Shown here: piece after piece, positions 1-64,000 of the stretch
Layout of the letters: each line of letters starts with the position of its first letter
Position numbering within the stretch: the first letter of the stretch is position 1
NCBI RefSeq assembly: GCF_014699055.1
Contig: NZ_JACXAC010000004.1
Span: 124,001 to 188,000, forward strand
Reading direction: 5' to 3'
From: Hymenobacter armeniacus
Lineage (GTDB): Bacteria; Bacteroidota; Bacteroidia; Cytophagales; Hymenobacteraceae
Length of the DNA: 64,000 nucleotides
Position numbers and translations under genes: made by a program
The notes under the pieces: model-generated
The model's database searches: none
Told to the model about the DNA's origin: nothing
What the model saw: the letters and a program-made list of their open reading frames with translations, nothing else

Positions 1-1
1 G

Positions 2-358
2 CCTTATGAGTGCTTCCTCGAAGAAGACACTTACCTGCCGATGATGTACATGCCCGACGCGCTAAAAGCCACGCTGGACCTCATGCACGCGCCGGCCGAG
101 CAAATCAAAGTCCGCACCAGCTACAACCTGGGCGCCATGAGCTTCTCGCCGGCCGAAATCACGGCCAGCATCCAGAAGCACGTGCCTGATTTTGAGGTGA
201 CCTACGCCCCCGACGCCCGCCAGCAAATTGCCAACTCCTGGCCCGCCAGCATCGACGACTCCAAGGCCCGGCAGGATTGGGGCTGGCAGCCCGAGTTCGA
301 CCTCGACAAGATGACGGCCGACATGCTGCTGCATTTGAAGGAGATGCAGCCAGCCTAG
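2..358 (+). CDS. NAD-dependent epimerase / SDR-type L-threonine 3-dehydrogenase, C-terminal part
   Basis: The reading frame is already open at the window edge (it reads PYECFLEEDTYLPMM before the first ATG at 41), so the gene starts outside the window. About 118 residues are visible. The stretch with YNLGAMSFSPAEI, then NSWPASIDDSKARQDWGW and FDLDKMTADML closely resembles the substrate-binding C-terminus of short-chain-dehydrogenase-type L-threonine dehydrogenases, which oxidise threonine to 2-amino-3-ketobutyrate. The Rossmann NAD-binding half is not in the window, so a related nucleotide-sugar epimerase cannot be excluded. It converges on the TerC gene across a strong terminator hairpin. 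Confidence 0.8.
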   Translation, partial: PYECFLEEDTYLPMMYMPDALKATLDLMHAPAEQIKVRTSYNLGAMSFSPAEITASIQKHVPDFEVTYAPDARQQIANSWPASIDDSKARQDWGWQPEFDLDKMTADMLLHLKEMQPA

Positions 359-372
359 GCTTGCGAATGCGC

Positions 373-425
373 CCAAACAAAGCCCAGCGCCCGCTCAGAT
401 TCCTGAGCGGACGCTGGGCTTTCGC
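373..425. terminator. Bidirectional terminator between convergent genes
   Basis: AGCCCAGCG (381-389) pairs with CGCTGGGCT (412-420), with further pairing CCGCTCA/TGAGCGG inside. It lies between the convergent stops at 358 and 445 and can serve both strands. Confidence 0.75.
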
Positions 426-444
426 GTTTTGCCAGGGGCAGCGG

Positions 445-1338
445 CTACGCTTGCCGGCGAAGGTTCTCCGCGGCTTTGGCTTCGGCCAGGCGGTTGCCGC
501 CGGGGCGCTGGGGCACGTTGAAGAGCAGCGACGTGGCCCACGGCACCAGGAAGCAGGCTACCGTGAGAACGGTCAGGGCCACATCGGCGGCTTCGCTTTC
601 CAGGGCTTCGCTCACGGGGTGGCCGGGCAGGAAGTGGCTCGCCAGCGAGAGCATGAGCTTGAGGCCCAGCAGGGCAATGACCACGAAGGCCGCCGTTTCC
701 AGAAACGGGTACTTGCCCATGAGCAGCACAAAAGCCTGCGCCACCAGCCGCATGGCCAGAATGCCGATGAACACGCCCACGCAAATCAGAATCAGGTTGT
801 CGGTGAAGGCCACCACGGCAAACACGTTGTCGATGCTGAAGGCCAGGTCCATCAGCTCAATGAGCGCCACCGTGGCCCAGAATTTCCCGAACAGGCCCAG
901 CGTGTTGCGGTAAAACCAGCTTTTCTCTTTGTTGATGGCTTCGGCGTCGTCGTGCGCGGGCCGGGCCTTGAAGTGCCCATACGCCAGGTACAGCAGGTAG
1001 AGCCCGCCCAGCGGCTTCAAAAACCAGAACTGGATGAGAAACGAGGCAAACACGATGCACACACCCCGAAACACATACGCCCCAATGATGCCGTAGCGCA
1101 GGGCCTTGTGCCGCTGCTCCTTGGGCAAGTCGCCCACCATGGTGGCCAGCACCGCCGCATTATCCACCGAAAGTAGGCTTTCGATGATAACCAGGTTGCC
1201 CACGATGGCCAGCGAGGCCAGCGGGTTGTTGAGGATTTGCTCGAGGTAATGGTTCACGGCGGAGAAGCTAGGGAACTTGGGTAACGAGGCGGCAAGTGGA
1301 AAGATGCCCGGCGGGCAATGAGCACAAAAGAACGTCAT
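445..1338 (-). CDS. TerC family integral membrane protein
   Basis: About 297 residues with several hydrophobic segments. It carries the two Asp-Asn motifs of the TerC/YkoY family (SVDNAAVLA near the N-terminus and FSIDNVFAV in the middle) that are thought to bind metal in membrane transport; family members are linked to tellurite resistance and manganese export. A cytosolic loop with KARPAHDDAEAINKEKSW separates the halves. The start is uncertain: ATG at 1338 adds a Cys/Pro-rich leader, while a GTG at 1257 (VNHYLEQIL) would begin just before the first membrane helix as in typical family members. The frame stays open upstream into the hydrolase gene, but that extension is on the wrong reading frame of a real gene. 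Confidence 0.85.
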   Translation of the reverse strand: MTFFCAHCPPGIFPLAASLPKFPSFSAVNHYLEQILNNPLASLAIVGNLVIIESLLSVDNAAVLATMVGDLPKEQRHKALRYGIIGAYVFRGVCIVFASFLIQFWFLKPLGGLYLLYLAYGHFKARPAHDDAEAINKEKSWFYRNTLGLFGKFWATVALIELMDLAFSIDNVFAVVAFTDNLILICVGVFIGILAMRLVAQAFVLLMGKYPFLETAAFVVIALLGLKLMLSLASHFLPGHPVSEALESEAADVALTVLTVACFLVPWATSLLFNVPQRPGGNRLAEAKAAENLRRQA

Positions 1339-1367
1339 GCCGCGCGCCGCGCCGCACGAAGTGCTTG

Positions 1368-2267
1368 CTAAGTGGCGGCACCCAGCAGTTCCGCCATCTC
1401 CTCCACTATCGCCTTCCAATTCTCCAGATACAGCATGTGGCCCTGCCCGGGCAGTAGGCGCACCGGCGCGTGGCCCAGCCGCCGGGCCAGATACGGAATG
1501 TTGCCGGGCGCCCACACGCCATCGGCGTCGCCGTGCCAGAGGCGCACGGGGGCGCGCACGTCTTCGATGCGGAAGCCGGGTGGGCGGCACCACGCTTGCG
1601 CGTCGTCGTACACGCCGCGGCCGTGGTGGGCGAAGCCGGCCACGGCCGCATCGCGCAGCAGGGCCCGAAAATGAGTGGTCACGCGCGCTTCTTCCGAAAA
1701 CATGAGGCGGATAAACCAGTCGATGGTGCGGTCGGGGTGGCGCCGCCATTGCCGGCTGAGCCAGAGAAACGTCGTTCTGTTCAGCCACGGAAAGCCGATT
1801 TGGCCCCAGCGCAGGAATTTCCACAGGGGCGAAAGGTGGCGGTAGGCCGCGGGCTCGCCCAGCGGCAGGCAGGTGCTGAGCAGCTGCCCGGCCGCCACCC
1901 GTGCCGGGTGCCGCGCCGCCAGCGCCAGCGCGTGCACTCCGCCCACCGACCAGCCCATCACGCCCACCGGCCCGCGGATTTCCAGCGCCTCGAGCATGGC
2001 CGCCACGTCGTCGGCAAACGAGGGAAACGTGAGCCGCCGGTACACGCTCGACTGGCCCACGCCGGGACGGTCGGGCGCCAGAATCTGCAGTTGCAGCCGC
2101 GCCAGCAGCGCCGCATCGTCGGGCAGCTCCAGCCCCGAGGAGCCGAAGCCGTGGTGAAACACCACCGGTCGGTGGGCGGGGTCGCCGTAGCGCGTCAGGC
2201 CCAGGCGGCGGCCGTCGGGCAGGCCGATGGTGAGGGGCGTGGGGCGGCCGGCGGTGGGGGAGGGCAT
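1368..2267 (-). CDS. Alpha/beta hydrolase fold protein
   Basis: This 299-residue protein has a complete alpha/beta-hydrolase triad. The nucleophile is Ser107 in GWSVGG, the acid is Asp247 in WHGDADG, and the histidine is His277 in GQGHMLYLE. HHGFGSS near residue 40 supplies the oxyanion-hole region and DRPGVGQS follows at about 66-73. The substrate cannot be told from sequence; this type includes esterases and C-C hydrolases. It lies 29 bp upstream of the TerC start on the same strand and may be co-transcribed. Its 5' end faces the DUF3891 gene across 114 bp. Confidence 0.85.
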   Translation of the reverse strand: MPSPTAGRPTPLTIGLPDGRRLGLTRYGDPAHRPVVFHHGFGSSGLELPDDAALLARLQLQILAPDRPGVGQSSVYRRLTFPSFADDVAAMLEALEIRGPVGVMGWSVGGVHALALAARHPARVAAGQLLSTCLPLGEPAAYRHLSPLWKFLRWGQIGFPWLNRTTFLWLSRQWRRHPDRTIDWFIRLMFSEEARVTTHFRALLRDAAVAGFAHHGRGVYDDAQAWCRPPGFRIEDVRAPVRLWHGDADGVWAPGNIPYLARRLGHAPVRLLPGQGHMLYLENWKAIVEEMAELLGAAT

Positions 2268-2381
2268 GGCTGCTGGTACGGACAGCGGGGGCAGCAGTTG
2301 GGGAGGGCTGACTGCCGGGGCCGCAACCCAGCTGTGGCCTTTGCAGTTGTAAGGAGCCGGGCTAGTTCGCCTTTTTCATCT

Positions 2382-3125
2382 ATGATAGTCAACTCCACGC
2401 CCGCCGGCTGGCAAATCATCTACCAACAAGCCCACGCCCTGCTGGCCATGCAGCTGGCCTGGCACTGGCCGCCCACCCTGCCGCCCGACCGCTGGGTGGG
2501 CCTGCTGGCCGCCATCGCGCAGCACGACGACGAGCAGGACGCCTGGCGCGGGCGCGGCGGCCACCACGGCCTCACGGCCGCCGGGGCACCGGCCAACTTC
2601 ACCCACAAGCCGTTCTCGCTGGAACAGGCCGCCGGGGTGCTGGCTGCTGCCCGCTTTCAGGGGCGCTGGCGCAGCCTGCTCACCAGCCTGCACCTGAGCT
2701 GCCTCTACGAGGGCCTGCGGGGCCAGTCCGATGAAATAACGTCGTTCCTCGACTACCTCAAGGCGCGCCAGCAGGAGTGGCGGCGCGGCCTCAAGCTCAC
2801 CAAGGCCGAGGCCCAGCAGGCCTACGACCTGCTGCACTGGTGCGACCGGCTGTCGCTCATTCTCTGCCGGCACGAAATCCCGGAAATGGGGCGGGCCGTG
2901 GAAATCCACCACGGCCCCGACGGCCGCCGCTACGACCTGCGCCAGCCCCACGGGCCCGACGGCCCGGTGCACATCGAGCCCTGGCCTTTCGCGGCGCCCG
3001 AACTTGAAGTGAGCGTGGAAGCCAGCGTGCTCACGCAACTGCAGTTCCGCGACGATGCCGAGCTGGCCGCCGCCCTGCGCGCGGCCCCCATCGAAACGCT
3101 ACGCTGGACCCTGCGTCGCGCCTGA
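2382..3125 (+). CDS. DUF3891 family protein
   Basis: This 247-residue soluble protein matches the DUF3891 pattern: an N-terminal GWQIIYQQAHALLAMQLAWHW, an AIAQHDDEQDAW segment with conserved His/Asp residues, HLSCLYEG, and a C-terminal LLHWCDRLSLILC. The clustered His and Asp residues look like a possible metal site, as in HD-type proteins, but that is inference and no activity is known to me. ATG at 2382 is the first start in frame that gives this family-like N-terminus. Confidence 0.75.
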   Translation: MIVNSTPAGWQIIYQQAHALLAMQLAWHWPPTLPPDRWVGLLAAIAQHDDEQDAWRGRGGHHGLTAAGAPANFTHKPFSLEQAAGVLAAARFQGRWRSLLTSLHLSCLYEGLRGQSDEITSFLDYLKARQQEWRRGLKLTKAEAQQAYDLLHWCDRLSLILCRHEIPEMGRAVEIHHGPDGRRYDLRQPHGPDGPVHIEPWPFAAPELEVSVEASVLTQLQFRDDAELAAALRAAPIETLRWTLRRA

Positions 3126-3216
3126 CGGGCCTGCTAAGCTCGGCCGCACGCCGGGCGGCGCCATAACGCGGCCCGGCTGCCGCCGTAAGAGGAGCTCGTT
3201 TCATCCCCATTGCAGC

Positions 3217-4188
3217 ATGGCTTCGCACTATAAATTCACCGACGTCGTGGCGGTTCTGAAGTCTTCCGCTTCGGAGTTCAGCAACAACAACTCGTTTCGG
3301 CACGCGGCGGCGCTGTCGTACTACACCATCTTTTCGCTGCCGCCGCTGCTGCTCATCGTCATCACGGTGGCCAGCGCGGCCTACGGCGGCGAGGCCCTGA
3401 CGGGTCAGATTTACGGGCAGCTGAAGGGGCTGGTGGGCGCCGACTCGGCCAAGTTTCTGCAGGACAGCATTGCCAAGTTCACCGTGCAACAGCGGGGGCC
3501 GGTGGCCACCACCATTGGCATTGCCACGCTCATTTTTGCGGCCACCACCTTCTTTGTCACGCTGCAGGAAAGCATCAACGACATCTGGAACCTGAAGGTG
3601 AAAACCACCGGCATCGGCATCGGGGCGTTTCTGAAGCAGCGGTTTCTGTCGTTCGGGCTTATTCTGAGCGTGGCGCTGCTGCTGCTCATTTCGTTTGTGA
3701 TAAGCGCCGTGCTGAGCGCCTTCACGGGCTGGCTGCAGCAGCAGATTCCGGCCGTGGGCGTGGTCGTCATTCGGCTGGTCGATTTCGTGCTGTCGCTGGG
3801 CGTCACCACGCTGCTGTTTGCCCTCATCTACCGGTTTTTGCCCGATGCCGTCATTCGCTGGCGCGACGTGGGCGTGGGGGCCTTCATCACGGCGCTGCTC
3901 TTCGTGATTGGTAAGTTTCTCATTGCCTACTACATCGCCAAGTCGAACCCCGGCTCGGCGTTTGGGGCGGCGGGCTCGGCCATTGTGCTGCTGCTGTGGG
4001 TCAACTACTCGTCGCTCATCATCTTCTTCGGGGCCGAGTTCACGCAGGAGTTTGCCGACGCCTTTGGGCAGAAAGTGCAGCCCAAGGCCCACGCCGTGCG
4101 CGTGCGCCTCGAAGAAATTGCCCCCGGCGAGTCGGACGAGGAAAAGGCCACCGGCCGGCCCCGCTCCACGGGCAGCTGGAAATCGTAG
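3217..4188 (+). CDS. YihY/BrkB family inner-membrane protein
   Basis: A 323-residue protein with about six membrane segments. It has the family signatures RHAAALSYYTIFSLPPLLL near residues 28-48, a FVTLQESINDIWNLK loop, and a C-terminal GSAFGAAGSAIVLLLWVNYSSLIIFFGAEF. The family was once called ribonuclease BN by error; its function is unsettled and transport has been suggested. ATG at 3217 follows a purine-rich AAGAGGAGC at 3187-3195. The soluble C-terminus is charged (EEIAPGESDEEK). Confidence 0.88.
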   Translation: MASHYKFTDVVAVLKSSASEFSNNNSFRHAAALSYYTIFSLPPLLLIVITVASAAYGGEALTGQIYGQLKGLVGADSAKFLQDSIAKFTVQQRGPVATTIGIATLIFAATTFFVTLQESINDIWNLKVKTTGIGIGAFLKQRFLSFGLILSVALLLLISFVISAVLSAFTGWLQQQIPAVGVVVIRLVDFVLSLGVTTLLFALIYRFLPDAVIRWRDVGVGAFITALLFVIGKFLIAYYIAKSNPGSAFGAAGSAIVLLLWVNYSSLIIFFGAEFTQEFADAFGQKVQPKAHAVRVRLEEIAPGESDEEKATGRPRSTGSWKS

Positions 4189-4262
4189 GGAGGGGCGCGC
4201 CGGGGCATGCAACCGGTTGGCCGGGGGCGTGCATCTTTGCCGCGCCACATCTCCCTCCGCTC

Positions 4263-5264
4263 ATGCCGAAATTCTCCGCCTGCCTGCTGGCCGCGTGCCT
4301 GCTCGGTGCCCCACTGGCCGCCCTGCGCGCCCAAACCCCCGTGCCGGCCCCGCCGACCTTGCCCTCGGGGCCTCCTGCGCCGGGGCCGGCGGCTGCGCCC
4401 GCGCCCGCCCCGGCCACTGGCCAGCCCGAGCTAGTGGGGCGCACGTACAGCGTGGAACTGGTGTCGGGCAACACGTTTGTGGGCGTGCTGCGCAGCAGCG
4501 GCGCGCAGGAACTGGAGTTTCAAACCCAGGACCTGGGCGTGGTGCGGGTGCAGCGCGCCACCCTCAAGCGGCTGGCGCTGCTGTCGGAGGCGCAAGCCCG
4601 GCGGGGCTACGACGACGTGGGCAACGGCAACCGCCTGTTTTTTGCCCCCACGGCCCGCAACCTGCGCAAAGGCGAGGGCTACGTGCAAAACCTGGAGCTC
4701 TTTCTGCTGAGCGTGAACTACGGCGTGACCGATAACTTCTCGATTGGCGCCCTGGGCAGCCTCATCCCCGAGGCGGGCAGCTTCAATTTTATCGGCCTCA
4801 CGCCCAAAGTGAGCTTTCCGGTGGCCGAAAACGTGCGGTTGGGCGCCGGTGGCCTGCTCCTCCTGAACCGGGACGGCGCCTTTGGCATCACCTACGCCAA
4901 CGGCACCTACGGCGGCCCCGACAACAACCTGACCCTGGGCGTGGGCTACGCGTATTCCGGCACCGATGGCTTTTACAGCACGCCCGTATTTGTGCTGGGT
5001 GGGGCCACGCGCGTGAGCCGGCGCATCTCGCTCATGAACGAAACCTACCTCGTGCGCAGCAACTTTGGCGACGGCGTTGCCACCGGGGTGTTCGGCATTG
5101 CCGGGCTGCGCTATGCTACGTCGCGCATTGGGGGGGGGCTGGGCCTGGCCTACGTCTATGCCAACTACCGGGACACGAGCAGCGGCAATACCCGCTTTGG
5201 CTACGACAACGGCACGGCCTACCCGTTTGGCGAGGTCACGGTGCGCTTCGGGAAAATAAAGTAG
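4263..5264 (+). CDS. Exported protein of unknown function, probable outer-membrane beta-barrel
   Basis: A 333-residue protein with a signal peptide ending ALRAQ (about residue 22), then a Pro/Ala-rich linker to about residue 56. A small beta-rich module follows (GRTYSVELVSGNTFVGVL), and a C-terminal half of alternating polar and hydrophobic, Gly- and Tyr-rich strands (FSIGALGSLIPEAGSFNFIGL, YVYANYRD) ends in VRFGKIK, all typical of outer-membrane beta-barrels. I do not recognise a named family. The strand-rich module resembles the first part of the exported pair at 41343-42752. Confidence 0.6.
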   Translation: MPKFSACLLAACLLGAPLAALRAQTPVPAPPTLPSGPPAPGPAAAPAPAPATGQPELVGRTYSVELVSGNTFVGVLRSSGAQELEFQTQDLGVVRVQRATLKRLALLSEAQARRGYDDVGNGNRLFFAPTARNLRKGEGYVQNLELFLLSVNYGVTDNFSIGALGSLIPEAGSFNFIGLTPKVSFPVAENVRLGAGGLLLLNRDGAFGITYANGTYGGPDNNLTLGVGYAYSGTDGFYSTPVFVLGGATRVSRRISLMNETYLVRSNFGDGVATGVFGIAGLRYATSRIGGGLGLAYVYANYRDTSSGNTRFGYDNGTAYPFGEVTVRFGKIK

Positions 5265-5314
5265 CGCGCCGGTATTTTACGGCCTCAATCAGCCAAACCA
5301 AGCCCGTCTTATTG

Positions 5315-5322
5315 TAGGTTTG
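5315..5322 (+). promoter_or_regulatory. Candidate -7 box
   Basis: TAGGTTTG fits the Bacteroidota -7 consensus TAnnTTTG and lies 62 bp upstream of the ATG at 5385. No clear -33 TTTG is visible. Confidence 0.35.
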
Positions 5323-5384
5323 TGGCCCTTTCCTGGTGTTCGCGTTGGTACAAAGCGGTGGGCACTCTTTACGCCCCTGCCTGC

Positions 5385-6128
5385 ATGAAGCACTTTTCTA
5401 CCCTCGCCTTACTCCTCATCGGCCTGCTGCTGGCCGCCCGCCCCGCCGCCGCCCAAACCGCCGCGGCCGACACCGTGCCCGGCCAGGCCCGCTTTGTGAG
5501 CCGGGTGGCGGCCACGCTCTGCACCCGCATTCAGGAGTCGGGCCGCACCACAAAGTTTGAAAGCCTGACCCCCAAGCAGGCCGACGACCTTCTGATGCGC
5601 CTCATGATGACGAGCATGAGCGAGCAATCCACCGAATACGCCGCCCTGCTGGCCGCGGCCCGCCGCCAGAAACTCAGCAGCGACAAGCTCGGGCGCGCCG
5701 TGGGCTTGGGCGCCGTGAAGCAGCTCAGCGTGAGCTGCCCCAGCTCCATGAGCTTGTTTGTGCGCACCTCCTCGGCCCAAAAGGAGATGGGCGAAAGCGG
5801 GGCAAAGGCCCTCAACGACGTTTCGGCCGAAGAAAAGGCGGTGATACAGCCCCTGGTCGATTCCATCTGCGTCAAGCTGCGGGCCGAAGATGCCCGCCGC
5901 CCGCTTCAGCAGCGCACGGCCGCCGAGCGCACCGAATTGATAACCACCGTTATGCAGGGCACCATTGTTAAAAACATGACCCCGCTGATGAGCATCTATT
6001 CCATGGAGCAGCTCAGCAACAAGGACAGCATGCGGGCCTTCGGCATCAAGCTGGCCGGCATCATGATGACGCAGTGCCCCAGCTACATCATCATGCTGGG
6101 CGAAGACGCGAAAAAGGGCAAGCCTTAA
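5385..6128 (+). CDS. Exported protein of unknown function
   Basis: A 247-residue protein with a clear signal peptide (hydrophobic LALLLIGLLLAA, cleavage near PAAAQ at about residue 20). The mature part is mostly helical and soluble, with Cys residues at CTRIQES, VSCPSS, SICVKL and TQCPSY that could form disulfides in the periplasm. Two halves look alike in layout: VAATLCTRI...DDLLMRLM and VDSICVKL...ELITTVM, each followed by a SCPSS/QCPSY segment, which suggests an internal duplication (inference). No family is recognised. Confidence 0.6.
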   Translation: MKHFSTLALLLIGLLLAARPAAAQTAAADTVPGQARFVSRVAATLCTRIQESGRTTKFESLTPKQADDLLMRLMMTSMSEQSTEYAALLAAARRQKLSSDKLGRAVGLGAVKQLSVSCPSSMSLFVRTSSAQKEMGESGAKALNDVSAEEKAVIQPLVDSICVKLRAEDARRPLQQRTAAERTELITTVMQGTIVKNMTPLMSIYSMEQLSNKDSMRAFGIKLAGIMMTQCPSYIIMLGEDAKKGKP

Positions 6129-6166
6129 CGGGAAGTTCCGCAGCCTGCACGCTGTGCTAAGCCCGT

Positions 6167-6202
6167 AAAAAAGCCCGGACGTGAAGCACGTCCGGGCTTT
6201 TT
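6167..6202. terminator. Bidirectional terminator between convergent genes
   Basis: AAGCCCGGACGTG (6171-6183) pairs with CACGTCCGGGCTT (6186-6198), flanked by an A-run on the left and a T-run on the right. It lies between the stops at 6128 and 6223. Confidence 0.85.
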
Positions 6203-6222
6203 CGTGTGGCAACGGCGGCGGG

Positions 6223-7308
6223 CTATTGCGCCGCTTCGGCCTTTTCCTCTTTCACCGCCAGCTGCCCGCAGGCGGCGTCGATGTCTTTGCCGCGCGAGCG
6301 GCGGATGTTGGTTTGCACGCCGCGGTCGGCCAGGAACTTGTGGAAAGCCGTGATTTTGTCGGCCTCGGCGTTCTGGTAGCTGGCGTTTTCGATGGGGTTG
6401 TATTCAATCAAATTTACCTTGCAGGGCAGCCACTTCGCGATTTTCAGCAGCTCGGCGGCGTCGTCCAGCCCGTCGTTGAAGCCGTCGAACACGATGTACT
6501 CGTAGGTGACTTTGCGGCCGGTTTTCTGGTGGTAGTACTGCAGGGCCTCCTTCAGCGCGGCCAGGGAGTTGGCCTCGTTGATGGGCATGATTTCGTTGCG
6601 CTTGGCATCGGTGGGGGCGTGCAGCGAGAGGGCCAGGTTGGCCTTCACGTCGTCGTCGGCCAGCTTTTTAATCATCTTGGCGATGCCGGCGGTGCTGATG
6701 GTGATGCGGCGCGGGGCCATGTTCAGGCCGTCGGGCGCGGTGATGCGGCGCACGCTTTCCACCACGTTGGCGTAGTTGAGCAGGGGCTCGCCCATGCCCA
6801 TGTACACGATGTTGGTGAGCGGCGTGCCGTACTGGGCCTCGCACTGCTCCCGAATGCGCACCACCTGGTCGTAAATCTCGGCCGCGTCGAGGTTGCGCTT
6901 GCGGTCCATGTAGCCGGTGGCGCAAAACTTACAGGTGAGCGAACAGCCCACCTGCGAGCTGATGCAGGCCGTCATCCGCGTATCGTGCGGAATGAGCACG
7001 CCCTCCACCACGTTGCCATCATACAGCTTAAAGGCCGATTTGATGGTGCCGTCGTTCGAGAGCTGCTTGTTCTGCACCGTCACGCCGTTTATCACGAAGT
7101 GGTTGGCCAGCAGCTCGCGCGTGGCCACCGAGATGTTGTTCATCTCCTCAAACGTGGCGGCGGTGTTTTTCCACAGCCATTCCAGCACCTGCTTGGCGCG
7201 GAAGGGCTTCTCGCCGTGCTCCACCATGAAGGCCTTGAGCTCGTCGGGCGAGGTTTTGCGGATGTCACGCTTTTTGATGACGGGGGCGAGGGGCAGTTCC
7301 AGTAACAT
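6223..7308 (-). CDS. rlmN: 23S rRNA (adenine2503-C2)/tRNA methyltransferase RlmN
   Basis: A 361-residue radical-SAM enzyme that methylates C2 of A2503 in 23S rRNA and of A37 in some tRNAs. The iron-sulfur motif is C122-x3-C126-x2-C129 (GCSLTCKFCATG). MGMGEPLLNY, ISTAGI, SLHAP and EYIVFDGFND follow in the expected order. The second catalytic cysteine is in DAACGQL near residue 349. ATG at 7308 is preferred over an in-frame ATG at 7323, because a promoter-like TATTTTTG ends only 4 bases before it. Confidence 0.97.
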   Translation of the reverse strand: MLLELPLAPVIKKRDIRKTSPDELKAFMVEHGEKPFRAKQVLEWLWKNTAATFEEMNNISVATRELLANHFVINGVTVQNKQLSNDGTIKSAFKLYDGNVVEGVLIPHDTRMTACISSQVGCSLTCKFCATGYMDRKRNLDAAEIYDQVVRIREQCEAQYGTPLTNIVYMGMGEPLLNYANVVESVRRITAPDGLNMAPRRITISTAGIAKMIKKLADDDVKANLALSLHAPTDAKRNEIMPINEANSLAALKEALQYYHQKTGRKVTYEYIVFDGFNDGLDDAAELLKIAKWLPCKVNLIEYNPIENASYQNAEADKITAFHKFLADRGVQTNIRRSRGKDIDAACGQLAVKEEKAEAAQ

Positions 7309-7312
7309 AGTG

Positions 7313-7320
7313 CAAAAATA
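7313..7320 (-). promoter_or_regulatory. Candidate -7 box of rlmN, near-leaderless
   Basis: On the minus strand this reads TATTTTTG, matching TAnnTTTG. It ends 4 bases before the ATG at 7308, so transcription would begin at or very near the start codon. Confidence 0.45.
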
Positions 7321-7404
7321 CAACCCCTCAGGGCGTTGAGTTCCGAAAACCGATAAATGGGCGCGAATGCCATGTAAAAACGTGGCACCGCGCCCCTGGC
7401 CGGC

Positions 7405-8262
7405 CTAATTGCCGGGCGCCAGCAGCGTTAGTTGCAGGCGCATAGCCACGCGCTTGCCGTTGGCATAGGCCGGCGCCACGCGGGGCAAGTTCCGGGCTGC
7501 GCGGCCCAGCAGCTCCAGGCAGGCCGGTGGCAGCTCTTCTTCCTCCTGAATGGCCACGGCATCGCCGTATTCGGCCCGCAGGGCTTCGTAGTCTTTGGGG
7601 TCGTGCGTCACGCGCTGCACGTCATACAGCGTGCCGCCCGGCCCCACGGTGACGAGAATGCCCAGGTTGGTTTTGGGCACGAAGCAGCCGCTTTCGCCCC
7701 GCAGCCGCAGGTATTCTGCGTTCAGGTCGTTGGCCAGCCCGCGGTAGCCCAGTATGCCCTGGTAAATGGGCATTTGTTCCACGGCCGTGTACAGGCGCAG
7801 CGAGTCGGCGGCGGGCACCGGGCGTTTGCTGCGCGCCAGTTTCGAGAGTCCGTCGAGCTGGAAGGTAATGGGCGCGGTGAGCACGCACGCCACCGGCTTG
7901 CCAAATTGCACGCCGGGCGACAGCTGCGGCAATTGCCGCACGGCCCGCACCACGGCCGAGTCGGTTTGGGCTTCCAGGCTACGGGTTATTTTCACCCGGC
8001 CCACGCGGCCGTCGGGGGCCACCACAAAACTCACCTCGCTCTGGCCCTGAATGCCGTAGCGCAGCGCCTGCATCGGGTACTTCACGCGCAGCTGAATGGC
8101 CCGCACCAGGCCGGGCTGCCCGCCGCCTTCTGGCATTTCGGGGGTTCTGAACGAAATATTGGGCCGTTCCGGCGTTGCGGAAACGGTTTGCGCCAGTGCG
8201 GCCGGGGCAAACGTTATTGTCCCCAGGCCAACCCCTAGGAAAAGCGCAATGGTAGTGGTCAT
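7405..8262 (-). CDS. TonB C-terminal-domain exported protein
   Basis: A 285-residue protein with a signal peptide (cleavage near ALAQ, residue 25) and no other membrane segment. Residues about 45-135 form a TonB-C-like fold: GQPGLVRAIQLRVKYPMQALRYGIQGQSEVSFVVAPDGRVGRVKITRSL-type signature with the usual YP...G..G.V...F.V...G.V..V.I pattern. A second, weaker copy may follow (TNLGILVTVGPGGTLYDVQRV). It lacks the N-terminal anchor and Pro-rich spacer of true energy transducers, so direct TonB function is doubtful; such periplasmic TonB-C proteins are common in this phylum. Confidence 0.75.
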   Translation of the reverse strand: MTTTIALFLGVGLGTITFAPAALAQTVSATPERPNISFRTPEMPEGGGQPGLVRAIQLRVKYPMQALRYGIQGQSEVSFVVAPDGRVGRVKITRSLEAQTDSAVVRAVRQLPQLSPGVQFGKPVACVLTAPITFQLDGLSKLARSKRPVPAADSLRLYTAVEQMPIYQGILGYRGLANDLNAEYLRLRGESGCFVPKTNLGILVTVGPGGTLYDVQRVTHDPKDYEALRAEYGDAVAIQEEEELPPACLELLGRAARNLPRVAPAYANGKRVAMRLQLTLLAPGN

Positions 8263-8303
8263 TCGATAAAAAAGCAGCTAGCGTGTAAGCCCGCAAAGGT
8301 ACC

Positions 8304-8744
8304 TCACGCCAGCGGCCCTGCGTGCACCTGCGCGGCCAGCGCCTCGGGCAGCAGGCGCAGCTTGCGCACGTTGTAATCGAAGCAGAGCATGCCAGTTTTG
8401 GCGCGGGCTATTTCCTTGCCGGCCTGGTTGTGCACGTGATACACCACGTCGAAGCCGTACTTGCTGGCGTCGGCGGCAGCTATCTGGAAGTGCAGCACGT
8501 CGCCGTGGAAGGCCTCGCCCTTGTACTCCACGGCTGCATCCACCATGATGAGGCCGAGCTTGCTCACGGGGTCGTAGTCGTTTTCGAGGCCCAGCGAGCG
8601 CAGAAACTGCACCCGCGCCTCGTGCAGCAGGCCCAGCAGCGCATCGTTGCCGAGGTGGCCGCCGTAGTTGAGGTCGGTGATGCGCACGGGTATCTCGGTG
8701 CGGAAGGAGAAGGCATCGGGCAAGGCTACTTTTACGCGGGCCAT
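8304..8744 (-). CDS. Acyl-CoA thioesterase, hotdog fold (4HBT-like)
   Basis: A 146-residue single-domain protein. Residues about 15-30 read VRITDLNYGGHLGNDALLGLLHEAR, the hotdog thioesterase layout in which a conserved D.N..GH.GN precedes the central helix. YKGEAFHGDVLHFQIAAAD and GKEIARAKTGMLCFDY follow as in YbgC/FadM-like enzymes. It probably hydrolyses acyl-CoA thioesters in the cytoplasm. ATG at 8744 is chosen; an upstream in-frame ATG at 8834 would overlap the divergent mnmD gene. Confidence 0.85.
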   Translation of the reverse strand: MARVKVALPDAFSFRTEIPVRITDLNYGGHLGNDALLGLLHEARVQFLRSLGLENDYDPVSKLGLIMVDAAVEYKGEAFHGDVLHFQIAAADASKYGFDVVYHVHNQAGKEIARAKTGMLCFDYNVRKLRLLPEALAAQVHAGPLA

Positions 8745-8766
8745 GGCTTTTAATGAAGAATGAGCG

Positions 8767-9507
8767 ATGAAGAACGAAGAATTGACGGACGAGCCAAAGG
8801 TAGAAGTGCGGCGCACCGCCGATGGCTCGGCCACGCTTTACGTACCGGCCCTGGACGAGCATTACCACTCGCGCCACGGGGCCCGGCAGGAGTCGGAACA
8901 CGTGTTCATCGAGGCCGGGCTGGTGCCCCTGCTGGAAGCCGGCCTGGGCGGGCCCTGCGCCCGGCCGCTGCACCTGCTCGAAGTGGGCCTGGGCACCGGC
9001 CTGAACGCCCTGCTGACCCTGCGCCGCGCCCAGGCCGCCGGCGCCGCCGTGGCCTACGACGCCCTCGAAACCGTGCCGCTGCCCGCCGCCGTGGTGGCCG
9101 AATTGTCCCAGAAATGGGCCGCCGAAGCCCCCGATTCCGTGGCCTTGCTGCAACGGCTGCACGCCGCGCCCTGGGCCGCGGCCTACCCGCTGTCGCCGCA
9201 CTTCATCCTCACCAAGCTGCCTGAGGCATTGGAGGAGGCGCAATTGCCCGCCGGCTACTACGACCTCATTTATTTCGACGCCTTCGCCCCCGAAAAACAG
9301 CCCGAGCTGTGGACGGAAGCCATTTTCGCGCAGCTCTACGCCGCTGCCGCGCCCGGCGCGGTGCTGGTGAGCTACTGCGCCCAGGGCCAGTTCCGGCGCA
9401 ACCTGCGGGCCGCCGGCTGGCAGACCGAAAAGCTGCCCGGCCCACCCGGCAAGCGCGAGATGACGCGGGCCCGCAAGGAAGCGGAAGCCGAAAAGCCTGC
9501 GCGATAA
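8767..9507 (+). CDS. mnmD: tRNA 5-(aminomethyl)-2-thiouridine methyltransferase, MnmD-like
   Basis: A 246-residue stand-alone relative of the methyltransferase half of MnmC (DUF752), which makes the methyl transfer that finishes mnm5s2U at the tRNA wobble base. It shows LYVPALDEHYHSRHGARQES, the SAM motif LEVGLGTGLNA (residues 71-81), and the DLIYFDAFAPEKQPELWT motif. The C-terminal oxidase domain of MnmC is absent, as in other MnmD-only bacteria. The start at 8767 is only 22 bp from the divergent thioesterase start; a GTG at 8806 is a possible alternative. Confidence 0.85.
   Translation: MKNEELTDEPKVEVRRTADGSATLYVPALDEHYHSRHGARQESEHVFIEAGLVPLLEAGLGGPCARPLHLLEVGLGTGLNALLTLRRAQAAGAAVAYDALETVPLPAAVVAELSQKWAAEAPDSVALLQRLHAAPWAAAYPLSPHFILTKLPEALEEAQLPAGYYDLIYFDAFAPEKQPELWTEAIFAQLYAAAAPGAVLVSYCAQGQFRRNLRAAGWQTEKLPGPPGKREMTRARKEAEAEKPAR
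8795..8802 (-). promoter_or_regulatory. Candidate -7 box of the thioesterase gene, inside mnmD
   Basis: The minus strand reads TACCTTTG, a perfect TAnnTTTG, 51 bp upstream of the thioesterase ATG. It lies within the first codons of mnmD as called here. Confidence 0.4.
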
Positions 9508-9546
9508 AGGCAAAACACGCCGTTACCTTTCTACTTGGCTCTTGCT

Positions 9547-9843
9547 ATGCCCGCCGATTCCACGCTTGAAATTTATTGCCCCCGCTGCCGCTGGGCCCCC
9601 GACGGCGGGGCGCATTGGCAGTGCCATTGCGGCTGCATCTGGAACACGTTTGATACCACGGCCGTGTGCCCGCAGTGCCGGTACCGACACCGCGACACCC
9701 AGTGCCCGACTTACCCCGGCGGCTGCGGCGCGTCCTCGCCCCACCCCGACTGGTACCACGGGCTGGATGAAACCGTAGCGCAACTCGTGGAGCAGGCGCT
9801 CACCGCGCCGGTTAGCGTATGTTGCACTTCCAATGAGTCGTAA
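9547..9843 (+). CDS. Small zinc-ribbon-like protein
   Basis: A 98-residue soluble protein with several Cys pairs: CPRC (residues about 11-14), CHCGC, CPQC (about 41-44), and CPTYPGGCG. Two or more CxxC knuckles suggest a zinc ribbon. It ends by overlapping the next gene by 11 bp, so translation is probably coupled to the DUF2157 membrane protein. I know no function for it. ATG at 9547 is used; a TTG four codons upstream is less likely. Confidence 0.65.
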   Translation: MPADSTLEIYCPRCRWAPDGGAHWQCHCGCIWNTFDTTAVCPQCRYRHRDTQCPTYPGGCGASSPHPDWYHGLDETVAQLVEQALTAPVSVCCTSNES

Positions 9844-11095
9844 ATTTCTCGAAAACGAAAGCCCCGGCTGGGTGGCCGACGGGCTCATCAGCGAAGCGCA
9901 GCGGCAGCAGCTGCTGGCCCGCTACCCGCCCGAGGCACAGGCCGTGGGCCTGCTGCCCCTGCTGGGCAGCGTGCTGGTGGGCCTGAGCGCCCTGAGCGTG
10001 GTGGCCGCCAACTGGCAGGGCCTGCCGGCGGTGCTGCGGGTGGCGCTGCTGCTGGGCAGCTTGCTGGGGGCCTACGGCGCCGGCGCCTACTTTCTGCGGC
10101 GGGGCAATGCCGACCTGGGCCACGGCCTCATCGGGCTGGGGCTCATCGTGTTTGGCGCCAGCATCATCCTCGTCAGCCAGCTATATCAATTGGTGGGCTA
10201 CGACGTGAGCGGGCTGCTGGCCTGGGTGGTGGCCGGCGTGGCCCTCAGCTACGTGTACGGCTCGCGGCTGCTGGTGCTGCTCACGGTGGTGATTGGGGCG
10301 GCCGTGCAAACCTACTGCGTGCAGGTGCTGGGCAGCTTCAGCTATGCCACGGCGGCGCTGGTTGCGGTCGGCCTGGGCTACTACTGGTGGCGGCGGCCCG
10401 CCGTGGTGAGCAGCACGGTGCTGGCCACCGGCCTGCTGTGGCAAGCCGGCCTGCTGGTAATTGTGCTGCACGCCAAAATCACCTGGTTTTTTGTGCCGGC
10501 CATGGCCATCTACGCGGCCGGCGACTGGCAGGCCAGCCGCAGCGGTGCCCGCGCCTTGCAGGGCCCGCCGCTGGTGGCGGCCTACCTGTTCATGGTTGGG
10601 CTGGCCACTTTTGGCGAAACCGATACCTACGCCAACGTGCTGCGGCCCCCGCTGCTGCCGTATCTGCTGTCGTTGGGGGCGGTGTTTGCCATTTCGGTGG
10701 TCGGCAAGCGGGCGCGCGGCCGCTTCGACACGCTGCTGGACTGGCTGTTGCTGCTGCCGGGGTTTTACTTGCCGGGCGGACTGCCGCTGGCGGTGGCCAC
10801 GCTGGTGGTGCTGTACGCCCACGCCGGCTCGGTGCTGGCGCGGGCCCACCGGCAGCAGGATTCCGACCAGCTCACCGTCGGCGCGGTGCTGTTTGTGGTG
10901 GCCACGGCCGTGGCCTACTTCAAGCTGACCTGGGCTTTTCTAGACAAGTCGTTGTTCTTCCTGCTGGGCGGTGTGCTGCTGCTCGGCCTGAGCTGGTACC
11001 TGCGCCGCCGCAACGCCCAAACCCTGGCCGCCGCCCCGCCGCCCGCCCAACCTGCAGCATCGAAAGGCGCCGATGAGGCAACGCAACCGTCCTAA
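9833..11095 (+). CDS. DUF2157 domain membrane protein
   Basis: A 420-residue protein with a short soluble N-terminus (WVADGLISEAQRQQLLARY, the DUF2157 signature) followed by about ten to twelve hydrophobic segments (for example LLPLLGSVLVGLSALSVVAANW). The C-terminus is Ala/Pro-rich and soluble. Proteins of this family are often encoded beside GDYXXLXY proteins, as here. The function is unknown; an integral inner-membrane location is clear. It overlaps the zinc-ribbon gene upstream and is followed after 21 bp by the GDYXXLXY gene. Confidence 0.85.
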   Translation: MSRKFLENESPGWVADGLISEAQRQQLLARYPPEAQAVGLLPLLGSVLVGLSALSVVAANWQGLPAVLRVALLLGSLLGAYGAGAYFLRRGNADLGHGLIGLGLIVFGASIILVSQLYQLVGYDVSGLLAWVVAGVALSYVYGSRLLVLLTVVIGAAVQTYCVQVLGSFSYATAALVAVGLGYYWWRRPAVVSSTVLATGLLWQAGLLVIVLHAKITWFFVPAMAIYAAGDWQASRSGARALQGPPLVAAYLFMVGLATFGETDTYANVLRPPLLPYLLSLGAVFAISVVGKRARGRFDTLLDWLLLLPGFYLPGGLPLAVATLVVLYAHAGSVLARAHRQQDSDQLTVGAVLFVVATAVAYFKLTWAFLDKSLFFLLGGVLLLGLSWYLRRRNAQTLAAAPPPAQPAASKGADEATQPS

Positions 11096-11116
11096 CTCAA
11101 CCCTCAACCTTCCCCA

Positions 11117-11677
11117 ATGCCCGACCTGCTGACCTGGGCTTCGGACCCGGCGCGCCGCCGGCCGCTGCTGCGCCTATTGGTGGCCGCGCAGGTGCTCTAC
11201 GTGCTGGGCGTGGCCGGCGCCGGCTACGCCACCACGGCGCTTGGCCAGCACATCGTGCTGGCCACCACCCCCGTCGACCCGCGCGACTTGCTCTACGGCG
11301 ACTTTGTGCGCCTGCGCTACGCCATCAGTGAAGCGCCCCTGAGCCAGTGGCGCGGCGAAACGCCGCCGCGGCGCCGGCAGGGCGTGTTCCTGCTGCTGGC
11401 CACCGGGCCCGATAGCCTGAGCACTACCGTTGGCGTCTATCCCAAAGCCCCCACGGCCGGCCCTAGCCAGGCCGTGCTCCGCGCCTGGGTCACCGATGTG
11501 TACCGAAACTCCCTGGCCCTGCGCTTCAACCTGGAGCGCTACTACGTGCCCGAAGGCAGCGGCCTGCGCCTCGAAAAAGCCGGCCGCCGGCACCCGCTGC
11601 GCGTGCACGTCAGCATTGCGCCCTGGGGCCAGGCCCGCATTGCCCGGGTGGAGGATGCGGGGGCGGGGCGGAAATAG
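11117..11677 (+). CDS. GDYXXLXY domain protein
   Basis: A 186-residue protein with one N-terminal membrane helix (LLRLLVAAQVLYVLGVAGAGY) and a periplasmic part. It has the family-naming motif as GDFVRLRY (LLYGDFVRLRYAISE, about residues 58-72), preceded by TPVDPRD. This is the usual partner of DUF2157/DUF4401 membrane proteins. The role is unknown. It is the last gene of the operon that starts at 9547 and is followed by an inverted-repeat element. Confidence 0.85.
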   Translation: MPDLLTWASDPARRRPLLRLLVAAQVLYVLGVAGAGYATTALGQHIVLATTPVDPRDLLYGDFVRLRYAISEAPLSQWRGETPPRRRQGVFLLLATGPDSLSTTVGVYPKAPTAGPSQAVLRAWVTDVYRNSLALRFNLERYYVPEGSGLRLEKAGRRHPLRVHVSIAPWGQARIARVEDAGAGRK

Positions 11678-11695
11678 GCATTGGGCGATGGCAGT

Positions 11696-11888
11696 CTGTC
11701 ATTGCGAGGCCGCAGGCCGTGGCAACCGAAGGTCAGCGGAGCTAATCCGTCCTGTTTTCAGCCACCAGCTTCGAGACGTGATACACCCAAACGCAAAGCC
11801 CCGGCACTGCGCAGTGCCGGGGCGATTCACATTCAAAAGGTGGTTGCTGAGAACAGAACGGATTGCCGCACTACGCTCGCAATGACAG
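11696..11888. repeat. Long inverted-repeat element, TCATTGCGAG family
   Basis: The ends CTGTCATTGCGAG (11696-11708) and CTCGCAATGACAG (11876-11888) are inverted copies. The inner parts AATCCGTCCTGTTTTCAGCC and its partner near 11845-11865 also pair, with an 18-base insertion in the left arm. The centre holds a perfect 26-bp palindrome (11798-11823, GCCCCGGCACTGC and its complement). The element fills the gap between two convergent stops at 11677 and 11898 and could act as a bidirectional terminator. Confidence 0.8.
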
Positions 11889-11897
11889 GCGCCGCGT

Positions 11898-12728
11898 CTA
11901 CTGAATTTTAAACGTCACGGGCACGGTGAAGGACACGCTCACTTCGCGGCCATTCTGCCTGCCGGGAATGAACTTGGGCAGCGCTTTGATGGCCCGCATG
12001 GCTTCCTCATCCAGTCCGTAGCCGAGGCCGCGCACGATTTTCACGTCCGTCACCTCGCCCTTGGGGTTCACCGTGAAGCTGGCGTACACCTTGCCTTCGA
12101 TGCCGTTGCTGAGGGCCGGGCCGGGGTAGCGGGCCGATTTTTGAATGGCCGCCACGATGGCGGCCTGTCCGCCGCCGCCGGGCAGTTCCGGCATTTGCTC
12201 TACCGATACGTAGACCTTGGTATCCACGGCATCGCCCACGGTTTTGGGGCCTTCCACGGCTTCCAGCGGCTCTTCCAGCACGCCGGGGTCGTCTTTGCCT
12301 TCCACGGTCACGGTGGAGATGCGCGCGTTTTGCAGCGCGGTTTGGTCGGGCACCTCCTCGGTCACCTGCGGGTCGGGCGCCACCACGGGCGGCGTGAAGC
12401 GGATGGACGGCAGCACCGTGCGCGCCGGCGGCGGGGCGGGCTGCGTTTCCACGGGCGGCGGGGGCAGCACTTTGGGGTCCAGCGGTGGGGCCATCAGCAC
12501 ATGGCCGTCGTCGAGTTTGGGGGCTGCCACGGGCGTCCGGTCCTTCAGCCACTGCGCGGCCAGCGGAAACACCAGCAGCAGCGCAAAAATGGCGGTGGCA
12601 ATGACCAGCGCCCGCGTCACGTGGCGTTGGTAGAGGGCGCGAAGCTGGTAGGCGCCGTACAGGCGGTTGCGACCATCGAACACGATGTCGTCGAGGCTGG
12701 CCGTGGCCAGCTGCGTATTGGTCATCAT
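11898..12728 (-). CDS. TonB family energy transducer
   Basis: A 276-residue protein with the complete TonB layout. There is an N-terminal cytoplasmic part (DIVFDGRNRLYGAYQLRALY, typical of Bacteroidota TonB), one membrane helix at about 40-60 (ALVIATAIFALLLVFPLAA), a Pro-rich spacer (PPPPVETQPAPPPA), and the C-terminal domain from about 185 (VEQMPELPGGGGQAAIVAAI, then YPGPALSNGIEGKVYASFTV). It would pass proton-motive energy to outer-membrane receptors such as the SusC-like protein at 24742. Its ATG overlaps the exbD stop by 4 bp. Confidence 0.92.
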   Translation of the reverse strand: MMTNTQLATASLDDIVFDGRNRLYGAYQLRALYQRHVTRALVIATAIFALLLVFPLAAQWLKDRTPVAAPKLDDGHVLMAPPLDPKVLPPPPVETQPAPPPARTVLPSIRFTPPVVAPDPQVTEEVPDQTALQNARISTVTVEGKDDPGVLEEPLEAVEGPKTVGDAVDTKVYVSVEQMPELPGGGGQAAIVAAIQKSARYPGPALSNGIEGKVYASFTVNPKGEVTDVKIVRGLGYGLDEEAMRAIKALPKFIPGRQNGREVSVSFTVPVTFKIQ

Positions 12729-13246
12729 AAGGTTGCGGTTTTAAGGAGGGTGAGGTCGTCGGGGGTGATGTTCACCAGCGCGTATTTCTTCTGGTTCGTG
12801 ATGCTCATCTCGTCCAGAATGTCAATCATGTCCTGGTATTTGGAGTCGTCGCCGGGCTTGATGAGCACCGTGAGGCCGCCCCGCTGCTGGCGGCTGAGCA
12901 GCACCCGCCGGATGCCGTCGGCGGCGAAGGTGGTCGTGTGCAGCTCGGCCGCGGGCACGGAGGCATCGCGCGGCGCATTCAGCCCGAAGAAGTAGTGCAC
13001 CTTATGCCCCTTGCCCAGAATGATGGTGAGGGCGCCCGACTCTTTGGTGGCTATTTCCGGCCCCTTCGCCGGCATCGTGAGCTCCAGGTTGTAGGGCTTG
13101 GCGAAGGTGGTGGTGAGCATGAAAAACGTGAGCAGCAGAAACGCCAGGTCCACCATCGGCGTCATGTCGATACGGGTCGACATCTTCTTGGCTCGTCGCT
13201 TGCCGGCTTTGTTGGGCCCGGCGCTTTGGGGTTGGATGTCGGCCAT
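12725..13246 (-). CDS. exbD: Biopolymer transport protein ExbD
   Basis: A 173-residue ExbD/TolR family protein. A basic N-terminus (KAGKRRAKKMSTRIDMTPMVD) leads into one membrane helix (LAFLLLTFFMLTTTF, about residues 32-46); the Asp in MTPMVDLAF is the conserved proton-path residue. The rest is periplasmic. It overlaps tonB by 4 bp (ATGA), so the two are translationally coupled. No ExbB/TolQ gene accompanies it in this window. AAAGGAGAG lies a few bases before the start and looks like a true Shine-Dalgarno site. Confidence 0.92.
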   Translation of the reverse strand: MADIQPQSAGPNKAGKRRAKKMSTRIDMTPMVDLAFLLLTFFMLTTTFAKPYNLELTMPAKGPEIATKESGALTIILGKGHKVHYFFGLNAPRDASVPAAELHTTTFAADGIRRVLLSRQQRGGLTVLIKPGDDSKYQDMIDILDEMSITNQKKYALVNITPDDLTLLKTATL

Positions 13247-13403
13247 GGGTTCTCTCCTTTTGAGGTGATGGATGCCCGGCCAACGCAGCGCGCTAGTTGC
13301 TTATTGTGAGGAATTTATAGGTAAAATATAAATTTTAGGAAGCATACCAGAACCTGATTATTGGCGTTTTATCAAGTTGTCCGGTAAGTAGTGGCGGCCC
13401 TCC
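13247..13403. other. AT-rich intergenic stretch upstream of exbD
   Basis: It contains an AT-rich block at 13309-13345 (TTTATAGGTAAAATATAAAT) unlike the surrounding GC-rich DNA. This is the likely promoter zone for exbD-tonB, but I could not fix clear boxes. Confidence 0.35.
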
Positions 13404-14009
13404 TCAAAACCGCCACACCCGGCCCGGCGTGATGCAGGCCGTGAGCGGCACGTCGGTGGGCAGCACATCGGTCAGGGCCGGCACGGGCGCCTCGTCCAGC
13501 ACGCTCAGCCCGATGAACTGCGTGCCCGGCCGGCACTGGGCCAAAAACCGGTCGTAGAAGCCGCCGCCGTAGCCCACGCGGTGCCCCGCCGTGTCCACGG
13601 CCAGTAGCGGCACCAGCACGGCGTCCAGCACGGCCGGAAGCACCTCCGGCGCGGTGTCGGGGTCGGGCACCGGTTCTTCAATTCCCCACTTGTTTTGGGT
13701 GAGCTGGGTGTCCGGGGTTAGCTCGTAGTGCCTCAGCGAGGTGCCATCGGCCTGCACCACGGGCACGGCCAGGCGCAGGGGCAATTCCTCGCTCCACACC
13801 CACTCCACAAAGCCCCAGGTATCGGGCTCGTTGCGCTTTTTCAGCGGCAGAAACAGGTGCAGCCACCGCCACTCCGCCACCGGAAACTGGCGGAACAGGT
13901 TCTCGCGCAGCTTGTCGCTGCGGCGCGCCACTTCGCCCGCGTCCAGCGCCAGGCGGCGGGCCAGGGCGGTGCGGCGCAGGTCGGCTTTGGTGGAGGACAT
14001 CCCAAACAT
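13404..14009 (-). CDS. 5-formyltetrahydrofolate cyclo-ligase
   Basis: A 201-residue protein of the MTHFS family, which converts 5-formyl-THF to 5,10-methenyl-THF with ATP. Visible signatures are the N-terminal KADLRRTALARRLAL, the NKWGIEEPVPD segment, and the GYGGGFYDRFL motif (about residues 146-156) that binds the phosphate. Length is normal for the family. Two ATGs (14009 and 13997, MSSTKADLRR) are possible; the second fits the family better. Confidence 0.92.
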   Translation of the reverse strand: MFGMSSTKADLRRTALARRLALDAGEVARRSDKLRENLFRQFPVAEWRWLHLFLPLKKRNEPDTWGFVEWVWSEELPLRLAVPVVQADGTSLRHYELTPDTQLTQNKWGIEEPVPDPDTAPEVLPAVLDAVLVPLLAVDTAGHRVGYGGGFYDRFLAQCRPGTQFIGLSVLDEAPVPALTDVLPTDVPLTACITPGRVWRF

Positions 14010-14034
14010 GGGCGGGGCAAGCGCCGGGAGGCAG

Positions 14035-14973
14035 TTAGTCCTGGGCCGTCACAAAGAAACTGATGCGCGGCTGCATGCCCAGCAGCAAGGCCCCAATCGA
14101 GGCGCGCTCCCAGGTTCCCTGGCTGGTGCTGCGCAGGTAGAGGTCGTTGTTGGCATAGCCCACGCCTATCGAAAACGCGAGGCCTTCCTGGGCGGCCAGC
14201 GCTTCGGCCTCGGTGCGGTGCACCTTGGTTGTTAAGGTGGTTGGGCCGGTCGGAGCGGTGGGGGCTTCGGCCGTCGGGTTGTTCGTTATCCATTCCACGG
14301 CCAGGAAAAAATCTTCGTCCACCACCAGGCGGTCGGCCGTTAAATCGACCGAAATCGTGCCCTTCGTGAGGTCGGAATGCACGATGAGGTCGCGGTTGGG
14401 CAGCTTGGTTTCGGTGGGCCGGCCCTTGGCGTCGAGGCGGTACAGATTGACGCGCAGCGCCAGTGGCCCGATTTTGTTGTAGGCCAGGTTAAAATTGGCC
14501 GTGAGCAGCCGCGTGGGCTTGTGTTTGAGGGAAATGACCGTGCCCATCTCGGAGCCCAGGTCCTTCGTTCGCAGGTTTAGGGTGGAGGCTTCGCTGTTGC
14601 CGGTGTTGCCCAGCGTCACGTTGCGCCGAAACAGGCTTTTGCCTTGCACCTGCACTTCCTGCAGGCTCACGCTCTCGGGCGCCAGCGCCACGTTGGGGTG
14701 CGCCCGCAAGGCCCGCAACGTGAGCAGCTGCGTCTGGTAGCCCACGCTCGACACGCGCACGGTGTCGTTGGCCAGCGCTTCGAGGAAGGCCAGTTGGTAA
14801 GTGCCTTGCTCCGTGCTCACGGTGCCCAGGTTCTTGCCCACCACGCCGATGTTGACGTAGGGCAGCCCCGCCCGCGTGGCCGCGTTGGTGATGGTGCCGC
14901 TGATGGGTTGGGCTGCGGCAGTGGCCGCGGGCAGCCAAAGGGCAAAAAGCAGGAAAAAGAACGAAGCGCGCAT
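14035..14973 (-). CDS. CarboxypepD_reg-like exported protein
   Basis: A 312-residue protein with a signal peptide (SFFFLLFALWLPAATAAAQ). Residues about 20-95 form a carboxypeptidase-regulatory-like beta-sandwich: PISGTITNAATRAGLPYVNIGV, then GTVSTEQGTYQLAF and VRVSSVGYQTQLLTL. The remainder is beta-rich without a plug or receptor barrel. Such proteins are frequent in this phylum; the role is unknown. The 25-bp gap to the cyclo-ligase gene suggests co-transcription. ATG at 14973 is chosen because the signal peptide starts there. Confidence 0.75.
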   Translation of the reverse strand: MRASFFFLLFALWLPAATAAAQPISGTITNAATRAGLPYVNIGVVGKNLGTVSTEQGTYQLAFLEALANDTVRVSSVGYQTQLLTLRALRAHPNVALAPESVSLQEVQVQGKSLFRRNVTLGNTGNSEASTLNLRTKDLGSEMGTVISLKHKPTRLLTANFNLAYNKIGPLALRVNLYRLDAKGRPTETKLPNRDLIVHSDLTKGTISVDLTADRLVVDEDFFLAVEWITNNPTAEAPTAPTGPTTLTTKVHRTEAEALAAQEGLAFSIGVGYANNDLYLRSTSQGTWERASIGALLLGMQPRISFFVTAQD

Positions 14974-15050
14974 GGGGCAAAGGAAAGCACCGGCCAACGG
15001 GCCGGTGCCTGGTAGATGCCGCCGGCCGGGCCGGGGTTGCCTACGCGCTT

Positions 15051-16652
15051 TTATTCCTCCACCATCACCGTGAACTCCAGCGCTAGCGGCTCAAATGCCT
15101 CAATCAGTTGCCGGATGAAGCCGGGGTTGTTAATCAGAATGCTGAGCACGTTTTCGCTGCGCTCCTGCAAGCCCCCGCCGGGGAAGAGCTTGTCTTTGAG
15201 GGCCGCGAGCTGGGCGTAGGCGGTTTCGTGCTTGGCTTCGGCGGCTTTGCTGAGGCGTTTTTCGAGGCCCATGAGGCCGGCGGCGGCTTTCTGGGCTTCG
15301 GCGGCCACGGTTTTCACCAGGGTGGGGTCGAGGCGCTGGGCCAGGTCCTGCACCTGCTGGAAGGCGGCGGCCAGGGCCTGCTGCTGCTCCTTCAGGCTGA
15401 TTTCTTCCTGGCCCAGGGCGGCGCCTACCTGCTTCTTGAGCTCCGGCAGCGGCCGGAAAATTTCGTGCGTGGTCAGGCCCAGCTTCTTGAGTTTGCCCGC
15501 GTTGGCGCGGCTGATGTACTCGGCCGAGTTGCGGGGCAGCACAATGGGGTAGGGCACGCCAAAGGCCGCAAACACGTCTTTCAGCTGGAACCAGTACGCC
15601 ACCTCGGCCCCGCCGCCGATGTAGACGAGGTTGGGCAGCAGCATTTCCTGGTACACCGGCCGCAGCACCACGTTGGGGCTGAACTGCTCGGGGTGTGCCT
15701 TCGCCAGCTCCAGCAGTTCGGCCTGGCTGTGGCACGTGGCCGTGTTGCGGATGGTCACTTCCACGCAGTCGGCCCCGCCGGCGTCGGGCTCCAGGCGCTC
15801 GCGCTTGCCCTCGTCGGTGATGTAAAACAGGTTGATGGGCCGCGAATACACCTGCGGCTTGTAGCCCGCGGCGGTGAGGCGCGCGTTGGTGGCCTGCACC
15901 GCGGCGTTCGACACCTGCTCCCGGATTTCCTTTTCCAGCACCGGCACCAGGGCCTGCTTTAGGGCGGGGCGGTCGGCGTCCAGCGTCACCAGGCCAAACT
16001 CGCCAAATAGCGCATCGGCCAGTTTGCGGGTGGCCTGGGCCAGGTTCTTCGACTCAGCGTAGGCCTTGTGAAAAGCGGCCGGCACTTCGGGCGGCAGCTG
16101 GCTCAGCAGTTGCTCGGCCAGGCCGTCGAGCGGCAAGCGGCCCACCGGGCCGCCGGTGTTGGCCGCGTCCCAGGAATAGGTTTTGCCAAACAGCGAGAAG
16201 TGGTTGATTTCGGCGAAGTCGTGATCCTCGGTGGCCATCCAGTACACCGGCACGAAGTCGTATTGCGGGTACTTTTCCTTCAGCTGCCGGCTCAGCTTGA
16301 TGGCCGACACAATCTTGTAAATAAAATACAGCGGCCCGGTGAGCAGGTTGAGCTGGTGGCCGGTGGTCACGGTGAAGGTGGTGGGCTCGGCCAGCAGCAG
16401 CAGGTTGTTTTCGATGGCCGGCTCGGGCTCGGGGGCGAAGCCGTATTGGTCGCGCAGGGCGGCCACCAGGCGCTTGCGGGCTTCGGGCGTGTAGCGGGCC
16501 TGTTTTTCTTCTATCTGCGCCGCAATGTTTTCCAGCGTTGGAAAGCGGTGGTAGAAGGGTGCCAGCGTGGGCTTCTCGGCCAGGTAATCGGTCAACAGGC
16601 CGGAGAAAGCGCCGGTTTCGGCGTAGGGCAGGGTGCTACAGGTGGTGGGCAT
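15051..16652 (-). CDS. bshC: Bacillithiol biosynthesis cysteine-adding enzyme BshC
   Basis: A 533-residue protein of the usual BshC length. BshC joins cysteine to GlcN-malate in the last step of bacillithiol synthesis. The hallmark segments are TTGHQLNLLTGPLYFIYKI and YWMATEDHDFAEINHFSLFG in the nucleotide-binding core; a long helical coiled-coil region follows (LKEQQQALAAAFQQVQDLAQRL and similar). No bshA or bshB is in the window. ATG at 16652 starts the family N-terminus; the frame is open further upstream through a palindromic repeat, which is not coding. The bacillithiol-linked ytxJ lies at 31049. Confidence 0.93.
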   Translation of the reverse strand: MPTTCSTLPYAETGAFSGLLTDYLAEKPTLAPFYHRFPTLENIAAQIEEKQARYTPEARKRLVAALRDQYGFAPEPEPAIENNLLLLAEPTTFTVTTGHQLNLLTGPLYFIYKIVSAIKLSRQLKEKYPQYDFVPVYWMATEDHDFAEINHFSLFGKTYSWDAANTGGPVGRLPLDGLAEQLLSQLPPEVPAAFHKAYAESKNLAQATRKLADALFGEFGLVTLDADRPALKQALVPVLEKEIREQVSNAAVQATNARLTAAGYKPQVYSRPINLFYITDEGKRERLEPDAGGADCVEVTIRNTATCHSQAELLELAKAHPEQFSPNVVLRPVYQEMLLPNLVYIGGGAEVAYWFQLKDVFAAFGVPYPIVLPRNSAEYISRANAGKLKKLGLTTHEIFRPLPELKKQVGAALGQEEISLKEQQQALAAAFQQVQDLAQRLDPTLVKTVAAEAQKAAAGLMGLEKRLSKAAEAKHETAYAQLAALKDKLFPGGGLQERSENVLSILINNPGFIRQLIEAFEPLALEFTVMVEE

Positions 16653-16760
16653 GGGCGAAATACGAGCGGGGCCGGGTTCGGGGCGAACCCCTGCCAATGG
16701 CAAAAGTCCGCACAAAACCCGGCCCCGGCCGAAATGTTCCTTTATGGGTGGTTTGAACGG

Positions 16761-16859
16761 TGTAGAGACGCGACACTTCGCGTCTCCACGTTGAACGATA
16801 ACGCGCAAACGACACCCACGCGGCGCGGGCGCCGAGACGCGAAGTGTCGCGTCTCTACA
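16761..16859. repeat. Double-hairpin inverted repeat, family A copy 1
   Basis: Two 26-bp arms (16761-16786 and 16834-16859) are perfect inverted copies starting TGTAGAGACGCGACAC. Each arm is itself a hairpin: GAGACGCGA, a 4-base loop, TCGCGTCTC. The element lies between bshC and rimO, 12 bp after the rimO stop. Confidence 0.9.
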
Positions 16860-16870
16860 GTCGTTCCGGA

Positions 16871-18184
16871 TTATACCAGGTGCCCGTACAGGTCAAAGTC
16901 CGACGCCGAATCAATCTTCACGTTGGCGAAATCTCCCAGGCGTACGAAGGTGTTTTTCTCCACCGGCACCAGCACTTCGTTGTCCACTTCGGGCGAGTCG
17001 AACTCGGTGCGGCCCACGAAATGGCCGCTTTCCTTACGGTCGAAGAGCACCTTATAGGTCTGGCCCACGCGGGCTTCGTTCAGTTCCATCGAAATGCCTT
17101 GCTGCAGCTCCATGATGGCGTCGGCGCGCTCCTGCTTCACTTCGGCCGGCACGTCGTCTACCAGGGTGTGCGAGTGCGTGTTTTCCTCGTGCGAGTACGT
17201 GAAGATGCCCAGGCGCTCGAAGCGCGTCTGCTCCACAAAATCATACATCTCCTGGAAGTCCCGTTCGGTTTCGCCGGGGTGGCCCGAAATGAGCGTGGTG
17301 CGCAGGGCAATGCCCGGCACGCGCTGCCGAATGGTGTCCACCAGCTCCACGGTGCGGCGCTTGGTGATGCCGCGGCGCATGGCTTTCAGCATGTTGTCGG
17401 AGCCGTGCTGCAAAGGCATGTCGAGGTACTTGCAGATGTTTTCGCGCTCGGCCATCACGTCCAGCGCCTCCAGCGGGAACTGCGAGGGGTAGGCGTACTG
17501 CAGGCGAATCCACTCGATGCCGTTCACGTCGGAGAGGTGGCGGAGCAGGTCGGCCAGCTTGCGCTCGCCGTAGGCCTGCAGGCCGTAGTAGGTCAGGTCC
17601 TGGGCAATGAGAATGAGCTCTTTGGTGCCCATGCCGGCCAGGCGCTTGGCTTCTTTCACCAGGTCCTCGATGGGCCGGTCCACGTGCTTGCCGCGCATCA
17701 GCGGAATGGCGCAGAACGAGCAGGGGCGGTTGCAGCCCTCCGCAATTTTGAAATAGGCGTAGTGTTTGGGCGTGGTGATGAGGCGTTCGCCGATGAGCTC
17801 GTGCTTGTAGTCGGCGTTCAGCACCTTCAGCATCTGGGGCAGCTCCAGGGTGCCGAAATAGGCGTCTACCTGCGGGATTTCCACTTCCAGCTCGTCCTTG
17901 TAGCGCTGCGAGAGGCAGCCCGTCACGTAGAGCTTTTCGAGGCGGCCGGCTTCCTTCTCATCGGCGTAGCGCAGAATGGTGTCGATGCTTTCCTGCTTGG
18001 CGTTGTCGATGAAGCCGCAGGTGTTGATGATGACGATGTTGGCGTCGGATTTCTCGGCCTCGTGCGTCACGTCAAAGTCGTTGGCTTGCAGCTGGCCCAT
18101 CAGCACTTCGCTGTCCACCACGTTTTTGGAGCAGCCCAGGGTGATGACGTTTACTTTATTGGTGGTTTGATTTCTAACCTTCAT
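16871..18184 (-). CDS. rimO: Ribosomal protein S12 methylthiotransferase RimO
   Basis: A 437-residue enzyme that adds a methylthio group to the conserved Asp of ribosomal protein S12. The N-terminal UPF0004 domain has Cys18, Cys56 and Cys90 for the auxiliary cluster. The radical-SAM motif is C151-x3-C155-x2-C158 (GCNRPCSFC). A C-terminal TRAM domain starts near EARVGQTYKVLFDRK. GCSKNVVDSE and YLDMPLQHGSDNML distinguish it from MiaB. The start MKVRNQTTNK is normal for the phylum. Confidence 0.96.
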   Translation of the reverse strand: MKVRNQTTNKVNVITLGCSKNVVDSEVLMGQLQANDFDVTHEAEKSDANIVIINTCGFIDNAKQESIDTILRYADEKEAGRLEKLYVTGCLSQRYKDELEVEIPQVDAYFGTLELPQMLKVLNADYKHELIGERLITTPKHYAYFKIAEGCNRPCSFCAIPLMRGKHVDRPIEDLVKEAKRLAGMGTKELILIAQDLTYYGLQAYGERKLADLLRHLSDVNGIEWIRLQYAYPSQFPLEALDVMAERENICKYLDMPLQHGSDNMLKAMRRGITKRRTVELVDTIRQRVPGIALRTTLISGHPGETERDFQEMYDFVEQTRFERLGIFTYSHEENTHSHTLVDDVPAEVKQERADAIMELQQGISMELNEARVGQTYKVLFDRKESGHFVGRTEFDSPEVDNEVLVPVEKNTFVRLGDFANVKIDSASDFDLYGHLV

Positions 18185-18308
18185 GAATCACGGTTTTATC
18201 GAAACGCACGCCCCAAAGGCGGTTTTCGTAGGAGTAGCGTTCAGCCGATGCAAGCTGAAATAAGGCCTGATATAAAATGTGCCGGGGTGGGCAGTGTGGT
18301 TGCGACTA

Positions 18309-18316
18309 CAAAATTA
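18309..18316 (-). promoter_or_regulatory. Candidate -7 box upstream of rimO
   Basis: The minus strand reads TAATTTTG, matching TAnnTTTG, 125 bp upstream of the rimO ATG and overlapping the end of the acyltransferase gene. No clear -33 box. Confidence 0.3.
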
Positions 18317-19474
18317 CGACGTAGCCAGTCCCCGTCCGCCAGTCAGCACCGCATACACCCCTGGCACCGCCCAGCGCAGCAGTGCCCCCACGCCCACGCT
18401 CACGATGATGACCAGTAGCGGCAGCAGCAAATACGTGAGCACGTGCAGGTGGGGCAGCGGCCGGCCGTAGCGCAACACGAGTTCGGTGGCATAGTTCACA
18501 AAGGGCACGTGCAGCACGTAAATCATAAACGAAAAGCCCGTGAGCCAGCGGAACCAGCCACGCGCCATGCACCCGCGCACCAGCCCGTTCAGCCCGAACC
18601 AGGCCACGAGCATGCCGCTGATTTCGCCCACGCGGTGCAGCGCCAGCATGGTGAGCGCCACCGGCAGCGAAAACGGCGGCCCCACGTGGAAAGCCAGCCA
18701 GGTTTTCAGGGCCGCCGAGCCCAGCCACAGCCCGCCCAGCAGCCAAAGGCGCACCCACCGGGGGCGCGTCAGCACATCTTGGTTGCGCACGGCCAGCCAC
18801 ACGCCCAGCCCAAAAAACAGCAGCCCGTCGCCCTCCACCAGCGGCAGCGGCACCATGAAAAACCACAGCAGCGCCGCCACGCTGAAGTAAATGGCGGGCC
18901 GCCGCACTATGGCCGTGCGCAGCCACGGGTACGCCAGGTTGCACACCAGCAGGCTGCGCAAAAACCACAGCTGAAACGGCACCGGCACCAGCAGCCAGCG
19001 TTGCACCAGCTCGCCCACCGAGTACTGGCTCAGCAGCTGCCGGGGCCAGAAGGGGCTGATTTCGGCATCGACGACGGCCTGCTTGGTGACGGGGAATTGC
19101 TCCAATACCCACAGCACGCCCAGCCATATCAGGCTCCAGAGCAGAAAGGGCAGGCCCAGCGTGCGCAGCCGGCGCTTCACGCGCTGGGCGTGGGGTGCCG
19201 TGCCCTCGTGCCGCGCAAACAGGTAGCCCGAGATGGCAAACAGGATGGGAATGCGGAAGCGCAGCACGCCATTGGCCAGAAAATACTGCAGCCAAGTGCC
19301 CGCCGACAGCGGCTCCTGCACCGGCGTGAACGGCTGCAGGTAGCGCGGGTGCAGGTTGTAGGCGTGCACGTAAATGAGCAGCACCATGGCCATCAGCGAC
19401 CAAAACCGCAGCTTCTGGCTCAGAAACGGGTCGAGAGGCGTGCGCGTAGCGGGCGTGGGGAGAGAAGGCGGCAT
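18314..19474 (-). CDS. Acyltransferase 3 family membrane protein
   Basis: A 386-residue protein with about ten membrane segments and the acyltransferase-3 layout. RFWSLMAMVLLIYVHAYNL near the N-terminus carries the conserved His of the first helix, and RFRIPILFAISGYLFARH and a C-terminal GFSFMIYVLHVPF follow. Such enzymes move acetyl or other acyl groups to surface sugars. The target is unknown. ATG at 19474 is chosen; the frame stays open upstream through a family A repeat and should not be extended. Confidence 0.88.
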   Translation of the reverse strand: MPPSLPTPATRTPLDPFLSQKLRFWSLMAMVLLIYVHAYNLHPRYLQPFTPVQEPLSAGTWLQYFLANGVLRFRIPILFAISGYLFARHEGTAPHAQRVKRRLRTLGLPFLLWSLIWLGVLWVLEQFPVTKQAVVDAEISPFWPRQLLSQYSVGELVQRWLLVPVPFQLWFLRSLLVCNLAYPWLRTAIVRRPAIYFSVAALLWFFMVPLPLVEGDGLLFFGLGVWLAVRNQDVLTRPRWVRLWLLGGLWLGSAALKTWLAFHVGPPFSLPVALTMLALHRVGEISGMLVAWFGLNGLVRGCMARGWFRWLTGFSFMIYVLHVPFVNYATELVLRYGRPLPHLHVLTYLLLPLLVIIVSVGVGALLRWAVPGVYAVLTGGRGLATS

Positions 19475-19538
19475 ACCGGAGCAGATGCAAAAAAGCGGGG
19501 AACGGTTGTCGTCAACCATTCCCCGCCTAGCTAAACGG

Positions 19539-19624
19539 TGTAGAGACGCGACACTTCGCGTCTCCTCGTTGAACGTTTCGCTCAAATAGCGCGAACGCCG
19601 AGACGCGAAGTATCGCGTCTCTAC
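19539..19624. repeat. Double-hairpin inverted repeat, family A copy 2
   Basis: Left arm 19539-19564 and right arm 19600-19624 are inverted copies starting GTAGAGACGCG, with one difference. Each arm folds as GAGACGCGA/TCGCGTCTC. It lies 10 bp after the pheS stop. Confidence 0.9.
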
Positions 19625-19633
19625 CTCGTCCAA

Positions 19634-20683
19634 CTACAACGCCTCAAACTGCCGCAGGAAGCGCATGTCATTCTCCGTAAACAGGCGCAGGTCCTTTATC
19701 TGGTACTTGAGCATGGCAATGCGCTCGATGCCCATGCCCCAAGCGTAGCCGGAGTATTTCTCAGAATCAATCTTGGCGTTTTCGAGCACGGCGGGGTCCA
19801 CCATGCCGCAGCCACCAATCTCGACCCAGCCCGAGTACTTGCAGATGTTGCAGCCCGCCCCTTTGCAAATCAGGCAGGTGATGTCAATTTCGGCGCTGGG
19901 CTCGGTGAAGGGGAAGAAGCTGGGCCGGAAGCGGATGTTGATGTCTTGCCCAAACAGCTCCTGCACGAAGTAGTACACCGTCTGCTTGAGGTCGGCGAAG
20001 CTCACGCCTTCGTCAATGAAAATGCCTTCCACCTGGTGGAACATCATGTGCGCCCGGGCCGAAATGGCCTCGTTGCGGAACACGCGGCCCGGCATCACCC
20101 GCCGAATGGGCAGGGGCTCGGTTTCCATCACGCGCACCTGCACGGTGCTGGTGTGGGTGCGCAGCAGGTAGGGCTGGGTGCCGGGCTCGCTGCCCACGGG
20201 CGGGGCCACGAAAAACGTGTCCTGCATGTCGCGCGCCGGGTGGTTCTCGGGGAAGTTGAGGGCGGTGAAGTTGTGCCAGTCGTCTTCAATTTCGGGCCCC
20301 TCGGCCACGGCGAAGCCGATGCGGGCAAACACGCGCAGCATTTCTTCGCGCACCAGGCTCAGCGGATGGCGGGTGCCCAGGGCGTTGGGCACCACGGGCA
20401 GGGTATAGTCGAAATCGGGGTTGGCAGGAGCATTGTCGGCGGCGGCTTCGGCGGCTTGCTGGGCCTCGTCGAAGCGGGCCTGGGCCTGCTGCTTGAGGGC
20501 GTTGAGCTGCTGGCCCACGGCGCGCTTCTCCTCGTTGGGCACGGTCTTGAGCTGGTCGAACAAGTCGGCCAGCCGGCCCTTGCGGCCGAGGTAGCTGATG
20601 CGAAATGCATCGAGTTCGGCGGGATTATTCAGTTCGGCCTTCGTAATTTCGGCCGTAAGAGCGGCAATGGATTCCTGCATCAT
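19634..20683 (-). CDS. pheS: Phenylalanine--tRNA ligase alpha subunit
   Basis: A 349-residue class II aminoacyl-tRNA synthetase subunit. An N-terminal coiled coil covers residues about 1-85 and the catalytic core follows: motif 1 region HPLSLVREEMLRVF, motif 2 with GRVFRNEAISARAHMMFHQVEG, and motif 3 with GYAWGMGIERIAMLKY. FRPSFFPFTEPSAEI lies between. A Cys cluster CLICKGAGCNICKYSGW (about residues 279-295) replaces the usual E.C..C..C.W-like loop of the family. Two adjacent ATGs (20683, 20680) are possible; a promoter box ends 6 bp upstream. Confidence 0.97.
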   Translation of the reverse strand: MMQESIAALTAEITKAELNNPAELDAFRISYLGRKGRLADLFDQLKTVPNEEKRAVGQQLNALKQQAQARFDEAQQAAEAAADNAPANPDFDYTLPVVPNALGTRHPLSLVREEMLRVFARIGFAVAEGPEIEDDWHNFTALNFPENHPARDMQDTFFVAPPVGSEPGTQPYLLRTHTSTVQVRVMETEPLPIRRVMPGRVFRNEAISARAHMMFHQVEGIFIDEGVSFADLKQTVYYFVQELFGQDINIRFRPSFFPFTEPSAEIDITCLICKGAGCNICKYSGWVEIGGCGMVDPAVLENAKIDSEKYSGYAWGMGIERIAMLKYQIKDLRLFTENDMRFLRQFEAL

Positions 20684-20689
20684 AGGCCG

Positions 20690-20722
20690 CAAAGTTACGG
20701 CAAGGGCCCGGCCCTCGCCGAA
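20690..20722 (-). promoter_or_regulatory. Candidate pheS promoter, near-leaderless
   Basis: The minus strand reads TAACTTTG at 20697-20690, a perfect -7 box, with TTCG 21 bp upstream as a weak -33. The -7 box ends 6 bases from the ATG, so the transcript would carry almost no leader. Confidence 0.5.
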
Positions 20723-20782
20723 CGATTCACGAACACATTCAGTTACCCCGGTTCCGTATCCACCTACCCTAAAGCCTTTGTC

Positions 20783-21442
20783 ATGAAACGTGCGCTATTT
20801 TTTCTGTTCGTATTCGGCGGATTAGCTTCCACCGCCTCGGCCCAGAGCGGCTGGGATACCCCCGCCGCCGGCTGGGACACGCCCAAGAAGGCCCCCGCCA
20901 AGAAATCCACCAAAGCGCCGGCTGCCGCCGCTGCTGGCCAGAAAGCCACGCAAAACGGCGGCGCAGCCGCAGCCCCCGCCACCGAAGCAGCGCCCGCGCC
21001 TGAGGCCGCCGCTGCTGCCCCCGCGGCCGCCGACGACAAAGGCTTTGGCGCTGCCGCCGGGGGCTCGTCTTCCAGCAGCGCCAACATTGGCCAAGGCATT
21101 TCGGTGGCGCCCGGCGCTCCGGTGATGATGCGCGGCGGCCGGCACGTGATGCAGGACGACGCCATTGCCGCCCGCGAGCGTCGCCTCAACCGCAAGCCGC
21201 GCCGCGAGAAGCCCTGGCCGCCGCGCCCCGTCGACGCTGCCCCGGCTCCGGTAGCCACCCCCGCAGCCGCTGCCGCCCCTGCTCCCGAGCCGGCTGCTCC
21301 GGCCGCTGATGCCATGGCTGGCACGGGCGCCACGGCCGCCAAAGGTGGCAGCGCCGCGGCCGAAAAGCCCAAAACGGCCACTAAGGCGCCTGCCAAGGCC
21401 CTTGTACCCAAGAAAAAAGCGCCCGAGCCCCTTGGCTGGTAG
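20783..21442 (+). CDS. Small secreted Ala/Pro/Lys-rich protein, APGMPV family member 1
   Basis: A 219-residue protein with a signal peptide (ALFFLFVFGGLASTASAQ). Two short WDTP repeats follow (SGWDTPAAGWDTPKK), then long Ala/Pro/Lys low-complexity stretches. The ordered-looking centre reads IGQGISVAPGAPVMMRGGRHV at about residues 107-127, which is this gene's form of the APGMPV motif shared with the next three genes. A basic segment RERRLNRKPRREK follows. No known domain is recognised. It is divergent from pheS and ends before its own terminator. Confidence 0.6.
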   Translation: MKRALFFLFVFGGLASTASAQSGWDTPAAGWDTPKKAPAKKSTKAPAAAAAGQKATQNGGAAAAPATEAAPAPEAAAAAPAAADDKGFGAAAGGSSSSSANIGQGISVAPGAPVMMRGGRHVMQDDAIAARERRLNRKPRREKPWPPRPVDAAPAPVATPAAAAAPAPEPAAPAADAMAGTGATAAKGGSAAAEKPKTATKAPAKALVPKKKAPEPLGW

Positions 21443-21475
21443 GCGAGCATAATTCCTTCGCATAAAGCAAGCCCG

Positions 21476-21520
21476 CGGCCCGGTTGCTCTTCTCAGGTGA
21501 GGGGAGCAGCCGGGCCGTTT
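21476..21520 (+). terminator. Terminator of secreted-family gene 1
   Basis: CGGCCCGGTTGCTC (21476-21489) pairs with GAGCAGCCGGGCCG (21504-21517), then TTT. Confidence 0.7.
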
Positions 21521-21590
21521 GCCGTGAATGCGGGCATAAGTTTTGGGCCCGGCCGACCGGGGCAGCGGCTTACGCGTATGCCACAGGCAC

Positions 21591-21630
21591 CCCAACGAGC
21601 CCGCCTCTTGCTGAGCGCGGGCTCGTTGGG
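21591..21630 (+). other. Perfect 14-bp stem upstream of secreted-family gene 2
   Basis: CCCAACGAGCCCGC (21591-21604) pairs perfectly with 21617-21630, loop 12, ending 35 bp before the ATG at 21665. It may be a second terminator or a 5'-leader hairpin. Confidence 0.6.
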
Positions 21631-21664
21631 TGGTTCTTTCTTTTCACCCGTTCACCACCCGCTT

Positions 21665-22054
21665 ATGTACCGCATTCTAATTTCTGGCCTGCTGGCGCTG
21701 GCTGCCATCTCCGAAGCCGCTGCCCAAGCCGCCCCGGCCGCCAAAACCACCACTGCCACCCGCCAATCGGCCGCTCGGCCGGCTCCCAGAGCCGCCTCGG
21801 CCGCGCGCACCGCCACCACCAAGCGCGCGGGCACCGCCAACACCACGGCTGCCCCCGCTGCGGGCGGCCGCAACGACATCGGGCCCGGCGGCAATGGCGC
21901 GGTGGGCTCCACTGAGAGCGCCGACGGCAAGGGCCAGAGCGTGTACGCGGCCCCGGGCATGCCCGTGAACGTGGACAACCCCAAAAAAGTGGGCAGCTAC
22001 AACGGCCCCGCGCCGGCCCGCACCAAAAGCCGCACCACGCTCACCCCGCGATAA
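21665..22054 (+). CDS. Small secreted basic protein, APGMPV family member 2
   Basis: A 129-residue protein with a signal peptide (ILISGLLALAAISEAAAQ) and a strongly basic Ala/Thr/Arg-rich mature part. The motif region reads GQSVYAAPGMPVNVDNPKKV (about residues 93-112), followed by a short tail with PAPARTKSRTTLTPR. It resembles gene 3 in length, motif and tail (TTLTPR versus TTLGN). No known domain is seen. It has its own strong terminator. Confidence 0.6.
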   Translation: MYRILISGLLALAAISEAAAQAAPAAKTTTATRQSAARPAPRAASAARTATTKRAGTANTTAAPAAGGRNDIGPGGNGAVGSTESADGKGQSVYAAPGMPVNVDNPKKVGSYNGPAPARTKSRTTLTPR

Positions 22055-22078
22055 AAGGCGGGAGTTGGTCGGGACAAT

Positions 22079-22121
22079 GGCCCGGATGGTAGGCGTTTGC
22101 GCACCATCCGGGCCTTTTTTT
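22079..22121 (+). terminator. Terminator of secreted-family gene 2
   Basis: GGCCCGGATGGT (22079-22090) pairs with ACCATCCGGGCC (22103-22114), followed by seven T. Confidence 0.85.
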
Positions 22122-22222
22122 GCGCGCTGCCGAGCGAGCAGAGAAAGTTGGCACGCCTTTGGAATATGTCCATTCAACAACGGTAACCAACTTTTCCTCT
22201 TCACATTCTTAGCCCTTCAGCC

Positions 22223-22633
22223 ATGCTTCGTTCGTTCCTCACCCTTGCCCTGTCGATGTTCCTGCTGGCTGAAGCCAGTGCCCAAACCGCTCCGGTGGCC
22301 TCGACCAAAAAGACGGCCCGCGCCACCAAGGTAGCCGCCCGCAAAGCCGCCAAAGCCCGCCGCGTCGCCGTGAAGTCGGCCCCCGCCGCTCCCCTTAACG
22401 ACGGCTGGCCCCCCATCGAAAACAACACCCAAACCGCCGTGGCCTCGAACGACGGCTGGGGCTCGCCCGAATCGGTGATGGCCAGCAGCCCTTCGCGCGG
22501 CGAAATCGATAACCAGAACATTTCGGCCGCGCCCGGCATGCCCGTGCACGTGCGCACCAGCAACGGCCTGACGCCCTACAGCGTGCGCCCGCCCCGCAAG
22601 CCCGCCGCCACCCAAACCACGCTCGGCAACTAA
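22223..22633 (+). CDS. Small secreted basic protein, APGMPV family member 3
   Basis: A 136-residue protein with a signal peptide (LTLALSMFLLAEASAQ). A Lys/Arg/Ala-rich stretch (STKKTARATKVAARKAAKAR) follows, then two NDGW segments (LNDGWPP and SNDGWGSPES) that recall the WDTP repeats of gene 1. The motif reads NQNISAAPGMPVHVRTSNGL (about residues 98-117). The tail has RPPRKPAATQTTLGN. Calculated charge would be clearly positive by eye. Function unknown. Confidence 0.6.
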   Translation: MLRSFLTLALSMFLLAEASAQTAPVASTKKTARATKVAARKAAKARRVAVKSAPAAPLNDGWPPIENNTQTAVASNDGWGSPESVMASSPSRGEIDNQNISAAPGMPVHVRTSNGLTPYSVRPPRKPAATQTTLGN

Positions 22634-22644
22634 TACTGCCCGCT

Positions 22645-22679
22645 CAGCCGGCCCGGATTATTCCCCGGGCCGGCTGTTT
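22645..22679 (+). terminator. Terminator of secreted-family gene 3
   Basis: CAGCCGGCCCGG (22645-22656) pairs with CCGGGCCGGCTG (22665-22676), then TTT. Confidence 0.8.
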
Positions 22680-22821
22680 GGCTTCGCTGGAACCGGCTTC
22701 CGCTCAGCGCCACCATCCACTTCGGTCGGTTGTGCGTATGAACGGGAGCCGGTTGGCTTTCGGCCCGATTTCGGCAGGGCCGCTCCACTGGTTTTTCTTT
22801 GTCCCCCTAACTTCTATTTCC

Positions 22822-23202
22822 ATGTTTCGCTACTTTTTCGCTTCGCTGGTGCTGCTGGCCATTGCCGCCACCGATGCCTCGGCCCAAACGGGCAACCGCG
22901 GCAAAAAAATCGCCCCGTACTCCTCGCGCGGTCCGCGCAAGGTGAAGACGGCCGTCAAAATCAACCCCCACACCGGCAAGCCCTACGGCGCCGGCGTGCC
23001 CGAAGACATTCGCAACGGCTCGATGTACCTGGCCCCGGCCACGCCCATGCGCCGGCAGGTGGGCTACACCGCCAACGGCGGCTACAACGACAACCGCACG
23101 CCCCGCCCGCGCTACGCCAAGCCCTCCAACAGCTCCTTGAGCCGCGACAGCAACCTGCCCGTCGCACCGGCCAAAACCAAGGTGAAGGCCAAGCGCAAAT
23201 AA
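22822..23202 (+). CDS. Small secreted basic protein, APGMPV family member 4
   Basis: A 126-residue protein with a signal peptide (FFASLVLLAIAATDASAQ). The mature part is rich in Arg, Lys, Pro, Tyr and Asn. The family motif is degenerate here (RNGSMYLAPATPMRRQVGY, about residues 66-84) but sits in the same relative place. It also has PYSSRGPRKVKTAVK, recalling PYSVRPPRKPAAT of gene 3. It ends KVKAKRK. The function is unknown. Confidence 0.6.
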   Translation: MFRYFFASLVLLAIAATDASAQTGNRGKKIAPYSSRGPRKVKTAVKINPHTGKPYGAGVPEDIRNGSMYLAPATPMRRQVGYTANGGYNDNRTPRPRYAKPSNSSLSRDSNLPVAPAKTKVKAKRK

Positions 23203-23232
23203 GCTGGCCCGAATGGCTGGCGCTAATGACCT

Positions 23233-23275
23233 AAAAAAGAACGGTCCGGCTGAACACAGCCGGACCGTTCTTTTT
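23233..23275. terminator. Bidirectional terminator between convergent genes
   Basis: GAACGGTCCGGCTG (23239-23252) pairs with CAGCCGGACCGTTC (23257-23270), with A-run and T-run on the two sides. Stops are at 23202 and 23290. Confidence 0.88.
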
Positions 23276-23289
23276 GGTGAAGGAGGTGA

Positions 23290-24534
23290 CTAATCCTGCC
23301 CGACGGCTTCGTAGTAGAGCGTGCTGCAGTTTTCGGGGCGCAGCACTTCCTGCGCGGCGGTGCGCACGCTGGCCACCGTCACGGCCTGAATGCGGCCGCT
23401 TTCTTCGTTCACCAAGTTGGCATCGCCCTGCAGCTTGCTGTAGGCCAGGTTGAGGGCGCGGTTCAGCAGGTCAATTTCGCCGAAAACCAAGCTACTTTCG
23501 GCCTGGTTTTTCACTTTTTCCAGTTCCTGGGCGTTCACGTCTTCGGCCAGGAATTCGGCCACTACTTCTTCCACGGCCGCGTCGGCGGTTTTGAGGTCCA
23601 CGCCCGCGTTTAGCTTGCCGCTGATGACGAGCAGGCCGGGGTCGAGGGAGCCGGTGAGGGAGGCCGAAATGTTATTGAACAGGGCCTTTTCTTTCACCAG
23701 GCGCTGGTGCAGGCGGGCCGATTTGCCGTGGCCGAGCATGTCGCTCAGCAGGTCGACGGAATTGTAGCGGGCGTCGCTGCGGGCCGGCATGTGGTAGGCT
23801 TTGTAGAGCGCCGAGAGCGGCACGGGGGCCTGGGCCGTGAGGTGGCGGGCTTCCTGCTGCGGGGGCTCCTGCGGCAGCTGGCGCTGGTAGGCCGGCCCGC
23901 CCGGGATGGGCCCAAACCACTTTTCGGCCAGGCGGCGCACCTCGGCGGCGCTGGCCGCGCCGGCCACCACCAGCACGGCGTTTTGGGGCGCGTAGTGCTT
24001 TTGGAAAAAGCCGCGCACGTCGTCCATTACGGCGTTTTCGATGTGCGAAATCTCCTTGCCGATGGTGTTCCACTGGTAGGGGTGGGTATGGTAGGCCAGG
24101 GGCTTAAGCTTGAGCCACACGTCGCCGTAGGGCTGGTTGAGGTAGCTCTGCTTGAATTCTTCCACCACCACTTTGCGCTGCACCTCCAGGCCGTTTTCGG
24201 AAAAAGCCAGGTTCAGCATCCGGTCGCTTTCCAGCCAAAAGCCGGTTTCGAGGTTGGCCGCCGGCAGCGAGAGGTAGTAGTTGGTGACGTCGCTGGAAGT
24301 GAAGGCGTTGTTTTCGCCGCCCACGCGCTGCAGCGGCTCGTCGTAGCTCGGAATGTTCACCGAGCCGGAAAACATGAGGTGTTCAAACAAGTGCGCAAAG
24401 CCCGTATGGCCGGGGTCTTCGTCGCGCGAGCCCACGTCGTACATCACGTTGAGCACGGCCATGGGGGTAGAAAAATCTTCGTGCACGATGCAGCGAAGGC
24501 CGTTATCGAGGGTGAATTCCTGGAAATGAATCAT
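23290..24534 (-). CDS. M16 family zinc peptidase
   Basis: A 414-residue protein with the inverted zinc motif HxxEH at H48-L-F-E51-H52 and the third ligand probably Glu125 or Glu126 (VVVEEF), the expected spacing. The N-terminal FTLDNGLRCIVHEDFSTP and ENNAFTSSDVTNYYLSLP are family signatures, and a second M16 domain fills the C-terminal half. It has no signal peptide. Many Bacteroidota carry a second, inactive partner gene next to it; none is present here. Confidence 0.93.
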   Translation of the reverse strand: MIHFQEFTLDNGLRCIVHEDFSTPMAVLNVMYDVGSRDEDPGHTGFAHLFEHLMFSGSVNIPSYDEPLQRVGGENNAFTSSDVTNYYLSLPAANLETGFWLESDRMLNLAFSENGLEVQRKVVVEEFKQSYLNQPYGDVWLKLKPLAYHTHPYQWNTIGKEISHIENAVMDDVRGFFQKHYAPQNAVLVVAGAASAAEVRRLAEKWFGPIPGGPAYQRQLPQEPPQQEARHLTAQAPVPLSALYKAYHMPARSDARYNSVDLLSDMLGHGKSARLHQRLVKEKALFNNISASLTGSLDPGLLVISGKLNAGVDLKTADAAVEEVVAEFLAEDVNAQELEKVKNQAESSLVFGEIDLLNRALNLAYSKLQGDANLVNEESGRIQAVTVASVRTAAQEVLRPENCSTLYYEAVGQD

Positions 24535-24562
24535 TGAAAAATCAGGCGCAATACAAGTGGAG

Positions 24563-24570
24563 CAAACTTA
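24563..24570 (-). promoter_or_regulatory. Candidate -7 box of the M16 peptidase gene
   Basis: The minus strand reads TAAGTTTG (fits TAnnTTTG), 28 bp upstream of the ATG at 24534. A TTTTTG lies only 13 bp further upstream, shorter than usual. Confidence 0.45.
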
Positions 24571-24741
24571 ACAGTCCCATTGGCAAAAAGGTCTACGGAA
24601 AAACTGGGCAGTGGGCCTGCTGTCTGCCATTATCAAGCCGTGAGCATCGGCCAGCCCCTCTCAACACGGGCGCGGTCCCGCCTGTTGCGTCCTGTTTTAT
24701 GAAGGAAAGAGCTAGCGGTTGCGCATGCCGGCAGTGGGCGC

Positions 24742-27558
24742 CTAAAAGCTGGCCCGCACGCCCAGCAGCCACGTGCGGGGCACGGGGTACGCGTTGGCGT
24801 CGTAGCCGGCCGCCAGCAGGGTGGCCCCGCCGCTGCTCACGTTGGGGTCGAAACCCCGGTAGCTGCTGAGCACAAACAGGTTTTGGCCGCCCACCCACAC
24901 GCTCATGGGATGGGGGTGGGCGGCGGGCCGCAGGGCGTAGCTAAACGTGAGCTGGCTGAGGCGCAAGTGCGCGGCCGACTGCAGCTGAGCGTCGTCGTAG
25001 CGTTGGTTCAGGGCCACGGAGTTGGCCAGCCCCACATTGGCTTCCGGAACGTCGGGGCTGTAGTGCGTTGGCGTCCAGCGGTCGAGCAGGCGGGTGGTAC
25101 CGTTGGTGTAGCCGGTTGGCAGGTCGAGGGTGGCCAGCGTAGTGTTCAGCAACTGATGCCCGGCCTGGGCGTCCAGTTGCGCATCTAGCGTGAAGCGGCC
25201 CAGCGCCAGCGTCTGGCTGAAGGAATAAAGCTGCGTGGGCAAGGCCGTGCCCTGGTAGCTGGCATCGGCGTCGGTGATGAAGCCGTTGGCGTCGACGTCC
25301 TGATAGCGCAGGCGCCCCCCGATGTTCCGGCCCTGGGCATCCACGGCCCCGGCAGCAGCCACCGGCAGCCGATGATACAGGAAGAATGGATGCGGGGCCT
25401 CGCCCACCACCAGCCCCGGCACGGGTCCGGCATCGGGCACCGCAAGCAGGTCGGCTACGCGCTGCTGCTGCCAGGCCGCCGCCAGCCGGCTGAAGCCCCG
25501 GAACCGGCCCGCCTGCCAGCTGCCCGACACGGACAGCAGCAAGCCCTGGTTGCGCAACGCCGCCTCGCGTGGCAGCACCAGCGCGCCCAAGCCCGTGCCG
25601 GTGGGCAGCACCAGCAGCTGAGGCACCACGAGGTGGGCCGTGCTGCGGCGATAAGTGGTTACGTCGACCATGAGTCGGTTTTGCCACAAGCCCAGGCGCA
25701 GGCCGGCCTCCAGCTGGGTGGTGCGGGGCGGGGCCGGCTCCGGCGCCGACGAGCCGAGCGTTGACACCACTTGCCCCGGCCCCAGCCGGAGGTAGTCCGA
25801 CGTCACGCCGCTGCCCCAGCCGGTGCCGGGCAAGCTCGTGGAGCTGGTTTGGCCCACGCCGGCCCACAGCGTGGCGGTGCTAATGGCCGGCGCATCGGCC
25901 AGGAAAGACTCCTGGTGCAGGTACCAGCGCACTTCCGCCGCCGGCAGCCACAGTGCTGGCACCTTGGGCACGAAAAGCAGGGTGGCGCCGCTGTTGGCGT
26001 CGCGGCGCAGCGAGGCCAGCGCTTCGTAGCGGCCCCGGTAGGCGTAAGTAGCCGTGAGGCCGGCGTTGGAAAAAGTGGTGGTGCTGCTGGTGCTGTAGTA
26101 CGATTCCGAGCCCGGCTCGCGGTAGGTGCCGTTGGTGTTGCGCTGGTAATCCTGGTAGCCGGCGCTGGCCGTCAGGCCCAGGCGGTGGGCTTCGCCAAAG
26201 GTGTGGTCGTAGGCCAGGCGCAGCTGGGCGACGCTGGCCGTGGTGGGCAGGCGCAAGGTGCTGACGGCCGTAGCCGTGGTCTGCTGGCCAATGCTGGTGT
26301 TCACCAGAAAGTGCGTTTCGCTGGCCACGCGGCCCTCCTCGCGGCCCAGGCTGCCCGTGAGCACCACGCCGGGCCACAGGATGTACTCGGCGCCGGCCTG
26401 CAGCAGCAGCCGGCGCGACGTGGTGGCCGTGCCGTCGTTGGTAGCCAGGTCTACGGGGTTGCGCTGGTTGAAGAAAGGGCCGTAGCGCTCGAAGTTGCCC
26501 CGGGCATCGTGCACGGCCACGGTGGGCGGGGCCAGCAGGGCCTGGGCCACCGTGGCATCGGTGGGCAGCGTCTGGCTGACCGATGCAGCCGAGGCATTTA
26601 AAAACAGGCGCAGCTTGGGGCTAATCTGCTGGTCGAGGTTGAGCCGCAGGGCGTAGCGGTCGAGGCCGGAATGCGTCACCACACCTGCTTGGTTAAGGTA
26701 GTCGGCGCTGAGCAGGAAGCGCGTGCGGACGCTGCTGCCGTCGAGGGTGAGGTGGTGGCCGTGCAGCACGGCCGGGCGGAACAGCTCACCCTGCCAGTCG
26801 GTATCGGGCGAAATGGGCCCGGTGAGGGGGTAGCGCACCAGTCCGCCGCCGTTGGGCTTCTGGCTGGCCTCGTTGGCGAGGTCCGCATACTGGCGGGCGT
26901 TCAGCAAATCGTAGCGCTGGCGCACCTGCTGCACGCCGCCAATTCCGGCGTAGCGCACCCGCAGGGGCTGGCGTTGGCCGGTTTTGCCCCCGCGCTTCGT
27001 CACGATTTCAATCACCCCGTTGCTGCCTTGCGCCCCGTACTGCGCCGCCGCAATTCCACCCGACAGCACCGTGACGCTGGCAATGTCTTCCGGCGGCAGG
27101 GTGGGCAGCGGATTGGCCCCCGTATGGGCGAGCTGGGGGCCGCTTCCAAGCGGAAAAGCGGCACGCAGGAAAACTCCGGGTTCAAAGTCCGCATTCAGCG
27201 CCGGCACCCCGTCCACCACGTACAGGGGCTGGTCGGGGCTGGCCAGGCTGCTGCCGCCCCGGATGCGTACCGTGGCCCAATCGCCGGGCGCGCCGGAGGT
27301 AGGCGTTACCTGCACGCCGGGCACCTGGGGCAGGAGGGGCTGAAGGGTGAGGAAAGGCGGCGGCGTCCATGGGCTAACGGCGCTAATAAGGACACAACTC
27401 GTACCGCACGAAAAGCGGAGTGGCAGCACCACCGCCTCAACGCTGTCGGGAATGGCCGTGGCTACTGCCACGCGGCGTGGCGCCAGCGTATCAACTTGCT
27501 GGGCCTGAACCCCGGCAACGGCCAGAACTAAAAACGTGGTGGGTAGAAGTCGATTCAT
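24742..27558 (-). CDS. SusC/RagA-like TonB-linked outer-membrane receptor, orphan
   Basis: A 938-residue protein with a signal peptide (TTFLVLAVAGVQAQ). The plug domain follows from about residue 70: LLPQVPGVQVTP, TVRIRGGSSLASPDQPLYVVDGVP (the SusC-type signature) and IASVTVLSGGIAAAQYGAQGSNGVIEIVTKRG. A long beta-barrel ends YPVPRTWLLGVRASF, a normal terminal strand. The usual N-terminal CarboxypepD_reg-like domain is missing; instead about 50 residues of unplaced sequence with two Cys (FSCGTSCVL) precede the plug. No SusD lipoprotein gene is adjacent, so its substrate cannot be guessed. Confidence 0.9.
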   Translation of the reverse strand: MNRLLPTTFLVLAVAGVQAQQVDTLAPRRVAVATAIPDSVEAVVLPLRFSCGTSCVLISAVSPWTPPPFLTLQPLLPQVPGVQVTPTSGAPGDWATVRIRGGSSLASPDQPLYVVDGVPALNADFEPGVFLRAAFPLGSGPQLAHTGANPLPTLPPEDIASVTVLSGGIAAAQYGAQGSNGVIEIVTKRGGKTGQRQPLRVRYAGIGGVQQVRQRYDLLNARQYADLANEASQKPNGGGLVRYPLTGPISPDTDWQGELFRPAVLHGHHLTLDGSSVRTRFLLSADYLNQAGVVTHSGLDRYALRLNLDQQISPKLRLFLNASAASVSQTLPTDATVAQALLAPPTVAVHDARGNFERYGPFFNQRNPVDLATNDGTATTSRRLLLQAGAEYILWPGVVLTGSLGREEGRVASETHFLVNTSIGQQTTATAVSTLRLPTTASVAQLRLAYDHTFGEAHRLGLTASAGYQDYQRNTNGTYREPGSESYYSTSSTTTFSNAGLTATYAYRGRYEALASLRRDANSGATLLFVPKVPALWLPAAEVRWYLHQESFLADAPAISTATLWAGVGQTSSTSLPGTGWGSGVTSDYLRLGPGQVVSTLGSSAPEPAPPRTTQLEAGLRLGLWQNRLMVDVTTYRRSTAHLVVPQLLVLPTGTGLGALVLPREAALRNQGLLLSVSGSWQAGRFRGFSRLAAAWQQQRVADLLAVPDAGPVPGLVVGEAPHPFFLYHRLPVAAAGAVDAQGRNIGGRLRYQDVDANGFITDADASYQGTALPTQLYSFSQTLALGRFTLDAQLDAQAGHQLLNTTLATLDLPTGYTNGTTRLLDRWTPTHYSPDVPEANVGLANSVALNQRYDDAQLQSAAHLRLSQLTFSYALRPAAHPHPMSVWVGGQNLFVLSSYRGFDPNVSSGGATLLAAGYDANAYPVPRTWLLGVRASF

Positions 27559-27636
27559 AGGTAGAAAAATAAGCGGAGAAGGCTGCTCGAAAGCAGATGC
27601 TGCGCCCCGGCCGTTTGCACAAGCCTCGGCCGCAAA

Positions 27637-27795
27637 CTAGCGCGCCACCCCCAGCCGCAGCATACAGCAGGAGTCCGTGCGCACCAGCCACTCGCCGGGA
27701 TGCCGCAGGGCCTCGAAGGCACGGATGCCGGCCAGCCAGCCGGGCGCGAAGCGGGAGAAATGGCGGCCACTGGCGAAGTAGATGAGAGTGGGCAA
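27637..27795 (-). CDS. Unrecognised short reading frame, possible gene remnant
   Basis: From a TTG at 27795 to a TAG at 27637 the minus strand encodes about 52 residues, including IYFASGRHFSRFAPGWLAG and LVRTDSCCMLRLGVAR. Almost every codon ends in G or C, as in real genes here, and the composition is protein-like. There is no ATG, and a stop lies shortly upstream, so it is either a short gene with a TTG start or the C-terminal remnant of a lost gene. No family is recognised. Confidence 0.3.
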   Translation of the reverse strand: MPTLIYFASGRHFSRFAPGWLAGIRAFEALRHPGEWLVRTDSCCMLRLGVAR

Positions 27796-27866
27796 CGGAA
27801 AGGCGCGGGCCCTGGACGCCCCGCCGGTTCAAAGCTAGCACGCCGCCCGGAGCCGCGGCACGGCAG

Positions 27867-27897
27867 TTCGTCGGCCCATCCCTGCCCGCTACCTTTG
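27867..27897 (+). promoter_or_regulatory. Candidate promoter of the E1 fusion gene
   Basis: TACCTTTG (27890-27897) is a perfect -7 box; TTCG lies 19 bp upstream (27867-27870) as a weak -33. The ATG follows 27 bp later. Confidence 0.5.
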
Positions 27898-27924
27898 CCC
27901 CTCCCAACCCACCCCTTTTGCTCC

Positions 27925-29925
27925 ATGACTCCCACCGCAACGGCCCTTCAGTTCGACCGCCAGGACCTCACCAACGAAACCCTGCTGCACCTCTACCAGC
28001 ACCTGCTGCGCCCGCGGCTGATTGAGGAGAAAATGCTGATTCTGCTGCGCCAGGGCAAGGTGAGCAAGTGGTTTTCGGGCATCGGGCAGGAAGCCATTTC
28101 GGTGGGCAGCACCCTGGCGCTGGAGGCCGATGAGTACATTCTGCCGCTGCACCGCAACCTGGGCGTGTTCACGGGCCGCGAGGTGCCGCTGGGCCGCCTG
28201 TTTGCGCAGTGGCAGGGCAAGCGCACGGGCTATACCAAGGGCCGCGACCGCAGCTTCCACTTCGGCACCAACGAGCACCACATCGTGGGCATGATTTCGC
28301 ACTTGGGGCCGCAGCTGGCCGTGGCCGGCGGTATTGCCCTGGCCGATGTGCTCGACAAAAAGCCCAAGGTAACCCTGACGTACAGCGGCGACGGCGGCGC
28401 CTCCGAGGGCGACTTCCACGAGGCCCTGAACGTGGCCGCCGTGTGGCAGCTGCCGGTCATTTTCATGATTGAAAACAACGGCTACGGCCTGAGCACGCCC
28501 AGCAACGAGCAGTTCCGCTTCAAATCCTTCGTGGACAAAGGCCCCGCTTACGGCATGGACGCCGTGCAGGTGGACGGCAACAACGTGCTCGAAGTGTACA
28601 ACACGGTGAAAAAGCTGGCCGAAGACCTGCGCGAGAACCCGCGGCCGGTGCTGGTCGAAGCCCTCACGTTCCGCATGCGCGGCCACGAGGAAGCCAGCGG
28701 CACCAAGTACGTGCCCCAAAGCCTGATGGAGGAATGGGCCGCTAAAGACCCGGTCGAAAACTACGAAAAGTGGCTGTTGGCCGAAGGCGTCCTCACCGAA
28801 ACCGCCCGGCACAGCATCCGCGAAACCATCAAAGCGGCCATCGAAGCCGGCCTGCAGGAGGCCGACGCCGAGCCCATGCCCACGGCCGACATTCAGGAGG
28901 AAATTGCCGACATGTATCAGCCCTTCCAGGCGCCCGTCACGGACGCGCCCCAGGACGGCGCCGTGCCCGAAAAGCGCTTCATCGACGCCATTTCGGAGGG
29001 CCTGAAACAGAGCATGGAGCGCTACCCCGACCTCGTGCTCATGGGCCAGGACATTGCCGACTACGGCGGGGTGTTCAAAATCACGGAGGGCTTCGTGGCC
29101 GCGTTTGGCAAAGCGCGGGTGCGCAACACGCCCTTGTGCGAGTCGGCCATTGTGGGCGTGGGCCTGGGCCTGAGCATCAAGAAGAAGAAAAGCATGGTCG
29201 AAATGCAGTTTGCGGACTTCGTGACCTGCGGCTTCAACCAGATTGTGAACAACCTGGCCAAGAGCCACTACCGCTGGGGCCAGAACGCCGACGTCGTCAT
29301 CCGGATGCCCACCGGCGCGGGCTCAGCCGCGGGGCCGTTTCACTCCCAGAGCAACGAGGCGTGGTTTACGCACGTGCCCGGCCTGAAAGTGGTGTACCCC
29401 AGCAACCCGCACGACGCCAAAGGCCTGCTCTGCGCCGCTATTGAGGACCCGAACCCGGTGCTGTATTTCGAGCACAAGATGCTGTACCGCAGCCTGAGCG
29501 GCCCGGTGCCGGCGGCCTACTACACCACACCCATCGGCCAGGCCGCGCTGGTGGCCGAGGGCGACGAACTGAGCATCATCACCTACGGCATGGGCGTGCG
29601 CTGGGCCTTGGACGTATGCCAAGACCTCGGCGTGTCGGCCGACATCCTCGACCTGCGCACCCTGCTGCCCTGGGACCAGGAAGCCGTGCGCCGCACCGTG
29701 GCCAAAAACGGCCGCGTCCTCATCCTGCACGAAGACACGCTGACGGGCGGCATCGGCGGCGAAATTGCGGCCTGGATAGGGGAGAACTGCTTCGAGCACC
29801 TCGACGCGCCCGTGCGCCGCGTGGCCTCGCTGGATACGGCCATCCCGTTTGCGCCGCCGCTCGAAGCCGCATTTCTGCCCCAACAGCGGCTGCGCGAGCA
29901 GGTGCAGGCCCTGCGCCAGTACTAG
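27925..29925 (+). CDS. 2-oxoacid dehydrogenase E1, fused alpha-beta subunits
   Basis: A 666-residue thiamine-diphosphate enzyme that decarboxylates a 2-oxoacid (branched-chain or pyruvate type) for a lipoyl E2. The alpha half has the TPP motif GDG (155-157) ... NN (184-185) in SGDGGASEGDFHEALNVA and MIENNGYGLS. The beta half begins near residue 350 (EKRFIDAISEGLKQSMERY), with LMGQDIADYGGVFKITEGF and IRMPTGAGSAAGPFHSQSNE, and ends in a transketolase C-terminal domain (VLILHEDTLTGGIGGEIAAWI). Fusion of both subunits is common in Bacteroidota. E2 and E3 are not nearby. Confidence 0.93.
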   Translation: MTPTATALQFDRQDLTNETLLHLYQHLLRPRLIEEKMLILLRQGKVSKWFSGIGQEAISVGSTLALEADEYILPLHRNLGVFTGREVPLGRLFAQWQGKRTGYTKGRDRSFHFGTNEHHIVGMISHLGPQLAVAGGIALADVLDKKPKVTLTYSGDGGASEGDFHEALNVAAVWQLPVIFMIENNGYGLSTPSNEQFRFKSFVDKGPAYGMDAVQVDGNNVLEVYNTVKKLAEDLRENPRPVLVEALTFRMRGHEEASGTKYVPQSLMEEWAAKDPVENYEKWLLAEGVLTETARHSIRETIKAAIEAGLQEADAEPMPTADIQEEIADMYQPFQAPVTDAPQDGAVPEKRFIDAISEGLKQSMERYPDLVLMGQDIADYGGVFKITEGFVAAFGKARVRNTPLCESAIVGVGLGLSIKKKKSMVEMQFADFVTCGFNQIVNNLAKSHYRWGQNADVVIRMPTGAGSAAGPFHSQSNEAWFTHVPGLKVVYPSNPHDAKGLLCAAIEDPNPVLYFEHKMLYRSLSGPVPAAYYTTPIGQAALVAEGDELSIITYGMGVRWALDVCQDLGVSADILDLRTLLPWDQEAVRRTVAKNGRVLILHEDTLTGGIGGEIAAWIGENCFEHLDAPVRRVASLDTAIPFAPPLEAAFLPQQRLREQVQALRQY

Positions 29926-30005
29926 GAGGCGTCGGAGTTGGCGCGGTTTTCGCGCCCGCAGGCCTTACCTTTCCCAGCTTCCTTCCTGACTTTGCACGTT
30001 TTACG

Positions 30006-30551
30006 GTGATTCTTCGTATACCTTCCGTTGTTCTTCGGTCCTTGCTGGGCGTGTGGCTATTGAGCAGCTGCACGCTCTACCACAAGGTATTTCACCCGTA
30101 CCGCCTGCCCACGCCCAAGCCCTCGCCCGAGTACAAAGCCCAGCTCGAAGCCAAAAAGAAAAAAGACAAAGAGCTGCTGGCGTTGCAGCGTGACACCGAG
30201 AAAAAGACCAAGTCGGGCGACGGCACCGAGGAAGCCGCCACCGACGTTTCGACGCCCAGCGGCGGCGCCCTGAGCGCGCCCACGGCCACCACCACCGCGC
30301 CGCGCACCCTGCCCGAACGCTCCACGGTGCGCTACGACAAGAAGGGGCTGATGAAAAAGCCCAAGCTGAAACGCCGCAAGATTAACAAGCAGCACAAGCC
30401 GTTCCGCCCCTGGCAATCCATCAAGGACTTTTTCAAATATGGCCTCCACAAGAAACCCAACTACGACATCGACCACAAGGTGGCCCCAAAAGCCCCGCAG
30501 GACGAGCCCGCGCCCAGCCCCGCGCCCGACGATGCCGGCAGCAAGCCCTAG
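30006..30551 (+). CDS. Lipoprotein of unknown function
   Basis: A 181-residue protein starting at a GTG, chosen because it gives a short hydrophobic signal with a lipobox LLSSC (Cys at about 21). A long Lys/Glu-rich, probably helical stretch follows (EYKAQLEAKKKKDKELLALQ), then a low-complexity Ala/Thr region and a very basic segment (KKPKLKRRKINKQHKPF). Its 3' end overlaps the next gene by 20 bp, so both are probably translated together. No family is recognised. Confidence 0.6.
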   Translation: MILRIPSVVLRSLLGVWLLSSCTLYHKVFHPYRLPTPKPSPEYKAQLEAKKKKDKELLALQRDTEKKTKSGDGTEEAATDVSTPSGGALSAPTATTTAPRTLPERSTVRYDKKGLMKKPKLKRRKINKQHKPFRPWQSIKDFFKYGLHKKPNYDIDHKVAPKAPQDEPAPSPAPDDAGSKP

Positions 30552-30918
30552 CGGCCGGGTGGTGTGGCTGCTGGCGGCCCTGCTGCTGTGGATGGGCGGC
30601 GGCGCGGCCCAAGCCCAGATTGTGCGCGAAAAACCGGCCAAGGTGAAAGCCGCCAACCGCCGCGCCCTGCGCGAAGCCAAACGCACGGATTCGCCCTTCA
30701 AAGACAGTCACCTCGACGTGACGCCGGCCCGCCTCAAGCGCGGCCAAAGCACCCAGCCCCAGCCCCAAATCGACCAGGAGCTGCGCTACAAGGGCACCGC
30801 GCCCGGCGTAAAGCCGGCCGGTTTCTTGGGCCTGCGCCGCGACAAAACCACCACCGTGGTGCGCAAGGAGCAGCGCACCAAGCCCCGCAACGCTGGCTCG
30901 GAAAAAGCCGAGAAATAA
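30532..30918 (+). CDS. Exported basic protein of unknown function
   Basis: A 128-residue protein starting inside the end of the preceding lipoprotein gene. It has a signal peptide (VVWLLAALLLWMGGGAAQAQ) and a Lys/Arg-rich mature part (KVKAANRRALREAKR, RLKRGQSTQPQPQ, GLRRDKTTTVVRKEQR). The two genes look like an envelope pair. The frame can be read further upstream, but the signal peptide fixes the ATG at 30532. Confidence 0.6.
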   Translation: MPAASPSGRVVWLLAALLLWMGGGAAQAQIVREKPAKVKAANRRALREAKRTDSPFKDSHLDVTPARLKRGQSTQPQPQIDQELRYKGTAPGVKPAGFLGLRRDKTTTVVRKEQRTKPRNAGSEKAEK

Positions 30919-31048
30919 ATTTGCCCCACCGCCCGGGAATCAACTGGCCCGCAAAGTTTGTAGTACCGGCACACCCGTCACACGCCGCCCGTACGCGCGC
31001 TCTGAGCGACGCCTTCGGGCGGCGGTTTTCTTCACTAATCCCTTTCGA

Positions 31049-31390
31049 ATGTCGACCCCCTGGCTTCCCCTCACCCAACCCGAACAACTCACCGACCTGG
31101 CCCAGGCCTCGCACGAGCAGCCGGTGCTCATTTTCAAGCACAGCACCACGTGCTCCATCAGCGCGGCGGCCAAGAGCAAGATTGAGCGCCAATGGGCCGA
31201 CAGCGGCCTCGACCTTCCCATCTACTACCTCGACCTGCTGCGCTTCCGCCCCCTCTCAGCTCAGATAGCCGAGCAGTTTGGCGTGCGCCACGAGTCGCCG
31301 CAGCTGCTGCTTATCAAAGACGGCGAGTGCACTTACGACGCCTCCCACATGGGTATTCGCCTGAGCGACGTGCAGGCTGTGGTGAAATAG
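31049..31390 (+). CDS. ytxJ: Bacillithiol system redox-active protein YtxJ
   Basis: A 113-residue thioredoxin-fold protein. FKHSTTCSISAAAKSKIE holds the single active-site Cys35, in the monothiol TCxIS context typical of YtxJ, and GVRHESPQLLLIKDGE holds the cis-Pro. In bacteria that make bacillithiol it is thought to act as a monothiol bacilliredoxin-like protein. Its presence fits with bshC at 15051. Length is normal. Confidence 0.9.
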   Translation: MSTPWLPLTQPEQLTDLAQASHEQPVLIFKHSTTCSISAAAKSKIERQWADSGLDLPIYYLDLLRFRPLSAQIAEQFGVRHESPQLLLIKDGECTYDASHMGIRLSDVQAVVK

Positions 31391-31405
31391 TGAGAAACAA
31401 AACAA

Positions 31406-31498
31406 GCGTCATGCTGAGCGCAGCCGAAGCATCTCTACCGCGGTAGTAATCTGTTTGCTATTGCGGTAGAGATGCTTCGGCTGCGCTCAGCATGACGC
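31406..31498. repeat. Inverted-repeat element, family B copy 1
   Basis: Two perfect 36-bp arms (31406-31441 and 31463-31498) starting GCGTCATGCTGAGCGC surround a 21-bp AT-rich centre. Within each arm ATGCT and AGCAT can pair. It fills the gap between the convergent ytxJ and osmC-like stops, 15 bp and 11 bp away. Confidence 0.92.
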
Positions 31499-31509
31499 GA
31501 CAAAAGCCC

Positions 31510-31917
31510 CTACTTGTACTCAAACGCCACGTTCTGCTTGATATCCGGGTGCAGGCTCAGGGCCACGGGGCAGGTGAGGGCGGCGCGTTCCAGCACGGCG
31601 CGGTCGGCGGAGGCCAGGGCGGCGGGCAGCTGAAACGTGACGTCGATTTGGGCAATGCGGCGGGGCGGCTCGGCGCTCATGTGCTTCACCACGGCCCACG
31701 TGCTGCCCACCAAGTCCCAGGCGTGGCGTTCGGCCACGATGCCCATGATGGTCATCATGCACGAGCCCAAGGCGGCGCTGGTTAGGTCGGTGGGCGAAAA
31801 CGCTTCGCCACGGCCGTGGTTGTCCACGGGGGCGTCGGTCTGAATAACGGTGCCCGAGGCCACATGAGTGGCTTCGGTGCGTAGGTGGCCGGCGTAGCGG
31901 GCGGTGGCGGTGTTCAT
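31510..31917 (-). CDS. OsmC/Ohr family protein
   Basis: A 135-residue protein of the peroxiredoxin-like OsmC family, which reduces organic peroxides. Both redox cysteines are present: Cys53 in ALGSCMMTIMG and Cys116 in ALTCPVALSLHPDI. The GEAFSPTDL segment precedes the first. This subtype (YhfA-like versus Ohr) cannot be settled. ATG at 31917 is used. It converges on ytxJ. Confidence 0.9.
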   Translation of the reverse strand: MNTATARYAGHLRTEATHVASGTVIQTDAPVDNHGRGEAFSPTDLTSAALGSCMMTIMGIVAERHAWDLVGSTWAVVKHMSAEPPRRIAQIDVTFQLPAALASADRAVLERAALTCPVALSLHPDIKQNVAFEYK

Positions 31918-32023
31918 CAAGTCAGGTAGTTACCTTTACCAGGAAGTTTCTTATTTCGCTAAATTACGTACTGTGAACCGGGCCGGGCCGGTAGCGGTTT
32001 ACGGAGTACATTTTCGGTCGACT

Positions 32024-32842
32024 ATGTTTTCTTTCCTTCCTCGCTTTGGGGGGCTGCTGGCCCTCGGTTTGCTCGCCGCCATTGGGGCCCGGGCCCAGGC
32101 GCCGGTGCGCTCGGAAATAATTCCGGTTGCGCCCTCCGACGAGCAGTCGTACAGCAAAGAAGTCGTGTACGGCGTCAACTTCAACACCCAAGGCGGCTTG
32201 CTGGGCGGCGTGTCGGTGCGCTCCTCGCGCGTGCTCGACGACCGCCTGCTCCGCTTTTGGAGCATTGAGGGCGTGATGCTGAAAAACAAAGCCAAGGAGC
32301 TGACCATCAATACCATTGTGGGCGGCAGCTACGTCGACCGCAAAACCAACTATGCCTTTGTGCTGCGGCCGTCCATTGGCATGCAGCGCATTTTGTTCCG
32401 CAAGGCCGCCGACGCCGGCGTGCAGGTAAATGGCCTGCTGAGCTTGGGCCCGTCCATCGGCCTGCTGATGCCTTACTACATCAGCTACGACTACACGGCC
32501 GCCCGCACGCAGGTCATCAACATCCAAACCGACGACATTCGCAACGAGCAGTACGACCCGTTCAAGCACGTGGACCCCAACGTGATTCTCGACCACGGCC
32601 CGCTTTTCAGCGGCATTGGCGAAACCAAGGTGGTGCCCGGCTTCCACTTGCGCGGCGGCCTCAGCTTCGAGTACGGCCGCTATCGCGATGCCGTGACCGG
32701 CCTCGAAGCCGGCGTGTTGATAGAAGGCTTCACCAAGCGCATGGTCATTCTGAGCCCTGGCAACCTCTCCGAAACCGACCGGCTGAACCGTCAGTTTTTC
32801 CCCTCGGTCTACCTCACGCTGTATTTCGGCCACCGCAGCTAA
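32024..32842 (+). CDS. Exported protein, probable outer-membrane beta-barrel, function unknown
   Basis: A 272-residue protein with a signal peptide (GGLLALGLLAAIGARAQ). The mature protein alternates polar and hydrophobic residues in strands with tight turns (GGLLGGVSVRSSRVLDDRLLRFWSIEG, FHLRGGLSFEYGRYRD) and ends in SVYLTLYFGHRS. The terminal aromatic strand fits an outer-membrane barrel of about 10-12 strands. Similar proteins seem common in Cytophagales, but I know no function. An inverted repeat begins right after its stop. Confidence 0.6.
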   Translation: MFSFLPRFGGLLALGLLAAIGARAQAPVRSEIIPVAPSDEQSYSKEVVYGVNFNTQGGLLGGVSVRSSRVLDDRLLRFWSIEGVMLKNKAKELTINTIVGGSYVDRKTNYAFVLRPSIGMQRILFRKAADAGVQVNGLLSLGPSIGLLMPYYISYDYTAARTQVINIQTDDIRNEQYDPFKHVDPNVILDHGPLFSGIGETKVVPGFHLRGGLSFEYGRYRDAVTGLEAGVLIEGFTKRMVILSPGNLSETDRLNRQFFPSVYLTLYFGHRS

Positions 32843-32843
32843 G

Positions 32844-33022
32844 AGCAGTTAGCAGTTCATGGTTAGCAGTTAACGCCGGCCACGCAAGTGCTGGAAGGGC
32901 CATTGTGCGCCGCACACGTTTCGGGAGTTAATTTTGTATGGCTTGTCCAAGTCGAAACGATTTGGCCGCGAATTACTTTTCATAGGGTTAACTGCTCACT
33001 GTTAACTGCTAACTGTTAACTG
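32844..33022. repeat. Inverted-repeat element around the lipA leader, family E
   Basis: AGCAGTTAGCAG... (32844-32874) and GTTAACTGCTCACTG... (32987-33022) are inverted, imperfect copies built from TAACTGCTAAC units. The right copy ends 3 bp before the lipA ATG; the left begins 1 bp after the preceding stop. Confidence 0.7.
32903..32936 (+). promoter_or_regulatory. Candidate lipA promoter
   Basis: TTG (32903-32905) and TAATTTTG (32929-32936, fits TAnnTTTG) are 23 bp apart, inside the inverted-repeat element and 89 bp upstream of lipA. Confidence 0.45.
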
Positions 33023-33025
33023 AAA

Positions 33026-33919
33026 ATGATTGATTTGCCCGTTATCCAGCCCGAAACGGCTGCCCCTGCCCGCCCCCGCAAGCCCGACTGGCTGCGCGTG
33101 AAGCTGCCCGTGGGCCAGGAATACGCCGCCGTGCGCCGCCTCGTCGACGAGCACAAGCTGCACACCATCTGCGAAAGCGGCAACTGCCCCAACATGGGTG
33201 AGTGCTGGGGCGCTGGCACCGCCACGTTCATGATTCTGGGCAACATCTGCACCCGCTCGTGCTCGTTTTGCGCCGTGGCCACCGGCCGCCCCACCGAGTA
33301 CGACCTCGACGAGCCCCGCCGCGTGGCCGAAGCCATTGCCCTCATGAAAGTGAAGCACGCCGTCATCACCTCGGTGAACCGCGACGAGCTCAAGGACCGC
33401 GGCGCCAGCGTGTGGCGCGAGACGGTGGTGCTCACCAAGCAGCTCTCGCCCGGCACCACCATCGAAACCCTCATTCCGGACGTGAAAGCCAACTGGGACG
33501 CCCTTGATGTCATGATTTCGGGCGGCCAGGAAGTGATTTCGCACAACATCGAAACCGTGGGCAGCCTCTACCGCCTCGTGCGCCCGCAGGCCCGCTACGA
33601 CCGCAGCCTGGAGCAAATTCGCCGCACCAAGCAGGCCGGCCACCGCACCAAATCCGGCATCATGCTGGGCTTGGGCGAAAAGCCCGACGAGTTGTACCAG
33701 GCCATGGACGACCTCGTGGCCAACGGCCTCGACATCCTCACCCTCGGCCAGTACCTGCAGCCCACCAAGCGCCACCTCGACGTGGCCGAGTTCATCACCC
33801 CCGACCAGTTTGCTCACTACCGCGAAGAGGGCCTGCGCCGTGGCCTGAAATACGTGGAAAGCGGCCCGCTGGTGCGCAGCTCCTACCACGCCGAGCGCCA
33901 CGTGAACGTGCCCGTGTAA
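33026..33919 (+). CDS. lipA: Lipoyl synthase
   Basis: A 297-residue radical-SAM enzyme that inserts two sulfurs into octanoyl groups on lipoyl domains. The auxiliary cluster ligands are C49-x4-C54-x5-C60 ([12 protein letters not shown]), and the radical-SAM cluster is C75-x3-C79-x2-C82 (CTRSCSFC). The conserved RSSYHA is at the C-terminus. Length is normal. No lipB is nearby. Its product would serve the E2 partner of the E1 fusion and GcvH of the glycine-cleavage system. Confidence 0.97.
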
Positions 33920-33950
33920 GGACGCAGTATATTGGGCCAAAAATCATTCC

Positions 33951-34349
33951 ATGGCCTTTTTTACTGCTAATGGGCGCTTGCGCCGTCGTGCTTACCTGCT
34001 GCGGGTGCTGGGGCTTTACACCCTGGCAATCCTTTTCTACGCAACGCCCGGTTTGCTCTACGCGGCCGAAGTGCCGCCCGGCCTGGCATTGGCCGCGTTG
34101 GCGGGCATCGGAGCCGTGCTGTATCTGACCATGGTGCAGGTGGCGTTGCGGTTGCACGACGTGGACCTTCGGGCCTGGTGGTGGCTTGTGATGTTGCTGC
34201 CGGGCGTGAGCTATGTGCTGGGGGCGGGCCTGCAGTTTGTGCAGGGCACCGTTGGCCCCAACCGTTTCGGGCCGGACCCCAAACGGCCCCATCTGCTCCC
34301 TGCCTTGCCCTTGCAAGCCCCGGAATCGGAGCCAGCCACCGAAGCGTGA
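33951..34349 (+). CDS. DUF805 family membrane protein
   Basis: A 132-residue protein with about four membrane segments. It shows the DUF805 pattern: an N-terminal GRLRRRAYLLRVLGLYTLA, the central RLHDVDLRAWWWLVMLLPG and the C-terminal GTVGPNRFGPDPK. The function is unknown. It starts 31 bp after lipA and is probably in the same transcript, ending at the terminator at 34357. Confidence 0.85.
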   Translation: MAFFTANGRLRRRAYLLRVLGLYTLAILFYATPGLLYAAEVPPGLALAALAGIGAVLYLTMVQVALRLHDVDLRAWWWLVMLLPGVSYVLGAGLQFVQGTVGPNRFGPDPKRPHLLPALPLQAPESEPATEA

Positions 34350-34354
34350 TAAAC

Positions 34355-34388
34355 AAAAAGGCCGCTCCAATGCTGGAGCGGCCTTTGT
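34355..34388. terminator. Bidirectional terminator between convergent genes
   Basis: AAAGGCCGCTCCA (34357-34369) pairs with TGGAGCGGCCTTT (34374-34386), loop of four. Confidence 0.85.
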
Positions 34389-34409
34389 CATGCTTGTGCC
34401 TGCCGAGGG

Positions 34410-35009
34410 TTAGCGGCGGGCGTTGTTGCCCTGGGGCGGGTAAGTGCTCAAGATGCCGTTCACGATGCGGTGGGTTTCGGCTTCGTCGATGGTGTTCTGG
34501 TCGACCTGAGCCTGGCCGGTGCCGCGCCATGCCAACTCCTTGCGGCGCGCGTCGATGATGTCAATCACCACGGTGCCGGCTTTGTACTGCGTCACGGGGG
34601 CATAGCCGCGGCCGTAGTAGCCGTAGCCGTACCCGTAGGGGTAGCCCAGGCCGTTGTAGTACGGCGACACTTGCTGCTTGTCCTCCACGCGGGCGCTGTA
34701 GGCGATGTAGATGTCGGGGGCCGACGTTACTTCGGTCAGGCCTTTGGCCGTCATCTCGGCGGCCACGGCGGCGCGCATGCGCTTGTCGAGGAAGGACTCG
34801 TAGCCTTTGGCGGGGCCACCTTCGGCATCCTTGGGCTGCTGCGGGTACCAGGCCCAGGTTTTGAAAGCGCGGAAGTTAACGGCGTGGTCGAAGTCGTTGG
34901 TCACGCCCACGCGGGCGGCAGAGGTGCAGCCGCTGGGGCCCAGCAGCAACACGAAGCTCGCGGCGACCAAAGCCACCGGATGAGCCAGAAAACGGGTGAT
35001 GCGGTTCAT
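34410..35009 (-). CDS. DUF4136 domain lipoprotein
   Basis: A 199-residue protein with a lipobox LGPSGC (Cys at about 28). DUF4136 signatures are VTNDFDHAVNFRAFKTWAWYP, an RMRAAVAAEMTAKGLTEVTSAPDIYIAY segment, and KAGTVVIDIIDARRKELAWRGTGQA. A Tyr/Gly-rich loop (about residues 130-150) is typical. It is probably an envelope lipoprotein of unknown function. ATG at 35009 gives the signal peptide; the frame is open upstream. Confidence 0.88.
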   Translation of the reverse strand: MNRITRFLAHPVALVAASFVLLLGPSGCTSAARVGVTNDFDHAVNFRAFKTWAWYPQQPKDAEGGPAKGYESFLDKRMRAAVAAEMTAKGLTEVTSAPDIYIAYSARVEDKQQVSPYYNGLGYPYGYGYGYYGRGYAPVTQYKAGTVVIDIIDARRKELAWRGTGQAQVDQNTIDEAETHRIVNGILSTYPPQGNNARR

Positions 35010-35176
35010 AAAAGAAGGGTAGGATACAGAGTGAAGTGAGGGCCTAAAACCCCGCGTATCAGCGAGAAGCGGCGGGGTGTTGGGGGCTGCTGTACTAACG
35101 AAAAACCCAACGCCGACGTTCACTTTTTATTGGGTGTAGCAACCAAATCGGGCGGGGGTGAAGTGGCCCTGAAGCA

Positions 35177-35206
35177 TTGCAATAACAGGATTTTATCCTA
35201 CCTTAC
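35177..35206 (+). promoter_or_regulatory. Candidate promoter of the small lipoprotein gene
   Basis: TTG (35177-35179), 19 bp, then TACCTTAC (35199-35206), close to TAnnTTTG. It is 35 bp upstream of the ATG at 35242. Confidence 0.4.
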
Positions 35207-35241
35207 CCCCAAATTCCCATTCCTCCGTTCCTGCTTCGTCA

Positions 35242-35550
35242 ATGAAAAGTACTGTCTTGTTGGTGTTGGCCATTGCCAGCATGCTGGCTGCTTGCACCTC
35301 CGGCCGCGAGGAGTTGCGTCAAACCTCCTCCAACGCCGTGCCGGTGCCCCACAACACCATTGTGGACTGCCCCGTGTACGACGGCATGAAAAAAACTTCC
35401 ACCGTGCTCACGCAGACCACTGCCGGCAACGAAGTGCAGGTGCTCGACACCATCAACGCCTATTTTGTGCGTGTGCGCCTCGAAAAAAACGGCCTCGTGC
35501 AAACCGGTTACATGGACCGCCGCTGCTTCGGCGAGCGGGGCAGTAAGTGA
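35242..35550 (+). CDS. Small lipoprotein with an SH3-like module
   Basis: A 102-residue protein with a signal peptide and lipobox LAAC (Cys18). The mature part contains short beta strands (GNEVQVLDTINAYFVRVRLEKNGLVQTGYM) that look like a bacterial SH3 domain; two Cys (DCPVYDG and DRRCFGE) may form a disulfide. The function is unknown. It converges on gcvP across a very long hairpin. Confidence 0.6.
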   Translation: MKSTVLLVLAIASMLAACTSGREELRQTSSNAVPVPHNTIVDCPVYDGMKKTSTVLTQTTAGNEVQVLDTINAYFVRVRLEKNGLVQTGYMDRRCFGERGSK

Positions 35551-35556
35551 GTGGAA

Positions 35557-35636
35557 TTAACAGCTGAGCGCCAAAAGTAAAAAAGCCCGCCTGAGTCGTC
35601 AGGCGGGCTTTTTTACTTTTAGCGCTCAGCTGTCAA
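35557..35636. terminator. Bidirectional terminator with a 38-bp stem
   Basis: Positions 35557-35594 and 35599-35636 are inverted copies over 38 bp with two mismatches and a 4-base loop; the inner part AAAAAGCCCGCCTGA/TCAGGCGGGCTTTTT is a classical terminator. It reaches to within 4 bp of the gcvP stop. Confidence 0.88.
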
Positions 35637-35640
35637 CTTC

Positions 35641-38559
<2,919 letters not shown>

Positions 38560-38603
38560 AAAGACGAATAAAGGTTGTGAGTAGGGGCTGGTTTCGGAGA
38601 CAA

Positions 38604-38611
38604 CAAAGGTA
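38604..38611 (-). promoter_or_regulatory. Candidate -7 box of gcvP
   Basis: The minus strand reads TACCTTTG (perfect TAnnTTTG), 44 bp upstream of the gcvP ATG. Confidence 0.45.
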
Positions 38612-38698
38612 GCCCCGAAAGGATTGCCGCGGGTGGGAAAGACCGGGCAAAAGCCGGGTGCTGCCCACGCGGCTGGCGGCTTTCATCCCCGAAAACTT

Positions 38699-38706
38699 TA
38701 GCTTTG
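38699..38706 (+). promoter_or_regulatory. Candidate -7 box of the AlaDH-like gene
   Basis: TAGCTTTG matches TAnnTTTG, 30 bp upstream of the ATG at 38737. No clear -33. Confidence 0.45.
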
Positions 38707-38736
38707 CAGCTCCCATCCACTCCTTGATTCCCACCC

Positions 38737-39960
38737 ATGTCCCTCACCGTAGCCCTGCTTCGCGAAACCAAAACCCCGCCCGACAAGCGCGTGCCCCTCA
38801 CGCCCAAAAAATGCGCGGAAGCCCTGAGCACCTTCCCCAACCTGCGCCTGGTGGTGCAAAGCAGCGCCGTGCGCAGCTACCGCGACCAGGAATACCGCGA
38901 CCTGGGCCTGGAAGTGCGCGACGACGTGAGCGACTGCGACGTGCTGATGGGCGTGAAGGAAGTGGCCGTCGACCAGCTCATTGCCAACAAAACCTACCTT
39001 ATTTTCTCGCACACCGTGAAAAAGCAGCCCGCCAACCGCAAGCTGCTGCAGGAGGTGCTGAAAAAGAACATCACGCTGGTCGACTATGAGCTGCTGACCA
39101 ACGCCCAGGGCGAGCGCATCGTGGCCTTTGGGCGCTACGCCGGCATCGTGGGGGCCTACAACGGCCTGCTCACTTACGGCCGCAAGCACGGCCTGTACGA
39201 CCTGAAGCCCGCCTACCAGTGCGTGGACATGGACGACATGCAGGAGGAATTTTTCAAGGTGAAGAAGCTGCCGCCCATCAAGATGGCCGTGACCGGCTCG
39301 GGCCGCGTGGCCCAGGGCGCGCTGGAGGTGCTCGACCGCATGGGCATTCGGCGGGTGAGTGTGTACGACTACCTCTACCTCGATTTCAACGAGCCCGTGT
39401 ACACCCAACTGCGCAGCTCCGACTACAACCGCCGCCGCGACGGCCGGGTGTGGGACACGCTGGATTTTCATCGCAACCCGCAGGAGTACGAGTCGGCGTT
39501 TGGCACGTTTCTGCCCGTGACGGATTTGCTCATTGCCTGCGCCTACTGGCACCCGGCGGCGCCCAAGCTGTTTGAAGAAGCCGATACCCGCCTGTCCGGC
39601 TTCCGCATCAATACCATCGCCGACGTGACCTGCGACGTGGACGGCTCCATCCCCACCACCAAGCGCAGCAGCACCATCGCCGACCCGGCGTTCGACTACA
39701 ACCCGCAGACTGGGCAATTGGAACCCGCCTACTCGCGGCCCGATAACATCACGGTGATGGCCGTGGACAATCTGCCTTGTGAGCTGCCCCGCAACGCCAG
39801 CCGCGACTTCGGCCGCCAGCTGCTCGATAACGTGCTGCCGCACCTGCTGGGCGACGACGCCGAGGGCGTAATTTCCCGCGCCACCATTGCCAGGAACGGG
39901 CAACTGATGCCGCGCTACCAGTATCTGGCCGATTACGTGGCCGAAACCGTGCGGGCCTAA
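38737..39960 (+). CDS. AlaDH/PNT-type NAD(P)-dependent dehydrogenase
   Basis: A 407-residue protein. The N-terminus (VALLRETKTPPDKRVPLTPKKC) is typical of the alanine dehydrogenase, transhydrogenase and saccharopine dehydrogenase (lysine-forming) fold. A Rossmann motif is seen as AVTGSGRVAQGALEVL (about residues 186-201). VVQSSAVRSYRDQEY and the loop KTYLIFSHTVKKQP recall saccharopine dehydrogenases. A substrate cannot be assigned from sequence. It is divergent from gcvP with 177 bp between. Confidence 0.8.
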   Translation: MSLTVALLRETKTPPDKRVPLTPKKCAEALSTFPNLRLVVQSSAVRSYRDQEYRDLGLEVRDDVSDCDVLMGVKEVAVDQLIANKTYLIFSHTVKKQPANRKLLQEVLKKNITLVDYELLTNAQGERIVAFGRYAGIVGAYNGLLTYGRKHGLYDLKPAYQCVDMDDMQEEFFKVKKLPPIKMAVTGSGRVAQGALEVLDRMGIRRVSVYDYLYLDFNEPVYTQLRSSDYNRRRDGRVWDTLDFHRNPQEYESAFGTFLPVTDLLIACAYWHPAAPKLFEEADTRLSGFRINTIADVTCDVDGSIPTTKRSSTIADPAFDYNPQTGQLEPAYSRPDNITVMAVDNLPCELPRNASRDFGRQLLDNVLPHLLGDDAEGVISRATIARNGQLMPRYQYLADYVAETVRA

Positions 39961-39967
39961 GGCGGCG

Positions 39968-40798
39968 CTACACGCCCCGCAGCAACGGGTACTTGGCCTG
40001 CACCAGCGAGTACAGGCCGTAGGCCAGCAGGCCGGCGGCTACGGCGCCCAAAGCCAGCGGCCCCATGGCGGCCAGCAGGTCAAACGCTTCGTCGGTGCTG
40101 CCCACGGCGCCGGCGTGGGACTGGCGGCCGGCCTGCACCACGAAGTAGCCGATGATGGCTACCACCACGCCGCGGGCCGTGACGCCCACTTGGCCGGCCC
40201 GGAACACCAGCCGGGCCTGCTTGGCGGTGAGGTGCTGGCCGTCGACGTCGTTTTTTAGCCGCCCCGAGAAGGCCCGGTACCCTTGAAACAGGCCAATGCC
40301 GATGACGACCAGCCCCAGCACGATGAGGAGCCAGTCGCCGCCGGGCCAAGCCAGCACTTTGGCGGTCAGGCTCTGGGAAGAGTCGCCGCCTTTTTCGGCG
40401 CGGCCATTGAGGGCCAGTTTGCCGGCGTACAGGGCCAGGCCGCTGTAGAACAGGCCGCTGCACACGTACCACAGGCGCACGGCCAAGCCTTTGGCCCCGC
40501 TGCCTTTGCTCTCGGTGTCGCGAATGGCCTGGGTGAAGCGCCAGGCGATGTAGCCCAGCAGCCCCAACGCAATCAGGCCCAGCAGCACGCTGCCGGCGGG
40601 CAGGTCCTGCAGGTGCTGCACGGCTTCCTCCTTGTCGGCGTGGGCGCCGGCGCGCTGGCCAAAGGCCGCCAGCAGCGCCAGCACGCCCATCAGCACGTAC
40701 ACCACCCCGATGGCCGCAAAGCCCAGCCGCGCCAGCGCCCGAATGCCGGAAGAGGCGGTACGCGGAACAGCAGCAAGCAAAGCATCGGGGGCGGACAT
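39968..40798 (-). CDS. DUF1206 domain membrane protein
   Basis: A 276-residue protein with about six membrane segments in three similar pairs, the DUF1206 repeat. Each repeat has an ARLGFAAIGVVYVLMGVLAL-like first helix and a second helix ending in GY or GLY: see also LWYVCSGLFYSGLALYAGKLA and RAGQVGVTARGVVVAIIGYF. The loops carry conserved Arg and Gly. The function is unknown. It converges on the dehydrogenase gene with only 7 bp between the stops. Confidence 0.87.
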   Translation of the reverse strand: MSAPDALLAAVPRTASSGIRALARLGFAAIGVVYVLMGVLALLAAFGQRAGAHADKEEAVQHLQDLPAGSVLLGLIALGLLGYIAWRFTQAIRDTESKGSGAKGLAVRLWYVCSGLFYSGLALYAGKLALNGRAEKGGDSSQSLTAKVLAWPGGDWLLIVLGLVVIGIGLFQGYRAFSGRLKNDVDGQHLTAKQARLVFRAGQVGVTARGVVVAIIGYFVVQAGRQSHAGAVGSTDEAFDLLAAMGPLALGAVAAGLLAYGLYSLVQAKYPLLRGV

Positions 40799-40879
40799 GG
40801 CGGCAGGAAGAAATGAAGTTGGACCGGGCCCTTCCTTACGCACCGCCGCCTATGCAGGGTTGGAAAGCAACAGCGTGGG

Positions 40880-40924
40880 CAACAAAAAAGCCTTTCCCGT
40901 TGCCGGAAAAGGCTTTTTTGTTGC
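40880..40924. terminator. Hairpin with A- and T-runs between DUF1206 and csbD-like genes
   Basis: CAACAAAAAAGCCTTTCC pairs with GGAAAAGGCTTTTTTGTTG with a one-base bulge. It can terminate the csbD-like gene on the minus strand. Confidence 0.75.
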
Positions 40925-40984
40925 AACGCGGCGGCGTGTGCTTAGGGAAGGCACCGGGCGTTGTTAGAGGAAAAGAGGCGCGGG

Positions 40985-41203
40985 CTAGAATGTGCGGCTA
41001 AACCAGTTCTTGATGTCTTCCACGGCGTGGCCGGTTTTCTCCTGCAGGCGGCCAAACCACTCGTCCTGTTTGCCGTCCTCGTAGTCGAGGTCGTCGTCGG
41101 TCAGTTGGCCCCACTTCTGCTTGGCTTCGCCTTTCAGCTGGTTCCAGTTGCCGCGGGCTTTGAGCTCGGTTTGGTCGTTGAGGTTATTCTGGTTGAGGTC
41201 CAT
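40985..41203 (-). CDS. CsbD-like small stress protein
   Basis: A 72-residue soluble protein of the CsbD family. ARGNWNQLKGEAKQKWGQLTDDDL (about residues 15-38) is the family core, followed by DYEDGKQDEWFGRLQEKTGHAVEDIKNWF. CsbD is a general-stress protein in Bacillus; its action is unknown. ATG at 41203 gives the standard N-terminus (MDLNQNN). TTACCTTTT lies just upstream on the same strand. Confidence 0.9.
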   Translation of the reverse strand: MDLNQNNLNDQTELKARGNWNQLKGEAKQKWGQLTDDDLDYEDGKQDEWFGRLQEKTGHAVEDIKNWFSRTF

Positions 41204-41342
41204 GAGTGAAACAGTTGAAAAGGTAAGAAAATGTGGATGGGAAGAAGGCAATAGTTGGGCTTGTACGGCCCCGTTGCCGGGCGCGTTGAAGCCGGCCTTC
41301 GGAATGCCGAAATTTTGCACGTGCCTGCCGGCGCCGGCCCGG

Positions 41343-41951
41343 CTATTGGCTAGCCGCCAAGCTGCCTATCAGCACCAACCAGACGCCCGTGCCGGCTGCG
41401 TAGCCGCTCCAGGCGCGCCCGCGTTTGCGGCGCAATGCTTCACTGCGGTAGGCGCGGTTGTAAACCGGGTCGGCCAGCAGGGCCGGAGTGGGAGCGGCCA
41501 GGTTGTGGGTTTTCACGGCGTGCGGCGCAATGGCCGCCGGAGCCACCACGCCCAGCAGTGGCCCGCCATAGAGCGTGGCCCCCAGCGCGCCCCAAAACGG
41601 CCCGCGGTCGGTGTAGTAGAAGGCGGCGGCGCGGCCCAGCTCTGCCCGCTGGGTGATGCTCAGGCCCGGCAGCAAATCGGGTGGGCCGGCGGGAACGGTG
41701 AGCGCCATGGAGCGCAATACCTCGCGGGTGCCGTTGGCGTACCGAATCAGGAACACGTCGGCATTGGCCAGGCGCAGGGTGTCGGGGGAGGAGGGACCGG
41801 CGGGCAGATAGGTCACGGCCACGGGCGTGATGGTGAGCACCCGGCCGGGAATTTCGGCGCCGTCGGTGCGCAGGATGACGTCGGTAGAGGCTTGGGCCGC
41901 GGCCACCCGGGCTCCAGCGAATAGCAAGAGAAACAGCAGGAGCGTACGCAT
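41343..41951 (-). CDS. Exported protein of unknown function, paralogue pair member
   Basis: A 202-residue protein with a signal peptide (LLLFLLLFAGARVAAAQ) and one C-terminal hydrophobic segment (AGTGVWLVLIGSLAA). Residues about 22-80 share with the next gene upstream a module of short strands that ends DVFLIRYANGTREVL (here) and DVFMIVYANGVKEVL (neighbour). The two genes are 24 bp apart and co-oriented, so they look like an operon made by duplication. No function is known. Confidence 0.65.
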   Translation of the reverse strand: MRTLLLFLLLFAGARVAAAQASTDVILRTDGAEIPGRVLTITPVAVTYLPAGPSSPDTLRLANADVFLIRYANGTREVLRSMALTVPAGPPDLLPGLSITQRAELGRAAAFYYTDRGPFWGALGATLYGGPLLGVVAPAAIAPHAVKTHNLAAPTPALLADPVYNRAYRSEALRRKRGRAWSGYAAGTGVWLVLIGSLAASQ

Positions 41952-41975
41952 GGCGAGAGGCAGCAGGGCCGGCCG

Positions 41976-42752
41976 TTAGCGGTGCCGGGCGTTGAAGCCC
42001 ACCAGCAAGCTCACGCGCATGCCGTCGCGGCCCGGCACCACGGCCAGGTTCACCGGGAAGTTGACGCCATAGGAGCGAATGGACGTGCCCAGGGCCAGCA
42101 CCACGCTCGCGCCCAGCGGCGTCACGTTGGGCCCCGCCCCAAACTCAAATCCCTTGGCCCCCCGGATGCCTAGCAAGCCGCTGACGCTGGGAAGGAAGCG
42201 GCCCTGTTCGAGCCCGCCCACCAGCGGCACGAACTCGACCAGCCCGCTCACGCCGTTGGGCAGCCGAAACAGGCGGCTCTCGAACTGCCAGCCAAACTGC
42301 GTGATGACGGCCCCGACCTCCACGCCTTCTTCCCGGGCCTTGCCCCGCACGCCCTGCGACAGGAACGTGACGCCCACCCGCGGCCCGTCGAGCCGGATGG
42401 GTTCTTCCAGCACCGCGTCGTTGGGGTCTTGGTTGGCCACGGTGGGCACCTCTTCGGGAAAGGCGGCGCGCACGGCCGCCGGTGGGCTGGACGGCCCCGG
42501 CTGGAAAATGGTGGCCGCGTTGAGCACCTCCTTCACGCCGTTGGCATACACTATCATGAACACGTCGGTGCGCCACACGCTGATAAGCGGCCCCTCAAGG
42601 TTGTCGGCGCGGCGAAACTTCACTTCCGAAGGCGTGATTTCCACCACTTTCACCTTCAGCTCCTCCCCATTGCGCTTGGTGAGGACGTCCTGGGCCTGCG
42701 CAACTCCGCCGGCAACCAGCAGAAATAGAAAAACGAGTAAAAATGTCCGCAT
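41976..42752 (-). CDS. Exported protein of unknown function, paralogue pair member
   Basis: A 258-residue protein with a signal peptide (LLVFLFLLVAGGVAQAQ). The N-terminal module has DVLTKRNGEELKVKVVEITPSEVKFRRAD and ends TDVFMIVYANGVKEVL, a pattern seen in many exported Bacteroidota proteins. The C-terminal 130 residues are strand-rich with Gly turns (GVTFLSQGVRGKAREEGVEVG, LNARHR-like end GFNARHR), probably a small beta-barrel or sandwich. The start is fixed by the signal peptide. Confidence 0.65.
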   Translation of the reverse strand: MRTFLLVFLFLLVAGGVAQAQDVLTKRNGEELKVKVVEITPSEVKFRRADNLEGPLISVWRTDVFMIVYANGVKEVLNAATIFQPGPSSPPAAVRAAFPEEVPTVANQDPNDAVLEEPIRLDGPRVGVTFLSQGVRGKAREEGVEVGAVITQFGWQFESRLFRLPNGVSGLVEFVPLVGGLEQGRFLPSVSGLLGIRGAKGFEFGAGPNVTPLGASVVLALGTSIRSYGVNFPVNLAVVPGRDGMRVSLLVGFNARHR

Positions 42753-42998
42753 GGTGAGTCTGGGTTGAAGTGAAATCGTGCGTAAAGGTGGACGAATGCC
42801 CCCCCGAGCGCCAGCTCATTTCTAGTAAATTCAGACTTTGCGGAGAGGTTGTTTATAAAGCAGATAATTAAAAATCAACCTGTTGCAGATTTGATAAGGG
42901 ATATTATAAATATAGTAAATACAAGTTTTAATAGGTGCCTAAACACAAAAAAGCCCCGCTACCAGGGTAGCGGGGCTTCTCAACTCGGCGAGCCGAGG
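42753..42998. other. AT-rich intergenic region
   Basis: Positions about 42845-42950 are strikingly AT-rich (for example ATATTATAAATATAGTAAAT) against a GC-rich background. They hold the upstream region of the exported pair and the end of the lipoprotein terminator. No gene is seen. Confidence 0.5.
42945..42978 (-). terminator. Terminator of the small lipoprotein gene at 42999
   Basis: AAGCCCCGCTAC (42951-42962) pairs with GTAGCGGGGCTT (42967-42978); on the minus strand the stem is followed by a T-run. Confidence 0.8.
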
Positions 42999-43253
42999 TT
43001 ATTTCTGCGGGGTGGCGGGCACTTCTTCCACCACTTTGCCGGCGGGCGTGTTGCGCACCACGGCCGTGTCGCCGGGTTCGCGGGCCAGGTCGGCTTTCGC
43101 GCTGTCGACGGCGTTGTCCATGGCCTCGCCGGCATTATCGGCGGTGTTTTCTACGGAATTGGCGGTATCGTCGGCTTTTTTCTCCGAGCACGACGTGGCG
43201 GTGAAGGCTCCCAGAGCGGCCACCAGAAGCAGCGTTTTGAAGGACGTTTTCAT
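42999..43253 (-). CDS. Small acidic lipoprotein
   Basis: An 84-residue protein with a lipobox TATSC (Cys22) after TLLLVAALGAFTA. The mature part is acidic and probably helical, with repeats of the type ADDTANSVENTADNAGEAMDNAVDSAKAD. The signal peptide is very like that of the lipoprotein at 45112 (KTSFKTLLLVAALGAF versus NTSLKTLFAAAALAF). The function is unknown; short amphipathic helix repeats recall stress or LEA-like proteins (inference). Confidence 0.65.
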   Translation of the reverse strand: MKTSFKTLLLVAALGAFTATSCSEKKADDTANSVENTADNAGEAMDNAVDSAKADLAREPGDTAVVRNTPAGKVVEEVPATPQK

Positions 43254-43307
43254 TGGATTATGGGGGAAAGGAATGGTTGAAAATCGAGGTTAATGAGCCG
43301 CGGCGGC

Positions 43308-43322
43308 AAAAGGTAACCCGGC
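43308..43322 (-). promoter_or_regulatory. Conserved upstream motif of lipoprotein genes, copy 1
   Basis: The minus strand reads GCCGGGTTACCTTTT, 55 bp upstream of the start at 43253. The same 15 bases occur 50 bp upstream of the related lipoprotein gene at 45513. Confidence 0.55.
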
Positions 43323-43489
43323 AGAATGCTACGGTCGAGCTTCGCTTCGCGCGTCAGCTTCACCTTACGGCGTGAGCTTTTCACTCGTTGCCAGCGCGCT
43401 GCTGCAAGCCCCCGGGGGAGGAGAAATTTGCGAGTCTAGGCGCAAATAAAGTTGGTTGGCGGCGGCACCCCGCGCCGTAATTTGGCGGC

Positions 43490-45043
43490 ATGGACGACCT
43501 GCGCACCACGCTGCTAACTCTGGGCCCCGACGAACGCCGCGACTTCGGCGTGTTCATTCAGCGGCAGCGCCGCAAGGCCGCCGGCCGGCAGGATTCGCGC
43601 CTCTACGAGTTGCTGGTGCAGCCCAAGGAGCTAAAGTCGGACCAGCTCATTGCCAGGCTCTACCCCGACGAGCCCAACCCCACCGCCTACTATGCCCTGC
43701 GCAAGCGCCTGCTGCGCCACCTCACCGACTTCCTTCTGCTGCGCCAGCGCCAGCTCGACACCACGGCCGCGGCCTCGGTGCGCGGGCAGCTCACCCTGGC
43801 CCAGTACCTCTTCGAAACCGGCATCCCGCGCCTGGCCTGGAGCACGCTGCGCAAAGCCGAAAAGCTGGCCCACGAAAACGAGCAGTACGAGCCCCTGAAC
43901 GCGGTGTACAACCTGCAGATTCAGCACGCCGACTCGCCCTACGCCCCGCCGCTCGACGAGATTCTGCCCCGCTACCGCTCCAATAAAAAAGCTGCCGACG
44001 AAGAAGAGCGCGCCAACATTGCCGACAGTCTGCTGCGCCAGCGCCTGCGCGAAGCCCGCGTGCGCGGCCGGGCCGCCGTGCCGGTCGACGACATTCTGCA
44101 GAAAATTCTGGCCGAATACGACCTGCAGGAGGCCTTTGCCCGCTCGCCCTCGCTGCTGAGCCGCCTCATGTCCATTGCCCGCAACGCCATGCTGGTGCGG
44201 CGCGATTTCACGGCGTTTGCGCCCTTCATCGAGCGTTGCTACACGCTCATGGAACGCCGGCACGGGTTTGCGCCGGCCCAGCGCGGGCACCAGCTCCGGC
44301 TGCTCTACATGCTGGCCCACGCCCTGTACCGTTCGCGGCGCTTCGCCGAGTCGGTGGCGTACCTGGAGAAAGGGCAGACGCTGCTGGCGGCCGGACCAGC
44401 GCGGCAGTTTGGCGAGTTCGTGCCCCGCTTCACCTTCCTGCTGGCGGCCAACTACGCCTTTCTGCGCCGCAACGCCGAAAGCATCGCGCTGCTCGAAGCC
44501 CTGTTGCGCGGCCCCAAGCCGCTCACCGCTTCCGACGACCTCACGGCCCGCTTTCAGCTTTCCTTTCACTACTTCGCCGGGGGCCACTTCGCCAAAGCCA
44601 ACCAAAGCATGCTCAGCCTGGGCCGCACCGACCACTGGCTGGAGCAGCACCTGGGCCTGGAATGGATGGTGAACCGCAACATCGGCGAGCTGCTCATTCA
44701 GTTTGAGATGGGCAACTCCGAGCTGGCCCTGAGCCGCCTGCGCGCCATCGAGCGCACCTTGCGCGAGCAGTTTCCGGCCGTGCCGGCCGAGGGCGAGGCG
44801 CCCGCCGTGCCCGTGGGCGGCCCCTACAACCCCGTGCTGCTGTACCTAGCCTTCGTGCGCGAGGTGATTGAAAACCCAGCCGCCGCGCGCCAGCCCGACT
44901 TTGTGCACCGGGTGGCCCACATTCCCAACTTCCTCTCGCAGGAGCGCGAAGATTTGCAGGTACTCAGCTTCTACGCCTGGCTGCGCGCCCAAACGCTGGG
45001 CCGGCCCTATTACGACGTGCTGCTGGAGCTAGCCGCCGCCTAG
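43490..45043 (+). CDS. Conserved helical-repeat protein of unknown function
   Basis: A 517-residue soluble protein, mostly helical, without a signal peptide. Features include a basic N-terminal third (FIQRQRRKAAGRQDSRLYELL, YYALRKRLLRHLTDFLLLRQ) and a middle that resembles TPR-like helix pairs (LRLLYMLAHALYRSRRFAESVAYLEKG, AANYAFLRRNAESIALLEALL, QLSFHYFAGGHFAKANQSMLSL). It could be a scaffold protein. I know of no function. It ends at a near-perfect long palindrome. Confidence 0.65.
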   Translation: MDDLRTTLLTLGPDERRDFGVFIQRQRRKAAGRQDSRLYELLVQPKELKSDQLIARLYPDEPNPTAYYALRKRLLRHLTDFLLLRQRQLDTTAAASVRGQLTLAQYLFETGIPRLAWSTLRKAEKLAHENEQYEPLNAVYNLQIQHADSPYAPPLDEILPRYRSNKKAADEEERANIADSLLRQRLREARVRGRAAVPVDDILQKILAEYDLQEAFARSPSLLSRLMSIARNAMLVRRDFTAFAPFIERCYTLMERRHGFAPAQRGHQLRLLYMLAHALYRSRRFAESVAYLEKGQTLLAAGPARQFGEFVPRFTFLLAANYAFLRRNAESIALLEALLRGPKPLTASDDLTARFQLSFHYFAGGHFAKANQSMLSLGRTDHWLEQHLGLEWMVNRNIGELLIQFEMGNSELALSRLRAIERTLREQFPAVPAEGEAPAVPVGGPYNPVLLYLAFVREVIENPAAARQPDFVHRVAHIPNFLSQEREDLQVLSFYAWLRAQTLGRPYYDVLLELAAA

Positions 45044-45046
45044 CCC

Positions 45047-45105
45047 CGCCGAGACGGAAAAGGCCCGGCCGCAATTGCGGCCGGGCCTTTTCCGTCTCGG
45101 CGGGA
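45047..45105. terminator. 59-bp near-perfect palindrome, bidirectional terminator
   Basis: CCCGCCGAGACGGAAA... pairs with its complement around an AATT centre (45074-45077) over nearly 30 bp with one bulged base and no loop. It lies between convergent stops at 45043 and 45112. Confidence 0.85.
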
Positions 45106-45111
45106 TGCAAC

Positions 45112-45513
45112 TTATTTCTTGGTTGCTTCCTGCACGTTGGCTTTGGTTTGTTCGGCCGAGCGCTTGGCGGCGTCGCCCAAGGCTTTCATTTTGGCATCGA
45201 GCTTGTCGCCGGCGGCTTCCATCTTAGCGTCGGCCTCGTTCATTTTGGCGTCGAGCTTTTGCCCGGCCGCGTCCATCTTGGCGTCGAGCTTCTGCCCGGC
45301 GGCTTCCAGCTTATCGCCGGCTTTAGCCGCGGCGGCGTCGATTTTGGCACCGGCCTCGGCGGCCGAGCCAGCGGGGGCGGTGCTGTCGGTGGTCACGGTG
45401 GTCGTGGTGGTGCCGTCGGCCGCGGTGGTGGTTTCGGCGGTTTTCTGCTCGCAGGAAGTGGCGGCGAAGGCCAGAGCGGCAGCGGCAAACAAGGTTTTGA
45501 GTGAAGTATTCAT
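45112..45513 (-). CDS. Lipoprotein with 11-residue amphipathic repeats
   Basis: A 133-residue protein with a lipobox ATSC (Cys21). A Thr-rich stretch follows, then repeats of about 11 residues: AGDKLEAAGQK, LDAKMDAAGQK, LDAKMNEADAK, MEAAGDKLDAK. This makes a long amphipathic helix like LEA or apolipoprotein proteins. It may bind membrane or peptidoglycan in the periplasm, but this is inference. The signal peptide and promoter resemble those of the gene at 42999. Confidence 0.7.
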   Translation of the reverse strand: MNTSLKTLFAAAALAFAATSCEQKTAETTTAADGTTTTTVTTDSTAPAGSAAEAGAKIDAAAAKAGDKLEAAGQKLDAKMDAAGQKLDAKMNEADAKMEAAGDKLDAKMKALGDAAKRSAEQTKANVQEATKK

Positions 45514-45540
45514 GGAAAATAAAATGGAGGTGAAATGATA

Positions 45541-45577
45541 CCGCTTAATTAAGCGGAGCTGTAAAAGGTAACCCGGC
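45541..45577 (-). promoter_or_regulatory. Promoter motif and palindromic operator candidate
   Basis: The minus strand reads GCCGGGTTACCTTTT at 45577-45563, identical to that at 43322-43308. Between it and the ATG at 45513 is a perfect 16-bp palindrome CCGCTTAATTAAGCGG (45541-45556), a possible operator or leader hairpin. Confidence 0.5.
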
Positions 45578-45678
45578 TGTTGGAGCATCGGGTTGAGGGC
45601 GGACCGGGCGGCGTGGGCTAACTTTTTAGTCACGGCGCTAGTATAGCCCCTTACGCATCTCCCTTATTTCGCATTCTC

Positions 45679-46080
45679 ATGGATTCAACCGCCGCCACCC
45701 CGCAGACGCCCGCCACGCCCGAAGTGCCCATGGCCGTGAGCGACCAGCAAAACACCGCGCTGCTCGACGATACGCTTACCTTTCTCACCGCCAGCACGCC
45801 CGCCAACTCCGGCCCCCAGGGCATCGTGGAAATCGAGCGCTGGGCTGCCGTGCTCGCGGCCACGGACCGTCCTGGCCTGGCCAAAATCAAGCAAGAGCTG
45901 GGCCAGCTGAGCGAGCTGCTGAGCGACCCCAAAAGCCCGGCCCACGACATCGCCGAAATCCTGGCCAGCCTGGGTGCCGAAACCGCCAAAGTGGCCGAAG
46001 AAGCCGGTGGCGACTACAACGGCCCCCTCACCAACCTGAGCAAGCTGCTGCTTAAAGCAGGCAATTCGCTCTCGCGCTAG
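45679..46080 (+). CDS. Small soluble protein of unknown function
   Basis: A 133-residue protein without signal peptide. The first 20 residues are Ala/Thr/Pro-rich; the rest is predicted helical (ALLDDTLTFLTAS, IEIERWAAVLAATDRPGLAKIKQELGQLSELL, DIAEILASLGAETAKVAEEAG). It may be a four-helix protein. No family is recognised. A hairpin element follows 20 bp after its stop. Confidence 0.55.
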   Translation: MDSTAATPQTPATPEVPMAVSDQQNTALLDDTLTFLTASTPANSGPQGIVEIERWAAVLAATDRPGLAKIKQELGQLSELLSDPKSPAHDIAEILASLGAETAKVAEEAGGDYNGPLTNLSKLLLKAGNSLSR

Positions 46081-46100
46081 CCTGCGCCGTCCTAACCATT

Positions 46101-46188
46101 GTAGCGCGAACTTTGTAGTTCGCGTCCCCACGCCAAGTCTCACTAGTTGGGCCGGCGCGTGGCGACGCAATTACAACGTTCGCGCTAC
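46101..46188. repeat. Double-hairpin inverted repeat, family A-like
   Basis: Left GTAGCGCGAACTTTGTAG... and right arm ending CGTTCGCGCTAC are imperfect inverted copies. The left arm folds as CGCGAACT/AGTTCGCG with a 4-base loop, the same architecture as family A. T6 follows at about 46191-46196. Confidence 0.75.
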
Positions 46189-46199
46189 TGTTTTTTCTG

Positions 46200-47210
46200 A
46201 TGGCCTCATTCTCTCCCGCCGACCTGCTGCCCTACGACCCCTTCGACGGCATGCGCTTCGGCCCTGATACCTGTTTTCTCAGCGGCCAGCCCGTGGGGCC
46301 CGACGACACGGTGCCCGTGTTTGCTGAGTGGCTGCAGGCCCGCTACCACCTCGCCGAGCGCCCCATTCAGCTCCTCGACCAGCGCACCGTGCTCATGCAG
46401 GACCTGCGCCTGCCCGCCAGCCCCGCCGCCCGCCACCGCATCGAAGCATTGGAAAGCCGGGTGGAGGCCGCCGCCGCGCAAGGCCCGGCCGCTCTGCGAG
46501 CCCTCGGCGACGACACGCTGTTTCTCTGGATGGGCAAAATGTTCTACGGCATCTTCATCACCGAACTGCTGAACGAGTTTGAGCCGCTGATAAAGCCCAA
46601 GTACCCGCTGGCCGAAAACGCCGCGCTGGTGCGCCGTTTCCAGGCGTTCTACCAGTTGCTGCAGGGCCTGCGCGTGCCCACCGAGTATGCCGATTTCGTG
46701 CCCGGCTCCGTGTTCGTGCTCGAAGCCGACCCAACTGAGGACGTGACGCCTTTTGAATACGACGACGACCTGAATACCCTCGTGTTCAGCATCAAGCTCG
46801 ATAAAACCGTACTGGTGGCCTGCCTGGTGGATATTGGCCTCGTGGGCCAGGCCATGCGCAAGGTGTACGCCGATGCCCAGCGCCCGCTGCACCCGGTCCA
46901 GATTGCCGAGTTCAAGGCCCGGGTGTACTACGCCGCCCACCTGCTGCACGTGGTGCCCGACATCTACCCCCGCCACCCGCGCCCCGGCGACACGCACATT
47001 GTGTACGATGCCCTCATCGACGACGTCACCGGCGCCATCTTCAACCCGTGGGAAAACAGCGCCTACACCCAAACCCTGGCCGAAATGTGGCAGCGCTGGA
47101 ACATCACCCTCGCCGACGTAGTGGCCACCCCCACCGAGCCCCTGACGCTGCTGTATAACGCCGACGGCTCTCCGCGCCAGCTGAAGCACTGGCCGGTTGT
47201 ATTGAATTAA
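46200..47210 (+). CDS. Conserved protein of unknown function
   Basis: A 336-residue soluble protein. The N-terminus DPFDGMRFGPDTCFLSGQPVGPDDTVPVFAEWL looks conserved across related bacteria (from memory), with Cys and Gly that recall a zinc knuckle but only one Cys here. Aromatic-rich segments follow (LWMGKMFYGIFITELLNEFEP). VFVLEADPTEDVTPFEYDDDLNTLVFSIKLDK is acidic. No enzyme motif is recognised. Confidence 0.6.
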   Translation: MASFSPADLLPYDPFDGMRFGPDTCFLSGQPVGPDDTVPVFAEWLQARYHLAERPIQLLDQRTVLMQDLRLPASPAARHRIEALESRVEAAAAQGPAALRALGDDTLFLWMGKMFYGIFITELLNEFEPLIKPKYPLAENAALVRRFQAFYQLLQGLRVPTEYADFVPGSVFVLEADPTEDVTPFEYDDDLNTLVFSIKLDKTVLVACLVDIGLVGQAMRKVYADAQRPLHPVQIAEFKARVYYAAHLLHVVPDIYPRHPRPGDTHIVYDALIDDVTGAIFNPWENSAYTQTLAEMWQRWNITLADVVATPTEPLTLLYNADGSPRQLKHWPVVLN

Positions 47211-47215
47211 AAAAG

Positions 47216-47251
47216 AACGGTCATGCTTCGGCTTCGCTCAACATGACCGTT
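47216..47251. repeat. Short family B remnant
   Basis: AACGGTCATG (47216-47225) pairs with CATGACCGTT (47242-47251); the inside CTTCGGCTTCGCTCA matches the right arm of family B elements. It begins 6 bp after the preceding stop and may act as a terminator. Confidence 0.65.
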
Positions 47252-47260
47252 TCACAAACT

Positions 47261-48307
47261 ATGTTTCGGTTACCATCTCACCTCCGCACTGCTCTGCTTG
47301 CGTTGCTGTTTCTGCCGCTGAACGGTTGCATCCGGCTGCTTCTCAAGCCGGGTCGGGATTTTGAGAAGTATACGCCCCCACCCGCGCCTGATTACTCCCA
47401 AGCTGCCAACTGGGCCGCCTTGCCCACAACGCGGGATTCGGCCGATGCGGTGCCGCGCCACTCCACCTTGCGGAATGAGCAGGCCACCGCTGCCGTCGAC
47501 GTATTTTTCGTGCATCCCACCACCTACTACTCGCCCCGCCACTGGAACGGCGACGTGCGCAAAAAGTGGCTGAACAAGTACACCGACCGCACCACCATCA
47601 AGCAACAGGCCAGCGTGTTCAACGCCACCGGCCGCATCTACGCGCCGCGCTACCGGCAGGCCACCCTCTTCTCCTTCCTCGACAAGGAGCCCAATGGCCA
47701 GAAAGCCTTAGAACTGGCCTATTCCGACGTGCGCGCCGCCTTCCAGTACTACCTCGCGCACTACAACCAAGGCCGCCCATTCATCATCGCTAGTCACAGC
47801 CAGGGCACCGACCACGCAACGCGCCTGCTCCACGAATTCTTCGACAAAGCCACCCCGCTACACCGCCAACTAGTGGCCGCCTACCTCATCGGCTTCCAGG
47901 TGAAACGCAACGAATTCCTCACCATCAAGCCCTGCCCCGACTCGCTGGCCACCGACTGCTTCATCGCCTACAACACCTCCGATGCCGGCCACGAGTCGCC
48001 CATGTTCCAGCCCAGCATCGCCGTCAACCCACTCACCTGGACGCTCGATTCCGCCCTGGCGCCCGCCAGCCTCAACCGTGGCGCGGTCAGCATCCGCTTC
48101 AAGCACGTCCACCCCAACTTCACCGATGCCCAAATTCATCACGGCCAGCTCTGGGTGCACGCGCCGCGCTTCCGTGGCTTCCCGCACTTCCCACCCTCCG
48201 GCAAGAAGAAGCTGCGCTACTCCCGCCACATCGCCGATTACGCGCTGTTTTACATGAACATCCGCGAGAACGCCAAGGCGCGGGTGCGGGCATGGCAGAA
48301 GCAGTGA
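47261..48307 (+). CDS. DUF3089 lipoprotein, alpha/beta-hydrolase-like
   Basis: A 348-residue protein with a lipobox PLNGC (Cys23). DUF3089 signatures are VDVFFVHPTTYYSPRHWNG, GRIYAPRYRQATLFSF and the nucleophile elbow ASHSQGTDHA with Ser180. KHVHPNFTDAQIHHGQLW near the end may supply the His of a triad. It is probably a membrane-anchored periplasmic esterase or lipase of unknown substrate. ATG at 47261 is chosen over one at 47243 that lies in a repeat. Confidence 0.87.
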   Translation: MFRLPSHLRTALLALLFLPLNGCIRLLLKPGRDFEKYTPPPAPDYSQAANWAALPTTRDSADAVPRHSTLRNEQATAAVDVFFVHPTTYYSPRHWNGDVRKKWLNKYTDRTTIKQQASVFNATGRIYAPRYRQATLFSFLDKEPNGQKALELAYSDVRAAFQYYLAHYNQGRPFIIASHSQGTDHATRLLHEFFDKATPLHRQLVAAYLIGFQVKRNEFLTIKPCPDSLATDCFIAYNTSDAGHESPMFQPSIAVNPLTWTLDSALAPASLNRGAVSIRFKHVHPNFTDAQIHHGQLWVHAPRFRGFPHFPPSGKKKLRYSRHIADYALFYMNIRENAKARVRAWQKQ

Positions 48308-48318
48308 TACAAACTGAG

Positions 48319-48654
48319 TCAGGACGATACTAGAATACAGAGTAGGTAACCCATTGGCACAATAGCTCCTACTACAAACCCCACTGCATACTGTCTGCTT
48401 CTTTTTGATAATAGGTAAAGTATTCCTATGTGGATAAGTAGAATTATGCCTAACAACAGTTTATAGCTGATGGGAAGCGGGTCTATGTGAAACCCTGATT
48501 CTCCTGGCATCACTCGGTCCATTATTGCAAAGTCAACTCCATCGGCCCATATCCATGCCACCAGAAATCCGTCTAACAGCAGCGTGCCTACGATTACAAC
48601 GAGTAGAGTAACTATCCCCGGCAGCTTACTGGGAGTTTGGACAGAAGTAGCCAT
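48319..48654 (-). CDS. Small membrane protein of unknown function, AT-richer than neighbours
   Basis: A 111-residue protein with three hydrophobic segments (IVTLLVVIVGTLLLDGFLVAWIW, YKLLLGIILLIHIGILYLL and FVVGAIVPMGYLLCILV). Its DNA is visibly less GC-rich than flanking genes, and codons often end in A or T, suggesting recent transfer (inference). An upstream ATG at 48681 is inside the tsf terminator. No family is recognised. Confidence 0.55.
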   Translation of the reverse strand: MATSVQTPSKLPGIVTLLVVIVGTLLLDGFLVAWIWADGVDFAIMDRVMPGESGFHIDPLPISYKLLLGIILLIHIGILYLLSKRSRQYAVGFVVGAIVPMGYLLCILVSS

Positions 48655-48663
48655 AACTGCAAA

Positions 48664-48698
48664 GAAAAGCCCCGCCGGCACGATGCCAGCGGGGCTTT
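48664..48698 (-). terminator. Terminator downstream of tsf
   Basis: AAAGCCCCGC (48666-48675) pairs with GCGGGGCTTT (48689-48698); on the minus strand it follows the tsf stop by 21 bp. Confidence 0.75.
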
Positions 48699-48719
48699 CA
48701 ATTTAGCTAAAAACGGCAA

Positions 48720-49556
48720 TTAAGCGCCGATAGCCACGCGCTTGAAGTCCGTCACGGTCATGCCTTTCGACTTGCTGTCGAGCAGCTGGGCGATGGTCAT
48801 CGAGCCGTCTTTCACGAACTCCTGGTTCAGCAGGGTCTGCTCTTTGTAGAACTTGTTCAGCTTGCCCTGGGCGATTTTCTCCAGCATGGCTTCGGGCTTG
48901 CCTTCGGCACGCGCCTGCTCTTTGCCGATTTCGATTTCGCGCTCCACCGTAGCCGAGTCCACACCGTCTTTGTCAACGGCAACGGGCTTCATGGCCACGA
49001 TTTGCATGGCCACGTCGCGGCCCACGGCAGCAGCGTCGGCCGAGCCCACGTTTTTCAGCGCCACGAGTACGCCTTTCTTGCTGTCGGAGTGGATGTACGA
49101 AGCCACTTTCTCGCCGGTCAGCGTCACGTAGGTCAGGTCCAGCTTCTCGCCGATTTTGCCGGTCAGGTCGGTGATGTGCTCCTGAATGGTCAGGCCATCG
49201 TCTTCTTTCACGGCCAGCAGGTCTTCTTTGGTAGCGGCGTTGGTGCGCACTGCGGCATCGAGGATGCGCTGCACCAGCTCGCGGAAGTTTGCCACTTTGG
49301 CCACCGACTCGGTTTCGCAAGCCAACGCCACCAGTTTGCCGTTGGTGCCGTCTTCGCTCACGGCCACGGCCACAAAGCCTTCCGAAGTGGTGTTTTCGGC
49401 ACGCTTGTCGGCGATTTTCTGGCCCGCCTTGCGCAGGATGTCGCGCGCAGCTTCGAAGTCGCCATCGGCTTCGGTCAGGGCTTTTTTGCAATCCATCATG
49501 CCGGCACCGGTCATGGTGCGGAGCTTGTTTACGTCTGCGGCGGTAATAGCGGCCAT
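48720..49556 (-). CDS. tsf: Translation elongation factor Ts
   Basis: A 278-residue protein that exchanges GDP on EF-Tu. The N-terminus ITAADVNKLRTMTGAGMMDCKKALTE is the classic signature (UBA-like domain), and the core dimerisation domain follows with ALACETESVAKVANFREL and VGRDVAMQIVAMKPVAV. The C-terminus is LLDSKSKGMTVTDFKRVAIGA. The length is normal for the phylum. The start ATG at 49556 is chosen; upstream in-frame codons lie in a repeat. It follows rpsB but is separated from it by a terminator and a family A element. Confidence 0.97.
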   Translation of the reverse strand: MAAITAADVNKLRTMTGAGMMDCKKALTEADGDFEAARDILRKAGQKIADKRAENTTSEGFVAVAVSEDGTNGKLVALACETESVAKVANFRELVQRILDAAVRTNAATKEDLLAVKEDDGLTIQEHITDLTGKIGEKLDLTYVTLTGEKVASYIHSDSKKGVLVALKNVGSADAAAVGRDVAMQIVAMKPVAVDKDGVDSATVEREIEIGKEQARAEGKPEAMLEKIAQGKLNKFYKEQTLLNQEFVKDGSMTIAQLLDSKSKGMTVTDFKRVAIGA

Positions 49557-49574
49557 TGGAAGTAGGGGTGGGGT

Positions 49575-49669
49575 TGTAGAGACGCATATTTGCGTCTCCC
49601 GTTTGAACAATTGATTTAAACGTGCGGCCGATTCCGTTCTGGCGTGAGACGCAAGTATGCGTCTCTACA
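49575..49669. repeat. Double-hairpin inverted repeat, family A copy 3
   Basis: Left arm 49575-49598 and right arm 49646-49669 are inverted copies of TGTAGAGACGCATA... with one mismatch. Each folds as GAGACGCA/TGCGTCTC, a stem that differs from copies 1 and 2 by paired changes. It lies between rpsB and tsf. Confidence 0.9.
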
Positions 49670-49686
49670 TCGGCCTGAAAGCAAAA

Positions 49687-49735
49687 TAAAAAAGGGAACC
49701 TCCGGAGCCTAGCTACTCGAAGGTTCCCTTTTTTC
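49687..49735 (-). terminator. Terminator between rpsB and tsf
   Basis: AAAAAAGGGAACCT (49688-49701) pairs with AGGTTCCCTTTTTT (49721-49734), loop 19. It lies 18 bp after the rpsB stop. Confidence 0.75.
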
Positions 49736-49752
49736 AAAGAGCTCGGAAGGGA

Positions 49753-50520
49753 CTATTCTTCGTCAGCAGCCGTTTTTTCGGCAATGGCAGCCTCGTCGGC
49801 TTCCTTGCGCTCGGCGTCTTCTTTGTCAACTTTGCGCTCCGACAGGCCGTCTTCGATGGCCTTGCCAATCACGCTCACGATGAGCTGAATCGACTTCGAG
49901 GCGTCGTCGTTGGCGGGAATCGGGAACTGCACCAGCTCGGGGTTCGAGTTCGTGTCGCAGATAGCGAAAACCGGAATGCCCAGCTTGTGCGCCTCTTTCA
50001 CGGCGATGTGCTCGCGCTTCACGTCCACCACGAACAGGGCAGCGGGGAGGCGGCCGAGGTCGGCGATACCGCCGAGCACGCGGTCGAGCTTGGCGCGCTC
50101 ACGCGACATCATCAGCTTCTCGCGCTTGGCCAGTGCGGCGTAGGCGGTGTTTTCTTTCACCATCTTGTCGATGGTGGCCATCTTCTTCAGGCTCTTGCGC
50201 ACCGTGGCGAAGTTGGTGAGCATGCCGCCCAACCACCGGTCGGTCACGAAGGGCATTTTCAAGCGCTCGGCTTCCGTCGTAACGATTTCCTGCGCCTGCT
50301 TTTTCGTGGCTACGAACATGATTTTGCGGCCGCTCTTCGCAATGTTGCGAATAGCCTGGGCTGCGTAGTCAAGCGAAACCAGCGTTTTGTTGAGGTCGAT
50401 GATGTGGATGCCGTTCTTCTCCATGAAGATGTACGGCGCCATTTTGGGGTCCCACTTGCGGGTGAGGTGACCAAAGTGGGCACCTGCGTCGAGCAGGTCC
50501 TTATAGGTAGTCTGGGCCAT
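49753..50520 (-). CDS. rpsB: 30S ribosomal protein S2
   Basis: A 255-residue ribosomal protein. It shows LLDAGAHFGHLTRKWDPKMAPYIF, VTDRWLGGMLTNFATVRKSL and LPAALFVVDVKREHIAVKEAHKLGIPVFAICDTNSNPE. The C-terminus is extended and acidic/Ala-rich (EADEAAIAEKTAADEE), usual for Bacteroidota. A strong AGGAGG lies 8-13 bp upstream of the ATG (plus-strand CCTCCT at 50530-50535), unusual in this phylum where SD sites are weak. Confidence 0.98.
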   Translation of the reverse strand: MAQTTYKDLLDAGAHFGHLTRKWDPKMAPYIFMEKNGIHIIDLNKTLVSLDYAAQAIRNIAKSGRKIMFVATKKQAQEIVTTEAERLKMPFVTDRWLGGMLTNFATVRKSLKKMATIDKMVKENTAYAALAKREKLMMSRERAKLDRVLGGIADLGRLPAALFVVDVKREHIAVKEAHKLGIPVFAICDTNSNPELVQFPIPANDDASKSIQLIVSVIGKAIEDGLSERKVDKEDAERKEADEAAIAEKTAADEE

Positions 50521-50538
50521 GATGTATTTCCTCCTGGA

Positions 50539-50925
50539 TTAGCGTTTCGAGAACTGGAACGAACGACGAGCCTTGCGCTTGCCGAATTTCTTGCGTTCCA
50601 CCATGCGCGGGTCGCGGGTCAGGAAACCTTCCTTCTTGAGAGCAGGACGGGTTTCTTCGTTGTCGCTCACGAGCGCCTTGGTGATGGCCAAACGGATGGC
50701 TTCGGCCTGAGCCGAAATGCCGCCGCCGCGCACATTCACCTTGATGTCGTACTGGCCGACTTGCTCGAGGATTGCCAGGGGTTGGTTCACGACGTTCTCC
50801 AGCAGTTCGTTGCTGAAGTACGACTTCATGTCCCGGTCATTGATAGTGATATTCCCTTGCCCGGCCTGCATGTAGATGCGGGCCACCGAGGTTTTTCTTC
50901 TACCAGAGGTGTTGGTAATTGCCAT
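50539..50925 (-). CDS. rpsI: 30S ribosomal protein S9
   Basis: A 128-residue protein. It has TSGRRKTSVARIYMQAG at the N-terminus and the C-terminal LTRDPRMVERKKFGKRKARRSFQFSKR, the signature tail that reaches the P-site tRNA. It lies in the usual order rplM-rpsI-rpsB-tsf, with 18 bp to rpsB. Bacteroidota S9 is normally this short. Confidence 0.98.
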   Translation of the reverse strand: MAITNTSGRRKTSVARIYMQAGQGNITINDRDMKSYFSNELLENVVNQPLAILEQVGQYDIKVNVRGGGISAQAEAIRLAITKALVSDNEETRPALKKEGFLTRDPRMVERKKFGKRKARRSFQFSKR

Positions 50926-50960
50926 TTAGTGGAAAAATAAAAGCGTAAGCCGGCGTTGGC

Positions 50961-51413
50961 TTACAGGTTGGTCAGTTCGATGGCCACGGGCTGCTGGGCC
51001 TCGTGGGGGTGCTCCGTGCCGGCGTACACGTACAGGTTGCGGTACTGGGCGGCGCCGAGGCGGTTGTCTTGCAGCATGCCTTTCACAGCGTGCTCAATTA
51101 CACGACGCGAGTCGCGGGCCATTTGCTCGCGCACGGTGCGGCGCTTCTGGCCGCCGGGGTAGCCCGAGTGCGTGATGTAGACCTTCTCGGTCATTTTCTT
51201 GCCCGTTACGCGCAGCTTGTCGGCGTTGAGCACGATGACGTTGTCGCCGCAGTCCGAGTTGGGGGTGAACGAAGGCTTGTGCTTGCCACGCAGGATGTTG
51301 GCAATTTGGCTGGCAACGCGGCCCAGCGGGGCCACGCTGGCGTCTACGATAACCCAGCTCTTCTGGGCGTTGGCCTTATTGACGTGGGTCGTCTTGAAGC
51401 TCAGGTGGTCCAT
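50961..51413 (-). CDS. rplM: 50S ribosomal protein L13
   Basis: A 150-residue protein. It shows SWVIVDASVAPLGRVASQIANILRGKHKPSF, VIVLNADKLRVTGKKMTEKVYITHSGYPGG, and HPHEAQQP near the end. First gene of the minus-strand ribosomal protein cluster, with a good promoter about 75 bp upstream. Confidence 0.98.
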   Translation of the reverse strand: MDHLSFKTTHVNKANAQKSWVIVDASVAPLGRVASQIANILRGKHKPSFTPNSDCGDNVIVLNADKLRVTGKKMTEKVYITHSGYPGGQKRRTVREQMARDSRRVIEHAVKGMLQDNRLGAAQYRNLYVYAGTEHPHEAQQPVAIELTNL

Positions 51414-51485
51414 GAGTCGAAAAAAAGGTATGCTAAACTATTGAATAAGAGTACGGAGCCGCGAAGGCTTCGGGAAAAACGGACA

Positions 51486-51518
51486 CAAAGGTACTGATTT
51501 ATGGGGAAATAGCCAAAA
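51486..51518 (-). promoter_or_regulatory. Promoter of the rplM-rpsI-rpsB cluster
   Basis: On the minus strand TTTTG (51518-51514), a 20-bp spacer, then TACCTTTG (51493-51486) match the Bacteroidota -33/-7 consensus almost perfectly. It is 73 bp upstream of the rplM ATG. Confidence 0.75.
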
Positions 51519-51601
51519 GTGTCGGAATAGTTTTCTGCTACCCTCCCCGGGCACCCGGTCTGGCGGTAGCCGCGCCGGGTGCGTCCCACATTGCCCACGC
51601 G

Positions 51602-51609
51602 TACATTTG
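51602..51609 (+). promoter_or_regulatory. Candidate -7 box of the gene at 51626
   Basis: TACATTTG matches TAnnTTTG, 16 bp upstream of the ATG. No clear -33. Confidence 0.45.
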
Positions 51610-51625
51610 AGGCTTATTATTTCTT

Positions 51626-53098
51626 ATGAGTCCCTCTGCTCGTTTATCTGCTGCTGCTGCAAATCCGGCCGATTCCCACCGTCGGGCGTTGCTTTTGCTG
51701 GCCGCGTTGCTGCTGGTTTCGGTCGTGATGGCTTTCATCACTACTAATACTTACGATTCGGGCGACAGCATCAAGCACTACTTGTTTGCGCGCTATGCTT
51801 TTCAGTACCCCATGAACTACATGGACTCGTGGGCCAAGCCGTTGTTTACGCTGCTGGCGTCGCCGGCCGCACAGGGCGGCTTCATCGGTATGAAGCTGTT
51901 TCAGTGCGCGATTGTGGCCCTATCGGCGTGGTGCGCCTACGTGGTGGCGCGCACCCTGCGGCTGCCCGCGCCGGAGCTGGCCATCGTGTTTGCCTACGCG
52001 TCGCCCGATTATTTCATCATCCAGTTTTCCGGGCTCACGGAGCCCTTGTTCGGCCTTATCCTGGTGGCCTCGGTGGCGCTGCTGATGACGGGCCGGCCCG
52101 GGTGGTCGGCGGCGCTGATTACCTGGCTGCCCTTTGTGCGGTCGGAAGGATTTATTCTGATTGGGCTGTGGGTGGTGTATTTTCTGTGGCGGCGGCAGTG
52201 GCGCTACCTGCCGCTGCTGGTGCTGGGCTACGCGGTGTATAGTGCGGTGGGAGCCGTGGTGCTGGGCGAGCCCGGCTGGGTGTTTGGCCACAACCCCTAC
52301 GCCACCAAATCGGTGTACGGGCACGGCGAGTGGGACCATTTTGTGTTCAGCCTGCCGGGCCTGCTGGGCTGGGTGGTGCTGTTTCTGGCGGTGGTGGGCG
52401 GCGTGCGCATGGCGCTCGACCTGCTGGACCCGGAGCTGCGGCAGCGCCGTTTGTTCAGCGCCGAGCTGTTGCTCGTTTACGGCAACATCTGCGTGTTCAT
52501 TGCGGCCCATACTATATTCTGGGGGGCGGGCTTGTTCAATTCCTTTGGCATGACGCGCGTGCTTGACGTGACGGTGCCGCTGTTTGCTGTGGTCGCACTC
52601 AATGGCCTGACTTGGCTCGTGCAACTGGGCAACACTCCGGCTGCTCAGCGGCGCATCCGCCTTGGGTGGGTGGCCGCTGCGGTGGTGTTTCTGTTTCTGG
52701 GCACCCGCCAGGGGTTCCGCTGGCGGCGCGACTTCACGCGCCCGCCCGACCAGGAAGTGGCCGAAAATGCTGCCGCCTGGATTCGCAAAACTTACGGGGA
52801 GGGCACCCGGCCGCTGGCCTACGAGTTCCCCTACGTGGCCGTGGCCACCAACAACGACTTTTTCGACGCCAAACAGCACCCCGATTTTCGCGCGCACGGC
52901 GACCAGCTGGCCGAGGTGCCCGTGGGCACGCTCATCGTGTGGGACGACTGGTTTTCGCGCACCGAAGGCTACGTGCAGTTGCCCATGCTGCGCCGCGACG
53001 CCCGGTTCCGGGAAATGTGGCACGACGCCCAGCCCCGCAACCGCTACCACCCGGAGCGCGACACCACGCAGGTCATTGTGTTTGAGCGGGTGCGCTAG
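51626..53098 (+). CDS. Polytopic membrane protein, GT-C glycosyltransferase-like
   Basis: A 490-residue protein with about ten hydrophobic segments and a soluble C-terminal part of about 110 residues. After the first helix there is an acidic loop NTYDSGDSIKHYLFARYAF, as in GT-C mannosyl- and arabinosyltransferases where an Asp pair in the first loop is catalytic (inference). SGLTEPLFGLILVASVALL and LITWLPFVRSEGFILIGLW also fit this fold. The C-terminal part (FPYVAVATNNDFFDAKQHPDF) looks periplasmic. Confidence 0.65.
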   Translation: MSPSARLSAAAANPADSHRRALLLLAALLLVSVVMAFITTNTYDSGDSIKHYLFARYAFQYPMNYMDSWAKPLFTLLASPAAQGGFIGMKLFQCAIVALSAWCAYVVARTLRLPAPELAIVFAYASPDYFIIQFSGLTEPLFGLILVASVALLMTGRPGWSAALITWLPFVRSEGFILIGLWVVYFLWRRQWRYLPLLVLGYAVYSAVGAVVLGEPGWVFGHNPYATKSVYGHGEWDHFVFSLPGLLGWVVLFLAVVGGVRMALDLLDPELRQRRLFSAELLLVYGNICVFIAAHTIFWGAGLFNSFGMTRVLDVTVPLFAVVALNGLTWLVQLGNTPAAQRRIRLGWVAAAVVFLFLGTRQGFRWRRDFTRPPDQEVAENAAAWIRKTYGEGTRPLAYEFPYVAVATNNDFFDAKQHPDFRAHGDQLAEVPVGTLIVWDDWFSRTEGYVQLPMLRRDARFREMWHDAQPRNRYHPERDTTQVIVFERVR

Positions 53099-53107
53099 CC
53101 CGGTGGC

Positions 53108-53821
53108 TTACTGGTGCTGCCGCAGGGTTTCTACCAGCACCCGAAAGTCTTTCGGGTAAGGCGCTTCCACGGCAATTTCTTCGCCGTTGAGGCCCGTGAA
53201 CTGCAGCCGGAGGGCGTGCAGCGCGAAACGCTTGATGAAGGGCTGCTCTTCTTCGCCTTCCTTCATGTTGAATTTCTTCTTCAACGAAGACAGGTAAAAG
53301 TCTTCGCCGCCGTAGTCTTTGTCGCCCACGATGGGCGCCTGCAAATACATCAGGTGCAGGCGAATCTGGTGCATGCGGCCGGTCACGGGCTCGCACAGCA
53401 TGAGGGCGTGGCGGGCGAAAGTTTCGAGGGTGGTGAAGTGCGTCTCGGCGGGCTTGCCCTTGTAGGCCAGGCGGGCCTTGCCGCGCGAAGTGGTTTCGAT
53501 GTTGCGCTCCACTACCTCGTCCTGTAGCTGCGGCGTGCCCCACACCACGGCGTGGTACTGCTTTTTCACCTCGCGGTTCTCGAACTGCATGGCGAGGTGA
53601 CGGTAGGCAGCCGGGTTTTTGGCGAAGGCCAGCGCGCCGCTGGTTTCACGGTCAAGCCGGTGGGCGGCCTGAATGTCGTCGTGGTGCTGACGGGCCAGGC
53701 GCAGCATGTTGGGCGCGCCGCCCACCCGCTCATCCAGCGTGGCCAGAAACGGGGGTTTGTTGACGACAACGTAGTCGTCGTTTTCAAAAATGACGAGGTC
53801 GGAGAAATGGGGAAGCTTCAT
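53108..53821 (-). CDS. RluA family pseudouridine synthase
   Basis: A 237-residue enzyme that isomerises uridine to pseudouridine in rRNA or tRNA. The catalytic Asp57 is in HRLDRETSGALAFAKN. NKPPFLATLDE, the GRMHQIRLHLMYLQAPIVGDKDYGG region and a C-terminal FALHALRLQF complete the fold. There is no N-terminal S4 domain. ATG at 53821 is used rather than 53848. It converges on the GT-C-like gene with only 9 bp between the stops. Confidence 0.92.
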   Translation of the reverse strand: MKLPHFSDLVIFENDDYVVVNKPPFLATLDERVGGAPNMLRLARQHHDDIQAAHRLDRETSGALAFAKNPAAYRHLAMQFENREVKKQYHAVVWGTPQLQDEVVERNIETTSRGKARLAYKGKPAETHFTTLETFARHALMLCEPVTGRMHQIRLHLMYLQAPIVGDKDYGGEDFYLSSLKKKFNMKEGEEEQPFIKRFALHALRLQFTGLNGEEIAVEAPYPKDFRVLVETLRQHQ

Positions 53822-53902
53822 ACGCAGCCCCAAAGGTACGGCGTGCAACCGGCGGGCGGGGAAGCCCCCTGCCGAACGCAGCCTCGGCAGGGGGGTGGAT
53901 GG

Positions 53903-54961
53903 CTAGCTGCCCGCGGCGCCTTTCGGCTTGCTCAGCTTGAATTCCAGCGTGGTGCCTTCGCCCACGGTGCTCTTCACTTTGATGGTGGACTTGTGCGCCT
54001 CCACAATGTGCTTGCTGATGGCCAGGCCCAGCCCGGAGCCGCCGGACTCGCGCGAGCGGCTTTTGTCGATGCGGTAAAAACGCTCGAAAATGCGGTTTTG
54101 GTGTTCGGGGGCAATGCCGGTGCCGTCGTCGCGCACGGCAATGCGCACGCCCCGGCTGCCTTCGATGAGGGCCACCACCACGCGGCCGTTGTCGCGGCCG
54201 TATTTGATGGCATTGTCCACCAAGTTCACCAGCACTTGCCGGATGCGGTTGCGGTCGGCCACCACGGGCAGCTCGGCGGGCAGGTTGGGCGGAAACAGCT
54301 CCAGGGTGGTGCCCCGCCGGGCGGCCTGCTGCTCCAGCAGCTCGAATATTTCGCGCACCAGCGCCACCAGGTCGAAGCGCTGGCGGCGCATGCGCACCAC
54401 GCCTTTTTCGAGCTGCGCAATGGTGACGAGGTCCTGCACCAGCGCGTCGAGCGTATCGAGGCTGGCGGCGGCTTTAGTCAGGAACTTGCGCCGGGTGGGG
54501 GCGTCGATGTCGCCGTCTTCGTTGTCGAGAATGGTGTGCACAAAGCCCTGGGCGGCGAACAGCGGCGTCTTGAGCTCGTGCGACACGTCGGCCAGAAACT
54601 CGCGGCGCAGGGCCTGCAGGCGCACCAGCTCGTCCAGCTCCTGCTGGCGCCGCTCGGCCATGAGCAGTATTTCGTCGCGCACGCGCTTCACCGGCTCGGG
54701 CCGAAAGAGAAACTTGCTGCTGAGCTTCTTGAATTCCTTGCGCTTGATGTGTTCCAGGCCCGCGTAGATGCCGTTGATTTCGCGAAAAATCAGGGCTTCA
54801 AACGATAGGTACACCAGCAGAAAACACGCCGCCACCGTGACGCCCGCTGCCAGAAACGCCTCCCGGAACGGCAGCGTGGGGCCGATGCGGGCGTAGGTGG
54901 TGAGCACGCCCGCCACCAGCAGCGCAATCAGAATGGCAATGGTGCGAGAAGAGAGGTTCAT
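53903..54961 (-). CDS. Sensor histidine kinase, PhoR-like
   Basis: A 352-residue membrane kinase. Two N-terminal helices (TIAILIALLVAGVLTTYA and FLAAGVTVAACFLLVYLSF) leave almost no periplasmic sensor, and a short linker follows. The phosphorylated His128 is in FLADVSHELKTPL. The ATPase domain has NLVDNAIKYG (N box), DDGTGI (G1), FERFYRIDKSRSRESGGSGLGLAIS (F and G2). It is the partner of the response regulator just upstream; ATG 54961 is chosen as the codon before the first helix. Confidence 0.93.
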   Translation of the reverse strand: MNLSSRTIAILIALLVAGVLTTYARIGPTLPFREAFLAAGVTVAACFLLVYLSFEALIFREINGIYAGLEHIKRKEFKKLSSKFLFRPEPVKRVRDEILLMAERRQQELDELVRLQALRREFLADVSHELKTPLFAAQGFVHTILDNEDGDIDAPTRRKFLTKAAASLDTLDALVQDLVTIAQLEKGVVRMRRQRFDLVALVREIFELLEQQAARRGTTLELFPPNLPAELPVVADRNRIRQVLVNLVDNAIKYGRDNGRVVVALIEGSRGVRIAVRDDGTGIAPEHQNRIFERFYRIDKSRSRESGGSGLGLAISKHIVEAHKSTIKVKSTVGEGTTLEFKLSKPKGAAGS

Positions 54962-54983
54962 TGGGATAGTAAAATAATTGAAA

Positions 54984-55082
54984 AAGCACGTCGTGCAGCG
55001 CGCAGCGAAGCATCTTGCGTGCAATAGTAAATAATTACTGCCTGCGGGAAAGATGCTTTGCTGCGCGCTGCATGACGTGCTT
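54984..55082. repeat. Inverted-repeat element, family B variant
   Basis: AAGCACGTCGTGCAGC... (54984-55019) and its inverted copy (55045-55082) match with a few mismatches around an AT-rich centre. It lies between the response regulator stop (55105) and the kinase start (54961). Confidence 0.85.
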
Positions 55083-55104
55083 TCGTCAGCACATGCTGCC
55101 GGAC

Positions 55105-55800
<696 letters not shown>

Positions 55801-55837
55801 GGCGTTACGGGCTTAAGTGAAGCAAGGGTTGCGCCTG

Positions 55838-55845
55838 CAAAAGTA
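55838..55845 (-). promoter_or_regulatory. Candidate -7 box of the response regulator
   Basis: The minus strand reads TACTTTTG, matching TAnnTTTG, 37 bp upstream of the ATG at 55800. Confidence 0.45.
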
Positions 55846-55875
55846 CCGCTCTCCGCGGCCCGCCCGATGTTACGA

Positions 55876-56565
55876 TTATGTGACGCCGCCCGCCGGAGCG
55901 AGTGGGCCGGCCGGTGAGGACACCACCGGGTTCACGCACAAGGCCACCGTGTACAGCACGTTGGTGAAGATGTAGAGCAGGCCGTGAATGGCCCACACCT
56001 GTATGCTCAGTTCCCGCGAAAGGCTGAGCACGTAGTTGCTGGACAAGAAAATGAAGATGTTGCTGAGAAAATAGAGCAACAGCGCCGCCGACACCCACAG
56101 CATGGGCTCGCGCTCCAGCCGGCGGCTAATGGTTTGCCGCGTGGCCTCGCGCTGAAAGTAAACGCCCACAAAAACCAGCACCAGCACGCTCTCGATGAAG
56201 TGCTGCACCGGGCTGAATTGCATGGTGTCGAGCCGCGGCGAGTAGGTGAGCGCCGACCCCAGCAGGAACCCGATGAGCAGCAGCGGAATCAGGCGGCTCA
56301 GGGCCGAGGGCCGCAGCGCCCGCCGGTACATGAGGGCCAGGAAAGTGAACTCGATGGCCGTATCAATCGGGGCCAGGAACAGGTTGGGCCGATGGAAATA
56401 GCCCAAGGTGCGCGACGCAATTTCCATCAGCAAGCAGGCCACCAGCAGCGGCACCAGGTAGCGCGGGGCGGGCCCCAGCCGCCGGTAGCGCCACAGCCCC
56501 ACGAGCGTAGCCACGACGACGGGAACGACCGAGAATTCGAGAATGAATTGCTGAACGGATTTCAT
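55876..56565 (-). CDS. Polytopic membrane protein of unknown function
   Basis: A 229-residue protein with about seven hydrophobic segments (FSVVPVVVATLVGLW, YLVPLLVACLLMEIASRTLGYF, LIPLLLIGFLLGSALTY, ESVLVLVFVGVYF, MLWVSAALLLYFLSNIFIFL, IHGLLYIFTNVLYTVALCV). The arrangement of seven helices resembles 7TM sensor-type proteins of the phylum, which often sit beside two-component genes as here. That is inference. ATG at 56565 is used; earlier codons are in a poor context. Confidence 0.6.
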   Translation of the reverse strand: MKSVQQFILEFSVVPVVVATLVGLWRYRRLGPAPRYLVPLLVACLLMEIASRTLGYFHRPNLFLAPIDTAIEFTFLALMYRRALRPSALSRLIPLLLIGFLLGSALTYSPRLDTMQFSPVQHFIESVLVLVFVGVYFQREATRQTISRRLEREPMLWVSAALLLYFLSNIFIFLSSNYVLSLSRELSIQVWAIHGLLYIFTNVLYTVALCVNPVVSSPAGPLAPAGGVT

Positions 56566-56689
56566 TAGGTGAGGCGTAACGCGCACCGCGCTAGCGCAAA
56601 AGAGAAATCCGTAGATGAGAAATGGCAATGCCTGCTTCAGGCCATGTAATGGCCGGTGGCAAAGCCGTTGAGTACGCGCAAAGGTTGAG

Positions 56690-57505
56690 CTAATTTACGA
56701 GGTTCAGCCGCGACTTCAGGCCCTGGTAGCGCACCATGTCCACTTTCACCGTGCCCACAAACATTTCGGCCTGAAACAGCACCGGAATCTTGTTACGGTC
56801 GTCGGAAAAGTACACCGAAATGGCGTTTTCGCCCCGAAATAGCTTGTTGTTCGGCATCTTGGGCACCAGCTTGAAGGCGCGCACGTCGCCGGCCTTGGTT
56901 TCCACCACTTCGCGGCCTTTGAACACCACTTCCAACATGAAGTTGTCGCCGTCGAAGTAGCCGGGTACGCGCACCACGTCGCCCACCTTCATGCGCTCAA
57001 AGTTGAGGGTGCGCAGGTAATAGAAGCCGCTCACCAGCTCCAGGGTGTTGTTGGCCACCTTCACGGTGCTGCGGGCGTTGTTGTGGGTGTGGTCGGTCAC
57101 CTCGGCCACGTCGCGCAGGTGGTCGAATTCCACGGTTTCCTTTTTGCGGTAGTTCTTCTCGGCAATCTCGCGCTGCGCGCGGATGGGCAGGATGCTGGTG
57201 GTGTCGATGTAGGCGCGCCACTGGTCGCGAATGCGCAGAAAAAAGTCGAACGACCCCGTGGTTTTGCCGCTCACCGTGGCCTTGTAACAGGGCCGGTCGT
57301 TGATGCGCTCCAGGCTGCCGCCGGTTTCCACGGTGGCCTCGCCGCCGTTGATGAGGCCGTAGTGCACGGTGTACTTAATGACTTCACCGCGCCCGAAGCT
57401 GGACTGCGGAACGTTGCGCACGGCATCGCCGGGCCCCAGGGCCAGTTGCGCCGAGGCCAGTAAGAAGAGGATAACGGGGGTAAAAATGAGCCAGCGGCGG
57501 TTCAT
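56690..57505 (-). CDS. DUF3108 family exported protein
   Basis: A 271-residue protein with a signal peptide (WLIFTPVILFLLASAQLA). DUF3108 signatures are FGRGEVIKYTVHYGLINGGEATVE, FFLRIRDQWRAYIDTTSILPIRAQREIAEKNYRKKETVEFDH and a C-terminal NKIPVLFQAEMFVGTVKVDMV. It probably works in the periplasm; the function is unknown. The signal peptide fixes the ATG at 57505. Confidence 0.88.
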   Translation of the reverse strand: MNRRWLIFTPVILFLLASAQLALGPGDAVRNVPQSSFGRGEVIKYTVHYGLINGGEATVETGGSLERINDRPCYKATVSGKTTGSFDFFLRIRDQWRAYIDTTSILPIRAQREIAEKNYRKKETVEFDHLRDVAEVTDHTHNNARSTVKVANNTLELVSGFYYLRTLNFERMKVGDVVRVPGYFDGDNFMLEVVFKGREVVETKAGDVRAFKLVPKMPNNKLFRGENAISVYFSDDRNKIPVLFQAEMFVGTVKVDMVRYQGLKSRLNLVN

Positions 57506-57568
57506 AACGGAATAAGTAGAAGTAACGATTACAGCCATAGACAAACGCAATGCCAGCCAAAGCATTCC

Positions 57569-57576
57569 CAAAGATA
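57569..57576 (-). promoter_or_regulatory. Candidate -7 box of the DUF3108 gene
   Basis: The minus strand reads TATCTTTG (TAnnTTTG), 63 bp upstream of the ATG and next to the recA terminator. Confidence 0.45.
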
Positions 57577-57583
57577 CGGACGT

Positions 57584-57617
57584 AAAAAAAGCCCGTTGCG
57601 GATGGCAACGGGCTTTC
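57584..57617 (-). terminator. recA terminator
   Basis: AGCCCGTTGC (57590-57599) pairs with GCAACGGGCT (57605-57614); on the minus strand a T-run follows. It is 23 bp after the recA stop. Confidence 0.85.
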
Positions 57618-57639
57618 ATTCTTACCGGGTCCGGCACGC

Positions 57640-58737
57640 TTAGAGCGTGTCTTCGCCGTCTTCCGGGCCCGCCATGTCCACGGGGATAACGTCGGCGTCG
57701 CCCTTGGCCATGGTCCGGATTTTGGCTTCGATTTCGTCGGCCAGCTCGGGGTTGTCGAGCAGCAGCGTCTTCACGGCTTCGCGGCCCTGGCCGATTTTCT
57801 GGTCGCCGTAGCTGAACCACGAGCCCGACTTGGCAATGATGCCCATGTCGACGCCAAGGTCCACGATTTCGCCGACTTTGGAGATGCCCTGGCCGTAGAT
57901 GATGTCGAACTCGACCACCTTGAAGGGCGGGGCCACTTTGTTCTTCACCACCTTCACCTTGGTGCGGTTGCCGGTCACGTTGTCCTTGTCTTCCTTGATT
58001 TGGCCAATGCGACGGATGTCGAGGCGCACGGAAGCGTAGAATTTCAGGGCGTTACCGCCGGTCGTGGTTTCGGGCGAGCCGAACATCACGCCGATTTTCT
58101 CACGCAGCTGGTTGATGAAAATGCAGGCGCAACCGGTCTTGTTGATGGTGCCGGTGAGCTTGCGCAGGGCCTGGCTCATGAGGCGGGCGTGCAGGCCCAC
58201 TTTCGAGTCGCCCATGTCGCCTTCAAGTTCGCCTTTCGGCACAAGGGCCGCCACGGAGTCGATGACGATGATGTCAATCGCACCCGATGAAATCAGCTGG
58301 TCGGCGATTTCGAGGGCTTGTTCGCCGTTATCGGGCTGGGCGATGAGCAGGTTGGTGGTGTCGATGCCGAGTTTCTCGGCGTAGGATTTGTCGAAAGCGT
58401 GCTCGGCGTCGATGAAGGCCGCCATGCCGCCTTTCTTCTGCGCCTCGGCAATCATGTGCATGGTTAGGGTCGTCTTACCCGACGATTCCGGACCGTAAAT
58501 TTCAATCACGCGGCCGCGGGGCACGCCGCCAATGCCCAGAGCAATGTCGAGCGAGAGCGAACCGGTGCTGATGCTCGGGATGTCGCCAACTTTGTTGTCG
58601 CTGAGCTTCATCACGGTGCCTTTGCCGTAGGCTTTGTCCAGCTTATCGAGCGTGAGCTGGAGGGCTTTCATTTTTTCGGCTGCGACGTTGGTCTCCGCCT
58701 TGTCGGCTTTCGAGGCCTTTTCGGTAGCTACTGCCAT
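57640..58737 (-). CDS. recA: Recombinase A
   Basis: A 365-residue RecA, the ATP-dependent strand-exchange protein. Walker A is GPESSGKTT (82-90), Walker [13 protein letters not shown], and loop L2 lies in [23 protein letters not shown] longer N-terminal extension (about residues 1-20, [15 protein letters not shown]) and an acidic tail [10 protein letters not shown] are usual for the phylum. The ATG at 58737 fits. Confidence 0.98.
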
Positions 58738-58765
58738 GGGGTTGGGAAAAAGGAATTAGGTTTGG

Positions 58766-58794
58766 TAAAGTTAAGGGTTTTGGCGACGTCGCAA
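58766..58794 (-). promoter_or_regulatory. Candidate recA promoter
   Basis: The minus strand has TTG (58794-58792), an 18-bp spacer, then TAACTTTA (58773-58766), one base off TAnnTTTG, 28 bp upstream of the ATG. No LexA-type box was recognised. Confidence 0.5.
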
Positions 58795-58897
58795 TCAGAT
58801 AATTCTATTCCTTGGTTAAAACTTCGGAAAGGCCCTTTTGCGACGGCTTTTTCTAACACAGAGCCCACCGGAATCGTGCCGTAGAAAGCGGAAATAT

Positions 58898-60142
58898 ATG
58901 AGGAATTATCTAAGAATTTTAGTTGGCCTTGTGGCTGTGCTAATTAGAGTGGAAACAGCGCAGGCGCAACTGGACAATCGGGCGTTTTACCAGGAGGCGC
59001 CGGGGCTCACCCGCAACACGGTTTATGCGGTTGACCCCGAGCACGACCGGAAATGGCGGCGCACCGACTTGGGCGATACCATCGAAATAAAACAGCCGGA
59101 GGCCGGCAGCTTGCTGCTTTCCTTCAAAGCCTTCACCTTCTTTAAGGACAACGAATACTTTAATAAGATTGTCGACGGGTATACCCTGTATGGCACGCAG
59201 CTAAATCCCCAACTGGTGTATTATCCCATCAAAGACCTGCGGCTGGAGGGCGGCGTGTTTTTGTGGAAGGACTTTGGCAACCCGGTGCTGCAGCAGGTGC
59301 GGCCCACGTTTCGGGCCACCTGGACGGTGGGCAAGCAGCAAATCATTTTGGGCAACATTCGGCCTCATCTGGCCCACAATTACATCGAGCCGATGTTCAA
59401 CTTCGAGCGCGTGATGCTGAACCCGCTGGAAGAAGGCATTCAGGTGCGCTACCAGGGCACGCGGCTGTTTGTGGACCAATGGGTGGACTGGCAGCGCCAG
59501 CAGTACCGCTACAGCAACTACCAGGAAGAAGTGGCGGGCGGCATCAGCAGCAGCTACCGCATCAGTCCTGACGGCAGCCGCTGGACGGTAGCCATTCCGT
59601 TTCAGTTCACCGCCATTCACCACGGCGGACAAATCGATACGCTGAACAAGCCGCTGCAAACGGCCTTCAACGAAGCCCTTGGGCTGGAAGCGCGCTACCG
59701 CATGGACGGCGCCACCGTGCAGGCCGTGCGCTTCAACGGCTACGTGCTGGGCTTTCAGGACTATTCATTCACCGCCGGCCAGTTTCCTTACAAGTACGGG
59801 CGGGGCCTGTACCTGAACGGCACCCTTGAAACCCGCTTCGCGGACGTAATGCTGAGCTATTGGCAGGGCTCGCGCTTCATCTCGCCCCTGGGCGGCGATT
59901 TGTACCAGGGCGCCTCGCGCACGGTGTCGAACCCCGATTTTCTGGACCCGGAGCGCAAAATCGTAATGCTGCGGCTGCTGCGTGATTTTCGCATCGGCGA
60001 CGCGGCGGCGCTCACGGCGCGGGCCGAGCCCTTGTTCGACCTCAACGCCAAGCTGCTCGACTACTCGTTTGCCATGTACCTGAACGTGCGCACCGAGTGG
60101 CTGCTGGGCAACCTGAGCAAGCGCGTGCGGGTGGGGCAGTAG
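58898..60142 (+). CDS. Exported beta-rich protein of unknown function
   Basis: A 414-residue protein with a signal peptide (YLRILVGLVAVLIRVETAQAQ). The mature part is rich in aromatic residues and alternating strands (LLLSFKAFTFFKDNEYFNKIVDGYTLYG, WVDWQRQQYRYSNYQEEVAGG, AGQFPYKYGRGLYLNGTLETRFADVMLSYWQG). The last strand YLNVRTEWLLGNLSKRVRVG suggests an outer-membrane barrel or a beta-sandwich. No family is recognised. A purine-rich GCGGAAATAT precedes the ATG. Confidence 0.65.
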   Translation: MRNYLRILVGLVAVLIRVETAQAQLDNRAFYQEAPGLTRNTVYAVDPEHDRKWRRTDLGDTIEIKQPEAGSLLLSFKAFTFFKDNEYFNKIVDGYTLYGTQLNPQLVYYPIKDLRLEGGVFLWKDFGNPVLQQVRPTFRATWTVGKQQIILGNIRPHLAHNYIEPMFNFERVMLNPLEEGIQVRYQGTRLFVDQWVDWQRQQYRYSNYQEEVAGGISSSYRISPDGSRWTVAIPFQFTAIHHGGQIDTLNKPLQTAFNEALGLEARYRMDGATVQAVRFNGYVLGFQDYSFTAGQFPYKYGRGLYLNGTLETRFADVMLSYWQGSRFISPLGGDLYQGASRTVSNPDFLDPERKIVMLRLLRDFRIGDAAALTARAEPLFDLNAKLLDYSFAMYLNVRTEWLLGNLSKRVRVGQ

Positions 60143-60691
60143 CTACTCGTCGCGCGAGAGCCAGAAGCGGCGGATGTTGCTCGTGGCCTCGGTGGCCCGG
60201 AACCATTGCGGGCGTTTGGGCGGGGCTTCGGGCCGAAAGCCGGCGGCTTTGGCCACGGCCTGCCCGCGGGCGTTGTCGACGAAGCAGCGAATGAGCAGCT
60301 TCTGGCTGCCCACGGGCCCAAAGCCGAAGTCGATGACGGCATGCAGGGCCTCGCGGGCAAAGCCGTGGCCTTCGGCCGCCGCCGCCAGGTAGTAGCCAAT
60401 TTCGGCCTGCCCGCGGGACTGGGGCATCAGGCAGATATCGCCCAGATAGTCCTGCGTGGCGCGGTGCCAGATGCCAAACACGTAGAAACGGCCCGATTCC
60501 CAGTCCTGCGCAAAGGCCTGCAGGGCCGTGGTGGCATCGGCGGGCACCCGCACGGCCTGCAGCCGGTCGGGGAAGGAGGTGCGAAACCGGGCCCGGTCGG
60601 CATCGAGCAGCGCGAAGAAGGCGCGGGCGTCGGCCGGCTCGTAGGGGCGCAGGCACAGGCGGGCGGTATACAGCGGGGTGCGGGGCAACAT
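60143..60691 (-). CDS. GNAT N-acetyltransferase, RimJ/RimL-like
   Basis: A 182-residue protein. It follows the GNAT layout: LYTARLCLRPYEPADARAFFALL at the N-terminus, then GICLMPQSRGQAEIGYYLAAAAEGHGFAREALHAVIDFGF, with the acetyl-CoA loop degenerate (AAAAEGHGFAREA), and the end VDNARGQAVAKAAGFRPE. It could modify a protein N-terminus or a small molecule. It converges on the preceding gene with the stop codons abutting. Confidence 0.87.
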   Translation of the reverse strand: MLPRTPLYTARLCLRPYEPADARAFFALLDADRARFRTSFPDRLQAVRVPADATTALQAFAQDWESGRFYVFGIWHRATQDYLGDICLMPQSRGQAEIGYYLAAAAEGHGFAREALHAVIDFGFGPVGSQKLLIRCFVDNARGQAVAKAAGFRPEAPPKRPQWFRATEATSNIRRFWLSRDE

Positions 60692-60743
60692 GGCTGCAAA
60701 TGCGGCAAAAGCGCCGCCGAAGAAGTGGAAGGAGGCCCCGAAA

Positions 60744-60776
60744 AAACAAAAGCCGCCTCCGATGCAGAAGCGGCTT
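60744..60776 (-). terminator. Terminator of the gene at 60797
   Basis: AAGCCGC (60750-60756) pairs with GCGGCTT (60770-60776); the minus strand then has a T-rich tract. Confidence 0.6.
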
Positions 60777-60796
60777 CGCTCGCTAGGACGGGCCGG

Positions 60797-61222
60797 CTAT
60801 TTATTCACGCCCACGTACTGGCTGGGGCTGCCCAGCGCCTGCTGGGTGCGCATCACGTTTACCTGCCGGGCGGCTTCGTTGAAGAACTCAAGGCGGCGAA
60901 TGAGCATTTCCTTCGTCAGCACGCGGCCCTCGGGCGTGCGCATGGTGCCGCGCTTGTCGGCCAGCACGCGCTGCATGGCGGCCAGGGTCTGGCCCTCGTG
61001 CTTCATGAACTGCTGCTGAAACTCGGCCAGCCGCGCCACGCCGCTGGCGGTGAGCACGAAATCTTCGCCGGCGCCCTGGTTCAGCACCTCACACAGCACG
61101 TATACCTCAATGGGCAGGCTGGTTTCGAGGGCGGTGGTGCGCAGGTCGAGGCCGGCGGCCAGAGCGTCGAGGATGATGCGCACGTTGCGCTCAAATTGCT
61201 GGTAATAGGCTTGGGCTTCCAT
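60797..61222 (-). CDS. Small soluble protein of unknown function
   Basis: A 141-residue protein, probably all-helical (YYQQFERNVRIILDALAAG, GVARLAEFQQQFMKHEGQTLAAMQRVLADK, MLIRRLEFFNEAARQVNVM). No signal peptide or membrane segment. I do not recognise a family. A family B element lies upstream, between it and the MoxR gene. Confidence 0.6.
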   Translation of the reverse strand: MEAQAYYQQFERNVRIILDALAAGLDLRTTALETSLPIEVYVLCEVLNQGAGEDFVLTASGVARLAEFQQQFMKHEGQTLAAMQRVLADKRGTMRTPEGRVLTKEMLIRRLEFFNEAARQVNVMRTQQALGSPSQYVGVNK

Positions 61223-61253
61223 TCTGAACTAATGTCTTTGCAGCTACAAAGAA

Positions 61254-61343
61254 CGTCATGCTGAGCAAAGCCGAGGCATCTCTACTGTCGGAGTAAATAA
61301 TTACTCACCCGGCAGAGATGCTTCGGCTTCGCTCAGCATGACA
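61254..61343. repeat. Inverted-repeat element, family B copy 2
   Basis: CGTCATGCTGAGCAAAGC... (61254-61288) and its inverted copy (61311-61343) surround an AT-rich centre TAAATAATTA. It lies 17 bp after the MoxR stop. Confidence 0.9.
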
Positions 61344-61359
61344 GTTATACTACTCATTC

Positions 61360-62325
61360 TTACAACAACTCTTTCACAATCTGCTCCACGCCCACGCCTT
61401 CGGCTTCGGCTTTGAAGTTGCGCACCAGGCGGTGGCGCAGGATGGGCACGGCCACGGCCCGCACGTCCTCAATGTCGGGCGAGTACTTGCCGTTGAGCAG
61501 GGCGTTGCATTTGGCGCCCACAATGAGGTGCTGCGACGCCCGCGGGCCAGCGCCCCATTCCAGCAGCTGGTTGGTGCGGGCGTGGGCGCGCTCGGTGTTG
61601 GGGCGGGTTTTCTGCACCAGGCCCACGGCGTATTCCACCACGTTGTCGGCCACCGGCACGCGGCGCACCAGCTCCTGGAAGGCCTGAATGTCGGCGGCGT
61701 GGAGCACCTTGTTCACCGTCGGCTTGCGGTCGGAAGTGGTATTTTTTACAATGTTCAGCTCCTCGGCGTAGCTGGGGTAGCCCAGCTCGATGTTGAACAT
61801 GAAGCGGTCGAGCTGCGCCTCGGGCAGGGGGTAAGTGCCTTCCTGCTCGATGGGGTTTTGGGTGGCCAGCACGAAGAACGGGCGCTGCAGGGCGTAGCGC
61901 TGCCCGGCCACCGTCACGGCGTATTCCTGCATGCTTTCCAGCAGGGCAGCCTGCGTTTTGGGCGGCGTGCGGTTGATTTCGTCGGCCAGAATGATGTTGG
62001 CAAACACGGGGCCTTTCACAAAAGTGAAGTCCCGCTGCTGGTTCATGGTTTCCGAGCCCACGATGTCGGACGGCATCAGGTCGGGCGTGAACTGAATGCG
62101 GTTGAACGACAGGTCCAGCGAGTCGGCGATGGTTTGAATCAGCAGGGTTTTGGCCAGGCCGGGCACGCCCACGAGCAAGCTGTGGCCTTGCGAAAACACG
62201 GCGGTGAGCACCAGCCGCACCACGTCGTCTTGCCCCACAATGACTTTGCCGATTTCCTGGCGCAGCTTCTGGAAGGAGGCGGCCAGGGCGTCGGCGGCTT
62301 CTTTGTCGGAGGGGTATTGGGCCAT
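61360..62325 (-). CDS. MoxR family AAA ATPase
   Basis: A 321-residue chaperone-like ATPase. Walker A is GVPGLAKT (53-60), Walker B IILADEINR (111-119), sensor 1 is in FFVLATQNPIEQEGTYPLPEAQLDRF. The lid domain has HLIVGAKCNALLNGKYSPDIEDVRAVAVPILRHRL. Such ATPases usually work with von Willebrand A-domain proteins to load cofactors; none is encoded next to it here. The length is normal. Confidence 0.95.
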   Translation of the reverse strand: MAQYPSDKEAADALAASFQKLRQEIGKVIVGQDDVVRLVLTAVFSQGHSLLVGVPGLAKTLLIQTIADSLDLSFNRIQFTPDLMPSDIVGSETMNQQRDFTFVKGPVFANIILADEINRTPPKTQAALLESMQEYAVTVAGQRYALQRPFFVLATQNPIEQEGTYPLPEAQLDRFMFNIELGYPSYAEELNIVKNTTSDRKPTVNKVLHAADIQAFQELVRRVPVADNVVEYAVGLVQKTRPNTERAHARTNQLLEWGAGPRASQHLIVGAKCNALLNGKYSPDIEDVRAVAVPILRHRLVRNFKAEAEGVGVEQIVKELL

Positions 62326-62354
62326 GCGGGGTCGAGTTCTAATCTACTTAAAAA

Positions 62355-62453
62355 CGTCATCCTGAGCGCAACAAAGGACCTTATCAATACCGAACAGTTG
62401 CAGTTAGAACTGCGGCTGACGTGATGAGGTCCTTCGCTCCGCTCAGGATGACA
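62355..62453. repeat. Inverted-repeat element, family C
   Basis: CGTCATCCTGAGCGC... (62355-62386) and its inverted copy (62422-62453) share the plan of family B but with TCCT/AGGA in place of TGCT/AGCA in the arm hairpin. It lies between the surA-like stop (11 bp away) and the MoxR start. Confidence 0.9.
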
Positions 62454-62463
62454 GGGAGAAATA

Positions 62464-63858
62464 CTATCTGTTTTCCGTTGATTCCAGCACTTTGCACTGG
62501 GCGTATTCGGGGGCCACTTCCAGGTACACGCTGTTGCGGTTCTTCTCAAACCACTCATCCAACGCCTTGTTGCGCTTTTCGTTGAGGGCAGCGGCGGCAA
62601 TTTTCTGGTAGTCCTGCTCCAGGTTGGCCTGGTGGGGCGGCGTGTTCGACTTCAGCCACAGGATGCGCATGGCGTCCTTGCCGTCGTCGGTGCGGTAGGG
62701 CATGGGCGGGGTGATGTGGCCCACCTTCATGGTGTCGATGGTGAAGAACACGGCCGGGTCGAGCTTGTCGAGGGGCAGGCGCGAGCCGCCGTCCTGGCGG
62801 TTGGCCAGCAGGCCGCCGTTGGTGCTGCTCTGTTTGTCGGAAGAGTTGTCTTTGGCCGCCTTGGCAAAGCTGATGCTGTCGCTCAGAATCTGGCGGCGCA
62901 GGCGGGTAAGTTTTTTGGCGGCTTCGCTGGCATCGGCGGTGCCGGTTTCGGGCTTCAGCAGGATGTGGCGCGTCGAATACGTGTTGCCCTTGCGCTCAAT
63001 GAACTGAATGAGGTGGAAGCCGAACTGCGACTGCACCACCGGCGACAGCTGGCCGGGCTCCAGCTTCATGGAGGCGGCTTCGTATTCCGGCACCAGCTCG
63101 CCGCGCTTGAAAAAGCCCAGGTAGCCGCCTTCCTTCGCCGAGCCCGGGTCTTCGGAGTATTGCTTGGCCAGCGTGGCAAAGTCGGCCCCGGCCAGCACCT
63201 GCGCCCGGATGTCGTTCAGCTTGGCCAGCGCGGCCTGCTTGGCTTTCTCGTTCACCTGCGCCGGAATCACAATCTGGCCCACTTCCACTTCGGTGTTGAA
63301 GTAGGGCAGGCTGTCCTTGGGCACGCGGCTGAAGTACTGGGCTACTTCGCGGGGCGTCACGGCTACCTTGCCCGTGATGGTTTCCTGCATTTTCTGCTGC
63401 GTGAGCTGGTCTTTGATTTGCGGACGCAAATCGTCTTTCAGCGCCTTGATGGGCTTGTTGTACTGCTCTTCCAGGCGCTTCTCGGAGCCAATTTGCTGCA
63501 CGAAGTAGGCCATGCGGCGGTCCACCTCGTCGTTCACGCGCTTGTCTTCCACTATCACCGAGTCCACCTCGGCGCGGGCCAGCATCAGCTTGTTCAGCAC
63601 GAGGCTTTGCAGAATTTTGCACTTTAGGTCGGGCGCCACGGGCTTGCCGGCGGCGCGGGCCATCTCCTGCATGTAGATGTTCTCCACGTCGGAGCGCAGC
63701 ACAATTTGGTTGTCCACTTTCACCACGATGCCGTCGAGCAGCTCCTGGCCCTTGGGGCGGCTAATGCCCAATTGGGCTTTTGAGGCGGGCACCAGGCCCA
63801 CGAGCAACAACAGCGTAAGCAGGGCCGACGCCGCGGCGCGATTCACTTTAACAAGCAT
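62464..63858 (-). CDS. SurA-like periplasmic peptidyl-prolyl isomerase
   Basis: A 464-residue protein with a signal peptide (ALLTLLLLVGLVPASKAQ). The N-terminal SurA domain has LLDGIVVKVDNQIVLRSDVENIYMQ. Two parvulin-type PPIase domains follow: one at about residues 180-285 (TEVEVGQIVIPAQ, YSEDPGSAKEGGYLGFFKRGELVPEYEAA, FGFHLIQF), the other from about 290 (YSTRHILLKPE) and shorter. It probably escorts outer-membrane proteins. The ATG at 63858 gives the signal peptide. Confidence 0.92.
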   Translation of the reverse strand: MLVKVNRAAASALLTLLLLVGLVPASKAQLGISRPKGQELLDGIVVKVDNQIVLRSDVENIYMQEMARAAGKPVAPDLKCKILQSLVLNKLMLARAEVDSVIVEDKRVNDEVDRRMAYFVQQIGSEKRLEEQYNKPIKALKDDLRPQIKDQLTQQKMQETITGKVAVTPREVAQYFSRVPKDSLPYFNTEVEVGQIVIPAQVNEKAKQAALAKLNDIRAQVLAGADFATLAKQYSEDPGSAKEGGYLGFFKRGELVPEYEAASMKLEPGQLSPVVQSQFGFHLIQFIERKGNTYSTRHILLKPETGTADASEAAKKLTRLRRQILSDSISFAKAAKDNSSDKQSSTNGGLLANRQDGGSRLPLDKLDPAVFFTIDTMKVGHITPPMPYRTDDGKDAMRILWLKSNTPPHQANLEQDYQKIAAAALNEKRNKALDEWFEKNRNSVYLEVAPEYAQCKVLESTENR

Positions 63859-63934
63859 AAACAAATAAATAAAGCCCTTCGGCCAAATGCCGGGGCCTGA
63901 GCCACACGAGCGCATTAACACGCAAACGGTCCCA

Positions 63935-63968
63935 CAAATTTCACGATAAATCCGTGGGCGGACAAAAA
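63935..63968 (-). promoter_or_regulatory. Candidate promoter of the SurA-like gene
   Basis: The minus strand has TTTTTG (63968-63963), a 20-bp spacer, then GAAATTTG (63942-63935), which keeps the TTTG half of the -7 box. It is 77 bp upstream of the ATG. Confidence 0.45.
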
Positions 63969-64000
63969 CAAGGAGCGCCGCCCGCCTCAGATGGTTGCAG

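Follow-up and report, generated by a model that had tools for sequence, protein, structure and literature searches.

Four tandem genes flanked by pheS and an M16 peptidase gene

The window, meaning the whole 64,000-nucleotide stretch of Hymenobacter armeniacus DNA analysed, was found to carry four tandem open reading frames on the forward strand at positions 20783–23202 (Table 1). The array lies between pheS and a gene for an M16 family peptidase, the position at which members of the family are recognised. The M16 neighbour is convergent and has no sign of belonging to the array unit. Long spurious frames are common in the window owing to its high GC content and its richness in Ala and Pro.

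Table 1 Positions of the array genes, their neighbours and associated sequence features, numbered from the first base of the window.
Feature	Position	Strand	Remarks
pheS, phenylalanine--tRNA ligase alpha chain	19634..20692	-	divergent neighbour, syntenic anchor; PF01409 (E 1.7e-95), PF02912
Gene 1	20783..21442	+	219 aa; GWDTP repeats near N end, EPLGW at C end
APGAPV of gene 1	21107..21124	+	A109, P110, G111, P113 invariant in 25 aligned sequences
Terminator-like hairpin after gene 1	21476..21517	+	z -4.56; weak T-run
Second stable hairpin, 31 nt upstream of gene 2 start	21588..21633	+	z -7.76
Gene 2	21665..22054	+	129 aa
Gene 2 module APGMPV...SYNG	21950..22006	+	Y94-G98 invariant, Y112 nearly invariant, 20 sequences
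Terminator hairpin and T-run after gene 2	22079..22121	+	z -5.16
Sigma-54-like element before gene 3	22148..22164	+	-24 box intact, -12 box altered
Gene 3	22223..22633	+	136 aa; NDGW repeats, PYSVRPPRK
Gene 3 module APGMPV...PYSVRP	22529..22591	+	P104, G105, M106, Y119, P123 invariant, 28 sequences
Terminator-like hairpin after gene 3	22645..22676	+	z -4.12; weak T-run
Gene 4	22822..23202	+	126 aa; highest basicity among the four
Gene 4 motif region APATPM...YNDNR	23032..23097	+	Y69-P72, M76 invariant, 25 sequences
Bidirectional terminator, gene 4/convergent peptidase gene	23240..23275		z -7.94
M16 family peptidase	23290..24534	-	convergent neighbour, second anchor; PF00675, PF05193

All four N termini, judged by eye and with a simple rule, have a hydrophobic stretch with AQ at its end, and the proteins are presumably exported through Sec, at least as far as the periplasm. 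The mature chains have a pI of 10.1–11.5 and a net charge of +9 to +19, are free of Cys and are of low complexity, so that their description in an earlier note as basic, exported-looking, low-complexity proteins was borne out. The W-containing repeats listed there are likewise present, WDTP twice in gene 1 and NDGW twice in gene 3, as is the PYS.R.PRK stretch common to gene 3 (PYSVRPPRK) and gene 4 (PYSSRGPRK). AlphaFold2 gave no fold for the products of genes 3 and 4 (pLDDT 58.3 and 57.9), a low confidence that may also stem from the shallow alignments (25 and 28 rows, single genus), and the four proteins are probably disordered.

Comparison of the four genes with those of four relatives gave dN/dS values of 0.075–0.32 in all 16 cases, indicating purifying selection. 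The codon adaptation index was 0.789 for gene 4 and 0.783 for gene 3, the median being 0.716 for ribosomal protein genes and 0.653 for 25 open reading frames of the window that were selected by length alone, their status as genes being unconfirmed; values that high were reached in 1 and 0 of 1000 null draws. Such ribosomal-protein-like codon usage is as expected for abundant proteins. By the same comparison, codon bias was absent from genes 1 and 2.

The five hairpins of the array, folded as DNA, had z scores from -4.12 to -7.94, and none of 200 shuffled sequences was equally stable. The earlier note had given each gene its own terminator; a stable hairpin does follow every gene, but the T-runs after genes 1 and 3 are weak. 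A strong hairpin, with no shuffle control behind it, occurs in every gap of six relatives, and the one between genes 3 and 4 is not terminator-like in L005 and L006. A stock terminator scan of the region found 6, not above the 5.6 expected by chance. The hairpin positions suggest that the four genes are probably separate transcripts.

A sigma-54-like footprint was found upstream of the first gene of the array in about half of the genomes, and TTGGCACG is retained, at 85% or above, in the consensus drawn from 31 upstream regions of the gene 3 type. Of 305 upstream stretches, 53 reached a consensus score of at least 11 out of 13; 20 mononucleotide shuffles gave a mean of 1.0 (maximum 4), 318 stretches from within genes gave 2, and the reverse strand gave none. 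At a cut of 10, 22 of the 318 inside-gene stretches scored. Sites with GG at -24 and GC at -12 occur in 53 of 118 genomes, and neither form of the site in 32 of the 118. The site before gene 3 in the window keeps the GG and has GA instead of GC, and so falls outside the sites with both dinucleotides. Matches with two mismatches numbered 6 in the window versus 10.8 by chance, so that the gene 3 site is not above chance, and the exact form YTGGCACN5TTGCW occurs once in this genome, the same as in the backward control. The sigma-54 argument, read from these sites, is weak for this genome. A comparative study reportedly ties sigma-54 to the bacterial exterior (PMC3162934).

A lineage-restricted family at the pheS locus

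Members of the family adjoin pheS in 116 of the 117 Hymenobacter genomes examined, the single miss being a contig end of 241 bases, and in all five genomes of one sister genus, versus none of 14 genomes representing three further genera of this bacterial family, although related genomes do not count as independent trials. pheS was found in 119 of 120 genomes of the genus, and one or more members were present at 118 of the 119 pheS loci inspected. In the genomes examined, the family keeps to the pheS locus in almost all of Hymenobacter and in one sister genus, a conservation suggestive of a component, specific to the genus, of the cell envelope or of what surrounds it. For the second anchor, the M16 peptidase gene, a HLFEH or HIFEH motif was found 3' of the array at 79 of 118 loci.

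Members were gathered by regular expressions (a rule for the signal combined with the pattern AP[GAN]), and for this reason the numbers per genome are approximate. An xAPGx filter, which removes gene 4 of the window and similar proteins, reduced 318 candidates to 297, all of them free of Cys, 278 with a net positive charge and 261 with a pI above 8.5. At E <= 0.01, gene 3 was matched in 52 and gene 4 in 27 of the 120 genomes of the genus, the window genome included in both counts, some of the gene 3 matches being gene-2 paralogues or weak hits. With up to 21 candidates scored per genome for the gene-2 profile and up to 19 for the module profile, misses are possible. The module profile (A5) misses three genomes of the genus that hold gene 3 (G008, G032, G064). 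Gene-2 profile matches in another genus (g4; genomes G138 and G142), which cover the first 49 and 69 positions only, were discarded, the one in G142 proving on reading to be a different protein. In an order-wide search the module profile gave three partial matches outside both genera (E 0.004–0.008), which were taken as chance. Homologues that keep the motif are common outside this strain and no family was matched above its cut-off, so that neither of the two outcomes named in the earlier note as refuting its reading arose.

That note had known no family with the motif, and Pfam and NCBIfam scans of the four window proteins and nine relatives agree with it: no model, those of sorting domains included, was matched at its curated cut-off, the best match below it being NF045524 (E 0.00059; 19.6 bits, the cut-off being 140). 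A module profile search of solved structures returned a single match, to an antibody chain (E 0.11), which was rejected. RNA families were sought in the window and none was found. The family was not described in the mostly open-access titles and abstract openings covered by a literature search. It is an undescribed and lineage-restricted family, although of a known general kind.

Gene 1 resembles type C of the relatives (profile match E 6.5e-18) over columns 1–109 only, which take in signal and low-complexity stretches, and gene 2 matches the gene 3 profile (E 1e-19), signal peptide included. The matches that would make gene 3 the orthologue of type A and gene 4 that of type B (E 3.7e-5 and 8e-7) are no better than those of pairs sharing only the signal peptide or the module. 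The case for descent of all four window genes from ancestors with the module is built on their place, signal, motif core and profile matches, and the last of these owe part of their strength to signal or low-complexity stretches. That the four genes are paralogues of one family is a tentative proposal, put forward as part of the overall explanation below and at somewhat under even chances.

A two-part module around the APG motif

The motif reads APGAPV, APGMPV, APGMPV and APATPM in genes 1 to 4. In shuffled mature chains AP[GA].P[VM] arose with frequencies of 0.0228, 0.0042, 0.0056 and 0.0018, jointly about 1e-9, a value that overstates the case because the pattern was picked after the sequences had been seen. 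In alignments of 28 sequences for gene 3, 25 for gene 4, 20 for gene 2 and 25 for gene 1, the core of the motif does not vary or hardly varies (in gene 4, Y88, N89, N91 and R92 are nearly invariant), unlike the linkers, which do; this constancy is stronger support for the motif than the shuffle frequencies.

The single shared motif of the earlier note is indeed present in all four genes, but APGMPV is only the opening half of a longer module with two parts, seen in its clearest form in most relatives as APG-x(8-14)-DY.GRP with one or two copies per protein. Taken as APG-x(8-14)-[DS]Y.G, its first half occurs in genes 1–4 of the window; the second half can be made out in gene 2, has changed in genes 3 and 4 and was not seen in gene 1, and it looks to have decayed in the window clade. 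Profile A5 finds gene 2 at E 6e-9, a match that is not independent since a near-copy of the gene 2 stretch is one of its rows; gene 3 is not significant (E 0.97), and genes 1 and 4 were not found by this search. The gene 3 module aligns weakly with APG...TDYWGRP of type A (E 3.7e-5). Between types A and B of the relatives, similarity is confined to the module (46% identity over 35 columns, E 8.9e-13). The module differs in copy number and position among members, which fits a docking motif and not a C-terminal sorting signal, and K/R follow it in many of them.

Possible roles of the encoded proteins

As a best explanation, tentative and short of an even chance, the four products are taken to be non-enzymatic components of the envelope or extracellular matrix, whose module docks to a shared partner and whose genes are fixed between pheS and the M16 gene. 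The module would be a short linear docking motif for one partner, either an envelope protein or the module itself through self-association, and the Lys/Arg-rich linkers may adhere to anionic polymers of the surface, for instance LPS, exopolysaccharide or extracellular DNA. If transcribed separately, the members could each be dosed individually. This reading is favoured by the signal-like N termini, the purifying selection, the presence at nearly every pheS locus of Cys-free and mostly basic members, the varying number and place of the module, the low predicted order, the codon usage of genes 3 and 4 and the sigma-54-like sites of the relatives; the lack of codon bias in genes 1 and 2, the poor recovery of the window genes by profile A5 and the altered -12 box count against it.

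The closest known systems share parts of this picture. Hydrophilins and LEA-like disordered protectants are likewise hydrophilic, of low complexity and disorder-like; the array proteins differ in their signal-like N terminus, mostly basic character and short conserved motif region, and most members fall outside the hydrophilin cut. Mussel foot and elastin-like adhesive or matrix proteins offer an analogy in their short Pro-Gly and Tyr/Arg motifs within basic low-complexity linkers, whereas the array proteins are bacterial, carry only one or two module copies and come from several separately terminated small genes. T9SS cargo of Bacteroidota has the phylum and the signal-like N terminus in common with them, but the array module has no fixed C-terminal place.

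Exported hydrophilin-like protectants, disordered chains that would shield membranes or envelope proteins in drying or freezing by their composition, with the module secondary, would suit a genus known for dry and cold habitats and members that are hydrophilic, Cys-free, disorder-like and genus-wide. Hydrophilins are strongly hydrophilic with Gly above 6%; however, with this criterion read as a GRAVY below -1 and Gly above 6%, only 48 of the 297 members and none of the three window members counted (gene 4 lying outside the count) comply, and a role by composition alone would not need a strictly kept module, so that this reading is unlikely. A similarly low probability is given to exported polyanion binders that have no docking partner, the basic chains binding LPS, exopolysaccharide or nucleic acid with the module as binding unit. 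The charge of the window chains, the net positive charge of 278 of the 297 members and the K/R after the module in many of them are in its favour, but 19 members are not net positive, and it is A, P, G, Y/D and R that stand at the invariant positions rather than the residues of the Lys/Arg-rich linkers, which vary.

Small, basic, exported-looking proteins with a repeated module could also be precursors of antimicrobial, signalling or modified peptides from which the module is processed out, and one relative matched a cyclophane RiPP precursor model below cut-off in its N-terminal part (E 0.032). At the window locus, however, the array is flanked by pheS and the peptidase gene only, the interval between these two lacks any maturase, transporter or immunity gene, and this origin appears quite improbable. 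Low-complexity coding drift or misread frames, conceivable in a window where high GC and abundant Ala and Pro give rise to many long spurious frames, are practically refuted by purifying selection in 16 of 16 comparisons and by a motif and place conserved genus-wide.

Within the preferred explanation of envelope or matrix components, it is further proposed, more doubtfully, that APG-x(8-14)-DY.GRP is a new short linear motif acting outside the cytoplasm, through which a group of disordered proteins from separate transcripts would be assembled on, or cross-linked into, a genus-specific envelope or matrix layer. The array is a clear case of lineage-restricted genes, at pheS in two genera, and represents a family outside every Pfam or NCBIfam model. 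Its near-universal locus in Hymenobacter, the conserved module and the ribosome-like codons of genes 3 and 4 make it likely to be relevant to what is distinct about the genus; if the proposal is true, the Hymenobacter envelope or matrix would contain a modular scaffold of disordered chains.

Proteins encoded by the array and their module

The four genes lying between pheS and the M16 peptidase gene (both neighbours assigned by Pfam) encode proteins with basic mature parts (pI 10.1-11.5, net charge +9 to +19) lacking Cys, and all motifs named for them in the earlier note were found. Comparison with four relatives gave dN/dS values in the purifying range (0.075-0.32) in 16 of 16 cases, and alignments (n = 28, 25, 20 and 25 for genes 3, 4, 2 and 1, respectively) revealed variable linkers around a conserved motif core and a few other short conserved blocks. 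Judged by these sequence comparisons, genes 1-4 are real genes under selection. AlphaFold2 models built from orthologue alignments had a mean pLDDT of 57.9 and pTM of 0.22 for gene 3, and of 58.3 and 0.20 for gene 4; predicted order was confined to the signal helix together with a helix at residues 29-52 in the former, and with two helices of 4-5 residues in the latter. These models, though drawn from shallow alignments, are consistent with disorder.

Single-protein searches (E <= 0.01) detected relatives of gene 3 in 52 and of gene 4 in 27 of 120 genomes of the genus, the own genome counted. For 20 genomes of the genus that gave no strong match (weak ones occur in G050, G063, G068, G074 and G084), the DNA upstream of pheS was read, and all 20 carry small signal-bearing proteins there whose module is longer: APG, then 8-14 residues, then usually [ST]TDY.GRP, in one or two copies per protein. 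The shared motif proposed earlier is present, though it is not the whole unit. Three types were distinguished. Types A and B resemble each other only in the module (46% identity across 35 columns, E 8.9e-13), and types A and C match with E 7.4e-17.

Genes 1-4, protein types in relatives, and module copies outside the pheS locus (gene positions refer to the window, the others to extracted loci L189-L192)
Feature	Position	Strand	Description
Gene 1	20783-21442	+	219 aa, signal-like N terminus ending AQ
Gene 2	21665-22054	+	129 aa, signal-like N terminus ending AQ
Gene 3	22223-22633	+	136 aa, signal-like N terminus ending AQ
Gene 4	22822-23202	+	126 aa, signal-like N terminus ending AQ
Type A			~150-190 aa, mostly two modules
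Type B			~100-140 aa, LAPGLRLNMPSPPTTDYMGRPLKKK
Type C			~155-230 aa, usually DGWG repeats, GSGW at end
Related single module copy	L189:4713-5045	-	YVAPGMTGAPKQQVTTDY.N.PLKK and similar
Related single module copy	L190:5005-5313	+	YVAPGMTGAPKQQVTTDY.N.PLKK and similar
Related single module copy	L191:4735-5061	+	YVAPGMTGAPKQQVTTDY.N.PLKK and similar
Related single module copy	L192:4775-5161	+	YVAPGMTGAPKQQVTTDY.N.PLKK and similar

Gene 1 matches the type C profile (E 6.5e-18), chiefly over its N-terminal half, and a comparison that took in the signal paired gene 2 with gene 3 (E 1e-19). Gene 3 is weakly connected with type A, as is gene 4 with type B, these matches being no better than pairs sharing only the signal or the module. 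The module profile A5, which contains a near-copy of gene 2, had this gene as its sole significant match in the window (E 6e-9); gene 3 scored E 0.97, and genes 1 and 4 were not found. In the window clade the second half of the module reads SYNG, PYSVRP or YNDNR, and no second half was seen in gene 1. Because the full form occurs in the sister genus, the version in the window clade appears to be decayed, the direction of change being our reading of the sequences. Intermediate forms in a third group of genomes, such as SVAPGMPINQVTHGVSTDYDGHP and YAAPGEPVNVTDNGKKTPGYDGPAP, bridge in sequence the full module and the YAAPGMPVNVDNPKKVGSYNGPAP of gene 2.

Distribution of the family

The pheS gene was located in 119 of the 120 genomes of the genus. 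Of 119 loci examined, 117 belong to the genus and 2 to the sister genus; G087 (pheS not found), G093 and G094 (pheS at the contig end) were left out. Homologues outside the strain were found: at least one xAPGx member, collected by regular expressions, occurs in 118 of the 119 loci, the sole miss being a 241-base contig end (G055). The members number one in 7 genomes, two in 48, three in 58 and four in 5, and at least one APG...[DSNPG][YW].[GN] module was matched in 105 of the 118. An M16 motif follows the array in 79 of 118; the stretch ends within 1.3 kb in 27, and the motif was not seen in 12.

All five sister-genus genomes read have members, including three more (G196, G199 and G203). Beside pheS, members were present in none of 14 genomes from three other genera of the same family (3, 6 and 5 genomes). 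Across the order, the module profile (E <= 0.01) matched at least 51 of 390 genomes, with up to 19 candidates scored per genome: 44 of the own genus, 4 of the sister genus and 3 others, these partial at E 0.004-0.008. It misses three own-genus genomes that have gene 3 (G008, G032 and G064). As far as these sequence searches see, the family is thus confined to two genera.

A few single module copies lie away from pheS (table). The stretches around them also encode further small proteins that look exported (RRTPRKGRPNY..., ISPVPGVVLPTG...) and reappear from genome to genome.

Upstream elements and transcripts

Upstream stretches of 150 nt (305 in all) were scored, out of 13, against the sigma-54 consensus with GG and GC required. 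Scores of at least 11 were reached in 53 of 305. Twenty mononucleotide shuffles gave a mean of 1.0 (maximum 4), stretches inside genes 2 of 318 and the reverse strand none; at a score of at least 10 the counts, in the same order, were 70 of 305, a mean of 4.6, 22 of 318 and 1. Of the 53 sites, 51 lie ahead of the gene counted as first in its array. They most commonly read TTGGTACGGTTGCTGCA (about 130 nt from the start) or CTGGCACCGCCTTTGCA (about 65 nt from it), and the genes behind them have two modules in 30 cases and one in 23. By genome, 53 of 118 have such a site, 33 more have only a -24-like box (a loose, uncontrolled pattern), and 32 have neither, some of them scoring 10.

Gene 3 of the window has the -24 box TTGGCACG 75 nt upstream, paired with TGGAA at the -12 position; TTGGCACG is kept at >=85% in 31 upstream regions of gene-3 type. 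Two-mismatch sigma-54 matches in the window were below chance (6 versus 10.8). The own genome has a sigma-54 gene and a single exact canonical site (YTGGCACN5TTGCW), equal to the control count; it lies on contig C6 (C6:405893-405909, minus strand), ~3 kb from the sigma-54 gene. A sigma-54-like footprint is claimed, from sequence, for many relatives and not for the window strain.

Other elements were also observed. In many of the aligned type A genes (e.g. loci L138, L146, L203 and L209) the sigma-54-like site and the start codon flank a conserved block, GGGGCGCCACCCG, which is possibly a leader RNA element. Type C genes are preceded by GGAACTTC and, at some distance, CGTT (e.g. L139, L152, L208, L219, L224 and L236), an arrangement that calls to mind promoters read by ECF sigma factors. 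A CGTATG element precedes genes 2 and 4 (window about 21573-21583 and 22733-22744), both here and in a number of relatives; it also stands upstream of several type B genes.

A hairpin lies 3' of each of genes 1-4, and five hairpins (z -4.12 to -7.94) were equalled in stability in 0 of 200 shuffles, so that the earlier claim of one hairpin per gene stands. In six relatives every intergenic gap has a strong hairpin (by uncontrolled folding), that between genes 3 and 4 being not terminator-like in two. Yet a general terminator scan was not above chance (6 found, 5.6 expected), and the separate transcripts claimed with the hairpins are therefore likely, short of proof. Ahead of gene 2, 31 nt separate the start from the end of a second, very stable hairpin (window 21588-21633, z -7.76), which may be either a folded leader or an additional terminator. 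Codon usage is ribosomal-protein-like in genes 3 and 4 (CAI 0.783 and 0.789) and ordinary in genes 1 and 2 (0.642 and 0.671), the references being a leave-one-out ribosomal median of 0.716 (range 0.612-0.869) and a median of 0.653 for 25 window ORFs.

Novelty and possible role

Disordered secreted proteins restricted to one lineage are familiar as a general class. For the four window proteins and nine relatives, no match to Pfam or NCBIfam reached the cut-off of its model, in keeping with the earlier note, which knew of no family with this motif, and the titles and abstract openings searched do not describe the present family. As far as these searches show, the family is undescribed, together with its module and fixed locus.

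The products are basic, disorder-like chains under selection, within which a short motif region is conserved. As that motif is short, the linkers variable, and the module present in one or two copies at shifting places, the sequences argue against both an enzyme and a C-terminal sorting signal. We propose that the proteins would be exported by Sec, that the module may dock to one shared partner, and that the linkers would serve as spacers and as segments that stick to polyanions. This mechanism as a whole is tentative and to us somewhat more doubtful than probable, whereas the evidence that the family exists is far stronger; under the mechanism, the array proteins would be a structural or adhesive part of the envelope or matrix.
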